A stretch of 64,000 bases of DNA from positions 1 to 64,000 of the forward strand of contig JACRCV010000050.1 in NCBI GenBank assembly GCA_016218825.1, given 5' to 3'. Below the pieces are notes generated by a model. It ran no database searches. It had not been told where the DNA came from and was given only the letters and a program-made list of their open reading frames with translations. The position numbers and the translations under genes are program-made. The stretch is from Deltaproteobacteria bacterium (GTDB lineage Bacteria > Myxococcota > XYA12-FULL-58-9). This document shows, piece after piece, positions 1 through 64,000 of the stretch. The number at the start of each line of letters is the position of its first letter. Positions within the stretch are counted from its first letter, which is position 1.

Positions 1-162
1 CGTCGTCGACACGATGCTCAACACCGAACAGGGGACGCTGGGGAGAGGTGGGTCGGAACATGCACGCCATACACCAACTTGGCGGCGATGGATCTTTTTG
101 AGGCGGGAGCGGGAGGGGTTTTTACGGGCGAATCAATCTTGGAGGAGTACGTAAACGACTGA
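1..162 (+). other. Open frame entering from the window edge, unrecognised
   Basis: Frame 1 is open from the window edge to a TGA at 160-162. Its 53 codons end in a stretch rich in Ala, Gly and Glu (AAMDLFEAGAGGVFTGES). I do not recognise it. It could be the end of a gene lying to the left, or chance in degraded DNA, because the next 240 bases hold only a recombinase remnant. Bases 163-203 show nothing. Confidence 0.2.
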
Positions 163-203
163 CCGCCTTTCTTTCTCGGGAACCCGGGCGCATCGGAACA
201 TCA

Positions 204-299
204 TCAGTAGTTCACGCCATACGCAGCGCTCTTGTCGAGCGCCTTGCGGCGCCGATCGTATAAGGTGGTGGTCGTCACGCTCGCATGCCCTCGCGCACG
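204..299 (-). pseudogene. C-terminal remnant of a tyrosine recombinase
   Basis: The minus strand reads GHASVTTTTLYDRR and then a short tail to a TGA at 204-206. This matches the end of phage/integron-type tyrosine recombinases, where a conserved G-H-A-S is followed by T-T-x-x-Y-D-R and the Tyr is the DNA-cleaving nucleophile. The Arg and His/Arg boxes that should lie about 100-150 residues upstream are missing, because the frame is AT-rich unrelated sequence beyond about 299. It is therefore a broken remnant with no activity. It lies beside two toxin-antitoxin modules, as expected for a decayed integrative element. The motif match is clear by eye but short. Confidence 0.6.
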
Positions 300-348
300 G
301 TCAAGACAGATGGCTCTTCTGGCGATGAACCAACAATAAACACAACGG

Positions 349-407
349 TCATTAACTTTTATTGGCTTTGGTCCGCTATCGAGTGTAAAATAAACGATCG
401 TTAATGA
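349..407 (+). promoter_or_regulatory. Promoter and operator candidates for hipBA
   Basis: This is an AT-rich island in GC-rich DNA. TTGGCT (362-367) and TAAAAT (386-391) are spaced 18 bp, a good sigma-70-like pair. A perfect 10-bp palindrome AACGATCGTT (393-402) sits just downstream of the -10 and against the hipB ATG (404). TCATTAAC (349-356) and GTTAATGA (400-407) form a second, widely spaced inverted repeat. HipB-type antitoxins repress their own operon by binding palindromes, so these are plausible sites. The predicted transcript start leaves almost no leader and no Shine-Dalgarno, suggesting leaderless translation. Confidence 0.5.
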
Positions 408-709
408 TTGAAGCAAAGCCAACAGCGTCTGCATCCTACGGGCTCCCCGACTCCGCTGCTCTGGGGATCCTGATCCGTTCCGTCCGCGTCGCCGCCGGCC
501 TCACGCAACACGACGCGGCCGAGCTTTGCGGCGTGAGCGCTCCCTTCCTGAACGGCGTCGAGCGGGGAAAGCCGACCGCGCAGATTGGCCACGTCCTCCA
601 GGTGTGCGCCGCACTCGGCATCCGACTCGAGGCTCGAGGACCGGCCCCCCTCCCCGCTGACCTGAGTACTGCTCCCAGACGAAAGCCGCGCCGACGGAAG
701 CCACGATGA
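404..709 (+). CDS. hipB: HipB-like helix-turn-helix antitoxin
   Basis: This 101-residue protein has an Xre-type helix-turn-helix at about residues 20-75 (LTQHDAAELCGVSAPFLNGVERGK is the core helix pair). A strongly basic tail (PRRKPRRRKPR) follows. In HipBA systems the antitoxin binds the HipA kinase and represses the operon as a dimer. Its stop overlaps the next start (ATGA at 706-709), giving translational coupling. The ATG at 404 has no Shine-Dalgarno and abuts a palindrome; no better start is present before the HTH. The assignment rests on the HTH plus the adjacent hipA-type gene. Confidence 0.85.
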   Translation: MIEAKPTASASYGLPDSAALGILIRSVRVAAGLTQHDAAELCGVSAPFLNGVERGKPTAQIGHVLQVCAALGIRLEARGPAPLPADLSTAPRRKPRRRKPR

Positions 710-1947
710 CCGAGGCGCTCACCGTTTGGGTCGAAGGCCGGACGGTCGGAGAGCTGTCGACCACCGAGGGCGCCTGGCGCTTCGAGTACAGCCCACAGTG
801 GCTCGCCGACGGTGACGCCTTCTCGCTGTCGCCGCACCTCCTGCTACGAGCCAGACCGTTTGTCGATGGCGCTGACGACCGCAGGGTCCAGTGGTTCTTC
901 GACAACCTGCTCCCCGAGGGCGGCATCCGCAGCGCGCTGGCTGCCTACGCCGGGCTGTCAGAGAAGGACTCGTTCGGCCTGCTCGCGCGCTTCGGCGAAG
1001 AAAGCGCCGGAGCGCTCACGCTCTTGCCAAGAGGCGCCCCCTACCCGGCTCCCGGAGGCTACGACCCTCTGCCGCACGACGAGCTGCGTCGGCTCATCGC
1101 CGAGCTCCCATCCGTCCCGCTGCTCGCAGCAAGTGGCCGCGCCAAAATGAGCCTCGCGGGCGCGCAGCACAAGCTCGGGCTTCATCGCATCGGCTCAGAC
1201 CTGCTGCTCCCACGCCAAGCCGCATCGTCGGTGATCATCAAACCGGATCACGCTTTGCCCGAACGCTATCCTTTCGCGCCCGCAAACGAGCACTTCTCGA
1301 TGACCGTCGCCCGCGAGGTCGGACTGCCCGCGCCCGATACCGCACTGCTCCACCTCCCCGAGCCCGTCTACGTGGTGCGTCGGTACGACCGGAGGGTCGA
1401 AGGTGGCACGGTTCGGCGGCTGCACCAGATCGACCTGTGCCAGGTTCTCAACAAATGGCCGGGGTACAAATATGAAGGTGAAGGCGGCGTGACCTTCATC
1501 GAGGCCTTCCGCGCCCTCGACAACACTCGACAGCCTGCGGTCGCGCGCAACCAACTCCTCCGATGGCTCATCTTCAACTTCGTCATCGGCAACTCCGACG
1601 CGCACGCCAAGAACGTCTCCTTCATGGTCGGACCGAGCGGCATTGACCTCGCTCCCGTTTATGACCTTCTCTGCGGCAAAGCCTACGGCGACGACTACCT
1701 AGCCATGAGCATCGGCGAGCAAAACCGATACGGCCATGTCTCTCGAGACGACTGGGACGCCCTCGCGAGCTCGATCCGGATGCGCCCGGCGTTCGTGAAC
1801 CAACTCCGGGAGGAGCTCGCCAAGACGATGCCAGCTGCGGCCCGACGGACTCTCGCAAGGCCGGAGTTTCTACCGGAGGAGCGACGCTTCCTGGAAGGTG
1901 TCGTCGCCATCATCGACGAGCACGCGACAGCGACTGCGGCGGAGTAG
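706..1947 (+). CDS. hipA: HipA-like serine/threonine kinase toxin
   Basis: This 413-residue protein is of the usual length for HipA. HipA phosphorylates a translation factor or tRNA synthetase (GltX in E. coli) and induces dormancy. The N-terminal subdomain (1-100) carries the usual WFFDNLLPEG segment. The ATP-binding loop follows at about 148-158 (SLAGAQHKLGL), then IIKPD and an NEHFSM helix. The catalytic loop GNSDAHAKN is at 295-303 and the metal-binding Asp segment DLAPVYD at 314-320. All core kinase residues are present, so it should be active. It is co-translated with the upstream HTH antitoxin. The target cannot be deduced. Confidence 0.9.
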   Translation: MTEALTVWVEGRTVGELSTTEGAWRFEYSPQWLADGDAFSLSPHLLLRARPFVDGADDRRVQWFFDNLLPEGGIRSALAAYAGLSEKDSFGLLARFGEESAGALTLLPRGAPYPAPGGYDPLPHDELRRLIAELPSVPLLAASGRAKMSLAGAQHKLGLHRIGSDLLLPRQAASSVIIKPDHALPERYPFAPANEHFSMTVAREVGLPAPDTALLHLPEPVYVVRRYDRRVEGGTVRRLHQIDLCQVLNKWPGYKYEGEGGVTFIEAFRALDNTRQPAVARNQLLRWLIFNFVIGNSDAHAKNVSFMVGPSGIDLAPVYDLLCGKAYGDDYLAMSIGEQNRYGHVSRDDWDALASSIRMRPAFVNQLREELAKTMPAAARRTLARPEFLPEERRFLEGVVAIIDEHATATAAE

Positions 1948-2032
1948 ACGACTCCGCGCCCGACTCGTCACCCGAGATGCGAGCCCACCCGCCGCATTGT
2001 CTCACTAGCGGGACTCGATCCGCGCAGCCCAA

Positions 2033-2302
2033 TCAGCGCTCGTAGACGTCCTTTCGGTGCCCGATCTTGACGATGACAACGACGTCCGGCGGCTCGATCG
2101 TGTAGACAACCCGCCAATCCTCGACGCGCAGCCGCCGCGCGCCCTTCAGGCTGTATCGCAACGGCTTGCCGAACTCGATCGGATGGGCGGCAAGCTTCTG
2201 TTCGATCGCCTTCTTGATGCGGTTGCGAACGTCCTTCGAGAGCCTGGGGATGTCCTCCCGAACGACGCTTTTCAGATACTCGATTCGATAGTTCACGCCC
2301 AC
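2033..2302 (-). CDS. RelE/ParE-superfamily toxin
   Basis: This 89-residue protein shows the RelE-type pattern: an N-terminal Y-R-I-E-Y-x-K strand, a basic helix pair, then GKPLRYSLKGARRLRVEDWRVVY and a terminal IGHRKDVY. RelE toxins cleave mRNA on the ribosome using basic and Tyr residues, while ParE members poison gyrase; the GHR-x-x-VY ending fits the RelE side. The GTG start at 2302 lies inside the antitoxin gene (10-nt overlap), so the two are translationally coupled. Regulation is probably through the operator at 2535-2554. The family call is firm; the biochemical target is inference. Confidence 0.88.
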   Translation of the reverse strand: MGVNYRIEYLKSVVREDIPRLSKDVRNRIKKAIEQKLAAHPIEFGKPLRYSLKGARRLRVEDWRVVYTIEPPDVVVIVKIGHRKDVYER

Positions 2303-2514
2303 GCCTTTTCGTGCGAGACGCGCTTCTGCCTTTGACTCAGGCGCTCGTCGGCGATGCGCGAGAAGTAGACGTCCTCCTGATACTCCAGAGCCTCTTCGAT
2401 GAGACTCAAGCCCACTCCTGCCACCGACTGGTCCCGCTCACCGGACAAGCGTACGAGCGCCTCATAAGTCCGATCATCGACGGTGATGTTGATCCGCTTT
2501 TTTGCCGTGGGCAT
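2293..2514 (-). CDS. Ribbon-helix-helix antitoxin
   Basis: This 73-residue protein begins AKKRINITVDDRTYEALVRLSG, a ribbon-helix-helix strand and first helix, and ends in a helical acidic/basic tail (EDVYFSRIADERL) that would wrap the toxin. It should neutralise the RelE-type protein and repress the operon as a dimer. I chose the ATG at 2514 because GGAGG lies 8 nt upstream; a TTG at 2529 would remove that spacing. Its stop overlaps the toxin GTG. The classification rests on fold pattern and gene order. Confidence 0.85.
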   Translation of the reverse strand: MPTAKKRINITVDDRTYEALVRLSGERDQSVAGVGLSLIEEALEYQEDVYFSRIADERLSQRQKRVSHEKAWA

Positions 2515-2534
2515 GTTTGTCGCCTCCAATCAAG

Positions 2535-2554
2535 GTGTAACACCGGTGTATCAC
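2535..2554. promoter_or_regulatory. Operator palindrome of the RelE-type module
   Basis: GTGTAACACC/GGTGTATCAC is an inverted repeat matching at 8 of 10 positions around ACACCGGTGT. It lies 21 bp upstream of the antitoxin ATG. Ribbon-helix-helix antitoxins bind such sites to autoregulate, so this is the likely operator. No convincing -35/-10 pair is visible around it. Confidence 0.5.
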
Positions 2555-2683
2555 TTCGGTCAACCTGATGTTGCGTGTTGAAGGACACGACCGCGGGTGA
2601 TTGGCGAGATCTGTCACGCCTACGGCGTCCCGGCGCCGCGCTGGCCGTGGCTCCGACCGCCGGCCCGGGATAGGATGAGGCCG

Positions 2684-5026
2684 ATGAGCACGCAAGAGCC
2701 GCCGCTCCCGTACCTCGCTATGGCCGGCCTCGCCCTGCTCGCGGCGGCGTGTGGGCCGGACCTGCACCTGCCGGCGGGGACCACCATCCGCTGCGCGCGC
2801 TCCGCCGAGTGCCCGCAGCCCCTCGCCTGCGATCCGAAGATCCTCCGCTGTGTCAAGCCGGACGCGATCATCGCCGACAACGAGGCGCCCCGGCTGTTGT
2901 CGGCAGCCGCGCTCGACGAGAGCGTCATCCGCAGCGTCTTCAGCGAGGCCCTCGAGGAAGCGTCGGCCGTCGACCTCGGTTGCTACCGACTCGTCGACGG
3001 TGCGACGATGCTCGTGGTCGCGCTCGAGCGGGCCGCGTTCGAGACCCCCGACAATCTCCAGGTCGTCATCCTCGAGAGCGCGCGGCAACGGCCTGGCGCC
3101 CCTTACGAGCTCACCGCCACCTGCGTCGAGGATCTCGGCCACAACCCGGTCGACCCCGACCACCAGACGGTCGTCTTCCAGGCGCAGCTCCCCGACACCG
3201 AGGCGCCGATGGTGCTCACCCCCACCGACGGCCAGTTGGTCGTGCGCGCCGATCACGTCGTCACCCTCGGCTGGACGCCGCGGCGACTGGCGACGAGCTA
3301 CGAGGTCGAGGTATTCGCGGACGAGGCGCTGACGACGCCGCTTCCGGGCTTCTCCTGGCCGTACGTGACCGCCGAGACGAGCTGGGCCATGCCGCTTCTT
3401 GCCGACGACACCGCCGAGCGGACGTACTGGTGGCGCGTGCGCGCCGACGTCTCCGAGCCCGGGAGCCACAGCCCGGTGGCTCGCTTCGGCCTCGTTGACG
3501 ACACGATCTACGTCGATGCTGACGCGGCGGCTGCACTGCCGGCGAGCGCTGCGATGGGCACCCGGAACCGCCCGCTGGCCTCGATCGGCGTGGCGCTCGC
3601 TTATGCCGCGATCCGCCCGGACGCCATTGCCGCCGTCAAGGTGGCGCGCCGCGCGGCTGACGCCGCGTACTACGGGTCGGTCACCGTCGTGCCGGGCGTG
3701 AGCCTCTTGGGCGGCTACGCCGGCGATTTCGAGAGCCGCGACGTGACCACGGGGCGCACGCGCGTCTCCGGCAGCGGCATCGCCACGGTCGCCGCCGTCG
3801 CCGTGACCATGGACGCGCCAGTGGTGATCGAGGGGTTCACCTTCGACTCGGGCGCGGTGGGCAACAACGTCGGCATGCAGGTCGCCGGCTGCGACTCAGG
3901 ACTCACCGTAGCCTCCTGCACCATTACCGGCGGTGACGACACGCGCGAGTCCTTCGGCGTCCTCCTCGTGGCCTCCGGCGCGACCGCTGGAGCAGGGCCG
4001 CTCTTCGAGAACGTCGTCATCAGCGCCGGTCGCGTAGACGACCCGCTGTTCGGCCAGCTGACCGCCGGGGTGTTCGTAGATGATTCCAGTCCTACGTTTC
4101 GCGACGCGAGCGTGACCAGTGGACCGACGATCGGAAACGAGAGCTTGGGGGTCCAGTGCAAGTCAGGTCAGCCGACGTTTCTGACGAGCCAGATCTCCGG
4201 GGGCGACGGTGGCAATGCCGCCACATCTATTGGACTGGGTGTGTTCGGACTCTGTCATGCCCGGTTACACAGGAGCCTGGTGGTCGGAGGCACGGTGAAC
4301 GGCGGCATGAGCGTCGCCGTCTACAATTACCGGGGGGGCCTCGCGGCGACGAGCAGCATCTTCATCGCCGGCGACGCGGGCCCCGGTGGCATCGCCCACG
4401 CTTTACGCTGGCAAACCAGCGCCACGCCGAGCCACATCACCAACTGCACGCTCGTCGGTCCCTCGCGTGGAGCCTACCTGCCGTGCGCGCTGCTACGCGA
4501 GACCGGAGCCGGCGGCTACCTGCTCAGCGTCACCAACTCCATCCTGCTCACGAACGGGACCATGGGCATGTGCGAATCGACGCCCGCGGCGACCATCGGC
4601 TCTTTCGAGAACAACCTACTGACCGGGTCGAGCGAGCTCTTCGCCGAAAAAGTGACTTCGGGTGGCAACTGCTCCCGGTCGACCGTGCACGACTGCTATT
4701 CGCTCGAGGCCGACCTCAACGACCACGGGCTCATCTGCAAGAACGGCTTCGTGGCCGGCGCGGACACGGCGAGCGGCAATCTCGGCATCGAAACCGTCGC
4801 CGACGTCGCCGCCGTGCAGCTCGCCGACGCCGCGGCGGGCGACTACCACCTCACCGCCGCCACGCCCGCCGCGATCAAGACCGGCGGCAAGAACGTCGGC
4901 CCGGGGGTCACGACCTGCGGCGACCAGCTCGACCTCACCTGCGGCGACGTCAGCGAGGACTACGACGGCAACCCGCGGCCGGGCGCGGACGGTCTGTTCG
5001 CCATCGGCGCCTTCGAGCCGCCCTGA
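2684..5026 (+). CDS. Lipoprotein with Cys-rich head and right-handed beta-helix
   Basis: This 780-residue predicted surface protein starts at ATG 2684; an ATG at 2675 is also possible. The signal peptide ends in a lipobox, LAAAC. Next comes a Cys module (C-x5-C-x5-C-x5-C at about 32-50) typical of myxobacterial lipoproteins. An Ig-like region around DTEAP and a fibronectin-like segment follow (about 180-275). A long region from IYVDADA opens with the ADAAAALP/GTRNRPLASIG pattern of choice-of-anchor or DUF1565-type beta-helices and contains repeated short strands typical of pectate-lyase-like folds. No catalytic residues are recognisable. It is probably a structural or adhesive exoprotein. The gene is monocistronic. 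Confidence 0.7.
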   Translation: MSTQEPPLPYLAMAGLALLAAACGPDLHLPAGTTIRCARSAECPQPLACDPKILRCVKPDAIIADNEAPRLLSAAALDESVIRSVFSEALEEASAVDLGCYRLVDGATMLVVALERAAFETPDNLQVVILESARQRPGAPYELTATCVEDLGHNPVDPDHQTVVFQAQLPDTEAPMVLTPTDGQLVVRADHVVTLGWTPRRLATSYEVEVFADEALTTPLPGFSWPYVTAETSWAMPLLADDTAERTYWWRVRADVSEPGSHSPVARFGLVDDTIYVDADAAAALPASAAMGTRNRPLASIGVALAYAAIRPDAIAAVKVARRAADAAYYGSVTVVPGVSLLGGYAGDFESRDVTTGRTRVSGSGIATVAAVAVTMDAPVVIEGFTFDSGAVGNNVGMQVAGCDSGLTVASCTITGGDDTRESFGVLLVASGATAGAGPLFENVVISAGRVDDPLFGQLTAGVFVDDSSPTFRDASVTSGPTIGNESLGVQCKSGQPTFLTSQISGGDGGNAATSIGLGVFGLCHARLHRSLVVGGTVNGGMSVAVYNYRGGLAATSSIFIAGDAGPGGIAHALRWQTSATPSHITNCTLVGPSRGAYLPCALLRETGAGGYLLSVTNSILLTNGTMGMCESTPAATIGSFENNLLTGSSELFAEKVTSGGNCSRSTVHDCYSLEADLNDHGLICKNGFVAGADTASGNLGIETVADVAAVQLADAAAGDYHLTAATPAAIKTGGKNVGPGVTTCGDQLDLTCGDVSEDYDGNPRPGADGLFAIGAFEPP

Positions 5027-5033
5027 GGCCTGA

Positions 5034-5195
5034 CGCGTATTCCCGGTAGCCTTGGCCCGCGGCAAGCGGCTGTTCGCCTCGGGCACGATCCCCACCGCCT
5101 ACGAGCTCACCGGCTCGCGCACCACGAGTCGCGGGGTAGTCATCAGCACCGTGAGGCGGGTTGGGCGGCCGACCTACGGCACGATCGGGGAGTGA
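5034..5195 (+). pseudogene. C-terminal fossil of a RibD-C/dihydrofolate-reductase-like protein
   Basis: Right after the beta-helix gene, this frame reads ARGKRLFASGT, then PTAYELTGSRTTSRGVVIST and a GRPTYG ending before TGA at 5193-5195. This is the characteristic end of the RibD-C/dihydrofolate-reductase-like family, which has a G-x-G-K-R-L-F turn, a T-S-x-G-V-V strand and a P-x-Y-G tail. A TGA at 5031-5033 closes the frame upstream and the nucleotide-binding N-terminal domain is absent, so only about 50 residues survive. I assign a degraded gene; recognition is by motif only. Confidence 0.6.
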
Positions 5196-5222
5196 GGCCG
5201 GCCGAATGCGTCGGGCGCTGCG

Positions 5223-5327
5223 CGCGTCGACGACCTTGCGATCCACGCGGCAATCGCGCGCGACCGCCGAAGTGTTGCGCACCGACCCCTGGGAGATGGA
5301 GGCGGCCTCGAGGAACCTGGAGGCTTT
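5223..5327 (-). pseudogene. Fragment of a DUF4143-type AAA ATPase
   Basis: The minus strand encodes RFLEAASISQGSVRNTSAV followed by ARDCRVDRKVV. This matches the helical segment of AAA/DUF4143 ATPases in which F-L-E-x-A-A precedes a helix-turn-helix-like A-R-x-C-x-V-x-x-K-T-V. The P-loop region and the rest of the DUF4143 domain are absent, and the reading frame around it shows no further homology. It is a fossil about 35 residues long lying next to another gene remnant in the same intergenic gap. Confidence 0.5.
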
Positions 5328-5377
5328 GACTCCATCGGACCGCGCGTGCATAGAACCGGCACCTGGAGGATGTCGCG

Positions 5378-6434
5378 GTGTACGAGCTGTCCACCTTGGG
5401 CTTTGGCCCGTTCTTCGCGGAGCAACTGCGGAGCTGGAAGATCACCGGAGCCATCCCCGCCAGGATCGCCGCCGAGCACCGTGACGCCTACGAGGTCTGG
5501 TCCGGCGCGGGCGCCGGACAAGCGCAGCTCGCCGGACGCCTGCGTCTCGATCTCGAGGAGGCCGGGCTCCCCGGCGTCGGCGACTGGGTCGCTCTCAAGG
5601 CGCCACCGCGGCCCGATCACACCACCGTCATCGACCGCGTGTTCGCGCGGCGCACCGTCTTCGTCCGCGGCGCCGCCGGTCACCAGGCGCGCGCCCAGGT
5701 CGTCGCCGCCAACGTGGATCTGGTGTTCGCCGTTTGCGGCTTGGACGCCGACTTCAATGTTCGCCGGATCGAGCGCTACCTCGCCCGCATCTTTGCGAGC
5801 GGTGCCCAGCCCGCGGTGATCCTCAACAAGGCCGACATCTGCGAGGACCGCGCGGCGCGCGTCCTCGAGGTCGAGCGCCACTGCCCGGGCGTTCCGGTCC
5901 ACGAGACCAGCGCTCTGCACGCCGAGGGCCTCGCGGCAATTCGCGCCGGCATCGGCGAAGGCGTGACGGCGGCCTTTGTCGGCTCCTCGGGCGCCGGCAA
6001 GTCGACGCTCGTCAATGCCCTGCTCGGCGAGGAACGGATGGCCACCGGCGAGGTCCGGGCGCACGACGCACGCGGTCGTCACGTCACGAGTCACCGCCAG
6101 CTGGTGCTGCTGCCCGGAGGCGGACTGGTGCTCGACACCCCCGGCATGCGAGAGCTGCAGCTCTTCGACGAGCAAGGTCTCGATGCGGTCTTCGAAGACA
6201 TCGCCGCCGTTGCGGCGCGCTGTCACTTCAAAGATTGCGGCCACGACTCCGAGCCGGGCTGCGCCGTGCGGGCCGCCGTCGCCGCGGGCGAGATCGCGGC
6301 GGAGCGCCTCGAGCACTACCGGAAGCTCGAAAAAGAGGCGCGGGCCTACGAACGACGTCACGACGCGCGATTGCGGCGACAGTCGGAGCGCGTCTGGGGC
6401 CAGCTCCACGATGAGGCCGCGCGCCTGCGGCGCT

Positions 6435-6451
<17 letters not shown>
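5378..6451 (+). CDS. rsgA: Ribosome small-subunit-dependent GTPase A
   Basis: This 357-residue circularly permuted GTPase helps late 30S subunit maturation. An N-terminal OB-like domain (about 1-110, with GDWVAL) precedes the permuted G motifs: G4 NKAD at 150-153, G1 GSSGAGKST at 202-210 and G3 DTPG at 253-256. The C-terminal zinc motif is C282-x4-C287-x-H289-x5-C295, exactly the RsgA/YjeQ arrangement. A basic helical tail ends the protein. All functional residues are intact. Its 3' end overlaps the end of the convergent surface-protein gene by 17 nt. The GTG further upstream and the ATG at 5346 are less likely starts. Confidence 0.96.
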
Positions 6452-10940
<4,489 letters not shown>

Positions 10941-11566
10941 GCGCAACCTCCTCTTCTGCGGACCCAAGCGAGACAACTCGTGATCGTAGCACGTCGGTCC
11001 CGACATCTCACGTGACCGTTCACGGGGGACCGCCCGCCGCGAGAAGATCCTCGGCGAAAACAAGGCGTTGTGGCGCGGTTCGGCGTCTCCCGTGAGCCCC
11101 ACGCTCAGGACCGGCAAAGCCGGACCGCGCAGGCCGCTGTCCACCGCCCGCAGACCGGTGTCGGTACAGGCGGCGCCCAAGAACAGCAGCGCGGCGCCGA
11201 GCGGCAGGCGCGACGTCGTCGGGGGGGGACGGCAGCGGCACGTGGCCTCCTTCAGATCGACCAGGTCACGCTTTGCCGGCGGCGGGGGGTCGGCACCTCA
11301 GGGGGCGGGTGTAACCTTCGCGTGTACTCCATATGAGGACAAGCCAGGGACCGCGCGGATCCACGCCGCGGCTGGACGCGACGGCGGGGTTACAGTAGCG
11401 TTCCGCGGTCTTCTTGGATGCGGGAGGTTCCGGGCGGGCGCACCGCGATCAACCGCGGCACACGCGACAAACACCATGAGGGGGCCTGGCCCGGGCGCGA
11501 CCACGCACACCGGTATCGGCGCCGCGGGCTTCTAGACCAGTGGACCTTCCTCGGTAGCAGGTACCC
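10941..11566. other. 626-bp intergenic region with a G8 tract and a broken lipoprotein-like frame
   Basis: Minus-strand GGAGG and a GTG at 11239-11241 open a frame that runs into a G8 tract (11221-11228; C8 on the coding strand). Skipping one base there joins it to LPLGAALLFLGAACTDTG, a convincing lipoprotein signal with lipobox, which continues in frame into the FG-GAP gene. As written, the signal has only a TTG start. It may be a frameshifted gene, a phase-variable leader or a sequencing slip. From 11,300 to 11,566 I see no gene or clear promoter. Confidence 0.4.
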
Positions 11567-11974
11567 ATGCAGCTCACGGACTATCACGCCATGTACCTCG
11601 CGCACGAGCTGATGCTCGCTGAAGCCGCCTGCAAGCTCGAGGGCTTTACCTACGCGCCAAGCGACGTGGTGTACTGGCAACACGGGCGATCCACCGAGCG
11701 CGACTTCATCTATGTCACCACGCAGCACTTGAGCCACGAGCAGCTCCAGCAGCTCAGTGACGAGGTCGGGCCGGAGCGCTCGCTGCTCGTCCTGTGCTCG
11801 GCGTTCCGCGGCAAGGCGGAATTCCCGAACCTCACGGTCAAAAAGATCCCCAAGGCCGTGCTCGAACGATGCGAGTGGGGCCACGACGACTACAGCCTGC
11901 GCGTCGAGAACCTGCCCAAGGCGCCGCCCAAGAAGGGGCAGCAGTCTCTCTTCGGCAATGGTGAGCCGCAGTGA
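11567..11974 (+). pseudogene. Fused remnant: helicase N-terminus joined to type III Mod methyltransferase C-terminus
   Basis: The 135-codon frame begins QLTDYHAMYLAHEL, the usual first residues of SNF2/DEAD helicases of defence loci, and then switches within a few residues. From about residue 17 (EAACKLEGFTYAPSDVVYWQ) to the end it matches the C-terminus of type III Mod-like site-specific DNA methyltransferases, including RDFIYVTTQ and CEWGHDDYSLRVENL. The helicase motor and the methyltransferase catalytic motifs (D/N-P-P-Y, F-x-G-x-G) are missing. An in-frame deletion between two genes is the simplest cause. The product cannot methylate. The stop overlaps the rhuM GTG, as in an intact operon. 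Confidence 0.65.
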
Positions 11975-13026
11975 CCCGCCGGAAGAAGCCAGACACGAGC
12001 GCAGGGGCTCCCGGCGCCAGCGAGCTCGTCCTGTACCGGAGCGAGGACGGCGAGATCCGCATCGAGTGCCGCTTCGAGGACGAGACCGTTTGGCTCACCC
12101 AGGCGCTCATGGCCGAGCTGTTCCAGACGACGGTCCCGAACATCAACATGCACCTCAAGGCCATCTATCGCGAGGGCGAGCTCTCGGAGCCGGCAACTAT
12201 TAAGGAACGCTTAATAGTTCGCTCCGAGGGGAAACGTCAGGTAAATCGGCCTGTTAGGTATTACAGCCTGGACGCGATCCTCGCCGTGGGCTATCGCGTG
12301 CGATCGGCGCGCGGCACGCAGTTCCGGCATTGGGCGACCGAGCGGCTGCGCGAGTACCTGGTCAAAGGCTTCGTCATGGACGACGACCGGCTCAAGAACC
12401 CGCGCGGGCCGGGCACCCCCGACTACTTCGACGAGCTTCTGGAGCGGATCCGCGACATCCGCGCCAGCGAGCGGCGGGTGTATCTGCGCCTGCGCGAGAT
12501 CCTGGCACTCGCGGCCGACTACTCGCCGCAGGACCAGGACACCCAGGTCTTTTTCCAGACGCTGCAGAACAAGATGCACTTTGCCGCGAGCGGCAAGACT
12601 GCCCCGGAGCTGATCGCCGAGCGCGCCGACGCCTCGAAGCCGAACATGGGCCTCACCTCGTGGCGGGGCGCCGTCGTTCGCAAAACCGACGTGACCGTGG
12701 CCAAGAATTACCTGTCCGAGCCCGAAATCGAGGAGCTCAACCGCATCGTCGGTATGTTCCTCGACTACGCCGAGGATCAGGCCAAGCGCCGCAAGCAGGT
12801 GTTCATGCGCGATTGGCGCGAGCGGCTCGACAGCTTCTTGGAGTTCAACGAGCGGCGCGTGCTGCCCGACGCCGGCCAGGTCACCCGAGAGGAGGCTGAC
12901 CAGCGCGCCCTCGCTGAGTACGAGGCGTTCGAGAAGCGGCGCCGCGAGGCGTTGGAAGACGCGGCCGAGGCCGAGCTGACGCGCCGGATCGAGGCCAAGC
13001 TCCACGACCTGGAGAAGAAGAAATGA
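11971..13026 (+). CDS. rhuM: RhuM family protein
   Basis: This 351-residue protein of the RhuM/COG3943 family is usually encoded inside type I or III restriction loci. The start is GTG, overlapping the preceding stop (GTGA). Family signatures are VWLTQALMAELFQTT near the N-terminus (KilA-N/Fic-associated helix), the segment around IYREGEL, SLDAILAVGYRVRSARGTQFRHWAT, and NKMHFAASGKTAPELI in the C-terminal half. A charged helical tail (370 bases) closes it. It appears full length while both flanking restriction genes are truncated. Its biochemical role in such loci is not established; it may be an accessory or orphan gene here. Confidence 0.85.
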   Translation: MTRRKKPDTSAGAPGASELVLYRSEDGEIRIECRFEDETVWLTQALMAELFQTTVPNINMHLKAIYREGELSEPATIKERLIVRSEGKRQVNRPVRYYSLDAILAVGYRVRSARGTQFRHWATERLREYLVKGFVMDDDRLKNPRGPGTPDYFDELLERIRDIRASERRVYLRLREILALAADYSPQDQDTQVFFQTLQNKMHFAASGKTAPELIAERADASKPNMGLTSWRGAVVRKTDVTVAKNYLSEPEIEELNRIVGMFLDYAEDQAKRRKQVFMRDWRERLDSFLEFNERRVLPDAGQVTREEADQRALAEYEAFEKRRREALEDAAEAELTRRIEAKLHDLEKKK

Positions 13027-13247
13027 ACAAGCACGTCAACGCCTTCGCCGGGCGCCTCAGCCTGCGTCCGCCCCAGCGGCGCTCGTTGGAGGTCCTCGAC
13101 CGCATCGCCGAGATCGTGCCGCCGCAGAAGCAGCATGACCTCGCGGCGGTGCTCGCGGCGAGCGGCCGTCGAATGACGGCCGACAGCTCAGGGACCGTGT
13201 TTTGCCTGTTGCCGCGCGGCCGCGGTCGTTCTAACGAGGAGCGATGA
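13023..13247 (+). pseudogene. Truncated type III restriction Res subunit (N-terminus only)
   Basis: The 74-codon frame starts at ATG 13023, overlapping the rhuM stop. Its first 45-50 residues (AFAGRLSLRPPQRRSLEVLD, then IVPPQKQHDLAAVL) are the conserved N-terminus of type III Res DEAD-like helicase/nucleases. Homology then stops and an unrelated basic tail leads to a TGA at the start of the enoyl-CoA hydratase gene. The Walker A and B motifs, helicase core and nuclease are missing, so no restriction activity is possible. Full Res proteins are about 900-1,000 residues. The right deletion breakpoint is near 13,170. Confidence 0.65.
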
Positions 13248-13996
13248 GCTTTCGAACCGACGTCAACGACGGCATCGCCTGCATCGAAGTGAGCCACGGC
13301 AAGGCCAACGCGCTCGACCTCGAGCTTTGTCACGCGCTGACTGACGAGCTTGAGCGCCTCGGCCCGGACGCGCGCTCGCTGGTGATCACGGGCGCCGGCC
13401 GGATCTTCTCCGCCGGGGTGGATCTCCGCCGGCTCTCCGAAGAGGGCGAGGACTACACCCGGAGGTTCCTGCCGGCCCTCGACCGCTTGATCCTGACGCT
13501 GTTCCAATTCCCGCGGCCGGTCGTGGCCGCCATCAACGGTCACGCCATCGCCGGCGGCTGTGTGCTGGCGTGCGCCGCGGACTATCGCCTGATGGCCGAA
13601 GGCGCCTTCAAGATCGGCGTGCCCGAGCTCGCCGTCGGCGTGCCGTTCCCGCCCGCGGCGCTGGAGACGCTGCGCTTCGCCGCTCCCGAACGGTACGTGC
13701 AGGAGCTGACCCAGGGCGAGAAGATGTACACCCCGGCCGAGGCCGGCGCCCATGGCCTCGTGCACCAGGTGGTGCCGCCGCCGGCGCTCATGGCGTCGGC
13801 GCTGAAGGAGGCCGGGCGTCTCGCGAGCCTGCAACCGCGAGCGTTTTCGCTCACCAAGGCGATCTCGCGGCGCCCGGTGGTGGACCGGATCGCGCACCTC
13901 AACCAGGAGTACGCTGCAGCCGTCCTCGCCGCCTGGCTGGAGCCCGACACCCGCAGCGCCATCAAACGCTACGTCGAAGCCACCCTCCGCCGCTGA
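13244..13996 (+). CDS. Enoyl-CoA hydratase/isomerase family protein
   Basis: This 250-residue crotonase-fold protein acts on CoA thioesters in fatty-acid or amino-acid catabolism in the cytoplasm. The oxyanion-hole segments GRIFSAGVDL (about 46-55) and INGHAIAGGC (about 97-106) are intact. The region FKIGVPELAVGVPFPP supplies a Glu at the usual position after the oxyanion hole. The exact reaction (hydratase, isomerase or hydrolase) cannot be read from sequence. The start follows GAGGAG at good spacing and overlaps the end of the truncated Res frame (ATGA), so the gene may now ride on whatever transcribes the restriction remnant. Confidence 0.9.
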   Translation: MSFRTDVNDGIACIEVSHGKANALDLELCHALTDELERLGPDARSLVITGAGRIFSAGVDLRRLSEEGEDYTRRFLPALDRLILTLFQFPRPVVAAINGHAIAGGCVLACAADYRLMAEGAFKIGVPELAVGVPFPPAALETLRFAAPERYVQELTQGEKMYTPAEAGAHGLVHQVVPPPALMASALKEAGRLASLQPRAFSLTKAISRRPVVDRIAHLNQEYAAAVLAAWLEPDTRSAIKRYVEATLRR

Positions 13997-14089
13997 CGCG
14001 TCGCGTGGGTCGCGGCCGAAGCACGATCACCCGCAACGGCTGCGGAAGCCTGCCGATAGTATCCGGGTCCGCTCCGAGAGGAAGGAACC

Positions 14090-15523
14090 ATGCCGATTCG
14101 CGACAGCGTCGTCGACCTGAAGGTGACCGCCACCACGTCGAAGATCACCGGCGTGGCCAAGCCCGGCGCCGAGATCGAGGCCATCAACGTCACGACCGCG
14201 CCGCAGGGGCGCTTGCACCTCGAGGACAAGACCGTCGACTCGGTCGTGGTCGGCAAGGCCGACGCCAGCGGCAAGTTCAGCGGCAGCACCGACACCCGGA
14301 CCGGGCGGGCTCGAGCCGGCGACCAGATCCTGGTGCGCGCCAAGTACCAGGACGGCTCGACGAGCGATTGGCTGAAGGTGCAGGTCGGCGGCAAGGACAC
14401 GCGCAACGCGGTCATCGCCAACTTCCGCATCGAGCCGTCGTACGACAAGGCGACCAAGAAGGTCATCGTCGTCAACAACAACGAGGGCCGCCAGATCTCG
14501 GAGCCGGGGGCCAAGCTCAAGTTCGTCAACGAGCGCACCGGCAAGGCCACCGTGGTGACGCTCAACGCGCTCGGCAGCTTCGCGAGCCCGCTGAAGCTCG
14601 ACGGCGTGCCCGGCGACGTCTACACCATCGCGGCCTCCGACGGCGTCAACAACAAGGACTTCGCCAAGGTCGGGGGCAAGCTGGTGGTGCCGAAGACCGA
14701 CGCCGACACCGGCGACGTCGACCTGCCGGATCCGAAGCTGCACAAGGACGACATCCGTCCCGACGGCACCCCCAAGTACCAGAAGCTCCACTTCAGCGGC
14801 CCGGTCGGCAGCCTCAAGCCCGAGGACGTCATCCAAGGAAACATCGGCGATTGCTTCTTCCCGGCCGCCACCGCCGCGTTCGCGTACGCCTGCATCGCGG
14901 CGCAACAGAAGCCGGGCGACTGCGTCAAGAAGCAGGCGGACGGCACCTACGTCGTCACCTTCAAGCAGCGCGACAGCGCCGGCAAGGTGGTGAACGTCAA
15001 CCAGCACGTCGACGGCGACCTCTGGGTGCGCAGCAGCGGCGAGCCGCTCTACGGCAAGAGCGCCGGCAGCGCCGACCCCAAGACGATGAAGCTGACCTGG
15101 CCGCTCATCGAGAAGGCGTACGCCTCGTGGATGGGCTCCTTCAATGACATCGGCAACGGCGGCGCCGCCGAGGACATCCTCGAGGCGCTCACCGGCCGGC
15201 AGGGGGTCGCCGAAGACCTGAGCGCCAATCAGGCCGACCACGCCTGGCGACTGGTGAAGAGCGCGGTCGACGACAAGCGCCCGGCGGTCCTCAGCACCTT
15301 CGGCGAGTCGCGGGAGGCGATGTACACCAACACCGGCCTCTATGCGGACCACTGCTACTCGATCTTGGGCTGCCGGACGGCGGCGAACGGCGACCGGCTG
15401 GTCAAGATCCGCAACCCCTGGGGGGAGTCGGAGCCCGCGGGCGACAGCAAGAACGACGGCATCTTCGAGATGAAGATCCAAGACGTCTGTCGGCTCTACG
15501 GGACCTTCCACTCGGTGCGCTGA
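14090..15523 (+). CDS. Calpain-like (C2 family) cysteine protease
   Basis: This 477-residue protein has no signal peptide. Residues about 5-175 form one or two beta-rich domains resembling bacterial Ig-like modules (GVAKPGAEIEAIN and a second copy). The C-terminal half is a calpain-type protease: the catalytic Cys is C255 in QGNIGDCFFPAATAAF, the His is H421 in LYADHCYSILG and the Asn is N442 in IRNPWGE, in the classical order and spacing. It probably cleaves protein substrates, but whether it needs calcium is unknown. A strong Shine-Dalgarno (GAGGAAGG) precedes the ATG. The next gene starts 2 nt after the stop. Confidence 0.85.
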   Translation: MPIRDSVVDLKVTATTSKITGVAKPGAEIEAINVTTAPQGRLHLEDKTVDSVVVGKADASGKFSGSTDTRTGRARAGDQILVRAKYQDGSTSDWLKVQVGGKDTRNAVIANFRIEPSYDKATKKVIVVNNNEGRQISEPGAKLKFVNERTGKATVVTLNALGSFASPLKLDGVPGDVYTIAASDGVNNKDFAKVGGKLVVPKTDADTGDVDLPDPKLHKDDIRPDGTPKYQKLHFSGPVGSLKPEDVIQGNIGDCFFPAATAAFAYACIAAQQKPGDCVKKQADGTYVVTFKQRDSAGKVVNVNQHVDGDLWVRSSGEPLYGKSAGSADPKTMKLTWPLIEKAYASWMGSFNDIGNGGAAEDILEALTGRQGVAEDLSANQADHAWRLVKSAVDDKRPAVLSTFGESREAMYTNTGLYADHCYSILGCRTAANGDRLVKIRNPWGESEPAGDSKNDGIFEMKIQDVCRLYGTFHSVR

Positions 15524-15525
15524 TC

Positions 15526-15897
15526 GTGGCGCGCCGTCCCGAGCCGCTCGAAGATCTCATCGTCGACGCCACCCTGATCGTCGTCGGCGACGTGACCGAG
15601 GTGCTCGAGACCGGGGCGCCGGTGCCGCCGCCGCCGCACGCCAAGGAGCTCAAGCCGAGCGCCCGCGACGTCGGCTACCTCTCGCCGCGGCAGCGGATCC
15701 GGCTGCAGGTCGCGCGCGTCCTCAAGGGCGAAGCGCCGAGCGTCATGGTCGTGGAGAAGCCCGAGGCGCCCTACCTGTTGAAGGTCGGCGACGGCGGGCC
15801 GTTCTTCTTGGAGGGCCTGCAGATCATCGGCCGGTATGGGCCGGACTCGCACCGCCTCGAGGCGATCGAGCGGGCGCTGGGGACCCAGACGCGATAA
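15526..15897 (+). CDS. Small unknown protein downstream of the calpain gene
   Basis: This 123-residue protein starts at GTG, 2 nt after the calpain stop, so the two are almost certainly co-transcribed. It has no signal peptide or membrane segment. Beta-strand-like stretches (LIVDATLIVVGDVTEVLE and RIRLQVARVLKGE) followed by V-x-V-V-E-K-P suggest a compact OB- or Ig-like fold of the sort found in proteins that begin by describing a rate or release function. I do not recognise the family. A regulator, inhibitor or substrate of the protease is possible from position only. Confidence 0.6.
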   Translation: MARRPEPLEDLIVDATLIVVGDVTEVLETGAPVPPPPHAKELKPSARDVGYLSPRQRIRLQVARVLKGEAPSVMVVEKPEAPYLLKVGDGGPFFLEGLQIIGRYGPDSHRLEAIERALGTQTR

Positions 15898-15960
15898 CCG
15901 CGCCGCCGACGCCACCTGACGGCTCGACAACGGCGCTTCCAGGCCTTAGAACAGTCGTTG

Positions 15961-16263
15961 ATGTTGCGCGTCACCTGCATCGTCGTGCTTGCCGTGTTCG
16001 CCGGACAGGCGACCGGCGCCTGGGCGCTCTTCGACCGCGAGGCGTGTGCGGAGCCGTGTCCGGGCGAGCATTCAGGGGGTGACTGCCCACCGACCTGCCA
16101 GTCGTGCAACTGCTGTCCGGCCGTCAGGCCGGTGCTGATCCCACCGGCGTTGGCGGTGCGAGCCCCGGCGCTGAGCTTCGCGCTTCCGAGCGCCTATCAC
16201 CTGACACCGCCGTCCCCGGAGCCGCGCGAGATCCTGCACGTCCCCAAGCTCGGCCACGGCTGA
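15961..16263 (+). CDS. Small secreted Cys-rich protein ahead of metal efflux operon
   Basis: This 100-residue protein has an N-terminal signal peptide (LRVTCIVVLAVFAGQATGAWA) and then a dense Cys cluster (CAEPCPGEHSGGDCPP, TCQSCNCCP). The C-terminal half is Pro-rich and hydrophobic. I start at ATG 15961; a TTG at 15958 is in frame. The Cys cluster suggests metal or disulphide chemistry in the periplasm, and the gene lies 150 bp upstream of a heavy-metal RND operon on the same strand. I know no named family for it. Confidence 0.55.
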   Translation: MLRVTCIVVLAVFAGQATGAWALFDREACAEPCPGEHSGGDCPPTCQSCNCCPAVRPVLIPPALAVRAPALSFALPSAYHLTPPSPEPREILHVPKLGHG

Positions 16264-16416
16264 CCGACACCAGACCCGCTAACCGTCGCGCGCCTACCGC
16301 GCGCCTGCGTCCGTGCGTGCACGCCTGACGGCGGGCGCGACTCGACGAGGCGGCGCGAGGTATTCGCGAGCAGAAGACGCCATGCGGCGCCGCGCGCCCA
16401 CTGAAGGAGAGAGACC

Positions 16417-16752
16417 ATGAAGACCACCGCAACGCAGCTCGCCCTGTTCGTCGTTGTCATCGTCGGCCTGTCCGCTTGCCGCAAAGACCCGGTGCAGGCG
16501 GCCGGCCCCCGGACCGCGCCGGCGGCCACAGAGCATGCGCCCGCCCAACCCGAGCCCGGGTCGCACGACGACTGGTGCGACGAGCACCAGGTGCCCGAGT
16601 CGCTGTGCACCCGCTGCAACCCGGCGCTCGCCGCGGCGTTCAAGGCCACGAACGACTGGTGCGTCGAGCACGGCCTGCCCGAGTCCCAGTGCCGCATCTG
16701 CAACCCCAAGCTGAAGATCGAGCGTCCCCCCAAGAAGGACGGTGCCAAGTGA
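16417..16752 (+). CDS. Lipoprotein with two CxEHxxPESxCxxCNP metal-site motifs
   Basis: This 111-residue lipoprotein has a lipobox GLSAC with Cys21 as the lipidated residue. After a Pro/Ala linker, two copies of the motif W-C-x-E-H-x-(V/L)-P-E-S-x-C-x-x-C-N-P occur at about 53-70 and 86-103. Each contains three Cys and a His, a likely site for a soft metal ion. The same motif pair opens the next gene, the RND adaptor, which overlaps this stop by GTGA. A strong Shine-Dalgarno (GAAGGAGAG) precedes the ATG. I infer a periplasmic metal-binding or delivery protein for the efflux pump. Confidence 0.75.
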   Translation: MKTTATQLALFVVVIVGLSACRKDPVQAAGPRTAPAATEHAPAQPEPGSHDDWCDEHQVPESLCTRCNPALAAAFKATNDWCVEHGLPESQCRICNPKLKIERPPKKDGAK

Positions 16753-18104
16753 GGCGGCGCCGACTCGTCGTCACGCTGGCCCTATTCGCGCTCACCGGCT
16801 GCCGCGAGCCCGAGGCGGCGACGGCGACCGCCGCGCCCACGGCGGCGGCCGAAGGCGCGTTCTGCAAGGAGCACGGCGTGCTCGAGGCGGTGTGCACCAA
16901 GTGCAACCCCGCGCTCATCCCGGTCTTCAAGGCGAAGAACGACTGGTGCGAGGCGCACGGCTTCCCCAAGTCGTTCTGCCCGATCTGCAACCCCGAGCGC
17001 GGCGGCCGACCGGCGGCCGAGGTCGCGGACGACGGCGCGCCCGCCGACGGCACCAAGGTGCGCTTCAAGACCAAAGAGACCGCGCGCCTCGCCGGCCTGG
17101 GCTTCGCGAGAGTCGAAGAGCGGCCGCGCCGCTCAGAGCTCACGACCACGGCCCGAGTCGTGTACGACGCCGCCCGGGTGGCCCAGATCAACGCTCGCTC
17201 CCCGGGCGTGGTGCGCGCCATCCGCGCCGACGTCGGCTCGCAGGTCCGCGTCGGCGCGCCGCTCGCGGTCATCGACAGCGCCGGCGTGGGCGCGGATCAG
17301 TCGCGGGCGCAGGCGGCGCGCTCGCGCGTCCAGGTGGCCGAGGCCGGCCACGCCCGAGTGGCCACGTTGCACGCCGAGGGCATCGCCGCACAGCGCGAGG
17401 TCCTCGCGGCGCGCCAGGAGCTGGAGACGGCGAGGGCCGAGCTGGCGGCGGCGCAGGCGGCGCTCGGCATGGTCGGGGGCACGGCCGACGGCGCGGCGCG
17501 CTACGCTCTGACCACGCCGATCGCCGGCGTGGTCACCGAGCGCCACGCGGCCCTGGGACGTCTGGTGGACACCGAGGCCACCCTCTTCGAGGTGGTCGAC
17601 ACCTCGGTGATGTGGGCCGAGCTCGACATCCCCGAGGCCGAGCTGCCGCGCGTCGCCGTCGGCCAGACCGTCGTCCTGAGCGTGGACGGTCTCGCCGACC
17701 GCGAGCGGTCCGGGACGCTGAGCTACCTGGCGCCGGCGATCGATCTGCAGACCCGCACCGTGAAGGGTCGAGTGGCGCTCGCCAACGCCGACGGCGGCCT
17801 GCGCGCGAACATGTTCGGCCGCGCGACGATCTCGGTCACCGCCCCGCGCCCGGCGCTGATGGTCCCGCGGGCCGCGGTGCAACGGGCGCGCAGCGCGCAG
17901 CTGGTGTTCGTGCGCCTCTTCGAGGATCAGTTCGAGGCGCGGCGCGTCCAGGTCGGACAGGCCGACGGCGCGCTCCTGGAGGTCACGGGCCGACTGCAGC
18001 CCGGCGACGAGGTCGTGACCGACGGCAGCTTCCTGCTCAAGACCGAGACCCTCAAGGAGAGCATCGGCGCCGGCTGCTGCGACGTGGTCGAGGGGCGGCG
18101 CTGA
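16749..18104 (+). CDS. Heavy-metal RND efflux periplasmic adaptor (CusB/CzcB type)
   Basis: This 451-residue lipoprotein (GTG start; lipobox LTGC at Cys18) has an N-terminal insert with two Cys/His motifs like those of the preceding lipoprotein (about 33-50 and 66-83: CKEHGVLEAVCTKC and CEAHGFPKSFCPIC). A membrane-fusion barrel-sandwich, an alpha-hairpin (AQAARSRVQVAEAGH to LAAAQAALG) and a beta-barrel follow, with TPIAGVVTERHAALGRLV as the lipoyl-like half motif. It ends in GAGCCD. It bridges the inner-membrane pump and the outer-membrane channel. The RND gene starts at its stop (TGATG). No TolC-type channel gene is nearby. Confidence 0.9.
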   Translation: MRRRRLVVTLALFALTGCREPEAATATAAPTAAAEGAFCKEHGVLEAVCTKCNPALIPVFKAKNDWCEAHGFPKSFCPICNPERGGRPAAEVADDGAPADGTKVRFKTKETARLAGLGFARVEERPRRSELTTTARVVYDAARVAQINARSPGVVRAIRADVGSQVRVGAPLAVIDSAGVGADQSRAQAARSRVQVAEAGHARVATLHAEGIAAQREVLAARQELETARAELAAAQAALGMVGGTADGAARYALTTPIAGVVTERHAALGRLVDTEATLFEVVDTSVMWAELDIPEAELPRVAVGQTVVLSVDGLADRERSGTLSYLAPAIDLQTRTVKGRVALANADGGLRANMFGRATISVTAPRPALMVPRAAVQRARSAQLVFVRLFEDQFEARRVQVGQADGALLEVTGRLQPGDEVVTDGSFLLKTETLKESIGAGCCDVVEGRR

Positions 18105-21100
18105 TGCTGACCCGGATCCTCGAATGGTCCCTGCGGCACCGGCCCGCGGTCATCCTCGGCTGGGCCGGGCTGGCGCTCGCCGGCACCCTCGCCGCCTCGC
18201 GGCTGCCCCTCGACGCCTTCCCCGACACCACGCCGGTCCAGGTGCAGGTGAACACCGTCGCCGCGTCCTTGGCACCGCTCGAGATCGAGCGCCAGATCAC
18301 CCGGCCGCTGGAGTGGTCGATCTCGGGCCTCCCGGGCCTGACCGAGGTCCGATCGATCTCCAAGGTCGGGTTTTCGCAAGTGACGGTCACCTTCGACGAC
18401 GCGACCGACATCTACCTCGCGAGGCAGGTGGTGATGGAGCGCCTGCAGGCGGTCGAGCTCCCCCCGGGCATCGCGCGGCCGCAGCTCGGTCCGGTCGCCA
18501 CCGGCCTCGGGGAGGTCTTCCACTATCTGGTCACCGGCGCCGACATGACCCTCGCCGAGCTGCGGGCGGTGCAGGACTGGATCATCAAGCCGCAGCTCCG
18601 CTCGGTGCCCGGGGTCGCGGAGGTCAACACCTGGGGCGGCGACGAGCGCCAGGTGCAGGTGGTGGTCGACCCGGTCCGGCTGCAGCGCTATCGCCTGTCG
18701 CTGGCCGAGCTGGCGACCGCGATCGAGCAGAACAACACCAACGTCGGCGGCGGCAGCCTCGATCAGGCCGGGGAGTCGAGCCTGGTCCAAGGGCTGGGCA
18801 TCGTCACCAGCCTCGCGGACATCGAGCAGATGGTGATCGCGGCGCCGAACGGCGTGCCGATCCGCGTCCGCGACGTCGCGCGCGTGGTCGACGGCAAGGC
18901 AATCCGCCACGGCGCGGTCACCGCGGACGGCGCGGGCGAGGTGGTGCTCGGCCTCGCCTTCATGTTGATGGGAGAGAACAGCCACGACGTGACGACCCGC
19001 GTCCGACTGCGGCTCGAGGAGGTCGAGAAGAGCTTGCCGGCCGGCGTCGAGGTCACGGCGGTCTACGAGCGCACCGCGCTCGTCGATCGGGTGCTGCGGA
19101 CCGTGGGCACGAACCTCCTCGAGGGCGCGCTCCTGGTGATCGCGGTGCTCTTCGTCTTCCTCGGCAACCTGCGCGCCGGCCTCATCGTGGCGGCCGCCAT
19201 CCCGCTGTCGATGCTGTTCGCCGGCAACCTGATGCTCCGCTTCGGCGTCGCCGGCAGCCTGATGAGCCTCGGGGCCATCGACTTCGGCCTCATCGTCGAC
19301 AGCTCGGTGATCCAGATCGAGAACGTGCTCCGCCGCTTGGGAGAGAACGACGGCCGCCGCAGCCCTCTCGAGGTGGTGCGGGACGCGGTCGTCGAGGTTC
19401 GCAAGCCCACGCTCTACGGCGAGCTCATCATCGCCGTCGTCTATCTGCCGATCCTCACCCTCGAGGGCGTCGAGGGCAAGCTGTTCCGGCCGATGGCGCT
19501 CACGGTCCTCTTCGCCCTCGCGGGCTCGATGGCGCTGTCGCTCACCCTCGTGCCGGTGCTCGCCAGCCTCGGGCTGACCGGCCGCGTGCGGCATCGTGAC
19601 AACCGCCTGGTCGAATGGCTGAGAGCGCGGTACCGGCCGGTCCTGAGCTTTGCTCTCGGCCGACCGTGGCTGATCGTGGGGGTGGCGGCGCTGGTCCTGG
19701 CGAACGCGGTGTTCCTCGCGACCCGCCTGGGCTCCGAGTTCGTGCCCCGCCTGCGGGAGGGGTCGCTGGTCATCAACACCGTGCGCCTGGCCGGGATCTC
19801 GGTGGACGAATCGGTGCGCTACGGCCGGCAGCTCGAGCGCGCCCTCTTGGAGAAGTTCCCCGCCGAGATCGAGCGCCTCTGGACCCGGACCGGCAGCGCC
19901 GAGATCGCCACCGACCCGATGGGCGTCGAGCTCTCGGACATCTTCATCACCCTCGCGCCCCGCGAGCGGTGGCAGCGGGCCTCGACCCAGGACGAGCTGG
20001 TGCGCGAGATGGCCGCCGCGCTCGAGACCATGCCGGGCATGCGCACCGTCTTCACCCAACCGATCGAGATGCGGGTCAACGAGCTCGGGGCGGGGATCCG
20101 CGCCGACGTCGGGGTCAAGCTCTTCGGCGAGGACTTCGAGACCCTGAAGGCCAAGGCCCGGGAGATCGAGGCGGTGCTGAAGGCGGTCCCCGGCGCCGCG
20201 GACGTCGTCACCGAGCAGGTCACCGGCCAGCCGACCCTCGAGATCAAGGTCGATCGGGATGCGATCGCGCGGCACGGCATCCCGGTGGGCGAGGTGCTCG
20301 CCGCGGTCGAGGCGCTCGGTTCCCGCGAGGTGGGCCAGCTCCAGGAGGGCGAGCGCCGCTTCCCGATCGCGGTGCGCCTCGACGAGCGCTACCGGGTCGA
20401 TCCGGCCGCGGTCGGCAGTATCCTGGTGAGCGCGGTCAACGGCGATCGCCTGCCCCTCGGGCGCTTGACGACGACGCGGGTGGTCGAGGGCCCGTCCACC
20501 ATCAACCACGAGTGGGGCAAGCGCCGCATCGTCGTGCAGGCCAACGTGCGCGGCCGCGACGTCGGCAGCTTCGTCGCCGAGGCGCGGCGGGCGGTCGCCG
20601 GCGCGGTCGCGATGCCGGCGGGATACTTCACCCGCTTCGGCGGCCAGTTCGAGCACCTGGAGCGCGCCCGCACCCGCCTGTTGATCGTCGTGCCGGTGGC
20701 GCTGGCGCTCATCCTCGTGCTCCTCTTCTTCACCTATGGCCGGGCGCTCGACGCGGCGCGGGTCTTCAGCGGCGTCCCGTTCGCGGCGGTGGGCGGTGTC
20801 CTGGCGTTGTGGCTGCGCGACATGCCTTTCTCGATCTCCGCCGGCGTCGGCTTCGTCGCGCTCTCGGGGGTGTCGGTGCTCGGGGACATGGTCCTGGTCT
20901 CCACGATTCGCCGGTGTTTAGCGCGCGGACTCCCCCGCCGCGAGGCGATCGTCCTTGCCGCGGAGACTCGGCTGCGCCCGGTGCTGATGACGGCGCTGGT
21001 CGCGAGCCTCGGCTTCGTGCCGATGGCCTTCAACACCGGGATCGGCGCCGAGGTCCAGAGGCCGCTCGCCACCGTGGTCATCGGCGGGGTGCTGTCGTCC

Positions 21101-21244
21101 ACGCTCTTGACCCTGGTGCTGCTCCCGGTGCTCTACGCGGTGATGGGCCGCGGGCCCGAGCGGCCGCCGGACGCCGCGTCGGCGATCGCGGGGCGGGGGA
21201 GCACGTCCGGGCCGGTGGCGACAGAGCCGGAGGAGGGCGACTGA
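18104..21244 (+). CDS. Heavy-metal RND efflux pump, CzcA/CusA family
   Basis: This inner-membrane pump of 1,046 residues is the expected length for the HME-RND class. It has 12 predicted TM segments in the usual 1+5+1+5 layout, large porter loops, and LDAFPDTTPVQVQVNT early in the first loop. TM4 carries the proton-relay Asp in GLIVDSSVIQIENVLRRL. The central loop has QPIEMRVNELGAGIRADVGV, a segment conserved in CusA/CzcA. It pumps divalent or monovalent metal from periplasm or cytoplasm using the proton gradient. Which metal cannot be told from sequence, though the Cys/His motifs on the adaptor favour a soft metal. Its start overlaps the adaptor stop by one base. Confidence 0.93.
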   Translation: MLTRILEWSLRHRPAVILGWAGLALAGTLAASRLPLDAFPDTTPVQVQVNTVAASLAPLEIERQITRPLEWSISGLPGLTEVRSISKVGFSQVTVTFDDATDIYLARQVVMERLQAVELPPGIARPQLGPVATGLGEVFHYLVTGADMTLAELRAVQDWIIKPQLRSVPGVAEVNTWGGDERQVQVVVDPVRLQRYRLSLAELATAIEQNNTNVGGGSLDQAGESSLVQGLGIVTSLADIEQMVIAAPNGVPIRVRDVARVVDGKAIRHGAVTADGAGEVVLGLAFMLMGENSHDVTTRVRLRLEEVEKSLPAGVEVTAVYERTALVDRVLRTVGTNLLEGALLVIAVLFVFLGNLRAGLIVAAAIPLSMLFAGNLMLRFGVAGSLMSLGAIDFGLIVDSSVIQIENVLRRLGENDGRRSPLEVVRDAVVEVRKPTLYGELIIAVVYLPILTLEGVEGKLFRPMALTVLFALAGSMALSLTLVPVLASLGLTGRVRHRDNRLVEWLRARYRPVLSFALGRPWLIVGVAALVLANAVFLATRLGSEFVPRLREGSLVINTVRLAGISVDESVRYGRQLERALLEKFPAEIERLWTRTGSAEIATDPMGVELSDIFITLAPRERWQRASTQDELVREMAAALETMPGMRTVFTQPIEMRVNELGAGIRADVGVKLFGEDFETLKAKAREIEAVLKAVPGAADVVTEQVTGQPTLEIKVDRDAIARHGIPVGEVLAAVEALGSREVGQLQEGERRFPIAVRLDERYRVDPAAVGSILVSAVNGDRLPLGRLTTTRVVEGPSTINHEWGKRRIVVQANVRGRDVGSFVAEARRAVAGAVAMPAGYFTRFGGQFEHLERARTRLLIVVPVALALILVLLFFTYGRALDAARVFSGVPFAAVGGVLALWLRDMPFSISAGVGFVALSGVSVLGDMVLVSTIRRCLARGLPRREAIVLAAETRLRPVLMTALVASLGFVPMAFNTGIGAEVQRPLATVVIGGVLSSTLLTLVLLPVLYAVMGRGPERPPDAASAIAGRGSTSGPVATEPEEGD

Positions 21245-21246
21245 GG

Positions 21247-21819
21247 ATGTCCGATCGACTGCTCTGCGTGCTCAAAACGGCGCTGGTCGCCGTCTCGATC
21301 CAGGGGCTCGCGGTGGTCGTGTATCTGGGCGTCGATCGTCACCGGGCGGCGAGCCGCCAGCCGTCGTTTGACGCCGAGCGTCTGGCGCCCGGTCGCGCGG
21401 CCCCGAGCCTGCTCTTGGTGCGGCCCGATGGCTCGACGCGGCGCCTGTCGGAGCTGCGGGGAAAGGCGGTGCTCCTCCACTTCTGGGCGACCTGGTGCCC
21501 GCCGTGTCGCGAGGAGCTGCCGGGGCTGTTGGCCCTTGGCCGCGATCTCGGGCGCGACGGGGCGCTCGAGGTGATCGCGGTCACGCTCGACGACGACTGG
21601 GCCGCGGTCGGTCGCTTCTTCGGTGGCGACATCCCGGTGGAGGTGGTCCGGGACGCGAGCAGCGCCTCGACCCGCATCTACGAGGTGTCGGCGTTGCCGG
21701 ACACGTACCTGGTGGGGCCGGACGGAGCGCTCACGGTCCGCGTCGGCGGCGCGCGGGACTGGCGCGGGCCGATGGCGCAGAGCTTCCTGCGGGACTTCAT
21801 CGAGGACTCGCGTCGTTAG
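21247..21819 (+). CDS. TlpA/ResA-type periplasmic thioredoxin
   Basis: This 190-residue protein has one N-terminal membrane anchor (about 11-28) and a thioredoxin fold facing the periplasm, with the active site WCPPC at 83-87 and a cis-Pro loop LPDTYLVGPDG. TlpA-like proteins reduce periplasmic disulphides. It starts 2 nt after the pump stop, so it is the last gene of the efflux operon. I infer that it keeps the Cys motifs of the adaptor and lipoprotein reduced. The ATG follows GGCGACTGAGG at short spacing. Confidence 0.85.
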   Translation: MSDRLLCVLKTALVAVSIQGLAVVVYLGVDRHRAASRQPSFDAERLAPGRAAPSLLLVRPDGSTRRLSELRGKAVLLHFWATWCPPCREELPGLLALGRDLGRDGALEVIAVTLDDDWAAVGRFFGGDIPVEVVRDASSASTRIYEVSALPDTYLVGPDGALTVRVGGARDWRGPMAQSFLRDFIEDSRR

Positions 21820-21846
21820 CCGGACGTTAGACGCCAAGGAGACATC

Positions 21847-21906
21847 ATGACGGTCACCGGCTCGGCACGGACCCAGGACCTCTACACCCTGACGCCGTCG
21901 GACTGA
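21847..21906 (+). CDS. Possible 19-residue ORF after the efflux operon
   Basis: A 19-codon frame follows AAGGAG with good spacing and reads MTVTGSARTQDLYTLTPSD. It sits between the thioredoxin gene and the convergent OmpA gene. It could be a small peptide, the start of a truncated gene, or chance. Nothing else supports it. Confidence 0.2.
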   Translation: MTVTGSARTQDLYTLTPSD

Positions 21907-21916
21907 GGTCGAGCGC

Positions 21917-23743
21917 TCACGGCGCGGCGTCCGTGGCGCTCGGCTTGCCGTCCACCTCGGTGATCACGAACTCGACGCGGCGGTTGAGCTCCCGTCCGGA
22001 CTCCTTCTTGTTGCTGGCGATGGGCCGGGTCTCGCCGAAGCCCGCCGCCTCGACCCGCGACGCCGCGATGCCCCGACCGATCAGGAAGGCCGCCACCGCC
22101 TCGGCGCGGGCCTGCGACAGCTCGAGGTTGCGCTTGTCGTCGCCGCGATCGTCGGTGTGACCCTCGACCCGGATCTTGGTCACCTGCGGGTTCGCCTTCA
22201 GGATCGCCGCCACCTGCGCCAGGAGGCCGTGGCTCTTGGCCTTGATCGTCGCCTTGCCGGTGTCGAAGTACACCTTGTCCTTGATGTTGATCTTGGTGGC
22301 GGTCATCTCGACCTTGCTCTCGCCGACGTCGGGGCAGCCGTCCTCGTCGTCGACGCCGTTGATCACCTCGGCGGCGTCGGGGCACTTGTCCTGCGCGTCG
22401 GCGAAGCCGTCGCGGTCGTTGTCCGGATCGGCGCAGCCGTCGTCGTCCGCGAAGCCGTCCTTGTCCTCGGCGTCGTCCGGACACTTGTCGTGGGCGTCTT
22501 CGATGCCGTCTTGATCGTTGTCGAGCTCCGGACAGCCGTCGTCGTCCGCGAAGTCGTCGTCGTCCTCGGCGACGTTCGGGCAGCGGTCGCCGGCGTCCGC
22601 CACGCCGTCCTTGTCGTTGTCCGCCTCGGGGCAGCCGTCGTCGTCCTCGAAGCCGTCCTTGTCCTCGGCCTCGTCGCGGCAGTCGTCGACGACGTCCTCG
22701 CGGCCGTCGCGGTCGTTGTCCGCGTCCGGGCAGCCGTCGTCGTCCTCGAAGCCGTCGTGGTCTTCGGGCTGCTTCGGACAGGCGTCCTGGTCGTCCAGCA
22801 GCCGATCCTGGTCGCGATCCGACTCGCGCGGCGAGTAGCGCAGACCGAGGACGACGCGAAAATCGGGAGCGCCGAAGCCCGGCAGGACGCCGCTGCCGCC
22901 GCCGCCGAAGACCATGAAGTCGCCGAGCACCTCGTAGGAGGCCAGGGCGACGAGCTCGAGGGGCGTGGTGTTGCGGTCGCGAAACGGCCGCCGCGCCGCG
23001 GTGGCGCCGCTCACGCTCGCCCCGACCTCGAGCGGCCGATCGAGAACGTCCGCCAAGGAGTACGCCGCGCCGAGGCGATAGAGAACCTCCGGCCCGACCT
23101 CCAGGTCGAGCATCTCGCTCTTGGCGCGCCAGCGGTAGCCGGCGTTCAGCGCCAGCCGCAAAGCCCCGAACGCCCGCGACGCCGCGAGCATCGGGCTCGC
23201 GGTCACGGAGCGGTCCCCGAGGTAGCTGTCCCTCGGGAAGCCGCTGGGGACGCTGAAGACCGGCATCAACGTCAGGTCGACGTCGAAGCGCAGGGCGCTC
23301 AAGAGCTGGAGCTTGGGGACCAGCCGCAGATCGCCGCTGCCCGCCACCCCCAGCGCGTCGAGACGGCCGAGCTCGGCGCCCAGCCCCTCGCCGCGGCCCT
23401 GGTAGAGCGTGAACGGCAGCTCGACGCCCAGACGCAGGCGCGGCAGGAGCGTGACGGCGCCGACCAGGCTCATGCCCACCCGATGGCCGACGAGGACCCC
23501 TACCCGCTCGCGGCGGCCGTTCGCGTCCTCGGCGAAGAGCACCAGCGGGTTGTGGGCGTAGCTCGAGACCACCGCGAGATCCAAGGCCAGCGGCACCCCG
23601 ACGTCGGCGCTCTCGACGTCGACGATGCCGTTGCGATCGACGGCGAGCTGAAAGCGCTCGGCCGGAAAATCCGCGACCTCGGCGGCCGGCCCGGCGGCCG
23701 GGGTGCCGAGCACCACCATCAAACAGACGAGCGTCGTTCTCAT
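21917..23743 (-). CDS. OmpA family outer-membrane protein with TSP3 repeats
   Basis: This 608-residue protein starts at ATG 23743, which has GAGGGA at 9-nt spacing (ATG 23752 is too close to it). A signal peptide (MRTTLVCLMVVLGTPAAG) precedes a beta-barrel-like domain of about 270 residues. A run of calcium-binding thrombospondin type 3 repeats follows (about 290-455; DxDxDGxxDxxDxCP). The C-terminal OmpA domain (about 460-590) has VYFDTGKATIKAKSHGLLAQ, EGHTDDRG and NRRVEFV, which bind peptidoglycan. It probably links the outer membrane to the cell wall. Such proteins are common in Myxococcota. The gene is convergent with the efflux operon. Confidence 0.92.
   Translation of the reverse strand: MRTTLVCLMVVLGTPAAGPAAEVADFPAERFQLAVDRNGIVDVESADVGVPLALDLAVVSSYAHNPLVLFAEDANGRRERVGVLVGHRVGMSLVGAVTLLPRLRLGVELPFTLYQGRGEGLGAELGRLDALGVAGSGDLRLVPKLQLLSALRFDVDLTLMPVFSVPSGFPRDSYLGDRSVTASPMLAASRAFGALRLALNAGYRWRAKSEMLDLEVGPEVLYRLGAAYSLADVLDRPLEVGASVSGATAARRPFRDRNTTPLELVALASYEVLGDFMVFGGGGSGVLPGFGAPDFRVVLGLRYSPRESDRDQDRLLDDQDACPKQPEDHDGFEDDDGCPDADNDRDGREDVVDDCRDEAEDKDGFEDDDGCPEADNDKDGVADAGDRCPNVAEDDDDFADDDGCPELDNDQDGIEDAHDKCPDDAEDKDGFADDDGCADPDNDRDGFADAQDKCPDAAEVINGVDDEDGCPDVGESKVEMTATKINIKDKVYFDTGKATIKAKSHGLLAQVAAILKANPQVTKIRVEGHTDDRGDDKRNLELSQARAEAVAAFLIGRGIAASRVEAAGFGETRPIASNKKESGRELNRRVEFVITEVDGKPSATDAAP
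22321..22810 (-). repeat. Thrombospondin type 3 repeats in the OmpA-like gene
   Basis: About five DNA units of roughly 100 bp encode D-N-D-x-D-G-x-x-D-x-x-D-x-C-P-x-x-x-E-D-x-D-G-F-x-D-D-D-G-C. Neighbouring units are near-identical. The encoded Asp-rich loops are calcium sites that form a rigid stalk. Confidence 0.8.
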
Positions 23744-23781
23744 ATCGGCCATTCCCTCGGGTCGATGCAGTCGAGACCAGG

Positions 23782-25275
23782 TTAGCGTCGCCGCCGACGG
23801 CACAGAGACAGGAGCAGCACCAACACAGGGCTCGCGCCGGCCGCGGTGCAGGTGGCGAGCCCGCCGCCGCCCAGACGCAGGTTGTCGGCGAAGCCGTCGC
23901 CGTCTCTGTCGGCGTTGGCGCTCGGATCGGGGTCGAGGAAGTCCGGGATCGAGTCGCCGTCCGCGTCGCCCTCGCCCTCGACCGCGTCCGGGACTCCGTC
24001 GCCGTCGCTGTCGTCGTCGAGGGCGTCGATGCTGCCGTCGCCGTCGGTGTCCGGGGCGGAGGTACCGCCGACGGTCTCGCGACTGTTGGGGATGCCGTCG
24101 CCGTCGGCGTCGTCGGCGCCGTCCGCGATGCCGTCGCCGTCGGTGTCCGGCAGGACCGGGGAGGTGCCGAGCGCGATCTCGACCAGATCGTCGAGGCCGT
24201 CGCCGTCGACGTCCGCGTCGCAGGCGTCACCCTGGAGGTCGCCGTCCTGATCGCCCTGATCGGCGTTGGCGACCAGCGGGCAGTTGTCGTCGCAGCCGGT
24301 GGTCACCGCGTTGGCGCACGGCTGATCGCCGGCGACGCCGCTGCCGTCGCCGTCCGAGAGGACGCCGTCGCCGTCGGGATCCGGGCCGGAGATCGGCCTG
24401 CACACCGAGGGGAGGCCGGTGCAGATCCAGCCGGCCTCGACGACGCACGCCGGCGAGCAACCGTCCGCCGGCGCGGTGTTGTGGTCGTCGCACGCCTCGC
24501 TCGCGGCGAGGAGGCCGTCGCCGCAGATCGTCCCGGCCGGCGAGCCATCGGGAAGGACCGGGTCGGTGGCCGCCAACGGCAACGAGCCTGGTCCCGGCGC
24601 CGTCGTGGTGCCGACGAGATCGATGCTCAGGGCGTTGCCGCTCGTCGAGGTGCCGGCGATGATGACGAGCGGCGTCGTCGCGCTGATGCCGGCCGCGACC
24701 AGATCCGCGAGCGGCACCGCGGCGTCGAGGAAATAGTCGGCGTCGCCGTTGAAGCTCGAGGCGGCGTCCATCACCCGGCCGTTGCCGCCCGCCGCCGAGC
24801 TCCAGATGTAGGATTGCAGCGTGGTCTCGGCCGGATCGGCGGGATCGCCGGTGTTCGACGGCGAGGTGTTCTGGCCGAACTCGATGGTGTCCGGGCTGCC
24901 GACCCCGTAAACGATGAGCGAGTACTCGTAGGCCGCGAGGTTGCCGTCGGTGTCGATCAGCAACCCCCAGGCGAAGGGCCGCAGCTCCGTCGGCCCTTGG
25001 CGCGGATCGCTGTCGAGGCGCAGCCGGGCGAAGAAGTCGGTGCCGTCGTTGTAGATGTACGCGGCCGGCTCGGCCGCCGAGCCCACGACCTCGCGACCGT
25101 TGGTGGCGCCGTCGGTGGCGACGTCACCCGCCGGCGTCCCGCCCTGGGTGAGCGGGATCCAGGCGCCGTCGGCCGGGAACGCCGCCGCCGCCGCGCCGCC
25201 GCCGTGCAGCACCAGCAGCGCGCCCGCCGCCAACGAGGACCACCGCCCCTGATCGAGCCACCCCGCCTGTCGCAT
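23782..25275 (-). CDS. TSP3-repeat surface protein with MYXO-CTERM-like tail
   Basis: This 497-residue protein has its ATG after GGGAGG at 25280-25285, and an N-terminal signal peptide ending near GGGAAAAA. Residues about 40-240 form an unrecognised domain (YIYNDGTDFFARLRLDS). A DUF4215-like module (ICGDGLLAASEACDDHNTAP) follows, then TSP3-type Asp repeats (DGDGVLSDGDG onward). It ends with GASPVLVLLLSLC and RRRRR, like a very short sorting signal. It is probably an exported calcium-binding surface protein. The gene lies upstream of, and in the same direction as, the OmpA-family gene, 38 nt away. Confidence 0.8.
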   Translation of the reverse strand: MRQAGWLDQGRWSSLAAGALLVLHGGGAAAAAFPADGAWIPLTQGGTPAGDVATDGATNGREVVGSAAEPAAYIYNDGTDFFARLRLDSDPRQGPTELRPFAWGLLIDTDGNLAAYEYSLIVYGVGSPDTIEFGQNTSPSNTGDPADPAETTLQSYIWSSAAGGNGRVMDAASSFNGDADYFLDAAVPLADLVAAGISATTPLVIIAGTSTSGNALSIDLVGTTTAPGPGSLPLAATDPVLPDGSPAGTICGDGLLAASEACDDHNTAPADGCSPACVVEAGWICTGLPSVCRPISGPDPDGDGVLSDGDGSGVAGDQPCANAVTTGCDDNCPLVANADQGDQDGDLQGDACDADVDGDGLDDLVEIALGTSPVLPDTDGDGIADGADDADGDGIPNSRETVGGTSAPDTDGDGSIDALDDDSDGDGVPDAVEGEGDADGDSIPDFLDPDPSANADRDGDGFADNLRLGGGGLATCTAAGASPVLVLLLSLCRRRRR

Positions 25276-25467
25276 GTCGCCTCCCGAGCTCTCGGATATC
25301 CCCACCCCAAGCATACGCCGGTCACGGTGGGCGTCGCCACCCCCCCCGCGGGGATGAAGGTGACCGAACCGAGCCAGGTACTCGATCTTCCGAGGCAACG
25401 GGCGGTATACTGGCCGCTGCCGCCGTCGTCGCCCCACGAGAGCGGCCGCGAGCCACGGAGATGAGCA

Positions 25468-26163
25468 ATGGGTTCAGACACAGTCAACAACAACCTCAGC
25501 AGCAGCGCGACTGGCACCGTCACCAAAGAGCCAGACGGCGCGCCGAACGGCGATCCGATCCAGGGCCCGCCCGCGCCGGAGAACGTCTTCGAAGGGTTGC
25601 GCAAAGAAGGCCTGAACTTGCGGCCGAGCATGCCCGTCGGCGCGGTCCCGGCCGAGCCGGGGGGCGGGACACCGGTCAGCAGACAGGCGGCGAGCGCGTC
25701 GCGGGCCGAGCGGCTCCTCGCGGCGCAGGCGGACGGCCTGGCGCACTTCAAGCGCGTCATCCAAGCGTACGTGCGCACCAACCCCGAGCTCAAACCCACC
25801 CGGATGCAGCGGTGCTTCCCGCAGCTCTGGAAGAAAGAGCCGGTCCTCAGGATCCCCATCGCCGGCGTCGGCGGCGACGGCAACGACGAGCGCGCCTGGG
25901 CCCACATGGTGCTGGCCGAAGACCAGATCAAAGACTGGCTGCGCAACGAGGGCCTGCCCGCCTGGCAAGGCATCGCCTGGTACCGCGCGGGCGTGCCGGC
26001 CTTCACCTCCACGCCGCGCTGGGGCGGCGAGACGTTGTTTCTCATCCTCACCCGCAAAGGACTGGCCTGGAACATGCCGATGTTCGACCAACGCAGCGCC
26101 AGGGCCCGCGCCTATGACTACTTCGAGGAGCTGCGCCGCGGCCTCACCTACCAGCACCGCTGA
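25468..26163 (+). CDS. Unknown protein paired with a nucleotidyltransferase-like gene
   Basis: This 231-residue protein has no signal or membrane segment. Residues 1-75 are low-complexity, rich in Pro, Gly and Ser. The C-terminal 150 residues look folded, with a helix (SRAERLLAAQADGLAHFKRVIQ), a central DERAWAHMVLAEDQIKDWLR helix and a final GGETLFLILTRKGLAW strand-turn. I do not recognise it. It overlaps or abuts the NTase-like gene downstream, so they are probably co-transcribed. The start is ATG after GAGATGAGCA. Confidence 0.65.
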   Translation: MGSDTVNNNLSSSATGTVTKEPDGAPNGDPIQGPPAPENVFEGLRKEGLNLRPSMPVGAVPAEPGGGTPVSRQAASASRAERLLAAQADGLAHFKRVIQAYVRTNPELKPTRMQRCFPQLWKKEPVLRIPIAGVGGDGNDERAWAHMVLAEDQIKDWLRNEGLPAWQGIAWYRAGVPAFTSTPRWGGETLFLILTRKGLAWNMPMFDQRSARARAYDYFEELRRGLTYQHR

Positions 26164-27100
26164 GCCGCTGACCCTCGCGCGCCGGCGCCTGCGCCCGGCC
26201 TTGATGCGCGGCGACCGCGCCGCGACGCTGCTTTGCGCCTTCACCGCCGAGGTCGACCGCCTGGCCGCCGCGGCCTTTCGAACGACGCTCGCGGCCTCTC
26301 GCCTCGAAGAGGCCGACCTGGCCCTGGTGGCGGTGGGCTCGTGGGGCCGGCGCGAGCTGATGCCCTACTCCGACCTGGACTACGCGGTCCTGGGGCGGAC
26401 CGGGCCGACGCCGAAACGTCTTCTGAAGCGGCTGGACCGGGCGTTGCGCGCCGCGTTGCTCTCCGGCGGCAACGACGACAGCGTCGCGGTGTGCGCCACG
26501 TTGAGCCCCCTGGGTCGCGAGCGCGACGTGGTGACCGGCTCGCCCCCGACCCTCGTCGACGCCTTCGCGACGCGGCTCGCCCACGATGAGCGCTGGCGCT
26601 GGCGTTTTCCCCTGACCTACGTGGACGCGCGCACGGTCGCGGGCGCGCCGAGCTTGCTCACCGGCCTCAGAGAGCGGCTGGACGCGGTGTTGGCGCTCGG
26701 CACGCGCAGCCGCGCGCTCGTCCTCGGCGCGCTGCCGGCGACGATCGTGACCCAGTGGATCGCCGACGAGGTCACCGGCTGGCTGATGGTGGCCCGTGAC
26801 CTCCTGCGGCCCCTGACCTTCAGCGCCGCCGCCCTCGCCCTCGCCCACGGCCTCACCTGCACCGACACCCGGACCCGGCTCTACGAGCTCAGCCGCCGCG
26901 GCCTCGCCACCGACGCCGAGGGCCGCGCTTCGCTCTCGACCTTGGAGTTCTTGCAGCTGTTGCGCCTGCGCGCCCAGCTCGATCGCCACGGCCCCGACGA
27001 CGTCGTGCACCTCGGCGACGAATGGCTGGACACCCTGACCCTGGCCCGCGACACGACCCGCGCCTGGGCAGCTCGGGTGACGCGCGCGGCCATGCCCTGA
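26114..27100 (+). CDS. GlnD-like nucleotidyltransferase-domain protein
   Basis: This protein of up to 328 residues shows a polymerase-beta-type nucleotidyltransferase signature: VGSWGRRELMPYSDLDYAVL (G-S then D-x-D) at about 74-93, like the GlnD/DUF294 group, with a predominantly helical C-terminal half. No UR, HD or ACT domain is seen, so it is not a full GlnD. The substrate is unknown. The start is uncertain: ATG 26114 overlaps the previous gene by 50 nt, while ATG 26204 removes about 30 residues, of which the last half still looks coding. It is probably in an operon with the preceding unknown gene. Confidence 0.7.
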   Translation: MTTSRSCAAASPTSTAEPLTLARRRLRPALMRGDRAATLLCAFTAEVDRLAAAAFRTTLAASRLEEADLALVAVGSWGRRELMPYSDLDYAVLGRTGPTPKRLLKRLDRALRAALLSGGNDDSVAVCATLSPLGRERDVVTGSPPTLVDAFATRLAHDERWRWRFPLTYVDARTVAGAPSLLTGLRERLDAVLALGTRSRALVLGALPATIVTQWIADEVTGWLMVARDLLRPLTFSAAALALAHGLTCTDTRTRLYELSRRGLATDAEGRASLSTLEFLQLLRLRAQLDRHGPDDVVHLGDEWLDTLTLARDTTRAWAARVTRAAMP

Positions 27101-27126
27101 GGCCCCGCCGCACCGTCCCGGCGGCC

Positions 27127-27140
27127 GGCGTCGCGACGCC
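27127..27140. terminator. Palindrome between convergent genes
   Basis: GGCGTCGCGACGCC is a perfect 14-bp palindrome lying between the ends of the NTase-like gene and the convergent HAMP-like gene. It could act as a short bidirectional terminator or a protein site, but it has no loop and no T-tract. Low confidence. Confidence 0.25.
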
Positions 27141-27761
27141 CTACGCCAACGCCGCGCGCTTGCGGCGCTGCGCCTCGCGCAGCTCGGTGACCGCAGCGGT
27201 GAGGGCGGCCGGGCGTTCCCCGGGCGCCTGCGCGCAGCTCTCGAGGACGGCGTCGGCGAGCTCGAGATCGCTTTGCGCCCGCGCCCGCAGCGACTCGGTC
27301 GTGGCGCCGAGGGTCACGAACAGGCCCTGGAGGAAGTCGCCTTTGCGCAACGAGCCGGCGACCGGCAGCCGACCGGCGGCGATGGCGTCGAGGCACTGGC
27401 TCATGCGCCACAGCGGTCCGGCGACCTTGTGGGTCATCACGATCAAGGACGCCATCAACACCAGCGCCAACACCACGCCGATGCCGACCATCGTCGCCAC
27501 CAGGCTGACGTCGGCGCGCCCGAGCTCGGCGCGGATCTGCGCCTTCACCCCCGGGTCGACCCACTCCATGCCGACGCCGTCGAGCCCGGCGAGGATCTGA
27601 CTCGAGGCGAACACGCTCTGCTCGTAGATCACGAAGCCGAGGGTCGCGGCGACGGTCGCCGACAACGCCGTCGTCGACAAGGCGTAGCTGAGCTGCAAGC
27701 GCCGGTTCAGCAGGTAGTTCTTGAACGACCGGCCGCGGTGGTGTCGGAGCGCGCTAGCCAA
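27141..27761 (-). CDS. HAMP-like membrane protein, second of a pair
   Basis: This 206-residue protein starts at TTG 27761, which overlaps the previous stop and has AAGGAG 7 nt upstream. Two membrane segments (about 25-47 and 82-104) enclose a periplasmic loop of about 35 residues. A HAMP-like linker (THKVAGPLWRMSQCLDAIAAGRLP) follows TM2, then a short cytoplasmic helical tail. No kinase, GGDEF, phosphatase or methyl-accepting domain follows. It is a paralogue of the preceding gene with the same layout. I infer a signalling or scaffolding partner working with another protein. Confidence 0.75.
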   Translation of the reverse strand: MASALRHHRGRSFKNYLLNRRLQLSYALSTTALSATVAATLGFVIYEQSVFASSQILAGLDGVGMEWVDPGVKAQIRAELGRADVSLVATMVGIGVVLALVLMASLIVMTHKVAGPLWRMSQCLDAIAAGRLPVAGSLRKGDFLQGLFVTLGATTESLRARAQSDLELADAVLESCAQAPGERPAALTAAVTELREAQRRKRAALA

Positions 27762-28347
27762 GGCTCTGCTCCTTGTCCTGCAGCCGCGCCAGCATGCGGC
27801 GCACGGCCGCGTGGTCGCGCAACGCCGGATCCAGGGCGGCGGCCGCCGCGATCTGCCGCCAGACCGCGATCTCCTCGCGCTCTCGCTGCCGCAGCGCTTC
27901 GACCGCGACGCCGAATTTCTCGTAGAGCTCGCCCAGCAGATCCCCGCGGCGGATGCCGCGCGGCGCGGCGAGCTTGCCCTGGCCAAGCGCCTCGAGCTCG
28001 ACGGCGATCCGGCGCAGCGGCCCCGCGACCCGGTGCGTCATGCGGATCCCGAACAACAACAGCCCGGCGGTCAACAGGACGCCGCCCCCGGCGATCCCCC
28101 AGCGGATCCGGGCGGCGCGCGCCGTCAGGGCCTCGCGGGTCTCGGCGCTCACCGCCACCACGACGCCCTCGGCGCCGACCTCGTTGAGGCCGACTTTGGT
28201 CGCGGTGTCGAGCTTCTGGACCGCGACGCCGCCGAGCCCGACGAAGAGGGCCGCGGCGACCGTGACCACGGGCAACGCGAAGGAGACCTGATAGCCGCTG
28301 TCGATGAGGAAGCTGCGCCAGCGCCGTCTTTGGTTCGGTGGGTTCAT
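27754..28347 (-). CDS. HAMP-like membrane protein, first of a pair
   Basis: This 197-residue protein has two membrane segments (about 20-42 and 83-103), a small periplasmic loop and a HAMP-type helix pair (THRVAGPLRRIAVELEALGQGK) at the cytoplasmic side, ending in an acidic/basic helix. AGGGAC sits 8 nt before ATG 28347. The gene is co-directional with the HEAT-repeat gene (13 nt upstream) and overlaps its paralogue downstream. HAMP segments convert TM motion to helix rotation; here no output domain is attached, so the pair may form heterodimers with another sensor. Confidence 0.75.
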   Translation of the reverse strand: MNPPNQRRRWRSFLIDSGYQVSFALPVVTVAAALFVGLGGVAVQKLDTATKVGLNEVGAEGVVVAVSAETREALTARAARIRWGIAGGGVLLTAGLLLFGIRMTHRVAGPLRRIAVELEALGQGKLAAPRGIRRGDLLGELYEKFGVAVEALRQREREEIAVWRQIAAAAALDPALRDHAAVRRMLARLQDKEQSLG

Positions 28348-28360
28348 CGGGGCGTCCCTG

Positions 28361-29242
28361 TCAGCGGCTCGCCGCCTGGATGGCGGGGATCATCTGCTTC
28401 ACTAGGAGCTGCGTGAGGACGTCGTTGGTGCACGTCGCGCGCGCCTCTTCCATGGCCTCGGGGCGAGTCGGGCTCACGACGCGCCCCGCGCCGCTGATCA
28501 GGCTGCGGATCGCCTTGCCGGGATAGCCGGCGAGGATCAGCTTGATCTCGCAGGTCAGCCGCACCTTGTCGCCCTCGGGGCTGGTGCGCAGCGGCTCCAC
28601 CTGCACGATCACGGTGACCGCGCGGCGGACCCCGGCCTTCTTCAGGTCGGCGGGGGTCGGCGGCTGCGCGCCGGGCCAGTCGGTGACGAAGGTCGGCTCG
28701 CCGGCCAACAGCTGGTCGCGGGTGGCGCCGAGGATCTCGGCCACCGCCGCGGCCCCGAGCTCGGTCGCCGAGCTGTCGAACATCTCGACCCGGGTGTAGG
28801 TGGCGCCGCGGAGCTCGCGCGGTCGGGCGGCGCGCTCCACGAACGCCAGCGGCTCGAGGGCCCGGACCGCCGCCTTCTGCGCCGTCGGATCGGGGTCGTC
28901 GCGGGCCAGCCGCTCCACGGTCGCGATCGCCCGCGCCCGCAAGTCCGCGGCGACGCTGCGGTCGATGAGCTTCGCCAACGCGCCGAGCGCCACGGCGCGC
29001 ACGCTCGGCGTCTGGTCGTCGAGCGCCGCCAACAGCGCCGGGATCGCCCGCCGGTCCGCCAGCCGGCCGAGGCCGAGGGCCGCTGACAGGCGGACCTTGA
29101 AGCTCGGATCCTCGCGGAGCTGGCGCACCAGGACGTCGACGGAGCGGTCCTCGGCGCCGGCGGCGATCGCGAGGCGCGCGGCGACGCCGAGCGCGACCAG
29201 CCCGCAAACGAGCCACGTGGGGCGATCCGGCCGCCGGTTCAT
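28361..29242 (-). CDS. Secreted HEAT-repeat protein
   Basis: This 293-residue protein starts at ATG 29242 with GGAG 6 nt upstream; earlier ATG codons at 29254 and 29278 are less well placed. A signal peptide (LVCGLVALGVAARLAIAAGA) precedes HEAT-like helices (EDPSFKVRLSAALGLGRLADRR, IPALLAALDDQTPSVRAVALGAL). A second domain (about 130-293) contains VTVIVQVEPLRTSPEGDKVR, similar to domains seen after HEAT repeats in myxobacterial proteins. It is probably periplasmic. It leads an operon with the two HAMP-like proteins, which suggests a shared sensing or scaffold role. Confidence 0.7.
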   Translation of the reverse strand: MNRRPDRPTWLVCGLVALGVAARLAIAAGAEDRSVDVLVRQLREDPSFKVRLSAALGLGRLADRRAIPALLAALDDQTPSVRAVALGALAKLIDRSVAADLRARAIATVERLARDDPDPTAQKAAVRALEPLAFVERAARPRELRGATYTRVEMFDSSATELGAAAVAEILGATRDQLLAGEPTFVTDWPGAQPPTPADLKKAGVRRAVTVIVQVEPLRTSPEGDKVRLTCEIKLILAGYPGKAIRSLISGAGRVVSPTRPEAMEEARATCTNDVLTQLLVKQMIPAIQAASR

Positions 29243-29368
29243 GCCCCACTCCATGCCATCACGCGAGGAGGCGGACAACTGGTCAGTTTGGCCGAGCGCC
29301 GGGCGTGGCGGTCGTCTCGCGCCCGGCGCGCGTGGACGCCGGCGGTCGATGGCGTGATCGGCGCGCGG

Positions 29369-30052
29369 TCAGCCGCAACAGCAGCAGCCGACCTTGCGAC
29401 CGGCGACGGTGAAGCTCGCGACCTGGATGGCGCCTTTCTCGTAGGGCGCGCTCTCCTCCAGAACTTCGATGTCGGTGAAGCCGCAGCCGCTGATGGTGTC
29501 GAGATACGTCTGGCGCTCGACGGCACCGGCCCAGCACTCGGCCACAGCTTCGGGGTTGGTGCGAAACGCCGCCGGCACCTCGGCGAGCGCGTAGATGTCG
29601 CTGACCACGAAGCGGCCGCCGGGCTTGAGGACGCGATAGATCTCCGCCCACGCAGCCTTCTGGTCGGTCGCGTGGTTCAGGGTGCAGTTCGAAATGACGA
29701 CGTCGGCCACCTGGTCGGGCAGGTCGAGGTCCTCCAGCTCCGCGTGGCGAAACTCGACGTTGGTGACCCCGAGCTCCTCCGCCGCACGCCTGGCTTTCTC
29801 GAGCATGCCGTCGGCGGCGTCGATGCCGTAGACACAGCCCGCGGCACCGACGCTCTCGGCGAGCCGGAGCACGTCCTGACCCCGGCCGCTGCCGATGTCG
29901 ACCACCACCTCTCCGGGCCGCACCTGTGCGCGGTCGGCGGCGCCGCCGCACGACAACGAGCACGACGACTCGGCGAGCTTGGAGTAGCGCGCGTCGATGG
30001 CCCGGGTCACCGCGGTCGGCAAGCGCCGCTTGCCAGGTGAGGCTTGCGTCAT
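29369..30052 (-). CDS. ArsM-like SAM-dependent methyltransferase with Cys-rich tail
   Basis: This 227-residue protein (ATG after GAGGAG) has a class I SAM fold with motif I DIGSGRGQDVLRLA at 52-65. Arsenite S-adenosylmethyltransferases use conserved Cys residues to hold As(III). Here C123 (SNCTLNHATD) and C173 (AECWAGA) fit the second and third positions, and C31/C35 (CSLSC) are extra. The protein ends in C223-C226, a four-Cys run that could bind metalloid. Full ArsM proteins are longer (about 260-400 residues), so this is a short variant. It follows the Met/Cys-rich lipoprotein by 14 nt in one operon. The substrate is inferred, not shown. Confidence 0.7.
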   Translation of the reverse strand: MTQASPGKRRLPTAVTRAIDARYSKLAESSCSLSCGGAADRAQVRPGEVVVDIGSGRGQDVLRLAESVGAAGCVYGIDAADGMLEKARRAAEELGVTNVEFRHAELEDLDLPDQVADVVISNCTLNHATDQKAAWAEIYRVLKPGGRFVVSDIYALAEVPAAFRTNPEAVAECWAGAVERQTYLDTISGCGFTDIEVLEESAPYEKGAIQVASFTVAGRKVGCCCCG

Positions 30053-30066
30053 CGCTGCTCCTCGCG

Positions 30067-30564
30067 TTACGGCTCGCCGCTCGTCCCAGCCTGTCGGTGC
30101 GGACAGCTCCCAGATCCCTGTCCGCCGTTCATTTGGGCGCACTCACCGGTGCTCATGCCCTGGCAGCCAGCGCCCTGACCACCCATCCCCTGACCACCCA
30201 TCCCCTGACCACCCGTCCCCTGACCACCCATCCCCTGACCACCCATCCCCTGACCACTCATGCCGCGGCAACCGCCGGCTTGCCCGTTCATCCCCTGCCC
30301 GGCTTGGTGATGGGGGCAGGTCCCCGGCGCCGCGCCGCCGTCGGCGGCCCGATTGGGACAATTGCACTGTCCGTCCTGGTTGTGTGGACAGGCCGAGCAG
30401 TCGCCGGCGCCGGCCATCGGGCACTCACCGACAGCGTTGGGCTGCGCGGCAGTCGCGAGGGTCTGCTTGCCGGTGCCAGACGCAGCGGGCGCGGTATCGG
30501 CGCCGCAGGCAACGAGGGTGAGCGCGGCCGTCGTAAGGATCGAGAGAAAGGCGAGCTTCTTCAT
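30067..30564 (-). CDS. Cys-, Met- and Gly-rich repeat lipoprotein
   Basis: This 165-residue lipoprotein has a lipobox LVAC with Cys20. After it come Cys-Pro-His/Asn motifs (ACPHN, CNCPN, TCPHH, SCPHR), ten Cys in all, and a central run of five-residue GQGMG repeats that is rich in Met. Such residue patterns bind soft metals, and Met repeats often hold copper(I). No known enzyme domain is present. It is co-transcribed with the ArsM-like gene, so metal or metalloid binding at the cell surface or periplasm is likely. Confidence 0.75.
   Translation of the reverse strand: MKKLAFLSILTTAALTLVACGADTAPAASGTGKQTLATAAQPNAVGECPMAGAGDCSACPHNQDGQCNCPNRAADGGAAPGTCPHHQAGQGMNGQAGGCRGMSGQGMGGQGMGGQGTGGQGMGGQGMGGQGAGCQGMSTGECAQMNGGQGSGSCPHRQAGTSGEP
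30175..30264 (-). repeat. 15-bp tandem repeat in the lipoprotein gene
   Basis: Six units of CTGACCACCCATCCC (one A-to-G variant, last unit diverged) run back to back and encode the G-Q-G-M-G pentamer in frame. The unit length is a multiple of three, so copy-number changes would alter protein length without frameshift. It lies within the lipoprotein gene. Confidence 0.85.
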
Positions 30565-30794
30565 GGTTTTTCCTCAGTCTTCTTCAGCCCGTGCCCAACA
30601 TGAGCCGACACTTCGTCTGGGGCTGCACTGGCCTATGAGCCCTCGGCGACCGAAAACGGTTCGGGCTCCTGGGGGATCCCGCTCGGAGCGCGTCCGTTCC
30701 CACGCGTGCTCGACGCTGCGCCTACTACACGGAAATCCCTGGGCGTCCGCCTCCGGCACAGCCCGTGCAACCAAGGTCCGCAAAAGGAGATCCC

Positions 30795-32390
30795 ATGGTG
30801 CCGTCCCGACTCACGCCAAGCTCCTGGTGCCTCGTCGTCGCGAGCCTCGTCGTCGTGCTCATCGGTTGCGGCAGTGAATCAGACACGAGCCTCACGGACG
30901 CGGTCGACGACCAAGCGTCAGCCGCAACCGCGACCGCCGGGGCCTGCGATCCGACCAGGCAGCCCGCGCCCCATTGGGGCGTGCGCGACGGATGGTGCCG
31001 ACCTTCGTGCGGCGGCCTCGGCGGCACCAACTGCCAGCCGAGCAGCTGTCCCTCGGGCTACGCCCCAGTCGCAAACGGCCCATCCTACGACTGCGGCGCC
31101 TGCTGCGTGCAAACCGCGACGGCAGGGGTGTGCAACCCGACCACCCAGCCCTCGCCGGATTGGGGCGTGAGGGACGGCGTCTGTCGCAAGTCGTGTGGGC
31201 AGCTCGGCGGCACCAGCTGCGAGGCGCGCAGCTGCCCGGCCGGCTACGCGCCGGTGGCGAACGGCCCGTCTTATGACTGCGGCGCCTGTTGCGTGCCGAC
31301 CGCGACCGCCGGCGTGTGCAACCCGACCACCCAGCCGTCGCCGCACTGGGGCGTGAAGGACGGCGTCTGCCGCAGATCGTGCGGGCAGCTCGGCGGCACC
31401 AGCTGCCAGGCGAGCAGCTGTCCCGCGGGCAGCGTGCCGGTCGCCGATGGCCCGTCCTATGACTGCGGCGCTTGCTGCAAGAGCGCCTCGGCCAGCGCCT
31501 TCCCGACCTTCGATGACCTCTGGAACCGGCGCGCGGCGTTTGCGGTCGACCAAGATCCGGTGCCGGTGCGAGACTCCTACGCCGGGCACCGCGAAGCCTT
31601 CGCGGTCAACCGCACCGACATCGGCGCGCGCACGGTCTACCTGTACCATCGCTGTTTCTTGCCGGGGAGCGACGCCAGCATCTGCCTGTCGTTGTCGTCC
31701 GACGGCGGCCAGACGTTTCCCAACTACCGCGGTCAGGTGGTCGCGCCCGAGCCGGGCCACATCTTCGCGGTCGCGCCGTCGGTGGCGAAGGTCGGCAACA
31801 CCTGGGTCATGGTCTACGAGGAGTCGAACGTCGCCGCGGTCTACTGGGCGGAGTCGAGCGACGGCCTGACGTGGCAGCGGCGCGGCCTCCTGATCGGGCA
31901 CGGCGGCGGCGGCGCCTGGGACGCGGTCACCGCGACCCCCGGCATCTTCGTCGACCAGGGCAGGATCTACGTGTTCTACGCCGGCTTCGCGGCCGGCGCC
32001 ACCGACATGAACATCGGCTACGCCGCCGGGACGAGCATGACGTCGCTCTCCAAGTACTCCGGCAACCCGGTGTTTCGGCACGCCGCGTCCGGTTGGGACG
32101 GCGGCCACGTCTCGATGCCCAAGGTCGTGCGCGAGGGGAGCTGGTACTACATGATCTACGAGGGCGCGGACCTCGACTACACCTGCAACGCCAACAATCG
32201 CTACGGGTTCGGGGTGGCCAGGAGCAGCGACCTGCGCGCCTGGGAGCGCTTCGCCGCCAACCCGATCCGTCGATCGGCCGACGGTTGCGGCAACGACATG
32301 CCGTCGCCGTTCGTGCGCTACGACGGCAAGATCTTCGCCTACCACACCTCCGACGACACCCGCCGCATCGTCCGCGAGACCGTCAGATAG
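30795..32390 (+). CDS. Lipoprotein with triple Cys-rich module and glycosidase-like propeller
   Basis: This 531-residue protein starts at ATG 30795 with AGGAG upstream. The signal ends in LIGC. Three near-identical Cys-rich modules of about 55 residues follow, each with about eight Cys in H-W-G-V-x-D-G-x-C-R-x-S-C and Y-D-C-G-A-C-C patterns. The C-terminal 320 residues resemble the five-bladed propeller of glycoside hydrolase families 43/130-like proteins (IFAVAPSVAKVGNTWVMVYEE, IYVFYAGFAAGATDMNIGYA, VSMPKVVREGSWYYMIYEGAD). I cannot confirm catalytic acids. The Cys modules may bind carbohydrate or the envelope. Monocistronic. Confidence 0.75.
   Translation: MVPSRLTPSSWCLVVASLVVVLIGCGSESDTSLTDAVDDQASAATATAGACDPTRQPAPHWGVRDGWCRPSCGGLGGTNCQPSSCPSGYAPVANGPSYDCGACCVQTATAGVCNPTTQPSPDWGVRDGVCRKSCGQLGGTSCEARSCPAGYAPVANGPSYDCGACCVPTATAGVCNPTTQPSPHWGVKDGVCRRSCGQLGGTSCQASSCPAGSVPVADGPSYDCGACCKSASASAFPTFDDLWNRRAAFAVDQDPVPVRDSYAGHREAFAVNRTDIGARTVYLYHRCFLPGSDASICLSLSSDGGQTFPNYRGQVVAPEPGHIFAVAPSVAKVGNTWVMVYEESNVAAVYWAESSDGLTWQRRGLLIGHGGGGAWDAVTATPGIFVDQGRIYVFYAGFAAGATDMNIGYAAGTSMTSLSKYSGNPVFRHAASGWDGGHVSMPKVVREGSWYYMIYEGADLDYTCNANNRYGFGVARSSDLRAWERFAANPIRRSADGCGNDMPSPFVRYDGKIFAYHTSDDTRRIVRETVR
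30943..31480 (+). repeat. Triplicated Cys-rich module, about 186-bp unit
   Basis: Three direct repeats encode T-A-G-x-C-(D/N)-P-T-x-Q-P and C-G-A-C-C modules with high DNA identity, especially units two and three. It is an internal triplication inside the lipoprotein gene. Confidence 0.85.
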
Positions 32391-32446
32391 CCGCCGCGGG
32401 CGGCGATCCGGCGCGTCGCCGGCCGCGACCCATCATCGCGCGCGGC

Positions 32447-33064
32447 TCAGCCGTCGTCGTTCTGCAGCTGCGCCAACACCGCCCGCACCCGGGCATAGTC
32501 CCCCTCGGCGATCGAGCCGGCGCGCACGCAGCGCACCTTGCCGTTCGGGGCGACGATGATGGTGATCGGGATCGCGGTCCCGGCCTTCAGACCGTAGCGC
32601 TCGATCCAGGCGTCGAGCTCGTCCGGGGCGCTCACCCGCATTGAATGAACGCCGGCGAGCACCGGGTGTCGGCGGACGAGCTGCTGCAGCTCCGGCCCCG
32701 GTTGGTCCAGCGACAGATACCAGTTCTCGATGGTGACGCCCTCGCTGCGCAGGTGCTCGCCGAAGGTCACGATGAGCGGCAGCTCGCGCACGCAGGGCTT
32801 GCACCAGGTGGCCCAGAGGTTCAACCACACCCAGGTGGACGGCGGCACCCGCAGCCCGGCGCCCGGGCCGAGAGGCACTGCGGGCGGCAGGCTCAGAGCC
32901 GGCGCCTTCGCGGCGCTGTAGTGGACGTCGCACCACGCGGCGGCCGAGACCTCGGGGCGGCTCGCGGCGACGACCTCGGCGCGCTGGCGCATCGGCTCGA
33001 CGCTTGGCTGCCGCTGGCAGCCGACGCCGGCGCAGAGGAGCAGCGCCCAAGGGAGACGGCTCAC
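32447..33064 (-). CDS. TlpA-like thioredoxin, lipoprotein-like signal
   Basis: This 205-residue protein starts at GTG 33064, overlapping the previous stop (GTGA). The N-terminus (LPWALLLCAGVGCQRQ) is a signal peptide, possibly with a weak lipobox around Cys16. The thioredoxin fold has WCKPC (Cys88, Cys91) and a cis-Pro loop TAIPITIIVAPNGK. It is likely a periplasmic reductase or oxidase of protein disulphides. It is the last gene of the three-gene operon with the OmpA-like protein and the VKOR-thioredoxin fusion. Start choice rests on the overlap, since earlier in-frame codons run through the OmpA-like gene. Confidence 0.82.
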   Translation of the reverse strand: MSRLPWALLLCAGVGCQRQPSVEPMRQRAEVVAASRPEVSAAAWCDVHYSAAKAPALSLPPAVPLGPGAGLRVPPSTWVWLNLWATWCKPCVRELPLIVTFGEHLRSEGVTIENWYLSLDQPGPELQQLVRRHPVLAGVHSMRVSAPDELDAWIERYGLKAGTAIPITIIVAPNGKVRCVRAGSIAEGDYARVRAVLAQLQNDDG

Positions 33065-33756
33065 AGCCGGCAATCGATCCAGGCGAGAAACGCCGATCGG
33101 TTGAGCTCGGCAGAGGTGCAGGCCGCACCCGCCCGGGACCGGTTCCACTGGCTGAATTCCTGATCCAGCTGGGCGTACTCCTCGCCCAACCACAAGAGCC
33201 CCACCTCTTGCTCGAGATCGGGGTCGTGGTACTTGTCCTTCAGGTAGCCGAGCACCGCCTCGGCGCGCTGCTCCGAGAGAGCGCGGTTGTGCGTCATGCT
33301 GCCTTCCGGGGAGGCGCGGGAGACCACCAGGAAGTAGGACGCGCCGCGCTGGTCGGAGAAGGTCTGGTCCAGAAGCGTCCGGCCCGCGTCGTCGAGCTCG
33401 GCCTTGTCGAGGTCGAACTGCACGATGCCGGCGCGCTTGGCGAGCGGCCGGAACAGCGCGTTGAAGTCGTTGCCGCTCATTGCCGCGACGCTCTTGGCCT
33501 CGAGGGGCTGACAGCCGCGACCCCGGTCACGGTGCACGAGGCCGCAGGAGGTGAGGACCCGCTTCAGGATCTTCTTGAGCTCCGCGGTGCAGTAGCCCTC
33601 ATCGGCCGCAGCGGCGACCGCGGCGGTCTTCTCGGCCGGCGTGGCCCGCGTCGCCTCGACCCGCGCCGCGGCGCCATGCACCCACACGCCGACGAGCAGC
33701 GCCGCGAGCGCCAGGCCCGCGACCGTACACACGACTTGGATGGTGCTCGGCTTCAT
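33061..33756 (-). CDS. Small OmpA-like membrane-anchored protein
   Basis: This 231-residue protein has one N-terminal TM segment (about 9-29) and a short linker. A C-terminal region (about 110-190) has OmpA-like features: QFDLDKAELDDAGRTLLDQ, FLVVSRASPEG, and HNRALSEQRAEAVLGYLKDKY, where the Asp/Arg pair that binds peptidoglycan is partly preserved. Four further Cys pairs are present (YC, SC, GC, AC). The ATG overlaps the previous stop (ATGA). I infer that it tethers the redox proteins to the cell wall or forms a peptidoglycan-linked scaffold. Confidence 0.7.
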   Translation of the reverse strand: MKPSTIQVVCTVAGLALAALLVGVWVHGAAARVEATRATPAEKTAAVAAAADEGYCTAELKKILKRVLTSCGLVHRDRGRGCQPLEAKSVAAMSGNDFNALFRPLAKRAGIVQFDLDKAELDDAGRTLLDQTFSDQRGASYFLVVSRASPEGSMTHNRALSEQRAEAVLGYLKDKYHDPDLEQEVGLLWLGEEYAQLDQEFSQWNRSRAGAACTSAELNRSAFLAWIDCRL

Positions 33757-35258
33757 GGCGTCACCTCGTGGCCCGCGGCCCCAGGATTGGTTTCCCCGCC
33801 GCCCGGTTGTTGGTCGTCGCTCGGGGCGGCGGCGGCGTTGTCCGCCGGTGGCGGCAGCTTCTCCTCGGCGGGCTTCGCGGCGGGCTCACCCGCGCCGGCC
33901 GGCGCCGCGGTCGGCTCTGCCGCCGGCTCACCCCCGGGCGGTACGGCGTCGGCAGCCGGGGCCGGTGGCGCGAGCGCTGCATCCGGCTCGGCGACACCTT
34001 GCGGGCTCGGGAGCGGCGGCGGGGTCGGCGCTGACTTGCGACTACCCCCGGCGGGCTTCTGGGGCGTCGCTGCGGCCATCGGCCCGATGACCTGGGTGAG
34101 GGTGTACTCCAGGCCCAGATCGGTGTCTTCGTCACACAGGCGATTGCCGCGCACGTAGAGCTGCGGCGTCGAGATCGGCAGCGAGTTGGCCACCGTCCAG
34201 CGCAGCGCCTTGTTGAGGCGCGCCTTGACCTCCGGTCGGTCGACACAGCCGGCCAGGTCGGGGAACGCCTGCGTCACCTTGACGCGCACGCTCGCGGGCT
34301 CCTTGGCGGCGGCTTCCCGCAGCTCGCTTTGGTGGTCGAAGGCCCAGGTCACGACGTCGTTGGCGCGGGCGCCGGCGCACAACACCGCCTCGCTCACCGC
34401 GCATGCCCCCGGATGCACGGACTCGCCGAGCATCCAGTTGCACTCTTTGTCGAGCGGGAACAAGGCGGCCTCGAGATCGATGCCGTCCATCAGCCCGGTC
34501 GCGTGCAGGCGATCGTGCACCCCCTTGCAGGCCGGACACAGCGGGTCGAGCACCTCGATCGCCGGGGTGCCTCCTTCGGCGCTGTGGAGCTTGACCCGGG
34601 TGCTGTAGGTGTCTTGCGGCCGGAGGAGCTTGCCGCAGCGGCCGAGCTCGCCGCGGACGTCGGGCTTGAGGCCGAGGTAGAGCAGCACCGGCACGGCGAC
34701 GAACGCCACGCCGACGGCAAACTGTCCGAGATCGCGGCCCCAGGGCAGCGCGCCTTGCGGCGCGGGCGTGCGCCGGTGGGCGACGAGCGCGGCGACGAAA
34801 GCGGCCACCGACGCGACGTAGACGCCGGCGCAAAGCTTGCAGACGACCCCGACGACCAACACCGAGATGAAGAAGTAGGCGATCGAGGTCAAGAGCGGCA
34901 GCGCGGTCGCCGCCAGCAGATACCGGGTCTCCGCCGGATCGTCCTCGCGCCGACGCCACAGCACGTCGATCGCCTTGAAGGCCAGGTAGATGAACACCGC
35001 GAGCGCCGGCAGCGCGATCGGGATCCCGCCCCAGGTGCTGGTGCGCCAGACCGCGGCGTACGGGCTCATCATCACCGCGAAGCAGCCGGAGGCGCCGCTG
35101 GCGTCCGCCGCCCCCAGGCCCGGCACGTAGGTGCAGGTGATGGCGTGCACCTGGCGATCGAGGTGTTGGATGAAGTCATAGGTGCTGGTGCCAGCGAACA
35201 GGGCGCCGACGGCGGCGGACACGACGACGAGCGACACTGCGGTGCGGTTGGATTTCAC
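33753..35258 (-). CDS. VKOR-thioredoxin fusion oxidoreductase
   Basis: This 501-residue inner-membrane protein starts at GTG 35258 after GGAGGTCC. The N-terminal half (about 1-195) is a vitamin K epoxide reductase homologue with four or five TM segments, loop Cys42 and Cys59, and an active C140-x-x-C143 (VCKLCAG). The C-terminal part is a periplasmic thioredoxin-like domain with C241PAC244 and a cis-Pro loop. VKOR uses quinone to regenerate the thioredoxin, so the fusion makes disulphides in secreted proteins. The last 120 residues are Pro/Ala-rich and disordered. It is the first gene of a three-gene redox operon. Confidence 0.9.
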   Translation of the reverse strand: MKSNRTAVSLVVVSAAVGALFAGTSTYDFIQHLDRQVHAITCTYVPGLGAADASGASGCFAVMMSPYAAVWRTSTWGGIPIALPALAVFIYLAFKAIDVLWRRREDDPAETRYLLAATALPLLTSIAYFFISVLVVGVVCKLCAGVYVASVAAFVAALVAHRRTPAPQGALPWGRDLGQFAVGVAFVAVPVLLYLGLKPDVRGELGRCGKLLRPQDTYSTRVKLHSAEGGTPAIEVLDPLCPACKGVHDRLHATGLMDGIDLEAALFPLDKECNWMLGESVHPGACAVSEAVLCAGARANDVVTWAFDHQSELREAAAKEPASVRVKVTQAFPDLAGCVDRPEVKARLNKALRWTVANSLPISTPQLYVRGNRLCDEDTDLGLEYTLTQVIGPMAAATPQKPAGGSRKSAPTPPPLPSPQGVAEPDAALAPPAPAADAVPPGGEPAAEPTAAPAGAGEPAAKPAEEKLPPPADNAAAAPSDDQQPGGGETNPGAAGHEVTP

Positions 35259-35426
35259 GGCGGACCTCCGGGGCGGCAGCCTTGCGCATCCGCTCGGTCG
35301 GAGCAAGCCTGTCGTGTGCGGGCGAAGGCCGGCGCCCGCCCGCCAGGGGGCCGAGGTCGGTCTCGCCTGGCCGCGCCGCTCCATCTGGGCTAGGTACAGC
35401 GCTGCGACCGCGACCTGAGGGACGGG

Positions 35427-36467
35427 ATGGGCGGGAATCGGCTACGGAAGGCGAGATGGCGCAACGCCGCTCCGATCGCGGCGCTTGGCGGCCTCGCGCT
35501 CGTCATCCGAGTGCTCGACCCAACTGCGGCGCGGGCCGCTGAGCTCGACGCGGCGTCGCCGCCGGTCGAGTGGCCGGTGTCGAGGCCGCCGCACGAGGTG
35601 GTCGTCGGCGCCGACGGCACGGTGTGGTTCAGTCACCAAACGGGCTTTGGCCGGCTGCGGCCGCGGGCGCAGGCGGTGGAGGTGGTGGAGCTGCCGGACG
35701 CGCGCGGCTACTTCCACGCGCTGGTGCTGCAGAGCGACGGGATCTTGCTGGGGAACCAGGGCGCGCCGGCGCTGGTGAAGGTGCGGCTCGACCCGCGCGG
35801 CAAGGGAAGGCTCGCGGTGCGCGCCGCGGACGTGTCGACGGTGACGTTGCCGTTGCCGTCGGCGCACGGCTTGAGCCTCGCGGCGGACGGCACGCTCTGG
35901 GTGACGGGCTACTGCAGCGGCAAGGTGGCGCGCCGGGATCCGACCGGTCGGTGGCACGAGGTCGCGGTCGGTGGCTGTGTCGAGGGCGTCGCGGCGACCG
36001 GCGACGGTCGGGCGTTCGTGGCCGACTACGGCGCCAACCGCGTGCACCTGGTGGACGATCGCGATCAGGTCCGGACCGTCAGCCTGCCGTCCCCGTGTCA
36101 CCCGCACACGGTGACGGTGGCCGCGGACGGCCGGGCGTTCGCGGCGTGCCACGCCGGCGGCATCTTCGAGCTCGGCCTGGAGGGGGCGCTGAAGCGCCAC
36201 GCGGTCGGCGACGGCTCGCTGATCGTCGGGACCGCGGCCGACGCGGGCGGCAACCTGTGGTTCGCGGCGGCGGTGGCGGGAAAGATCGGCAAGCTCGACT
36301 CACAAGGGCGCGTGAGCTTCGTGCAGCCGGCGTCGGCGGGCGGCTACCCGTTCGGGGTGGCGGTCGGTCCGGATGGCTCGGTGTGGTACACCCTCGAGGT
36401 CGCCGGCCGCGTCGGCCGCATCGCCGGCGGCGCAGCCGTGATCGCGCCCAAGGTCGCGGCGCCATAG
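35427..36467 (+). CDS. Secreted Vgb-like beta-propeller protein
   Basis: This 346-residue protein has a signal peptide near 12-35. Repeated blades carry D-G-T-(V/L)-W-F-S/V-T motifs (GADGTVWFSHQ, AADGTLWVTGY, AGGNLWFAAAV, PDGSVWYTLEV), the mark of virginiamycin-B lyase/NHL-type propellers. In true Vgb enzymes, conserved His and Glu around a Mg site are needed; a C-H-P-H motif (PSPCHPHTVTV) is present here, but the full set was not checked. A generic secreted propeller is the safe call. It lies divergent to the redox operon and shares its 168-bp promoter region. Confidence 0.75.
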   Translation: MGGNRLRKARWRNAAPIAALGGLALVIRVLDPTAARAAELDAASPPVEWPVSRPPHEVVVGADGTVWFSHQTGFGRLRPRAQAVEVVELPDARGYFHALVLQSDGILLGNQGAPALVKVRLDPRGKGRLAVRAADVSTVTLPLPSAHGLSLAADGTLWVTGYCSGKVARRDPTGRWHEVAVGGCVEGVAATGDGRAFVADYGANRVHLVDDRDQVRTVSLPSPCHPHTVTVAADGRAFAACHAGGIFELGLEGALKRHAVGDGSLIVGTAADAGGNLWFAAAVAGKIGKLDSQGRVSFVQPASAGGYPFGVAVGPDGSVWYTLEVAGRVGRIAGGAAVIAPKVAAP

Positions 36468-36554
36468 CTCCGTCGCAAAGCCACGGCGCGGCGCACCCGA
36501 CGCCGCGCTTGCGACCGGCACGGCGATGCTTAGGTTGCCGGAGAGGTGTCGCTC

Positions 36555-37067
36555 GTGACGGACGTGCTCGAAGCGGCGGTGACCAACCGCGCCCGCTGTC
36601 GCGGCTGCGGGCTCGCGATCCAGAAGGGTACGCTGCGCTTCGGCGAGCGGGTCCCCAATCCCTACGGTGAGGGCGAGGACGAGACCACGTATTGGTTTCA
36701 CGTGCCGTGTGCCGCCCGGCGCCGCCCCGAGCGCTTCGCCGCGCTCGACGCCGCCGCGCTCGCCCCGCTCCCCGACGGCCCCGCCCTCCAGGCGCTCGCG
36801 CAACGCGGCGCGACGCACCACCGCCTGGCGCGCATCGCCGGCGTCGAGCGCGCCCGCTCCGGCCGCGCCAAGTGCCGCCACTGCAAAGAGGCCATCGCCG
36901 CGGGCACCCGGCGCATCGTCCTGACCATCTGGCAACAGGCGCGCTTCGTGCCGATGGGCTTCGTGCATTCGGCGTGCGCCGCGGCGTACTTCGGCACGGC
37001 AGCGATCGAGCCCTGGCTCGACGCGGTCACCGCGCCCGACCCACCGCGTCCCGCCCTGCCCCCCTGA
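36555..37067 (+). CDS. Protein with two PARP-like zinc fingers
   Basis: This 170-residue cytoplasmic protein has two copies of a finger with the pattern C-x2-C-x(about 28-30)-H-x2-C: C-R-G-C ... W-F-H-V-P-C at about 15-52 and C-R-H-C ... V-H-S-A-C at about 107-143. PARP-type fingers of this spacing bind nicked or single-strand DNA ends in eukaryotes, and related fingers occur sparsely in bacteria. I chose GTG 36555 because GGAGAGG lies 8 nt upstream; GTG 36546 overlaps that site. No other domain is present. DNA-damage sensing or nucleic-acid binding is an inference. Confidence 0.65.
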   Translation: MTDVLEAAVTNRARCRGCGLAIQKGTLRFGERVPNPYGEGEDETTYWFHVPCAARRRPERFAALDAAALAPLPDGPALQALAQRGATHHRLARIAGVERARSGRAKCRHCKEAIAAGTRRIVLTIWQQARFVPMGFVHSACAAAYFGTAAIEPWLDAVTAPDPPRPALPP

Positions 37068-37101
37068 CCGCCGGCGGTCGCCGCCGCTACCCGCCGGCGC
37101 C

Positions 37102-38145
37102 TCAGTGCCCGTGGTCGTGATGGCTGTCGGGGCCATGCGGGTGCGAGTGGACCCGGGCGTCGTGCGCGTGCGGGTGCGCGTGCGGTCCGACCGGGGGCGG
37201 GTCGTGCGGATGGTCGTGATGACCGTCGTCGTGCGAATGGGCGTGGTCGTGGCGCGTCGTTCGGTGCGCGTGCGCGTGGCGATGCGCCTCGGTCAGATGG
37301 AGGCCGACGCCGGCCACGAAGAGCACGACCGCGGCCGCCGTCGCGGCGCCAAAGGTCCGCTCCCCGAGGAGGATCGCGGCCAGGACGCCGACGAACGGCG
37401 CCAACGCGAACACCGAGCCGGTCCGGCCGGCGCCGATCCGCCGTTGCGCGAGCAGGTAGAGCCGCAGGCTGCCGCCGTACCCGGTCGCGCCGCACACCAA
37501 CAGACCGCCGGTCTGCGCCCAGCTCGGTCCCGGCTCGGCGACGAGCAGCGACAGCAGGCCGGTCAACAACGCGCCGCACAGCGCCTTGACGCGCACCACC
37601 GCCGCCGGATCCAGATCGGCGAACGGCCGCGTCAAGACGTTGTCGAGCGCCCACGCGAGCACCGCGGCCACGACGGCGACCGCGCCGCAGAGCCCGACCG
37701 CGCTGGTCGACGCCGCCGCGGCGACGGTGACCACGCCGCCGGCGAACATCGACAGCACCGCCAAGAGCACCCGCAACCCGACGTGCTCGCGGTAGAGGAG
37801 CGCCGCGAGGCCGACGGTGAACACCGCCTCGCCGTTCAACAACAGCGAGGCGTAGGTCGCCGGCAGCCGCTGCAGACCCCAGGCAAACAACGTCGGCGCC
37901 AACGCCGCGCCGATGCCCGCGATCGCCACGAGCCGCGGCAGGTGCCGCAGGCGCACCGCCGCCTCCAGGCGCGCGCCGCCCTGGCGCACCCTGCCCGTGG
38001 CGCCGAGGAGCGCGCCGGCGTACAACAGCGCCGCGGTCACGAACGGATCGAGGCCGGCGCCGAAACGCTGGATGAACGGCGTCGTGACGCCGAACGCCAC
38101 CGCGGCCAGAGCGGCGAGCAGCGTGCCGGCGACGATCGGGCTCAT
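37102..38145 (-). CDS. EamA/DMT family transporter with His-rich C-terminus
   Basis: This 347-residue protein has about ten TM segments in two five-TM repeats (EamA type; GVTTPFIQRFGAGLDPFVT near the start). The C-terminal 60 residues form a His/Asp-rich tail (HRHAHAHRTTRHDHAHSHDD and so on), facing the cytoplasm if the usual topology holds. Such tails bind Zn, Ni or Co. EamA proteins usually move metabolites or drugs, so this may be a metal-responsive or metal-exporting variant. ATG 38145 has GAGG at 8-nt spacing. It ends the operon with the radical SAM and PDZ genes. Confidence 0.85.
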   Translation of the reverse strand: MSPIVAGTLLAALAAVAFGVTTPFIQRFGAGLDPFVTAALLYAGALLGATGRVRQGGARLEAAVRLRHLPRLVAIAGIGAALAPTLFAWGLQRLPATYASLLLNGEAVFTVGLAALLYREHVGLRVLLAVLSMFAGGVVTVAAAASTSAVGLCGAVAVVAAVLAWALDNVLTRPFADLDPAAVVRVKALCGALLTGLLSLLVAEPGPSWAQTGGLLVCGATGYGGSLRLYLLAQRRIGAGRTGSVFALAPFVGVLAAILLGERTFGAATAAAVVLFVAGVGLHLTEAHRHAHAHRTTRHDHAHSHDDGHHDHPHDPPPVGPHAHPHAHDARVHSHPHGPDSHHDHGH

Positions 38146-38166
38146 CACCCCGGCCTCACCGCGGCC

Positions 38167-39168
38167 TCAGGCGGCGGCAAAGCCGCACCCCCGGCACTCC
38201 GCGAACGGCTGGACGCGAAGGTGGTCGATCTTCTGCGCGATGCGCGCGCGGAGCTCGGCGACGCTCGAGGTCGTCACGTTGCCCACCGAGTGCGCCGGAT
38301 GCGAGCAGAAGAGCAGCTCGCCGTCGCCGACGACGGTCAGGGGTCGTCCGGCCGCGCGGCAGCCGCAAAGCCGGCGGCGTTGCCACAGCTTCTTCGCCTG
38401 GTAGAGCACGTAGCCCACCGGCGCCGGGGTGGCGCGGACTCTGGCGAGCGTCGCGCGCGCCTTGTTGAGGAGATCGGGGTCCGGATACTCGAAGGCCACG
38501 CCGTGCGCCGCGAGCAGGCGCTGTACCCGCCGCAACACCGGGAGCGCCGAGCCCGGGTCCACCCGCTCCGCGTCGATGAAAGGATGCGGGCGATCGGCGA
38601 TCAGCCAGTGGACGCGGACCACGCGGATGCCGCTGTCGACGGCAAACCGGGCCAGCGCTTCGAGGTGCGGCAGGGTCGAGCGCATCGCGATGGCGATGAG
38701 CCCCACCCGCGGCGCGCCCCGGCGCTCACAAGCGCGGGCCAACGCTTGGATCTGCAGGAGCACCCGCGCCGCGCTCTTCGGCGTCGCGCCGCAGAGGTGG
38801 CTGTAGAGGCCCGGGTCGACCGTGTCCAGCGACACGAACACGTGGGTGAGCGCCGAGGCGGCCAACACCCCGATCCTCGCCTCATTGAGCAGCGAGCCGT
38901 TGGTGACCAGGGAGGTGTCGGTGAGCGCGAAGGCGCGGTTGGCGGCCCCGATCACTTCGGGGAGGCGCGGGTGCATCAGCGGCTCGCCGGCGCACGAGAG
39001 GTAGACGCTCCAACACAGCTCCCCGAGGGTCGCGAAGGCCTTGGCGAGGTAGTCGAGCGAATAGGGCTCGACCGGCGCCGAGGGCTCGCCGTGCCCGAGG
39101 CAATAGCGGCAGCGGTAGTTGCAGCGCAGGTCCAGATCCATCCGTGCTTCGAAGAGCCGCAAGCTCAT
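38167..39168 (-). CDS. Radical SAM enzyme with SPASM-like C-terminal Cys
   Basis: This 333-residue enzyme has the SAM-cluster motif CNYRCRYC (Cys16, 20, 23) and the GGEPLMHP-type turn as CAGEPLMHPRL. Its C-terminal region holds further Cys (LCGCRAAGRP, LFCSHPAHS, ECRGCGF), which could ligate an auxiliary Fe-S cluster as in SPASM enzymes. The substrate is unknown; SPASM enzymes often act on peptides or proteins. No precursor peptide gene was noticed nearby. The start at ATG 39168 lacks a clear Shine-Dalgarno, so an earlier start is possible. It lies 21 nt upstream of the DMT gene. Confidence 0.85.
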   Translation of the reverse strand: MSLRLFEARMDLDLRCNYRCRYCLGHGEPSAPVEPYSLDYLAKAFATLGELCWSVYLSCAGEPLMHPRLPEVIGAANRAFALTDTSLVTNGSLLNEARIGVLAASALTHVFVSLDTVDPGLYSHLCGATPKSAARVLLQIQALARACERRGAPRVGLIAIAMRSTLPHLEALARFAVDSGIRVVRVHWLIADRPHPFIDAERVDPGSALPVLRRVQRLLAAHGVAFEYPDPDLLNKARATLARVRATPAPVGYVLYQAKKLWQRRRLCGCRAAGRPLTVVGDGELLFCSHPAHSVGNVTTSSVAELRARIAQKIDHLRVQPFAECRGCGFAAA

Positions 39169-39205
39169 GCCACGTCTGCCCTCGGGTTCCACGCGCTCCC
39201 GCCCG

Positions 39206-39877
39206 CTACGGCGTCGCCTTGGCCTTCGGTTCTTCCAGCACGACCCGGCGCCCGTGGCGCGTCACCTCGATGACATAGGGCCGCTTGGCCTTGACCACCG
39301 ACTCGATGAGGTCTTTGGCGGCGACCGGCGCGCCGTTCAGAGTCAGGATCAGATCACCGACCGCCATCCCCATCTTGTCGGCCCGGTACTGCGGCAGGAT
39401 CTGGGTGACGACGGCGGCGCCGCTCCCCGGGTCGGGGCGAAACACGATGCCGAGGCGCGAGCGTGGCCCGGGCGGCAGCAGGTCGCCGGGATCCGGCAGG
39501 TGCCAGTCGTCGAGCAGATCCCGCAGCTCGCCGCCGCGCGCCAGATATTCTCGCGCCATTCCCTCCTGCTCCGCGGCAGACTGGGGCTTCCGCCCCAAGA
39601 GCTCCTCGAGCCGGTCCAACAGCGCCAGCGCCACCCGACGCTGTTCCTCGGTGGCCTTGGCGGCCGCAAGCTGCGCCGGCAGGCGCCGCCGAAGCTCGAC
39701 GATGGCCTGCGCCTGGATGCCCGGGGCTGCCGCGGGTCTCGCCGCACCCGCCTGCGGCACGCCGGCCTCGATCTGGGAAGGCGGCGGGAGCTCGCGGGAC
39801 GGCGACGCGTCGGACCCCGAGCCGCCCGGCCCTACCGCCGTGAACACCGCCACGAACCAGACGCCGTCGACGCTCAT
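39206..39877 (-). CDS. PDZ-domain protein
   Basis: This 223-residue protein starts at ATG 39877 after GAGGAG. Its N-terminus (VDGVWFVAVFTAVG) is only weakly hydrophobic. The middle is a helical segment (about 55-120), and the C-terminal 80 residues form a PDZ-like domain (VVTQILPQYRADKMGMAVGDLILTLNG). PDZ domains bind protein C-termini, and this one may be a periplasmic or cytosolic adaptor. No protease domain is attached. It sits 37 nt upstream of the radical SAM gene and probably heads that operon. Confidence 0.7.
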   Translation of the reverse strand: MSVDGVWFVAVFTAVGPGGSGSDASPSRELPPPSQIEAGVPQAGAARPAAAPGIQAQAIVELRRRLPAQLAAAKATEEQRRVALALLDRLEELLGRKPQSAAEQEGMAREYLARGGELRDLLDDWHLPDPGDLLPPGPRSRLGIVFRPDPGSGAAVVTQILPQYRADKMGMAVGDLILTLNGAPVAAKDLIESVVKAKRPYVIEVTRHGRRVVLEEPKAKATP

Positions 39878-40113
39878 CTTCGTCTCCTCGAGCCGACCGC
39901 CGCGGCGCGGCTCCGCGCCGCAGAGCGTAGCAAACCACCGGACAAAGGCAACGACCGCCCGCAGGCACGCGCTCGGGCCTCGGTCCCACGCCTCTGAAGG
40001 GTTGACCGAGCGCAGCACCTTTGCAATAGACCGCTGGGTCTCGACCGCCTCACGTGCGGCCCTTCCCGGCCACGACCCCGGCGGTCCGAGGCCAACCTGC
40101 GGAAGGGATCGCG

Positions 40114-41136
40114 ATGTTGCCACGTCGTTCGTCAAGCCGTCACGCTCGGGTGCCGATGCTCGCGGCGAGCATCCTTACGAGCGCCACGCTCGCCGCTGCC
40201 GCCCACGCCGAGGACAGGCCGAAGGTCGCGGTGCTGGACGTGCAGACGACCGGCATCGACCCGAAGCTCGCGCCGTTGCTCACCGAGGTGCTCTCGGTCG
40301 AGATCGACGCCCTCGGGCGCTTCGAGGTCCTCGCGGGCCGCGACGTCGCGACGATGCTCGGCTTCGAGAAGCAGAAAGAGGTCCTCGGCTGTGCAGAGAT
40401 GTCGTGCCTCGCCGAGATCGGCGGCGCCCTGGGGGTGCAGCTGCTGGTGGCGGGAGACGTCGGCCAGATCGGCGAGACCTACGTGCTGAACATCAAGCTC
40501 ATCAACATCGCCAAGGCAAAGACCGAGCGCCGGGTCTACGAGACCGTGCAAGGCAAGATCGACGTGCTGCTCGCCGCCATCAAGGCGGGCGTACACCGGT
40601 TGTTTCCCGCGGCAACGACCGCGCCGCCCGCGGCCGCGGCGGCCGCTGCCGAGCCGCCGGTGCCCGCGCCGGCCACGAACGCTGCGCCTCAGCCTTCGGC
40701 GCCATCACCGTCCCCGAGCGGCTATCCCCAGCCGACGGCGACGGCGCTCACCCCGGCGAGCACACCGCCCGCGACCGCCGACGCCCACGCCGAGGTGGGA
40801 CGGCCCATCGGGGTCGTGCCGCTGCTGTTGTGGGGAGTCGGCGTCGCGGCGCTCGGCACCGGCGTCTTCTTCGGCGCCCGGGCGCTGCAGCACCGGACGA
40901 ACGCCTACGATCGCGACTTCGTCGGCGGCCAGGTCGAGATCGAGCGCGGCGAGACGAGCCGCACCTGGGCGGCGATCGCTCTCGGCGTCGGCCTCGCGGC
41001 CGCGGCGTCGGGCCTCGTCGTGTGGCGCCTGGGCGGAGCACAGCCGGCGGCGCTGGCGGTGAGCCCCGCCGTTGTGGACGGCGCCGCGGGGCTGGTCGCG
41101 GTCTTGAGCCTCGAGCCTGCGAGGGGAACGCCATGA
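40114..41136 (+). CDS. CsgG-like lipid/outer-membrane-associated protein with C-terminal TM segments
   Basis: This 340-residue protein starts at ATG 40114 after GGAAGGGA. A signal peptide (ILTSATLAAAAHA) precedes a CsgG/FlgT-like alpha/beta domain (PKVAVLDVQTTGIDPKLAPLL, GCAEMSCLAEIGGALGVQLLVAGD), which in the family relates to secretion or assembly of outer-membrane structures. A Pro/Ala-rich linker (about 190-245) and two hydrophobic segments (about 255-275 and 295-315) follow. Two Cys lie in the CAEMSC loop. Its stop overlaps the next gene (ATGA). A function in outer-membrane transport is a guess; the domain is common in myxobacterial TPR/PEGA lipoproteins. Confidence 0.7.
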   Translation: MLPRRSSSRHARVPMLAASILTSATLAAAAHAEDRPKVAVLDVQTTGIDPKLAPLLTEVLSVEIDALGRFEVLAGRDVATMLGFEKQKEVLGCAEMSCLAEIGGALGVQLLVAGDVGQIGETYVLNIKLINIAKAKTERRVYETVQGKIDVLLAAIKAGVHRLFPAATTAPPAAAAAAAEPPVPAPATNAAPQPSAPSPSPSGYPQPTATALTPASTPPATADAHAEVGRPIGVVPLLLWGVGVAALGTGVFFGARALQHRTNAYDRDFVGGQVEIERGETSRTWAAIALGVGLAAAASGLVVWRLGGAQPAALAVSPAVVDGAAGLVAVLSLEPARGTP

Positions 41137-42170
41137 CGAGCGCTCGCCTTTCCCTCGTGGCAACCGGGCTGCTCGTATCGTCCGCGTGCCTGAGCTTCCC
41201 GGATCCGGACCAGGAGCAGCGCTTCCTGTGCGGATCCGCCGCCGATTGCCTCGACGGCTATGACTGCGTCGACGGCTTCTGCGCCAAGGGCCCGGCTGGG
41301 GGGAGCGACTTGTGCGCGCTCGCGGAGTGCGTGCTCGCGACCTCGCAGAGCAATCCAGCGAGCGTCGCGGTCTTCGCCGGCACGGTCTACTGGACCAACT
41401 ACGAGGGCGGCACGGTGATGAAGGTCGAGGCCCGCTACGGCGCCGATCCGGTCCCGGTCGCGACCGCCCAGAACCACCCCGCGGTCCTCGCGGTCGACGC
41501 CACCGGCGTCTTCTGGACCAACTTCGGGACCACGGCGGGGAACGGCAGCGTGATGCGGGCCGGCCATGATGGCACCGGGGTCACGCCGCTCGCCTCCAGT
41601 CAGAGCGGGCCTTTGGGGATCGCCATCGACGGCAACGTCTACTTCACGAATCGCGCCGGCGGCGACGTCCGCAGCGTCGCCAAGTCCGGGGGGGCGAGCA
41701 CCCCCATCGCGCCCACCGAGAACAGCCCGCAACGGGTCAGCGTCGACGGCGCGTACGTCTATTGGATCACCCAGGAGGCGAGCGGCGCCGTCCGCCGGGT
41801 GCGCGACAACGGCACCGCCTACCTGACCATCGCCAGCGGCCAGCTCGGCGCGCAGGGGATCGTCGCGGCGGCCGGCTTCGTCTATTGGACCACCCAGGAC
41901 GGCTACGTGCGCCGCGCGCCGGAGGGCGGCGGCAACGTCGAGGATCTGGCCCCCGGGGAGAACAACCCCTTCGACGTCGCGGTCGATGCCACCCACGTGT
42001 ACTGGACCAATCGGGTCACCGCCGGCGCGGTCCGGCGGGCGCCGCTCTTCGGCGGCGCAGCCGAAGACGTCGCTGTGGGCCAAGACACGCCCGAGGGCGT
42101 GGCGCTCGACGCCACCGGGGTCTATTGGGTGAACGCCGGTGGCGGCACCGTTCGGCGCGCCCCCAAGTGA
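41133..42170 (+). CDS. Lipoprotein beta-propeller
   Basis: This 345-residue lipoprotein has a signal (MTSARLSLVATGLLVSSAC). A short Cys-rich module (CGSAADCLDGYDCVDGFC) and a repeated-blade domain follow, in which V-Y-W-T-N recurs (GTVYWTNYEGG, GVFWTNFGTT, YVYWITQEASG, HVYWTNRVTAG, GVYWVNAGG). This is the typical 6-bladed myxobacterial sugar/ligand-binding or YWTN propeller seen in LDL-receptor-type and surface lipoproteins. No enzymatic residues are evident. It is co-translated with the CsgG-like gene. Confidence 0.8.
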   Translation: MTSARLSLVATGLLVSSACLSFPDPDQEQRFLCGSAADCLDGYDCVDGFCAKGPAGGSDLCALAECVLATSQSNPASVAVFAGTVYWTNYEGGTVMKVEARYGADPVPVATAQNHPAVLAVDATGVFWTNFGTTAGNGSVMRAGHDGTGVTPLASSQSGPLGIAIDGNVYFTNRAGGDVRSVAKSGGASTPIAPTENSPQRVSVDGAYVYWITQEASGAVRRVRDNGTAYLTIASGQLGAQGIVAAAGFVYWTTQDGYVRRAPEGGGNVEDLAPGENNPFDVAVDATHVYWTNRVTAGAVRRAPLFGGAAEDVAVGQDTPEGVALDATGVYWVNAGGGTVRRAPK

Positions 42171-42172
42171 GG

Positions 42173-42197
42173 GCCCGTCAAGACGTATCCTACGGGC
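42173..42197. terminator. Possible bidirectional terminator between convergent genes
   Basis: GCCCGT (42173-42178) and ACGGGC (42192-42197) form a 6-bp stem with a 13-base loop, just after the propeller stop and before the end of the convergent SnoaL-like gene. There is no T-tract. Weak candidate. Confidence 0.3.
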
Positions 42198-42206
42198 AGC
42201 TGCGCG

Positions 42207-42635
42207 TCACTCGGGCTGGCTGCGCTCCGAGTTGCCGCGCCCGAACGCGTCACCGAGGACGGCCTCGGAGTGCAGCGCACAGACCCAGCGGCCGTTCTTG
42301 AGCACCCAGGTGGAGGTGTCGGCGGCCTCGAGCGTCACCGGCTTGCCTTCGACGGTGAGCTCCTCGCGGACCTTGTACGCGATGATGGCGACGTCGTCTC
42401 GCAGGAACCGGACCTCGGTGTCGCCGCTCAGCTCGAAGCTGTTGATCTTGTAACGGCTGTCCTTCATCATCGCCGCGAGCGCTTGCTTGTCGACCCGGCT
42501 GATCCCCTGGGCACCGGCGATGAGGCAGGGGTCATCCGTCAGCCGTAGCGCGGTCTCGACGTCGTTGTCCTTGACCGCCTGCCAGTAGCGCCGCTCCAAC
42601 CCCAACAGCTCCCGCTCCTGATCTTTCAATGTCAT
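42207..42635 (-). CDS. SnoaL/DUF4440-like protein
   Basis: This 142-residue cytoplasmic protein has the NTF2-like pattern: a helix (RELLGLERRYWQAVKDNDVETALRLTDD), a loop GAQGISRVDK and strands to TSTWVLKNGRWVCALHSEA. SnoaL-like folds are used in many small enzymes and binding proteins, so no activity is assigned. The ATG at 42635 has AAAAGGAGG 6-8 nt upstream, one of the best ribosome sites here. The gene is convergent with the propeller gene. Confidence 0.8.
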   Translation of the reverse strand: MTLKDQERELLGLERRYWQAVKDNDVETALRLTDDPCLIAGAQGISRVDKQALAAMMKDSRYKINSFELSGDTEVRFLRDDVAIIAYKVREELTVEGKPVTLEAADTSTWVLKNGRWVCALHSEAVLGDAFGRGNSERSQPE

Positions 42636-42805
42636 GACGTCCTCCTTTTGCGGGCCTATGGTGGACACGTCGGCGGCGATTGGCAACGTGCGCGACACCG
42701 GCGTCGCAGACCGGCGCCCGACGCCGATACCCTGCAGCATGGGGCAGCGTCCGAGCGGCAGAGTTGCTATGTTGGCCGTGGGGGCGGGACCGACGTTGAG
42801 GCCAG

Positions 42806-43855
42806 ATGTGCCGACGACAGGCGACAGCGAGAGTTGCGGTGGCGAGGGCCGCTAGCGTCACGATGGTAGCGCCGGCCTCGGTGCGGACCGCCGACGCCGG
42901 CGGCGGCGCCCCGACCGACGGCAAACGCTTCTTCAACCTCGAGCCCTTCGAAGAGCACGGCTTCGGCGCGATGCTCACGTGGATGCTGAACCGCGACCGC
43001 GGCACGTGGGAGGACCGCACGGCGGTAGCCTCTGCCCCGCCGCCGCCGCGCCGTGTCGGCCCCGGCGAGCTGCGGGTCACCGTGATCGGCCACTCGACGG
43101 TGCTGGTGCAGCTGGACGGGATGAACATCCTGACCGATCCGATCTACTCCGACCGCGCCGGACCGCTCTCCTGGCTCGGGAGCAAACGGATGCGCGCCCC
43201 CGGCATCCGCTTCGAAGACCTGCCGGTGATCGACGCGGTCGTCGTCAGCCACAACCATTACGACCACCTGGATCTGCCGACGCTGGAGCGCCTCGCCGTC
43301 TTGCACCAGCCGCGCTTCTTCGTCGGCCTCAAGAATGCCCAGCTGCTGAACGACGCCGGCATCGCCAATGTCACCGAGCTCGATTGGTGGCAAACGGCGC
43401 CCCTCGGCGCCGACCTTCGCATCGTCGGCGTGCCGGCGCAGCACTGGTCGAAACGCGGCCTCGGCGACGACTTCACGACCCTCTGGCTCGGCTTCCTCAT
43501 CGAGAGCCGTGCCGGCTACGTCTACTTCGCCGGCGACACCGGCTGGGGGCCGCACTTCGAGCAGATCGCCGACCGTTTCGGCCCGGCGCGCCTGGCGCTG
43601 CTGCCGGTGGGCGCGTTTCGGCCGCGCTTCATCATGGAGCGCGCCCACATGTCGCCGCCGGAAGCGGCAGACGCCGCCGCGGTGTTGCAGGCCACGACCA
43701 GCATCCCGATCCACTACGGCACCTTCGCGCTCGGCGACGACGGCCAGGACGAGCCGATCACGGTGCTCTGCGAGTATCTCGACGCCACCGCCCTTCCGAG
43801 ACCGACATTCGTGCTCAACGACTTTGGCGTCGGCTTCGACGCCGCCGGGCCCTGA
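42806..43855 (+). CDS. Metallo-beta-lactamase-fold hydrolase, NAPE-PLD/UlaG type
   Basis: This 349-residue protein has a full set of metal ligands in the MBL order: H-x-H-x-D-H at 149-154 (SHNHYDHLD), H in PAQHWSKR, D in FAGDTGWG, and H in IPIHYGTF. The TVIGHSTVLVQLDG start of the domain is typical of the NAPE-PLD/UlaG/RomA-like group. The substrate could be a phospholipid or a lactone. The N-terminus has a basic region with Ala-rich stretch but no clean signal. The start at ATG 42806 is uncertain; an ATG at 42863 would also retain the domain. Confidence 0.85.
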   Translation: MCRRQATARVAVARAASVTMVAPASVRTADAGGGAPTDGKRFFNLEPFEEHGFGAMLTWMLNRDRGTWEDRTAVASAPPPPRRVGPGELRVTVIGHSTVLVQLDGMNILTDPIYSDRAGPLSWLGSKRMRAPGIRFEDLPVIDAVVVSHNHYDHLDLPTLERLAVLHQPRFFVGLKNAQLLNDAGIANVTELDWWQTAPLGADLRIVGVPAQHWSKRGLGDDFTTLWLGFLIESRAGYVYFAGDTGWGPHFEQIADRFGPARLALLPVGAFRPRFIMERAHMSPPEAADAAAVLQATTSIPIHYGTFALGDDGQDEPITVLCEYLDATALPRPTFVLNDFGVGFDAAGP

Positions 43856-43960
43856 CCCCCGAGCCCCGACGAAGGAAATGCCGGGAAGTGGCCGCGGCAC
43901 CTGCTAGACTCGATGCCGTTCCAGATCGTCGAGCGGCGATCGCAGACAAGGATGATGGCA

Positions 43961-46900
43961 ATGACAGCGCGCTCCGGCACGGATCTTCGTCGGCGCGGTG
44001 CGGGGTTGGCGTTCACCGGCGTGCTCCTGGCAGCCACGACCGCGCACGCCGCCGACACCGTCCGCGTGACCTTCGCAACCCAGGCCACCGGCCAGACCGG
44101 CTGGACCTGTTTCACGACCCGGCACCTGGTCGCCGTCTGGCTCGAGGACGACACCACCGGCACCTACGTCCGCACCCTGCGCCTCTTCGGGCAGAGCTTC
44201 CTTCCCAACCTCAAAGACTGGGCCCGCGCCTCGGACATGGTCCTGGACGGAGTGACCGGCGCGACCCAGCTCTGCGACACCGGCAAGGTCGCCGACCAGA
44301 ACGACGCCAACGGCGACGGCTGCGACTGCGGCACCGCCTGCAGCTCGACCGCCATGCCGTCGCAGCTCGACACCACCGCGGTCGACATCTCCGACATCCC
44401 CGACGGCCCCTACCGGGTGCGCCTCGAGCTTAGCCACTGCGAGATCGCGAACAGCTTCGACACCCCCGACACCACGATCGTCTTCACCAAAAACGGGGTC
44501 TCCAGCACCTCGACGCCGGTCAGCCAGACCGGCTTCATGAACGTCGTCATCGCCTATAGCGCCAACCGCGGCGCTGGCTCGCCGCCCGGGGTCAACGCCG
44601 GTGCCAATCAGATCCTGGCGCCGTCCGCGGCCGCGACGCGCACCACGACCCTCACCGGCGTCGCGACCGACGACGGCGGCTCGCCGACGGTCACCTGGTC
44701 ACAGCTCTCTTGCGATCCACCCCCGGGCACGGCGACGTTCGCCGATCTGCACGCCGCGAGCACCAGCGTCAGCTTTTCGCACGCCGGCCGCTACCTGCTG
44801 CAGCTCGCCGCCACCGACGGCACCCTGACCTCCACCGACGAGGTGACGATCACCGTCAACGCCCGCGTCTTGAAACCCGACGCCGACGGCGCGGTCGACT
44901 CGGTGAACACCGGCCGCGCCTTCGGCTCTCTGCTCAACGACGCCGCCGGCGCCCGAGGCCACCACGGCGGCGCGGTCGGCAGCGACTCGCAGAACCGCAT
45001 GCGCTACTACGTCCGCTTCGACACCGGCGCCGTGGTCAAACCGGTGCTCAAGGCGACGTTGCGCCTGCCGGCGGCCTGGGCGCCGATCGGCTGCACCGCG
45101 CCGCTCGCCGGCCACTTGCGCAACGTCTACGTGCTGACCGACGCCGAGGATCTGTTCTACGAGATCGACGACGACGGCGCCGGACCGCACGCGGCGCTGA
45201 CCTGGGCAAACCAGCCGGTGGTGAGCTCGAGCAACGTCCGCGGGATGCTCGACGCCGGCCGCCTCCCGGTCGGCCAATTCAACCCGAACCCGGAGGGCAC
45301 CGTCACCCACATCGCCACCTGGGACGAGACCGACGTCGACCTGGCCGCCACCTTCGCCGCCCTGTCACAGCAGAACGGCTTCCTGGGCTTCTTCGTCCGA
45401 CCGGATCCAGCAGACACGAACCCCTGCACCGTCGAGGTGATGAGCCGCGAGAACTACGTCGCCCCGGAGCTCGTGGTCATCGAAGGCTGGCAGGCGGCGC
45501 CGAACACGCCGCCGCTGGCGGTTGCCGGCAGCGATCAGAGCGTGGCCGACCCGGACGGCGACGGCGTCCAGGCCGTCACGGTGGACGGCTCGGGCTCGAG
45601 CGACGCCGACGGCACGGTCACCGGCTATGCCTGGCAAGAAGGAAGCACGACGCTCGCCAGCGGCGCCGTCGCCCGGGTGACGCTGGCGCTCGGTGTCCAC
45701 GACCTGACGCTCACGGTTAGCGACAACGCCGGCGGCACCGCGCAGGGCGGCGTCCAGATCATCGTCGACGATCGCTTCGCCGGCAACGCCGTCGCCACGA
45801 GCGCCCGCGCCCTGACCGGCGCAACCGCGGGGACCGCCTTCGACAACCTGATGGCGTACGAGTCGTTCGCGGCCGGGGCGCGCGGCGATTGGTTCAGCGT
45901 CGCGCTGCCGGCCGGCGCCGACCTCGGCGTCGCCGCCCAGCTCAGCAACGCCGACGGCGACCTCGACCTCCGCCTGTTCCAACCCGACGCTACGACCCTG
46001 ATCACCTCGTCGGTGACCGCGGGCAACACCGAGACCGTCGCCGCGAGCGATGTCGCGGCGGGAACCTACCTGGTCAACGTCTCGGCCGCGCGCGGCCTCG
46101 CCGACGCCAACACCTACTCGATGACCGTGAGCGTCACCGGCGTGCCGACCCTGTCGGTGACGTTGAATCCCACCGCGGCTCCCGAAAACGCCGGGACCCT
46201 CAGTGCGGCCGGGCTGGTAACGACCGACACCTCGCCGCTAAGCGATCTGATCGTCAACCTCACCTCCGACGACGCCGCGCTCACGGTGCCGGCTCAGGTC
46301 ACCATCGGCGCCGGCGCGACGAGCGCGCCGTTCGACCTGAGCCTGTTGGACAACGCAGTCGCCGACGGCAACCGCCTGGCGACGATCACCGCGAGCGCCA
46401 GCGGTCACGGCGCCGGCTCGTCGGCGCTCACCATCGTCGACGACGACGGCAACGCCGGGCCGGTGGTCAACTGGACGCAAGCGAGCCAGCTGGTCCTCGA
46501 GGACGCGGTCGCCGCCGCGGTGCGGGTGTCGTTGTCGGTCGCGGCGAGCCAGACCATCATCATCCCGTACACCGTCGCCGGCACCGCGACCCCCGGCGTC
46601 GACCACAGCCTGGCGGACGGCTCGATCACGATCGCCGCCGGCCAGATCGTCGGCGCGGTCGGCTTCACGATCACCTACGACACCGCCGCCGAGGGCGACG
46701 AGACCATCGTCGTGACGCTCGGCACGCCGCAAAACGCGGTCCTCGGCGTCACGAGCGTCGAGACCGTGACGATCCGCGACGTCGGCGCCGGCGGCGACAC
46801 CGACAACCCGGGCGCGGATCCAGCCGCCGCCGACAACGTGGCCCACAGCGCCGGCTGCGCCTGCCGCGGCCAGCCGGGAGGCCTCGTGGCGCTGGCGGTC

Positions 46901-46966
46901 GCGGGGTTGGCGCTCGGTCGCGGCCGGCGCCGCCACCGATCCATCGCGGCCGCGCCGCGGCGCTAG
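43961..46966 (+). CDS. Large multi-domain surface protein with Calx-beta and MYXO-CTERM-like tail
   Basis: This 1,001-residue protein has a signal (GLAFTGVLLAATTAHA). The first 170 residues are a domain with a Cys cluster (GCDCGTACSS). PKD/Ig-like domains and a galactose-binding-like segment follow (about 190-530). A PPC-type pre-peptidase domain (about 610-730), two Calx-beta domains (about 735-930) and a GCACRGQPGG plus hydrophobic and RGRRRHR tail end it. The tail matches the MYXO-CTERM layout, with lipid attachment by myxosortase at the Cys. I chose ATG 43961 for AAGGA at 8-nt spacing; 43913 is longer. It is likely a surface-anchored exoprotein. Confidence 0.8.
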   Translation: MTARSGTDLRRRGAGLAFTGVLLAATTAHAADTVRVTFATQATGQTGWTCFTTRHLVAVWLEDDTTGTYVRTLRLFGQSFLPNLKDWARASDMVLDGVTGATQLCDTGKVADQNDANGDGCDCGTACSSTAMPSQLDTTAVDISDIPDGPYRVRLELSHCEIANSFDTPDTTIVFTKNGVSSTSTPVSQTGFMNVVIAYSANRGAGSPPGVNAGANQILAPSAAATRTTTLTGVATDDGGSPTVTWSQLSCDPPPGTATFADLHAASTSVSFSHAGRYLLQLAATDGTLTSTDEVTITVNARVLKPDADGAVDSVNTGRAFGSLLNDAAGARGHHGGAVGSDSQNRMRYYVRFDTGAVVKPVLKATLRLPAAWAPIGCTAPLAGHLRNVYVLTDAEDLFYEIDDDGAGPHAALTWANQPVVSSSNVRGMLDAGRLPVGQFNPNPEGTVTHIATWDETDVDLAATFAALSQQNGFLGFFVRPDPADTNPCTVEVMSRENYVAPELVVIEGWQAAPNTPPLAVAGSDQSVADPDGDGVQAVTVDGSGSSDADGTVTGYAWQEGSTTLASGAVARVTLALGVHDLTLTVSDNAGGTAQGGVQIIVDDRFAGNAVATSARALTGATAGTAFDNLMAYESFAAGARGDWFSVALPAGADLGVAAQLSNADGDLDLRLFQPDATTLITSSVTAGNTETVAASDVAAGTYLVNVSAARGLADANTYSMTVSVTGVPTLSVTLNPTAAPENAGTLSAAGLVTTDTSPLSDLIVNLTSDDAALTVPAQVTIGAGATSAPFDLSLLDNAVADGNRLATITASASGHGAGSSALTIVDDDGNAGPVVNWTQASQLVLEDAVAAAVRVSLSVAASQTIIIPYTVAGTATPGVDHSLADGSITIAAGQIVGAVGFTITYDTAAEGDETIVVTLGTPQNAVLGVTSVETVTIRDVGAGGDTDNPGADPAAADNVAHSAGCACRGQPGGLVALAVAGLALGRGRRRHRSIAAAPRR

Positions 46967-47028
46967 CCTGCGAGCGCCGGGGTCGCCCCCCCTTACGCCG
47001 CACCCCCATCCCGGGTAGAGTGCGCCCC

Positions 47029-47955
47029 ATGAAATCAACCCCACTTGCCCTTTCTGTCCTCATCGGCTCCATCAGCCTCAACGGCTGCAGCGACAACAAG
47101 ACCGAGACCGCACCGCCGCCCGCCGCCGCGCAAGCGCCGACGCCGCCCAAGCCCAACATGATCCCGCCGCCGGCCGACGTCGCCGCGCCGCCCGCCGACG
47201 CCCAGAAGACCGCGTCCGGCCTGGCGTACAAAGTTCTCAAGGCCGGCACCGGCACCGTCCATCCGACGCCCGCCGACGGCGTCACGGTCCATTACACCGG
47301 CTGGACCACGAACGGTCAGATGTTCGACAGCTCGGTGCGCCGCGGTGAGCCGGCGATCTTCCCTCTCGGCCGCGTCATCCCGGGCTGGACCGAAGGCCTG
47401 CAGCTGATGGTCGAGGGCCAGCAGAACCGCTTCTGGATCCCGGCCAACCTCGCCTACGGCGAGACCCCGGCGCGCCCCGGCGCCCCGGCCGGCATGCTGG
47501 TCTTCGACGTCGAGCTGTTGAAGGTCATGGCGACCCCGACGACCCCGGCGGACGTCGCGGCGGCGCCGAAAGACGCCAAGAAGACCAAGTCCGGCCTGGC
47601 TTACAAGGTGCTCAAGCCGGGCACCGGCACCACCCACCCCGGCGCGACCGACATGGTCGAGGTCGAGTACACCGGCTGGACCACCGACGGCAAAGCCTTC
47701 GACAGCTCGGTGACCACCGGCAAGGCGGCGCGCTTCCGTCTCGACCGCGTCATCACGGGGTGGGGCGAAGGCCTGCAGCTGATGGTCGAGGGCGAGAAGA
47801 CCCGCTTCTGGATCCCCGGTGCCCTCGCCTACGGCGATAAGGCCGGGATGCCCGGCGGTCCGCCCGCGGGCCAGCTGACCTTCGACGTCGAGCTGGTGCA
47901 CTTCGTACCGACGCCCCCGGCCGCGGCGGCCGGCATGCCGCCGTCGCATCCGTAG
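47029..47955 (+). CDS. Lipoprotein with two FKBP-type peptidyl-prolyl isomerase domains
   Basis: This 308-residue lipoprotein has a lipobox LNGC at Cys20 and a Pro/Ala linker. Two tandem FKBP domains follow (about 65-165 and 195-295), each with the V-T-V-H-Y-T-G-W start and F-D-S-S, V-I-P-G-W-T-E-G-L-Q-L-M signature. The second copy has V-I-T-G-W-G-E-G-L-Q. Both retain aromatic pocket residues (Tyr, Trp, Phe). They isomerise prolyl bonds and assist folding of secreted proteins. The tandem copy shows duplication. The next gene starts 25 nt downstream. Confidence 0.92.
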   Translation: MKSTPLALSVLIGSISLNGCSDNKTETAPPPAAAQAPTPPKPNMIPPPADVAAPPADAQKTASGLAYKVLKAGTGTVHPTPADGVTVHYTGWTTNGQMFDSSVRRGEPAIFPLGRVIPGWTEGLQLMVEGQQNRFWIPANLAYGETPARPGAPAGMLVFDVELLKVMATPTTPADVAAAPKDAKKTKSGLAYKVLKPGTGTTHPGATDMVEVEYTGWTTDGKAFDSSVTTGKAARFRLDRVITGWGEGLQLMVEGEKTRFWIPGALAYGDKAGMPGGPPAGQLTFDVELVHFVPTPPAAAAGMPPSHP

Positions 47956-47980
47956 CGCCAGCGCGCTCGTGGAGGACACC

Positions 47981-48946
47981 ATGGCCGAGATCCTAGACAC
48001 CGTCTTGTTGCTCGCGCTGCCGGCTTCCGGCAAGTCCGAGGTGCGCAAATACCTGGCCGGCATGAGCCCGGAGGTCTGCAAGCGCGACTTCCACATGGGT
48101 GAGACCGTCCAGCTCGACGACTTCCCCTACGTGCACATGATGCGGCAGCTGGACGTCGCGCTCGGGGCGCTCGGCAAGCCCTCGGTGTTCTTCCACGCCG
48201 GCGATCGGCCGTTCAAAGACCCGCGCGACTGGGGCACGCTGATCCACCTGGTCAACGAAGACCACGCCGACCTGATCGCGAAGAAGAGCAAGAAGCCCGA
48301 GTCGGCCGCCCAGTGGCTGCTGAAGCGCTTCGACGCCGCGCGCAAGAAGGTCGGCGCGCCGGCGGTCTTCGTCGCCCTCGACAAGGCCACCCAGGACGCT
48401 GTGTGCGACAAGCTCGAGAAGGAGGCGCAGGCGCTGCTCACCGACAAGCTCGGCAACTACCCCACGAGCCTCAAGGGCAAGACGCTGGTGATCGAGTTCG
48501 CGCGCGGCGGCGCCCAGGGCAGCGCGATGCCGCTGTCGCCGCCGTTCGGCTATGCCTATTCCATCGGCGAGCTGTCGCCGAAGATCCTCAGCAAGGCCTG
48601 CATCCTCTACATCTGGGTGACGCCCGAGGAGTCACGGCGCAAGAACGACGCCCGCGCCAACCCCGACGACCCGGGCTCCATCCTGCACCACGGCGTGCCG
48701 ATCGAGGTCATGCTCAAGGACTACGGCTGCGACGACATGGCGCACCTCATCGAGCGCTCCGACCAGCCGGACACCGTGCGCATCGAGGCGCACGGCAAGA
48801 CCTATCACCTGCCGGTGGCGCGCTTCGACAACCGCACCGACAAGACCAGCTTCGTGCGCAACGACCGCAAAGACTGGAAGCCGGCCGAGATCCAGGCGCT
48901 GCACGACGGCTTGAAAGGCGCCCTCGGCCGCCTGGCCAAGGCCTAG
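47981..48946 (+). CDS. P-loop protein of unknown role
   Basis: This 321-residue protein has ALPASGKSEVRKYL at 12-25, a Walker A loop (G-x-x-x-x-G-K-S/T variant P-A-S-G-K-S). No clear Walker B, GTPase G4 or kinase lid is recognisable; LVIEFARGGAQG may hold an acidic residue near the site. ATG 47981 has GGAGG 5 nt upstream, while ATG 47969 is the same protein plus four residues. The rest is alpha/beta with charged helices. I do not recognise a named family; a nucleotide-binding enzyme or kinase-like protein is all that can be said. Confidence 0.65.
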   Translation: MAEILDTVLLLALPASGKSEVRKYLAGMSPEVCKRDFHMGETVQLDDFPYVHMMRQLDVALGALGKPSVFFHAGDRPFKDPRDWGTLIHLVNEDHADLIAKKSKKPESAAQWLLKRFDAARKKVGAPAVFVALDKATQDAVCDKLEKEAQALLTDKLGNYPTSLKGKTLVIEFARGGAQGSAMPLSPPFGYAYSIGELSPKILSKACILYIWVTPEESRRKNDARANPDDPGSILHHGVPIEVMLKDYGCDDMAHLIERSDQPDTVRIEAHGKTYHLPVARFDNRTDKTSFVRNDRKDWKPAEIQALHDGLKGALGRLAKA

Positions 48947-48957
48947 CCCGCAGGGCC

Positions 48958-50319
48958 CTACTCCTCCCGATCGCCGAGCTTGCGGTGGATGGTGCGGGCG
49001 TGGACGCCGAGCAGCCGCGCCGCGGTCCGCTTGTCGCCGCCGGCGCGCTTCAGGGTCTCTTCGATCAGGCGCCGCTCCACCTCGTAAAGCGGCGTCCCGA
49101 AGGGGACGAAGATGCCGTCGCCGCTCTCGATCGGACGGCCCTCGGCGTGCGCCACCGCCTCGGGCAGATCCTGCAGGTCGATCACCTCGCCGCGACAGAG
49201 CACCACCGCCCGCTCGATGGCGTTCTCGAGCTCGCGGACGTTGCCCGGCCAGGCGTAGCCGTCGAGCGCCTTGAGCGCGGCCGCCGCGAACGCGCGCACG
49301 CTCTTCTTGTTCTTGTCGGCGTAGGCCTTCAAGAAGTGCTGCGCCAACAGCAGCACGTCGCCGTGGCGCTCGCGCAACGGCGGCACCGCGAGCTTGATCA
49401 CGTTCAGTCGGTAGTAGAGGTCCTCGCGGAAGCGCCCGGCGCGGACGTCCTCTTCCAGGTTGCGCCAGGTCGCCGCCACCACCCGCACGTCGACCCGCCG
49501 CACCTCTTGGCCGCCGACCCGCTCGATCTCGCCCTCCTGCAGCACCCGCAAGAGGCGCACCTGCACCGGGGCGCTGGTCTCGCCGATCTCGTCCAAGAAG
49601 ATCGTGCCGCCGCTGGCGCGCTCGAAGCGCCCCTCGCGCCGCTCGTGCGCCCCGGTGAACGCGCCGCGCTCGTGACCGAAGAGCTCGCTCTCCAAGAGCG
49701 TCTCCGGGAGCGCCGAGCAGTTCACCGGCACGAACGGCGCCGCGCTCCGATCCGAGAGCCGGTGGATCTCGCGCGCCAACAGCTCCTTGCCGGTGCCGCT
49801 CTCGCCGACGATGAGGATGGTGGCCTTCGACGGCGCCGCCTGGGTCACGACGTCCAAGGTCTTGCGCCAGGCCACCGCCTGCCCGACGAGGTCCGAGGTC
49901 GAGCTGGAGGACATCGCCTGCCGCAGCGCCCGGTTCTCGTGCAACAGCGCCCGGCGCTCGAGGGCGCGCTCGATGGAGCGCAGGACGATGGCGCGCTTCA
50001 AGGGTTTGGCGATGAAGTCGTAGGCGCCCTCGCGCATGCACTCCACGGCGTTCTCGACCGAGCCGAACGCCGTCATCATCACGACCTCGATCGCCGGTGA
50101 CATCGCCTTGAGCGCCCGCAGCAAGTCGATGCCGCTCATCTTCGGCATCATGATGTCGGCGAGCACCAGATCGACGTGCTGGTCGCGCGCGATGCCGAGC
50201 GCCTCCTCGCCGCTGTCGGTGGTCGTGACCGAGTAGGCCTCGCGCTCCAGGATCTTGGCGAGCGAGGTCCGGATCCCGGCCTCGTCATCGACCACGAGGA
50301 TGTGCGCCGCTGTCGCCAT
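48958..50319 (-). CDS. NtrC-type sigma-54 response regulator
   Basis: This 453-residue regulator has a receiver domain (1-120) with the acidic pair D11/D12, phosphoacceptor D55 (VLADIMMPKMSG) and conserved Thr and Lys. An AAA+ domain (about 130-370) follows with GESGTGKE (Walker A), GAFTGA (sigma-54 contact) and TIFLDEIGE (Walker B). The C-terminal Fis-type HTH is at about 410-450 (KRAGGDKRTAARLLGVHARTIHRK). It activates sigma-54 promoters when phosphorylated. No histidine kinase gene lies nearby, so it is an orphan whose target is unknown. Confidence 0.95.
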   Translation of the reverse strand: MATAAHILVVDDEAGIRTSLAKILEREAYSVTTTDSGEEALGIARDQHVDLVLADIMMPKMSGIDLLRALKAMSPAIEVVMMTAFGSVENAVECMREGAYDFIAKPLKRAIVLRSIERALERRALLHENRALRQAMSSSSTSDLVGQAVAWRKTLDVVTQAAPSKATILIVGESGTGKELLAREIHRLSDRSAAPFVPVNCSALPETLLESELFGHERGAFTGAHERREGRFERASGGTIFLDEIGETSAPVQVRLLRVLQEGEIERVGGQEVRRVDVRVVAATWRNLEEDVRAGRFREDLYYRLNVIKLAVPPLRERHGDVLLLAQHFLKAYADKNKKSVRAFAAAALKALDGYAWPGNVRELENAIERAVVLCRGEVIDLQDLPEAVAHAEGRPIESGDGIFVPFGTPLYEVERRLIEETLKRAGGDKRTAARLLGVHARTIHRKLGDREE

Positions 50320-50407
50320 GAGCTCCGCCCGCCACCTCGCGCCCGAGGCTCGCCATCAAAGTGCGCCCGGTGATACATCAGACGCAAGGTCGTCCGCGAC
50401 CCCTATC

Positions 50408-52078
50408 ATGGAGCTTCTCCGAGGTCAGCCGGCCGTCGCCGCCGCCCGCGCCCTGTTCGCGTCGCCCGGCATCCCGGCGGTCGACGTCGACCCCCAGGCC
50501 CGCGGCGGCGGCGCGTTGACGGTCCTCGCCCTCGCCACCCCGGAGCGCGCCGTGCTCGTCGACAGGCTCGCCACCCCGGACCTGGGGGCGTTGTTCGCCG
50601 CCGCCGCCCACCCGTTCGCGGCGGAGCACGCCAAGACCGTGCACCGCGCCCTGCTGCGGGCGGGTCTCTTTGCCCCGGCGCGCTGGGCCTGCACCCACCT
50701 CACCGCGCAGCTCCTCGCCGCCGGTCGGGACCACGACCTGTCGCTCGCCGGCCTGTGCGCGCGCGCCCATCTCCCGGCGCCGCCCGAGGCCGCCGCCGGC
50801 ATGGACGCCTGGGCCGCCCGGCTGCGAGCCACGGCCGCGGTGGTCGGCGCGGTGAAGAGCCAGCTCAAAGAAGACGGCCTGGTGTGGGTGTCGCGCCTCG
50901 AGGCCGCCGCGGTGGCGCCGATCGCTCTGATGGAGCACGCCGGCATGCCCTTCGACGGCGACGCCTGGCGGGCGGTGACCTTCGCCGCCGAGCGCGAACG
51001 CCGCGAGCTCGAGACCAAGATCCTGCAGGCGCTGCGGAAGGCCGGCGACACCGACTTGTTCGGCGCGGCCACGTTGCACCTCGACAACGACGCCGAGCTC
51101 AAGGCGGCGCTCACCGCCGTCGGCTACCCCCTTGCCGACGTGCGCCGCGAGACCGTGGCGGCGCTGCCCGCGCCGCTCGGCCCCTGGTTGGCCCGTTCTC
51201 GCGAGCTCTTGAAGATCACCAGCGCCTACGGCGAGAGCTTCCTGGCCCACGTCGGCGCCGACGGTCGCATCCATCCGACCTTCGAGCAGATCGGCGCCAC
51301 GACCGGACGCTTGAGCTGCCACTCCCCGAACCTGCAGGCCATGGTCAAAGGCACCCCGCACCGCGCCTGCTTCAAGGCCGCGCCCGATCGCCGCCTGGTG
51401 GTCGCCGACTATTCGGCGTGCGAGCTCCGGATCCTCGCGGAGATGAGCGGCGATCCGGTGTTCGCCGAGGCGTTCGCCCACGGCGAGGACCTCCACGCCC
51501 GGGTCGCGACCGCGGTCTTCGGCAAGCCGGTCTCGAAGAGCCAGAACCCGGAGCTGCGCGAGCGCGCCAAGGCGGTGAACTTCGGCCTCGCCTACGGCAT
51601 GGGCGCGGGCGGCTTGGCTCGCGCCACCGGCACCAGCCTCGCGGTGGCGCGCGAGCTGCTCGAGCGCTACTTCCGGACCTTCCCTCGCATCCGGTCGTTC
51701 CTGGAGCAGAGCGCCGCCGGCGGCCTCGAGCGCGGCTTCGCGGTGACGATGACCGGGCGCCGCCTGATGCTCGACCCGGGCACGACCGCGGACAGCCGCG
51801 CCCAGGCGGAGCGGATCGCGAAGAACATGCCGATCCAGGGCACCAGCGCCGACATCACCAAGATCGCGCTGGCCCGCCTCTACCGCCGCTTGCCGGCGTT
51901 TGCCGGCGCCGCGCTGGTGAACACCGTGCACGACGAGATCGTGGTCGAGTGCGCCGCGCCGGACGCCGACGGCGTGCGCCTCGTGCTCGCCGAGGAGATG
52001 CAGGCCGCCGGCGCCGAGGTCTTGAAGCACGTCCCGGTCGGTGTCGACAGCGCCGTCTGCCAACACTGGGACAAGTAG
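50408..52078 (+). CDS. Short family A DNA polymerase without a 5'-nuclease
   Basis: This 556-residue protein is much shorter than DNA polymerase I (about 900). There is no 5'-nuclease domain. The N-terminal 200 residues keep a 3'-5' exonuclease-like layout, but the catalytic Asp/Glu motifs are not visible (the first motif reads VDVDPQARGGG, lacking D-x-E). The polymerase domain is intact: motif A DYSACELRILA (D334), motif B RERAKAVNFGLAYG (K388, Y396) and motif C VHDEIVVE (D509, E510). It is probably an accessory repair or translesion polymerase without proofreading. ATG 50408 is the nearest start. It lies divergent to the NtrC gene. Confidence 0.85.
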   Translation: MELLRGQPAVAAARALFASPGIPAVDVDPQARGGGALTVLALATPERAVLVDRLATPDLGALFAAAAHPFAAEHAKTVHRALLRAGLFAPARWACTHLTAQLLAAGRDHDLSLAGLCARAHLPAPPEAAAGMDAWAARLRATAAVVGAVKSQLKEDGLVWVSRLEAAAVAPIALMEHAGMPFDGDAWRAVTFAAERERRELETKILQALRKAGDTDLFGAATLHLDNDAELKAALTAVGYPLADVRRETVAALPAPLGPWLARSRELLKITSAYGESFLAHVGADGRIHPTFEQIGATTGRLSCHSPNLQAMVKGTPHRACFKAAPDRRLVVADYSACELRILAEMSGDPVFAEAFAHGEDLHARVATAVFGKPVSKSQNPELRERAKAVNFGLAYGMGAGGLARATGTSLAVARELLERYFRTFPRIRSFLEQSAAGGLERGFAVTMTGRRLMLDPGTTADSRAQAERIAKNMPIQGTSADITKIALARLYRRLPAFAGAALVNTVHDEIVVECAAPDADGVRLVLAEEMQAAGAEVLKHVPVGVDSAVCQHWDK

Positions 52079-52097
52079 GCGCGCAGGCCCCGCCGCG

Positions 52098-52931
52098 ATG
52101 ACCACCGTCGTCCTTCTCGTCCTGCTGTCGGCGCTGGTGCACGCGGCGTGGAACGCGGCGCTCAAAGGCCAGACGGACGCCAGCGCTGCGAGCTGTGCGG
52201 TGATCTTCGGCGCGGCCCTGGTGTCGGCGCTGCTCGCCGCGATCGTCGGTCCGGGGGCGGTGCCGCTCGCCGCGCTCTTTGCGGTCGGGCTCGCGGGGCT
52301 CGTCGAGGGCGCCTACTTCGTGACCGTGACCAAGGCGCTCGAGCTGCTGCCGCTGTCGGCGGCCTACGGCATCAGCCGTGGGGCGGGGGTGCTCTTGGTC
52401 TGGCCGCTGTCGATCGCCGTCTTCGGCGAGCTCGCGACGCCCCTCGCGATCCTCGGCGCGATCCTCTTGTCCCTCGGGCTGTTGGCGACCGCCTCCGGCG
52501 CCAGCCCCAAACGTGGCGTCGCCGTGGCGCTGGTGGCGGCGCTCACCATCGGTGCCTATCCGGTGGTCTACAAGCAGGCCCTGGCCGCGGGCGCGCCGCC
52601 GTTCTCGCTGTTCGCGCTGTCGCTCATCGTCGCCCTGCCGATCCAGGTCGCCGCGCTCGGCGAGACGCGCTGGCGGCGTTTGCGGCAGGCCGTGGCCGTC
52701 GCCCCCGTGACCCTGGGGGTCGCGGCGGCGTTGTGCGCCGGATCGTTTCTGATCTTCCTCATCGCCCTGACCGACGGCGGCGCCGGACGCTTGACAGGCC
52801 TGCGCAACACCTCGGTCTTGTTTGCGAGCGTCTTCGGCTATTTCACAGGTGATCGCGTCGGGCGGCGGGGCGTCGTCGGTGCCGCAGCGATCGCGCTGGG
52901 CGCGGTGCTGGTGGCGTTGGAGACCGCCTGA
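52098..52931 (+). CDS. EamA family transporter
   Basis: This 277-residue protein has about ten TM segments in two EamA repeats (VVLLVLLSALVHAAWNAALKG first, VAVALVAALTIGAYPVVYK second). A conserved LSAAYGISRGAGVL segment and a Glu/Pro turn mark the drug/metabolite superfamily. The substrate is unknown. Its start lies 20 nt after the polymerase stop, so they could be co-transcribed; no functional link is apparent. Confidence 0.9.
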   Translation: MTTVVLLVLLSALVHAAWNAALKGQTDASAASCAVIFGAALVSALLAAIVGPGAVPLAALFAVGLAGLVEGAYFVTVTKALELLPLSAAYGISRGAGVLLVWPLSIAVFGELATPLAILGAILLSLGLLATASGASPKRGVAVALVAALTIGAYPVVYKQALAAGAPPFSLFALSLIVALPIQVAALGETRWRRLRQAVAVAPVTLGVAAALCAGSFLIFLIALTDGGAGRLTGLRNTSVLFASVFGYFTGDRVGRRGVVGAAAIALGAVLVALETA

Positions 52932-52980
52932 CGAGTGACTACCTTCTGCGGCGAGTGGCCGGGGGCGCCCGGGAGGCAGC

Positions 52981-54042
52981 ATGTCGAACATCAGCACGCG
53001 GATCGTAGTCTTGGGGGTCGGGCTCGCGGCGGCGAGCTCCGTGCTCCTGTTCTTCACACGCGCGGCGTCACAGCCGGGGAGCGGCACCATGGAAGGCAAC
53101 AAGAAGCCGTCGGCGGCCGAGCTCAAGGCCCGACTCGATCCGGAGCAGTACCGCGTGACACAAGAGAACGGCACCGAGCGGCCGTTCGCGAACGCCTACT
53201 GGAACAACCACGCTGCGGGCATCTACGTCGACGTGGTCAGCGGCGAGCCGCTGTTTTCGTCCCTCGACAAGTTCGACTCCGGCACCGGCTGGCCGAGCTT
53301 CACGAAGCCGATCGCGAGCGGTGCGGTGGGCGCGCGCCCCGACCGGAGCCACGGGACAACCCGGGTCGAGGTCCGCTCGAAAGCCGGCGACTCGCATCTC
53401 GGGCACGTCTTCGACGACGGGCCGGGGCCGAAGGGCGAGCGCTATTGCATCAACTCCGCGGCGCTGCGCTTCATCCCGGCCGACCGGCTGGCGGCCGAGG
53501 GCTACGGCCAGTATGCCGCGCTGTTCGCGTCGGAGGCTTCGAGCGCCGTGACCTCCGGCCTCGAAACCGCGACCCTTGCCGGCGGTTGTTTCTGGGGGGT
53601 GCAGGACCTCATCCGCACGCTCCCCGGGGTCGCGCGCTCGATCGTCGGCTACACCGGCGGCCGCAGCGCCAACCCCACCTACGAGGACGTGCACCGCGGC
53701 GACACCGGTCACGCCGAGGCGGTGCAGGTGGTCTTCGATCCGCAGAAGCTCAGCTACGAAGATCTGCTCGGCTTCTTCTTCCGCCTCCACGACCCGACCA
53801 CCCTGAACCGCCAGGGCAACGACGTCGGCACCCAGTACCGCTCGGCGATCTTCTACCACTCCGAGGCCCAGCGACTCAGCGCGCTGAAGGTCAAGGAGGC
53901 GGTCGGCAGCTCCGGCAAGTGGAAGCGGCCGCTCACCACCGAGGTCGTGGCGGCAGCCCCCTTCTACCGCGCCGAGGACTACCACCAGGACTACCTGGTC
54001 AAGAGCCCCGACGGCTATACCTGCCACTTCCTGCGCGATTGA
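52981..54042 (+). CDS. msrBA: Exported MsrB-MsrA fused methionine sulfoxide reductase
   Basis: This 353-residue protein has an N-terminal TM or signal segment ([18 protein letters not shown]). An MsrB domain (about 42-175) follows, with the resolving/catalytic RYCINS, Cys156, and conserved GWPSF and HLGHVF. The MsrA domain (about 190-353) has catalytic Cys203 in GGCFWG, GYTGG and GDTGHAE. The order B then A is typical of some Gram-negative fusions. It reduces methionine-S- and R-sulfoxides, here on the periplasmic side. The MsrB zinc Cys pairs are absent, as in many fused forms. It is likely reduced by the periplasmic thioredoxin-type proteins nearby. Confidence 0.95.
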
Positions 54043-54122
54043 GCTGCGGTCGGCTCGGCGAGTGTTGCGGGGCCGCAACCGGCGTAGCTCGGCGGTGTTG
54101 GGTGAGGCGGACTGAAGGGTGA

Positions 54123-54226
54123 GCCCCGCGCGAGCGGGGCGAAGACGCGGCGCAGGAGCGCCGCGGCCGAGGCCGAACGGCCGAGCCCGGAAGGAGGCCG
54201 ACCCTCGCGCCGCCGCGGCGCGAGGG
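54123..54226. other. Two strong hairpins upstream of rpoZ
   Basis: GCCCCGC-GCGA-GCGGGGC (54123-54140) has a 7-bp stem and a GNRA-like tetraloop. CCCTCGCGCCG-CCG-CGGCGCGAGGG (54202-54226) has an 11-bp stem with a 3-base loop. Both lie in the 299-bp gap between the Msr gene and rpoZ. They may be terminators without a T-tract, RNA elements, or palindromic repeats. No gene was seen in the gap. Confidence 0.5.
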
Positions 54227-54341
54227 GCACCCCCAGAAGGAAGAGAAGCGTAGCGCGATGACATGCTTTTCGAAGCGTGTGCTGGTTTGACGACTCGAGC
54301 GCAAGCGTGATATCTGCTGCGGCCCCTGGAGGAATACCCGC

Positions 54342-54563
54342 ATGGCACGCGTCACCGTAGAAGACTGCCTGGACAACGTCGACAACCGGTTCGCGCTGGT
54401 GCTCCTCTCGGCGCAGCGGGCGCGGCAGCTCCTGAAGGGCGCCAAGCCGACGGTGGAGCACTCGAAGAACAAGGCCGCGGTGTTGGCGCTGCGCGAGATC
54501 GCCGCCGGCAACGTTTACGCCGACAAGGACATGAAAGACGTCTTCACCGAGGCCGGCGAGTAG
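54342..54563 (+). CDS. rpoZ: RNA polymerase omega subunit
   Basis: This 73-residue protein matches RpoZ in length and pattern: [20 protein letters not shown] at the N-terminus, then the ARQL(L/I)-x-G motif and the [19 protein letters not shown] helix. It stabilises the RNA polymerase beta-prime subunit. The ATG follows GGAGGAATACCCGC with a strong Shine-Dalgarno. In many genomes rpoZ lies with gmk and spoT, but neither is visible here. The next frame begins at its stop, with an unusual start. Confidence 0.93.
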
Positions 54564-54623
54564 GTCACGCCCGCGCCCTCCGACTTCGATACCGGCACCT
54601 TCATCGGCCGCGACCGCACGCGC

Positions 54624-55445
54624 TTGCAGTGGCAGGCGATGGGCGCCGGCCCCTTCGTCGTCCTCGCGAACGGCTTGGGCGGCTCGTTCTCCGCCTGGCG
54701 TCACATCACCCGTCACCTGAGCGCGCGCTTCCGCGTGGTGTCGTTCGACTACCGCGGCACGCACGCCTCGGCGGTCCCCGCCGACCGGGGCGCGATCACG
54801 ATGCTCGACCACGTCCACGATCTCGAGGCGCTCCTCGAGACCCTGCGCATCGACCGCGCGCTGTTCGTCGGCTGGAGCATGGGAGTGCAGCTCATCTTCG
54901 AGCTCTACCGCCGCCACCCCGAGGTGTTTCGCGGCATCGCCGCCGTCGACGGCTCGGCCGGGCGCGCCTTCGAGAGCGTCCGTGACCACCCGGCGCTGCG
55001 CCTGGTGACCGCTCTTACCCTCGGCGCCCTGACCCACTTCGGCGGCGCGGTCGGCGCCGTCGCGCGCTTCGCGACTCACCACCGCGGCTTCGTGCCGTTC
55101 TTGAGCCGGGTCGGGCTCGCGGCCCGGGAGCTCGACGCCGAGATCTTCGCAGACATGGCGAAGAGCTTCGCGACCCTCGACCTGGCGCTCTACGGCGAGA
55201 CCCTGCGCCTCCTCGACCACCACAGCGCCTGGGACGTGCTGCCGTCGGTGCGGGTGCCGACCGTGGTGATGACCGGCGAGCGCGACTTCATGACCCCGAC
55301 CGCGGTCGCCAAGCGGATGGTCAAGCTGCTCCCCGACAGTCGCTTCGTGCTGCTCCCGGGCTGCACGCACTACGCCGCGGCCGAGAAACCGGATCTGATC
55401 AACGCCGCCCTCGACGACCTCATCGCCCGCCTCGACCCTCGCTGA
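54624..55445 (+). CDS. Alpha/beta hydrolase
   Basis: This protein of at least 273 residues has an alpha/beta-hydrolase fold with the nucleophile elbow G-W-S-M-G (VGWSMGVQLI, Ser about 91), a His near the end (PGCTHYAA), and an Asp/Glu in TGERDFMTP. It may be an esterase or lactonase. The start is odd: TTG 54624 is the only ordinary start codon in frame, but about 20 codons upstream of it (from 54564, right after the rpoZ stop) still read like family sequence (TFIGRDRTRLQWQ). No ATG or GTG is in that stretch. Translation may begin at an unusual codon or extend by readthrough. Confidence 0.8.
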   Translation: MQWQAMGAGPFVVLANGLGGSFSAWRHITRHLSARFRVVSFDYRGTHASAVPADRGAITMLDHVHDLEALLETLRIDRALFVGWSMGVQLIFELYRRHPEVFRGIAAVDGSAGRAFESVRDHPALRLVTALTLGALTHFGGAVGAVARFATHHRGFVPFLSRVGLAARELDAEIFADMAKSFATLDLALYGETLRLLDHHSAWDVLPSVRVPTVVMTGERDFMTPTAVAKRMVKLLPDSRFVLLPGCTHYAAAEKPDLINAALDDLIARLDPR

Positions 55446-55451
55446 CCCCGC

Positions 55452-56093
55452 TCAGGCGGCGCGCAGCTTGTCGTTGAGACCCCGGCGGCAGAACTGCCGC
55501 ACGTCGGCCTCGATGCGGTGGTGCCGCTGGTCGCGGGCGTAGCGCTTCGCGAGCCCTTCGCAGTAACCCTTGGCGGCGCGCGACGCGGCCTGATAGCGGT
55601 CGCGCTCGTCGGCGGGGACCTCGTGGCGCAGCTCGTAGGCGTCGAAGAGCTGGAACAGCAGCATCGGCGCGGTGGCCGCGAGCGGCCGGCCCTGCTCGGC
55701 CAAGAACAGCCAGGTCATCACGAACTTGTCGACCTCGGCCTGCAGCTCGAGCTCCAGCGGCGTGACGTTGCGCTCCACCTGCGCGCACCAGGCGAGGAAC
55801 ACGAAGTGGCTCAAGCCTTCGAGCGCGATACAGGTGCTCTCGAGGTTGCCGGCGTGCAGCCGCACCTGCGGTTGGTCGCGCTCCAGCGCCGCGACGATCT
55901 GCGGATCGATGTACACCGCGATCTCGATGCCCTCCTGGTCCTGGCGCACGAAGATCTGCTCCGGGACCCCGGCCACCGCTCCCGGCAGGTCGGCGCGGGC
56001 GTCGTCACCCACCAGGAAGGAGTGAACGTCAGCCGCGGCCTCCATCGCGTTCAAGGTCTCGATGGCACGTTGGAGAAGCGCCAAGATCGCCAT
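55452..56093 (-). CDS. Unknown protein, operonic with the next upstream gene
   Basis: This 213-residue protein has no signal or TM segments. It is an alpha/beta protein with LESTCIALEGLSHFVFLAW and EVDKFVMTWLFLAEQG, and a helical C-terminus with a Cys near the end. The tail of the gene, where its stop at 55452 lies, is convergent with the hydrolase. It starts 2 nt after the stop of the gene at 56096-56704. I do not recognise the family, but such pairs occur in Myxococcota. It is a candidate for co-transcription and complex formation. Confidence 0.7.
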   Translation of the reverse strand: MAILALLQRAIETLNAMEAAADVHSFLVGDDARADLPGAVAGVPEQIFVRQDQEGIEIAVYIDPQIVAALERDQPQVRLHAGNLESTCIALEGLSHFVFLAWCAQVERNVTPLELELQAEVDKFVMTWLFLAEQGRPLAATAPMLLFQLFDAYELRHEVPADERDRYQAASRAAKGYCEGLAKRYARDQRHHRIEADVRQFCRRGLNDKLRAA

Positions 56094-56095
56094 GG

Positions 56096-56704
56096 TTACT
56101 GCAGCACCTCGTCGTCGCTCTCCGGCACCAGCATGCCCTTGTCGATCAGCAGGCGCCGCAGGCGCTCGCTGCGGGTGCGGACCCAGCGCTCGTAGAGGTG
56201 CAGCAGCTCGCGATGGCTGTCGGGCGTGCTGCGGCTGCGGGCCGAGATCTCGTTCAACAGCCCCACGAGCTCGCTGAACTTCTGGGCCAGATCGACGTAG
56301 AGCTTGGCGAACGCCTGGCCCTGCCGCTGCGCCCCCATCAGGTCGGAGAGGCTGTGGTAGGCGTTGCCGCCCATCGCGATGTAGTAGCTGGTGTCGACGA
56401 GGGAGCGCTCGATGAACTCGGCGAAGAAGCCGGCGACGTAGAGCGCCAGATCACCGAGGTCCTTGTACAGCCGCACCCGCTCGACGTCGGAGGCCTCGAG
56501 GGCGCGCTTGTACAACAGCGCCAACGGCTGATCGCCGGGCATCGGTCCGACTCCGACCCGCGTCTGCTCGCACAACAGGTTCACCAGGTAGTACTCGGTC
56601 TCATCTCTGAGCTGCAGGCCGAGGTCGTTCGCGGCCTCGCCGACCGCGGTCCGGAAGAACTCGCCGAGGTCGGGGCTGAGGATGAGCTTGGGCTCGCTAC
56701 TCAT
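56096..56704 (-). CDS. Unknown helical protein, first of a pair
   Basis: This 202-residue protein is predominantly helical, with LILSPDLGEFFRTAVGEAAND at the start and a central DVERVRLYKDLGDLALYVAGFFAEF. A short conserved-looking YYLVNLLCEQTRV occurs. No TM segments or signal are seen. The ATG has AAGGTG 7 nt upstream. It and the following gene are separated by only 2 nt. I do not recognise it; a paired role is an inference from position. Confidence 0.7.
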   Translation of the reverse strand: MSSEPKLILSPDLGEFFRTAVGEAANDLGLQLRDETEYYLVNLLCEQTRVGVGPMPGDQPLALLYKRALEASDVERVRLYKDLGDLALYVAGFFAEFIERSLVDTSYYIAMGGNAYHSLSDLMGAQRQGQAFAKLYVDLAQKFSELVGLLNEISARSRSTPDSHRELLHLYERWVRTRSERLRRLLIDKGMLVPESDDEVLQ

Positions 56705-56844
56705 GACAACACCTTCATCGCCTCCCCACGTTCCACGTATTCAGTGTAGCGGGTCTGCTCAATCCGGCAAGATTGACTTGATGTGCGCGGCAGGGGCCGG
56801 CGCCCCCACATGTAGGTCCACCGCGCCGGTGCGCGCGCCGCCAC

Positions 56845-57327
56845 CTACAGCAGATCCAGCCACACACCGAGGCTGCAGGTCGCGGCCCAACCGGAGGGCA
56901 TCCACTGGGCGCCGGCCTCCAAGGTCGCCGCGGTGTCGAGCGACAGGTATCGCCGCGCGCCGACCGTCATCGTGAAGCGCGGCCAGGTGGCGCCGCTCTC
57001 GGCCTCGACGCCCGCGGCGACGCGCAGCTGCGGCACCCAGAGGAGCACGTCCCACGACAACAGCACGCCGCCATCGACCGCGGCCGCCGTCCGCCCTGCC
57101 CGTCGCAACGCCCCGCCGCGAGCTTCCAGGCTGAGCGAATCGGTGGCGCCGAACCGCACCCCGAGCTCGCCGCCGAGCGCCGCCGGCAGCGAGCCGGCCG
57201 CCATCACCCCGAGCGCGACCTCACCGTGGTCGGCGCGCGCCGCCATCGGCGTCAGGCACGCGAGCAGGACAGCGAGAATCGGCAAACCGGAGAGCGGGAT
57301 GCCGCGCGGCAACGTCGAGTCCAACAC
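56845..57327 (-). CDS. Small secreted outer-membrane-barrel-like protein
   Basis: This 160-residue protein (GTG start at 57327) has a signal peptide ending near MAARA and then alternating beta-strands (VALGVMAAGSLPAALGGELGVRFG, LSLEARGGALRRAG, DVLLWVPQLRVAAGVEAES), ending in VWLDLL. The pattern fits a small beta-barrel or outer-membrane protein. It starts 12 nt after the cysS stop, so it is read from the same message. No recognised family. Confidence 0.65.
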   Translation of the reverse strand: MLDSTLPRGIPLSGLPILAVLLACLTPMAARADHGEVALGVMAAGSLPAALGGELGVRFGATDSLSLEARGGALRRAGRTAAAVDGGVLLSWDVLLWVPQLRVAAGVEAESGATWPRFTMTVGARRYLSLDTAATLEAGAQWMPSGWAATCSLGVWLDLL

Positions 57328-57339
57328 CGGCAGGCTCGC

Positions 57340-58776
<1,437 letters not shown>

Positions 58777-58840
58777 CGCGGCTCACCTCACAGGGCGGCG
58801 GCGCGTCCGCTCCCGCGGGCGCCCGGCCTCCGGCTCGTCG

Positions 58841-59509
58841 TCAGGCGCTCTTGGCTTCGCGCGCCGTTTCGAACCGGTGCTTGAGCTCGGCGACCACGCG
58901 CTTCACCGCGGTGGACGCGTCGCGCGACACGCCGGAGAGTCCTTCCATCACCACCTGCAGGCGCTCGGCGAGCAACAACGCCTTGCGGACCTCGGTGTCG
59001 CCGTCCCCCGCCTTCGTCGGTCGCAGCGCCGGCTTGAAGGCCTCGGGATCGATCTCACGCAGGCGGCGCACCACCTGGGTCTTGGTCGGGTTGAGCTCGC
59101 CGGAGAACACCTCCTGGCGCACGTTCGTCAGGTCGGCGTCGGAGATCGTCGCCCGCTCGCGCGCTTGCGACAACAGGTCGACGACGTCGAGCGGCGGCAG
59201 CTCGCGCTTTTGCCGCTCTTTGAGGGCCCCGGGCTCGTGATCGCGCAAGAACGAATAGCTGCGCGTCAGCTTCATCGCGGTCTCGGCCTTGATGTGCAGC
59301 TCGCGCCGGCAGTAGCCCTCGAAGGAGCTGTAGCCCCAGGCCAAGAAGCGCTCGCGCTCCCGGACCTCGGTCAAGCGCTCGCCGAGCTCGACCCAGGCGG
59401 CCTTGAAGTCGCGCGCCGCGGTCAGGATGCGGTAGCGGTCCGAGGTCGGATCGAGGGTCTGGAGGTGGCCCTCGATCGCCACCTCGCCGCGCGTCCGTCG
59501 CCTGGCCAT
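58841..59509 (-). CDS. Unknown helical protein translationally coupled to deaD
   Basis: This 222-residue protein is highly charged and helical, with FLAWGYSSFEGYCRRELHI, then SYSFLRDHEP, and LPPLDVVDLLSQARERATI. It has no known domain that I recognise, although the middle resembles a helix-turn-helix-like segment in plasmid partition-type proteins. The ATG overlaps the last base of the deaD stop (TAATG), which gives coupling. A role in RNA or nucleoid function with DeaD is only a positional guess. Confidence 0.65.
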   Translation of the reverse strand: MARRRTRGEVAIEGHLQTLDPTSDRYRILTAARDFKAAWVELGERLTEVRERERFLAWGYSSFEGYCRRELHIKAETAMKLTRSYSFLRDHEPGALKERQKRELPPLDVVDLLSQARERATISDADLTNVRQEVFSGELNPTKTQVVRRLREIDPEAFKPALRPTKAGDGDTEVRKALLLAERLQVVMEGLSGVSRDASTAVKRVVAELKHRFETAREAKSA

Positions 59510-61485
59510 TACTGCCCTGCCACCGCGACGGTCAGGATCTTCTTGCCGAGCTGGGCGCCGTCGACGCGCTCGATGACGAGCTCGGCGATGTCGGGCGTCG
59601 CCTTGATCACCGCGTAGTCGCGGCGCGACTCGACCTCGTGAACGATGCCGTCGTTCAAGCCGGCGAGCGCCGCGATCTTCTTGGCCACCGCGCCCCGACC
59701 CTTGAAGCCGTCGTCGAAGCCGATGTTGACCCGCAGGCGGGTCATACCGTCGGCCGCCAGCACCACCTCGGCGCCGGCCGCCGGTGCCGCGACGTCACTG
59801 CTTCCGTTGCCGTTGCCGTTGCCGGCCGCGACCACGGCGCTCGGGGTCGACAGGCTGGCGGTCTCCATCGGCGCAGCGGACGGCTCGCGCAGCGGCGGCG
59901 GGGCGAACGCCGAGCCCGAGTCGCCCTGCAGGATCTCGTGGGCATCGACCACTTCGCCGTAGCCACCCTCGGCGCCCCCGCGACCCCGACCGCGACGGCG
60001 ACGCCGGCGACCGCGACGGCGACTGCCCCCCTCCATCCCCATCTCGCCCGGCTGGCCGTCGTGCTGCGCCTGCTGCGACGGTTGCGGCGGCCGGCCGTTC
60101 TGCGACGGCAGCGGCGGGCGGCGGTCGATGTCGGCGGCGCGGTTGTTGAAGTAGGACTTGAGCAGGAACGCCACGATCTGGGCGCCATCGCTGCCGGCGA
60201 TGATGTCCTGGGCGACGTTCAAGTGTTGGCCGACTTCGGCCACCGATGCTTTCTCTGACAGTTCTTTCATGATGCGTTGGCTCCTGAAACGAAGGGCTTC
60301 GGCTTCTGGCGGGAGGATCCTCTCGGTGAAGTGAACGCTGAATTCGCGCTCGAGGACGCTCAAGGTCCCGAGCCCCTTGCCGTCCACCAGGCTCACCGCG
60401 GCGCCGGCCTTGCCGATGCGGCCGGTGCGGCCGACGCGATGGAGATAGACCTCGCTGAACTCCGGAAGCGAGTAGTTCAACACGTGGGACAGATCATTGA
60501 TATCGATGCCGCGCGCCGCCACGTCGGTCGCGACCATGTACTTGAGATCACCGCTCTTGATGCGCTCCATGACCCGCTCCCGCTCCTTCTGGCGGAAGTT
60601 GCCGGTGAGCGCCTCGGCGACGAACCCGGACTGGGTCAAGAACTTGGCGATCATCTCGGCTTCGTTGCGGGTGTTGCAGAAGATAATGGCGCTCGTCGGC
60701 CGCTCGTACTCGAGGACGTAGAGCAGCTGCCGCGGCTTCGGGATGTCGGCGACCACGTGGTAGATGCAGTTCTCGATGCCGGCGACCGTCAGCTCGTCAC
60801 CCGACAGATCGAGACGCACCGGGTCCTTGAGATACTGCGCCGCGGCCCGCGCCACCTCGTAGGGCAGGGTCGCGGAGAACAACATCGTCTGCCGATTCTC
60901 GGGGGTCTTGGAGAGGATCTCGGTGACCTCCTCCCAAAAGCCCATCGACAGCATCTCGTCGGCCTCGTCGAGCACCACGACCTTCAAGTCGTTGAAGGAC
61001 AACGTGCCGCGGCGGACGTGATCCAAGAGGCGTCCGGGGGTCCCGGCCACCACCTCGGCGCCGCCCTTCAACCCGGCCACCTGGCGTCCCATCGGCACGC
61101 CGCCGTAGATCGCGACGACCTTGACCCCCTTCTTGCTGCCGATGGCGCGCACCTCGTCGGCGACCTGGAGCGCGAGCTCCCGGGTCGGCGCCAACACCAG
61201 CGACAACGGCAAGCCCGGCTTGCTGGAGTTCGCCGCCACCTTCTCGATGATCGGGATCCCGAACGCCGCGGTCTTGCCGGAGCCGGTCTTCGACTGGACG
61301 ACGAGGTCGCGGCCCGCGAGCGCCGGGCCGATCACCGCCGCCTGGACCTCCAACGGCTTCTGATAGCCCATCGCCGCGATGGCGTCGCGTACCGGCTGTG
61401 AAATCGGAAAGGCTTCGAACCCCTGCGGGCTGGTTGCGTCCGAGGACGGGACTTCGCCCCCCGACGCTGCTGCTAACTGTGACAT
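59509..61485 (-). CDS. deaD: DEAD-box RNA helicase DeaD/CsdA
   Basis: This 658-residue helicase has the Q motif (GYQKPLEVQ), motif I SKTGSGKT, Ia APTRELALQ, DEAD at motif II (VLDEADEM), SAT at III, and HRVGRTGR at VI. The second RecA lobe is complete. A Pro/Arg/Gly-rich linker (RRRGRRRRRRGRGRGG) leads to a DbpA-type RNA-binding domain (LRVNIGFDDGFKGRGAVAKKI) at the C-terminus. It unwinds RNA in ribosome assembly and mRNA turnover, and is often induced by cold. ATG 61485 has AAGG 7 nt upstream; an earlier TTG at 61506 is less likely. Confidence 0.96.
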   Translation of the reverse strand: MSQLAAASGGEVPSSDATSPQGFEAFPISQPVRDAIAAMGYQKPLEVQAAVIGPALAGRDLVVQSKTGSGKTAAFGIPIIEKVAANSSKPGLPLSLVLAPTRELALQVADEVRAIGSKKGVKVVAIYGGVPMGRQVAGLKGGAEVVAGTPGRLLDHVRRGTLSFNDLKVVVLDEADEMLSMGFWEEVTEILSKTPENRQTMLFSATLPYEVARAAAQYLKDPVRLDLSGDELTVAGIENCIYHVVADIPKPRQLLYVLEYERPTSAIIFCNTRNEAEMIAKFLTQSGFVAEALTGNFRQKERERVMERIKSGDLKYMVATDVAARGIDINDLSHVLNYSLPEFSEVYLHRVGRTGRIGKAGAAVSLVDGKGLGTLSVLEREFSVHFTERILPPEAEALRFRSQRIMKELSEKASVAEVGQHLNVAQDIIAGSDGAQIVAFLLKSYFNNRAADIDRRPPLPSQNGRPPQPSQQAQHDGQPGEMGMEGGSRRRGRRRRRRGRGRGGAEGGYGEVVDAHEILQGDSGSAFAPPPLREPSAAPMETASLSTPSAVVAAGNGNGNGSSDVAAPAAGAEVVLAADGMTRLRVNIGFDDGFKGRGAVAKKIAALAGLNDGIVHEVESRRDYAVIKATPDIAELVIERVDGAQLGKKILTVAVAGQ

Positions 61486-61748
61486 AGAGACCTTCTTCGC
61501 GCCCAACGCAGATCAGATCTGCGGCCGCGATGCATCAAGTATTGCGATACTCCAAAACCGTAATGCCTCCACCGAGCCGGGCCGCATCACCGCCGCCATC
61601 GGTCCTCGGGAAGCTCGCGGTAATATGGCGCACGCCGCCCAAAAGGTCAAACCCAAAATGTGCCGGCGGCAAAATGAGCGTCGGGCCCGCTACCGCCGCC
61701 ACGGTTGTAGCCACCGACGGTCTTCGCTAAGTAGCGACGCCAACGACC
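61486..61748. promoter_or_regulatory. Divergent promoter region of deaD and the membrane-protein gene
   Basis: This 263-bp gap holds two inverted repeats. GCAGATC-A-GATCTGC at 61508-61522 is perfect and sits 23 bp upstream of deaD. AGTAT-TGCG-ATACT at 61538-61551 is a short hairpin. No obvious -10/-35 pair is seen. They could be operators or leader hairpins. Confidence 0.35.
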
Positions 61749-62831
61749 ATGCAAATCACCAAAGGCCGCGTATTCGCACAGCGTTTCTACGACATCGCCG
61801 ACGAGGTCGACCTGCCGCTCGCCGAGAAGCTCCTCAAAGAACAGCAGCGACAGCCACCCGAGGTCCGCAAAGCCCGCCACCTCCGCATCCCGCATCCGCC
61901 GCTGGACGTCGTGCTGCAACGGCGGGCGCCGGGGATCCCGGACGTGCCCGCGGCCGAGGTGCGCCTCCGGGTCTATGACGTCGGCGTGCTCGCCATCACC
62001 TTCGAGATCGCCCTGCCATCGCCGCTCGACGCCGACGGCCTCGTCCGGTTCGCGGCGCGGGTCTTGGAGTCCGAGGGCGCGATCACCGACGCCGGGCGCG
62101 CCATCGCCCGCGAGGTCGCCGCGGCCGTCGTCCCGGCGTCCAAGGACCCCAAGCTCTCCGAGCTCGCCGAGGACTACACCATCTTCGCGATCGAGACGAC
62201 CGAGCCCACGGTGGACGCCGAGCGCTTCCGGCAGTACCTCGATCTCGGGCGCGTGCTGCTCGGCGAGGTGGGCGCGCTCTCGGCGCAGGAGCGCGGCGAG
62301 GTCACCGAGCGCTGGTTCTCCTATGATCCGAATCAGCTGGTGGTGATCACCTGGAACAGCGCCCTGGTCTTCGGCAAGGACGGCCTGGGCGACCTCCTCG
62401 ACCTGCTCGAGGTCACCGGGATGCAGCTGTTGGAGCTGCGCCACTACGACGAAGAGGTGCGCCAATCGCTCGACGGTCTCTACGACGAGCTCGAGCGCCG
62501 CGAGGTGACGTTGTTGTCCGCCACCCGCTACCGCCGCCTGTCGCGCACCATCCTGCGTCTGTTCGTCGACGTCACCGAGGTCACCGAGCGCGTCGAGAAC
62601 TCGCTGCAGTGGCTCGGCGACACCTGGTACGCGCGGGTGCACCGCGCCGCGGTGAAAGCGTTCGACATCCCGCGCTGGCAACAACAGCTGGAGCACAAGC
62701 TCGACCTGCTGCAGGAGATCAACGAGCTGATCGTCGACCAGATCACGACCCGGCAGAACCTCCGCCTCGAGGGCGCGATCGTGCTCCTCATCGTCTTCGA
62801 GATCGTGATGGCCTTCTTCAAGGTGATGTGA
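61749..62831 (+). CDS. Membrane-anchored protein, possibly RMD1/DUF155-like
   Basis: This 360-residue protein is soluble over most of its length, with the segment LRVYDVGVLAITFEIAL near 75-91 and a WFSYDPNQLVVITWNSALVF block. A single C-terminal TM segment (EGAIVLLIVFEIVMAFF) follows a helix TTRQNLRLEGA. This layout, with a late TM and LYDELERRE coiled helices, resembles the RMD1/DUF155 family of eukaryotes and bacteria, whose function is unknown. No Shine-Dalgarno is seen at the ATG. The gene is divergent to deaD. Confidence 0.6.
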   Translation: MQITKGRVFAQRFYDIADEVDLPLAEKLLKEQQRQPPEVRKARHLRIPHPPLDVVLQRRAPGIPDVPAAEVRLRVYDVGVLAITFEIALPSPLDADGLVRFAARVLESEGAITDAGRAIAREVAAAVVPASKDPKLSELAEDYTIFAIETTEPTVDAERFRQYLDLGRVLLGEVGALSAQERGEVTERWFSYDPNQLVVITWNSALVFGKDGLGDLLDLLEVTGMQLLELRHYDEEVRQSLDGLYDELERREVTLLSATRYRRLSRTILRLFVDVTEVTERVENSLQWLGDTWYARVHRAAVKAFDIPRWQQQLEHKLDLLQEINELIVDQITTRQNLRLEGAIVLLIVFEIVMAFFKVM

Positions 62832-62937
62832 GCCCGCACGCCGCGCCCGAGAGCGGTTGGACAGCGCGTGGCCGGCCGGGTATTCTCCCTCGACATCACC
62901 GCGCCTGGCCGAAAAACCGCGCGGGGAGAGAGAGAGA

Positions 62938-64000
62938 ATGAAGCGCGCCCGGAGCCTCGGACGAAGCTCGATCCTGATCGCGTTGTTCGCGGTCGCGGTG
63001 TTGCGCGGCTGCGACTGCGGCGGCGACACCGTCGGCCCGGTGCGCGCCTGGAAGTGCGAGGACGCCGGCCGTCGGCCCGGTCCCGACGACAAGGCCTGCG
63101 GCGCCGGCCAGCGCTATGACAAAGGCTTGTGCCAACCGGAGCGCTGCGACGCCGGCGGTCAACCGGCCGGCTGTTGCCCGGGGATGCTCTGCACCCAGGG
63201 CGGCGAGTGCCTGGTGCCACCGTCGCGCCTGACGCTGTGCGAGACCGACGGCAACTGCGACCGCGGCCAGCGCTGCCTGGCGCGGCCACTCATCAACCCC
63301 GACGCGATGACCTGCGGCTTTCCGCCGCTGGACGCGAGCGGCGAGTGCCCGGACGGCGGCCAGCCCTTCAACCGCCGCTGCTTCGCCGGCGACACCCCGC
63401 CCTGCGGCGGCGACTGCTCGCCCGGCACGGTCTGCAACATCGACACCAATCGCTGCGAGGAGCCGCCGAGCCTGACGAACGCCGGCCACGGCTGCGATCA
63501 GGAGTGCGGCGCGGCGCAGATCCTGGTCTACGCCGACCCCGACACCATGCTCTGGAACCAGTGCTGCGCGGTCTCCTGCAAGTGCCTGACCTTGCCGCCC
63601 TTGGTCCCGGGCCGCTGGGGCCGGTTCTCCGCCATCGCGGTCGCGACCGACGCCGTCTATGCCTCGGCGTACGACTCGACCTACGGCGACCTGGTGCTGG
63701 CGACCTACGACCGGGTGAGCGTCGCCGAGCAGAGCCTCGAATACCTCGACGGCGTCCCCAGCGGCGGCACCGTGGTCGCCGACCCGAACGGACCGCGCGG
63801 CGGCCGCAACGGCCCCGGGCCCGACGTCGGCCAGCACACCTCGATCGCCCTGGCAGATGGTGTGCCGCGCATCGCCTACTACGACGTCGAAGCCAAGGAT
63901 CTCAAGTACGCCGCCTTCGACTCGGCGAGCGGCACCTGGGCCACCTCGCTCATCGACGACGGCGGCGACGCCGGTGGCACCTTCGCCGGCGACGTCGGGC
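62938..64000 (+). CDS. Cys-rich lipoprotein-like protein, cut by the window edge
   Basis: The frame from ATG 62938 (after GGGGAGAGAGAG) stays open to the window end, 354 codons so far. A signal peptide (SILIALFAVAVLRGC) ends in a lipobox-like L-R-G-C with Cys25. A long Cys-rich region follows (about 25-220), with clusters such as GCCPGMLC, NCDRGQRC, PPCGGDCSPGTVC and NQCCAVSCKC. After about residue 225, strands such as RFSAIAVATDAVYASAYDS and RIAYYDVEAKDLKYAAFDS mark the start of a beta-propeller domain. The C-terminus is missing. It resembles the other Cys-rich lipoprotein/propeller genes in this window. Confidence 0.8.
   Translation, partial: MKRARSLGRSSILIALFAVAVLRGCDCGGDTVGPVRAWKCEDAGRRPGPDDKACGAGQRYDKGLCQPERCDAGGQPAGCCPGMLCTQGGECLVPPSRLTLCETDGNCDRGQRCLARPLINPDAMTCGFPPLDASGECPDGGQPFNRRCFAGDTPPCGGDCSPGTVCNIDTNRCEEPPSLTNAGHGCDQECGAAQILVYADPDTMLWNQCCAVSCKCLTLPPLVPGRWGRFSAIAVATDAVYASAYDSTYGDLVLATYDRVSVAEQSLEYLDGVPSGGTVVADPNGPRGGRNGPGPDVGQHTSIALADGVPRIAYYDVEAKDLKYAAFDSASGTWATSLIDDGGDAGGTFAGDVG

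Follow-up and report, generated by a model that had tools for sequence, protein, structure and literature searches.

We analysed a window of 64,000 nucleotides from a Myxococcota genome (contig JACRCV010000050.1, positions 1 to 64,000), in which two neighboring genes on the reverse strand encode a putative lipoprotein of 165 amino acids, rich in Cys, Met, Gly and Gln (30067 to 30564), and a short ArsM-like SAM-dependent methyltransferase of 227 amino acids (29369 to 30052). The coordinates of the initial annotation are correct; the lipoprotein gene comes first and the two are separated by 14 nt. A purine-rich stretch resembling a ribosome-binding site precedes each start, and judging from this layout the genes are probably carried on one transcript. 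The methyltransferase starts with the ATG at 30052; a frame of 257 amino acids beginning with GTG is a mechanical extension. Its third-position G+C is 0.89, like that of the neighboring genes. The coding evidence for the lipoprotein is weaker than for the enzyme, given its low complexity, a third-position G+C of 0.75 versus 0.89 and open frames on the opposite strand.

The ArsM-like identity of the enzyme is supported by both its sequence and its predicted fold. It scores 196.6 bits against the NCBIfam arsenite methyltransferase model NF008823, below the cut-off of 263, as do four of its relatives; two plasmid ArsM included as controls reach 286.4 and 354.1 bits. The Pfam match is Methyltransf_31 (114.6 bits), and the nearest solved structures by sequence are ArsM enzymes. 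An AlphaFold2 model built from 34 sequences (pLDDT 89.4) was compared with the PDB using Foldseek, and the top 13 rows were all ArsM/AS3MT chains (rmsd 8.6–9.5, query TM 0.70–0.74). The window enzyme thus shares with ArsM/AS3MT a Rossmann methyltransferase core and three As(III)-binding Cys in register, together with its best sequence and fold matches (NF008823; CmArsM, 4fr0). In the two plasmid ArsM, a stretch of about 35 residues that the window enzyme lacks separates the first Cys pair from the equivalent of CmArsM C72. The window enzyme also has a shorter C-terminal part and lies outside any ars operon, whereas both plasmid genes adjoin arsR and arsC, with arsH or Acr3. An ArsM-like core is also found in the methyltransferase selenoproteins NF041537, NF041536 and NF047649, against which the window protein scores 118–125 bits. 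However, these scores are far from the cut-offs of 460–575 bits, the protein has no fused second domain, and a search of the gene for an in-frame TGA, as expected of a selenocysteine form, found none.

In a phmmer alignment, C35, C123 and C173 of the window enzyme align with residues 72, 174 and 224 of CmArsM. One report (PMC3877260) describes C72, C174 and C224 as the As-binding residues of CmArsM, all three being required for the first methylation and C174 and C224 sufficing for the second. The initial annotation had recognized the two late positions, C123 (codon 29684 to 29686, reverse strand) and C173 (29534 to 29536, reverse strand), and had not named C35. The latter lies in SSCSLSCGG (29942 to 29968, reverse strand), the window version of the family motif CCLSCGGA. 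Column counts in an alignment of 59 rows, comprising 46 family loci, 12 further Myxococcota sequences and the window enzyme, show Cys at all three positions in every row. Two sequences (L095 and L100) were removed from this alignment by a motif filter, and by eye both keep the three Cys. C31 and the position of Ser32 are Cys in 47 of the 59 rows. Ser32 is replaced by Cys in all 33 other rows of a second alignment (A1), in which three further nearly fixed family positions also differ in the window enzyme; Cys32 is likewise missing from most Myxococcota relatives of a second clade. The ArsM-like character of the enzyme and its retention of the As(III)-binding triad of Cys make a soft metalloid the best guess for its methyl acceptor.

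The enzyme ends in four consecutive Cys (residues 223–226; 29375 to 29386, reverse strand), followed by one Gly and the stop codon. This tail had been noted at the outset, along with the expectation that its conservation in homologs would bear on the metalloid reading. Conservation proved divided, with at least two Cys within the last 20 residues in 31 of the 59 rows and fewer than two in the remaining 28. Because two or more Cys near the C-terminus occur in just this share of the family, we regard the tail as common yet dispensable.

The composition of the lipoprotein is as the initial annotation described it. A signal peptide and a lipobox (LVAC, 30505 to 30516, reverse strand, containing Cys20) were assigned by eye; of its 11 Cys, 10 lie C-terminal to Cys20, and CPH motifs occur at residues 59, 83 and 154. 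Repeat analysis located a tandem repeat of 15 bp in 5.9 copies (30173 to 30261) that encodes a GGQGM-like repeat. The sole NCBIfam match is PG1828_fam_lipo, confined to the signal region (16.2 bits against a cut-off of 50), and a Pfam scan assigned no family. A search for full-length relatives in 146 Myxococcota genomes recovered the protein itself and none in the other 145. Partial matches in nine other genomes (E values of 1.5e-5 to 9.4e-4) cover mostly the Met/Gly/Gln stretch. The same-genus genome (G001) encodes the methyltransferase and has no full-length match to the lipoprotein; its contig (C183) ends inside an OmpA homolog, so that synteny at the site is unreadable there.

The lipoprotein search in these genomes led us to reject a conserved lipoprotein–methyltransferase pair. 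The suggestion that the two proteins form a metalloid-binding and methylating unit therefore stands in part: the enzyme is ArsM-like and has the three As(III)-binding Cys, but a conserved partnership is unsupported, because the tail is not conserved and none of the 145 other genomes has a full-length counterpart of the lipoprotein. A narrower version would be a lineage-specific two-gene resistance unit, in which the lipoprotein would serve to bind a metalloid outside the cytoplasmic membrane, detoxification being the task of the methyltransferase. The close spacing on one strand, the metal-ligand composition of the lipoprotein and the As-type Cys triad are all consistent with this arrangement. 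However, even the same-genus genome is without the lipoprotein, the two products would occupy different compartments, and low-complexity sequence is no proof of binding; we consider such a unit unlikely.

Consistent with what had been observed initially, we found no ars regulator or pump among the five neighboring genes scanned (28361 to 35267). An Acr3 arsenite efflux pump scoring above its cut-off is encoded elsewhere in the same genome, far from the pair (contig C13, 47280 to 48269). On the forward strand of the window, the product of 30795 to 32390 looks secreted and has three Cys-rich repeats, each about 60 amino acids long, with a weak GH43-like stretch after them (27.9 bits against a cut-off of 32.2). 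On the reverse strand, 32447 to 35267 carries AhpC/TSA-like, OmpA-like and VKOR genes in a row, with thiol-redox functions represented 2–5 kb from the pair; the VKOR gene has 71% identity to a copy in the same-genus genome.

The partners of the enzyme family are not visible from the window, since the window genome is without the peptide and the radical SAM enzyme that accompany its relatives. To describe these relatives we defined the family as 46 of 75 loci in the genome_contigs set (L009–L053 and L057; 50–72% identity), with six weaker loci assigned to an outgroup and 23 unused. The methyltransferase is accompanied by a peptide of 30–50 amino acids ending in AQCCAKxSxxxxGCHD in 45 of the 46 loci, and at the remaining locus (L038) the contig stops at MKSLVKKARK, the opening residues of such a peptide. 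Counting duplicates, 62 peptide copies present 31 different sequences over the last 16 residues, all of the form AQCCAKxSxxxxGCHD, although the search pattern had not included the A and Q. The leader is basic, with a mean of 33% Lys plus Arg across 41 different peptides. Some precursors have a second CC motif ahead of the core (L057, L092, L093, L095, L096 and L102). No NCBIfam match was obtained for four precursors and no Pfam match for one precursor.

Downstream of the methyltransferase and on the same strand, 44 of the 46 loci encode a radical SAM enzyme of about 440 amino acids, and the peptide is encoded between the two. The two loci without it lie near contig ends, and one of them (L016) breaks off in what by eye looks like the first part of a radical SAM gene. 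The methyltransferase and radical SAM genes are 62–500 nt apart at all of these loci but L049 (3114 nt) and L051 (2487 nt), where unrelated genes intervene; in the former the peptide accompanies the radical SAM gene, in the latter the methyltransferase. The CxxxCxxC motif and the C-terminal Cys clusters are invariant in 30 aligned copies. Based on the alignment, we call the C-terminal cluster SPASM-like; Pfam detected the radical SAM domain and not the SPASM model in the one copy scanned.

A structural model of the radical SAM enzyme of the relatives (pLDDT 89.2) matched 5wgg/5why, PDB entries on sactipeptide thioether formation, at ranks 1–3, with SuiB next; ChlB and SkfB also match. Identity to these proteins is 12–18%, so that the fold points to a peptide maturase and not to the type of bond formed. 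The partner enzyme thus resembles the radical SAM/SPASM peptide maturases (5wgg/5why, SuiB; TIGR04463, NF038107 CefB) in predicted fold and Cys clusters. It differs in scoring far under the NCBIfam cut-offs (the L057 copy has TIGR04463 as its best match, 119.9 bits against 525), in its precursor and in having an ArsM-type methyltransferase alongside.

Of 44 loci, 30 have a thioredoxin/thioredoxin-reductase fusion after the radical SAM gene, or 28 of the 37 that leave 1400 nt or more for it; its domains were identified with Pfam on the L025 copy and the remaining copies were assigned by similarity cluster. Eleven loci have a DUF1847 gene (one copy checked with Pfam) and eight a MarR-type gene. 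To survey the surroundings we scanned 123 of 143 selected neighbors, the selection excluding loci L024 and L037 and the thioredoxin-fusion and DUF1847 clusters. No ars genes near the cassette appeared among the best 25 of 147 Pfam families and the best 25 of 319 NCBIfam families in these 123 neighbors. In eight Bacteroidota loci, mostly Prolixibacteraceae (L031, L032, L033, L038, L042, L043, L045 and L053), a row of genes resembling contractile tail sheath and tube by eye (clusters c5, c6 and c8) lies upstream of the cassette. A protein of about 54 amino acids with a central DCC motif is encoded near the cassette in seven loci, including L011 (9446 to 9646), L037 (1200 to 1364) and L039 (1 to 327), and one copy had no Pfam match. 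The peptide pattern had no match in the viral_contigs set, which was searched for carriage by phages. We found no description of the cassette in the open-licence literature searched, and it is apparently an undescribed peptide pathway.

The distribution of these genes across the 146 Myxococcota genomes links them closely. This set overlaps with the genome_contigs loci, and L027 and L091 are identical. At E values up to 1e-40, the methyltransferase was detected in 16 genomes and the radical SAM enzyme in 18, 15 of the latter with E values below 1e-100. These 15 are exactly the 16 methyltransferase genomes minus the window genome. The exact peptide pattern occurs in 14 genomes, all within the 15, and the reversed pattern gave no matches; in the one remaining genome (G095), the contig ends 467 bases past the radical SAM gene. 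Each of the 14 peptides shares a contig with the methyltransferase or radical SAM gene and is no more than 2.4 kb away from it. Gene order varies, with the peptide before, between or after the other genes or divergent from them. Because the partners are kept while gene order is free, we interpret the association as a functional link and not as mere synteny. The three other genomes (G112, G124 and G141; loci L121, L122 and L120) have a weaker radical SAM match (32–35% identity, E values of 3e-48 to 5e-43) with no methyltransferase match and no peptide pattern, and their enzymes perhaps represent another, sister maturase family.

The window genome is the exception. It has no radical SAM ortholog at 1e-40; the best match, on another contig, has 28% identity and an E value of 7e-12. 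The AQCCAKxSxxxxGCHD precursor had no match in the whole genome or in a six-frame scan of the window, and a search downstream of the enzyme in six frames and across the genome found no cassette fragments. The thioredoxin/thioredoxin-reductase fusion is also absent, the reductase part alone being matched (residues 124–421, 36% identity). In a phylogenetic tree (omitting L028, L034, L095 and L100), a family clade of 57 rows is separated from eight ArsM-like outgroup rows with support of 100/100. The window enzyme lies inside the family clade as sister to L009 (100/98), probably the same genome as the same-genus genome above because their radical SAM enzymes are 100% identical. Given the lack of peptide and maturase in its genome, we conclude that the window enzyme is a stray member of a cassette-associated family. 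Its nested position among cassette enzymes makes loss of the partners the simplest reading; as the assembly is 96.5% complete, the absence of the cassette could also be an assembly gap.

If the partners were lost, the window copy might itself be a functionless leftover in decay, as the loss of Cys32 could suggest, together with a mean identity to the family slightly below that of its sister (54.5% versus 56.6%, the sister being higher in 28 of 32 comparisons in alignment A1). However, the open frame is full-length, the SAM motifs and catalytic Cys are intact and the third-position G+C matches that of neighboring genes, and we consider decay improbable.

We propose that the window enzyme is a stray member of a clade of short ArsM-type enzymes that elsewhere belong to a peptide-modification cassette, in which the peptide would provide a thiolate ligand and a soft metalloid would be methylated via C35, C123 and C173. 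We see about an even chance that this proposal is correct. Linkage and fold suggest that the radical SAM enzyme would modify the peptide, probably at Cys, and the mature peptide would serve as a conserved thiolate ligand and not as a variable toxin. The methyltransferase would hold a soft metalloid, for example As(III), on its three Cys for methylation by SAM, with the peptide acting as donor, carrier or product. With three thiols each, peptide and enzyme would be suited to the handover of As(III) or another three-coordinate soft metalloid. Thioredoxin is the reductant of ArsM enzymes, and the thioredoxin fusion may likewise be the reductant that restores the thiols. In the window genome, the enzyme may act on the metalloid in free form or while it is bound to the lipoprotein. 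The lack of ars genes near the cassette among the families listed, together with their presence beside the two plasmid ArsM, weakens a role for arsenic, and we regard selenium, tellurium and antimony as equally possible.

Alternatively, and as the main rival to the metalloid reading, the methyltransferase may be a peptide-tailoring enzyme that transfers methyl to the precursor, at Cys, His or some other group, its Cys triad serving for binding, redox or zinc. The tight linkage of the methyltransferase to the short peptide and the radical SAM enzyme fits this explanation, and according to PMC11285071, RiPP pathways include S-methyltransferases in rare cases. PtyS, described there, resembles the cassette enzyme in adjoining a Cys-containing precursor; the ArsM Cys triad sets the cassette enzyme apart. 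Peptide tailoring does not explain why the window copy persists without a peptide, and the sequence and fold of the enzyme are nearest to ArsM/AS3MT, with exactly its three As ligands kept. We consider it possible, though less likely than methylation of a soft metalloid.

The main interest of this locus is the peptide cassette of its relatives, for which we found no entry in the family libraries scanned and no description in the open-licence literature searched. According to tree labels, it occurs in at least six phyla (Myxococcota, Bacteroidota, Spirochaetota, Fibrobacterota, Ignavibacteriota and Fidelibacterota). Antibiotic peptides have variable cores, whereas this core of 16 residues with three Cys is invariant across phyla, which brings it closer to a cofactor or metallophore. 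We speculate, tentatively, that the cassette is a new RiPP-type system with a near-invariant product, in which the radical SAM enzyme turns a three-Cys peptide into a soft-metalloid ligand, ArsM-type methylation takes place on or from the peptide and a dedicated thioredoxin pair supplies electrons, making the product a ribosomal carrier of As (or Se, Te or Sb); the window enzyme would be a copy released from this system. The peptide, maturase and methyltransferase are small and suited to joint expression in E. coli, which opens the question to direct testing. The orphan enzyme and lineage-specific lipoprotein of the window are of lesser interest, but may represent a version that works without the peptide. 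If the proposal is true, metalloid methylation would be joined to ribosomal peptide modification.
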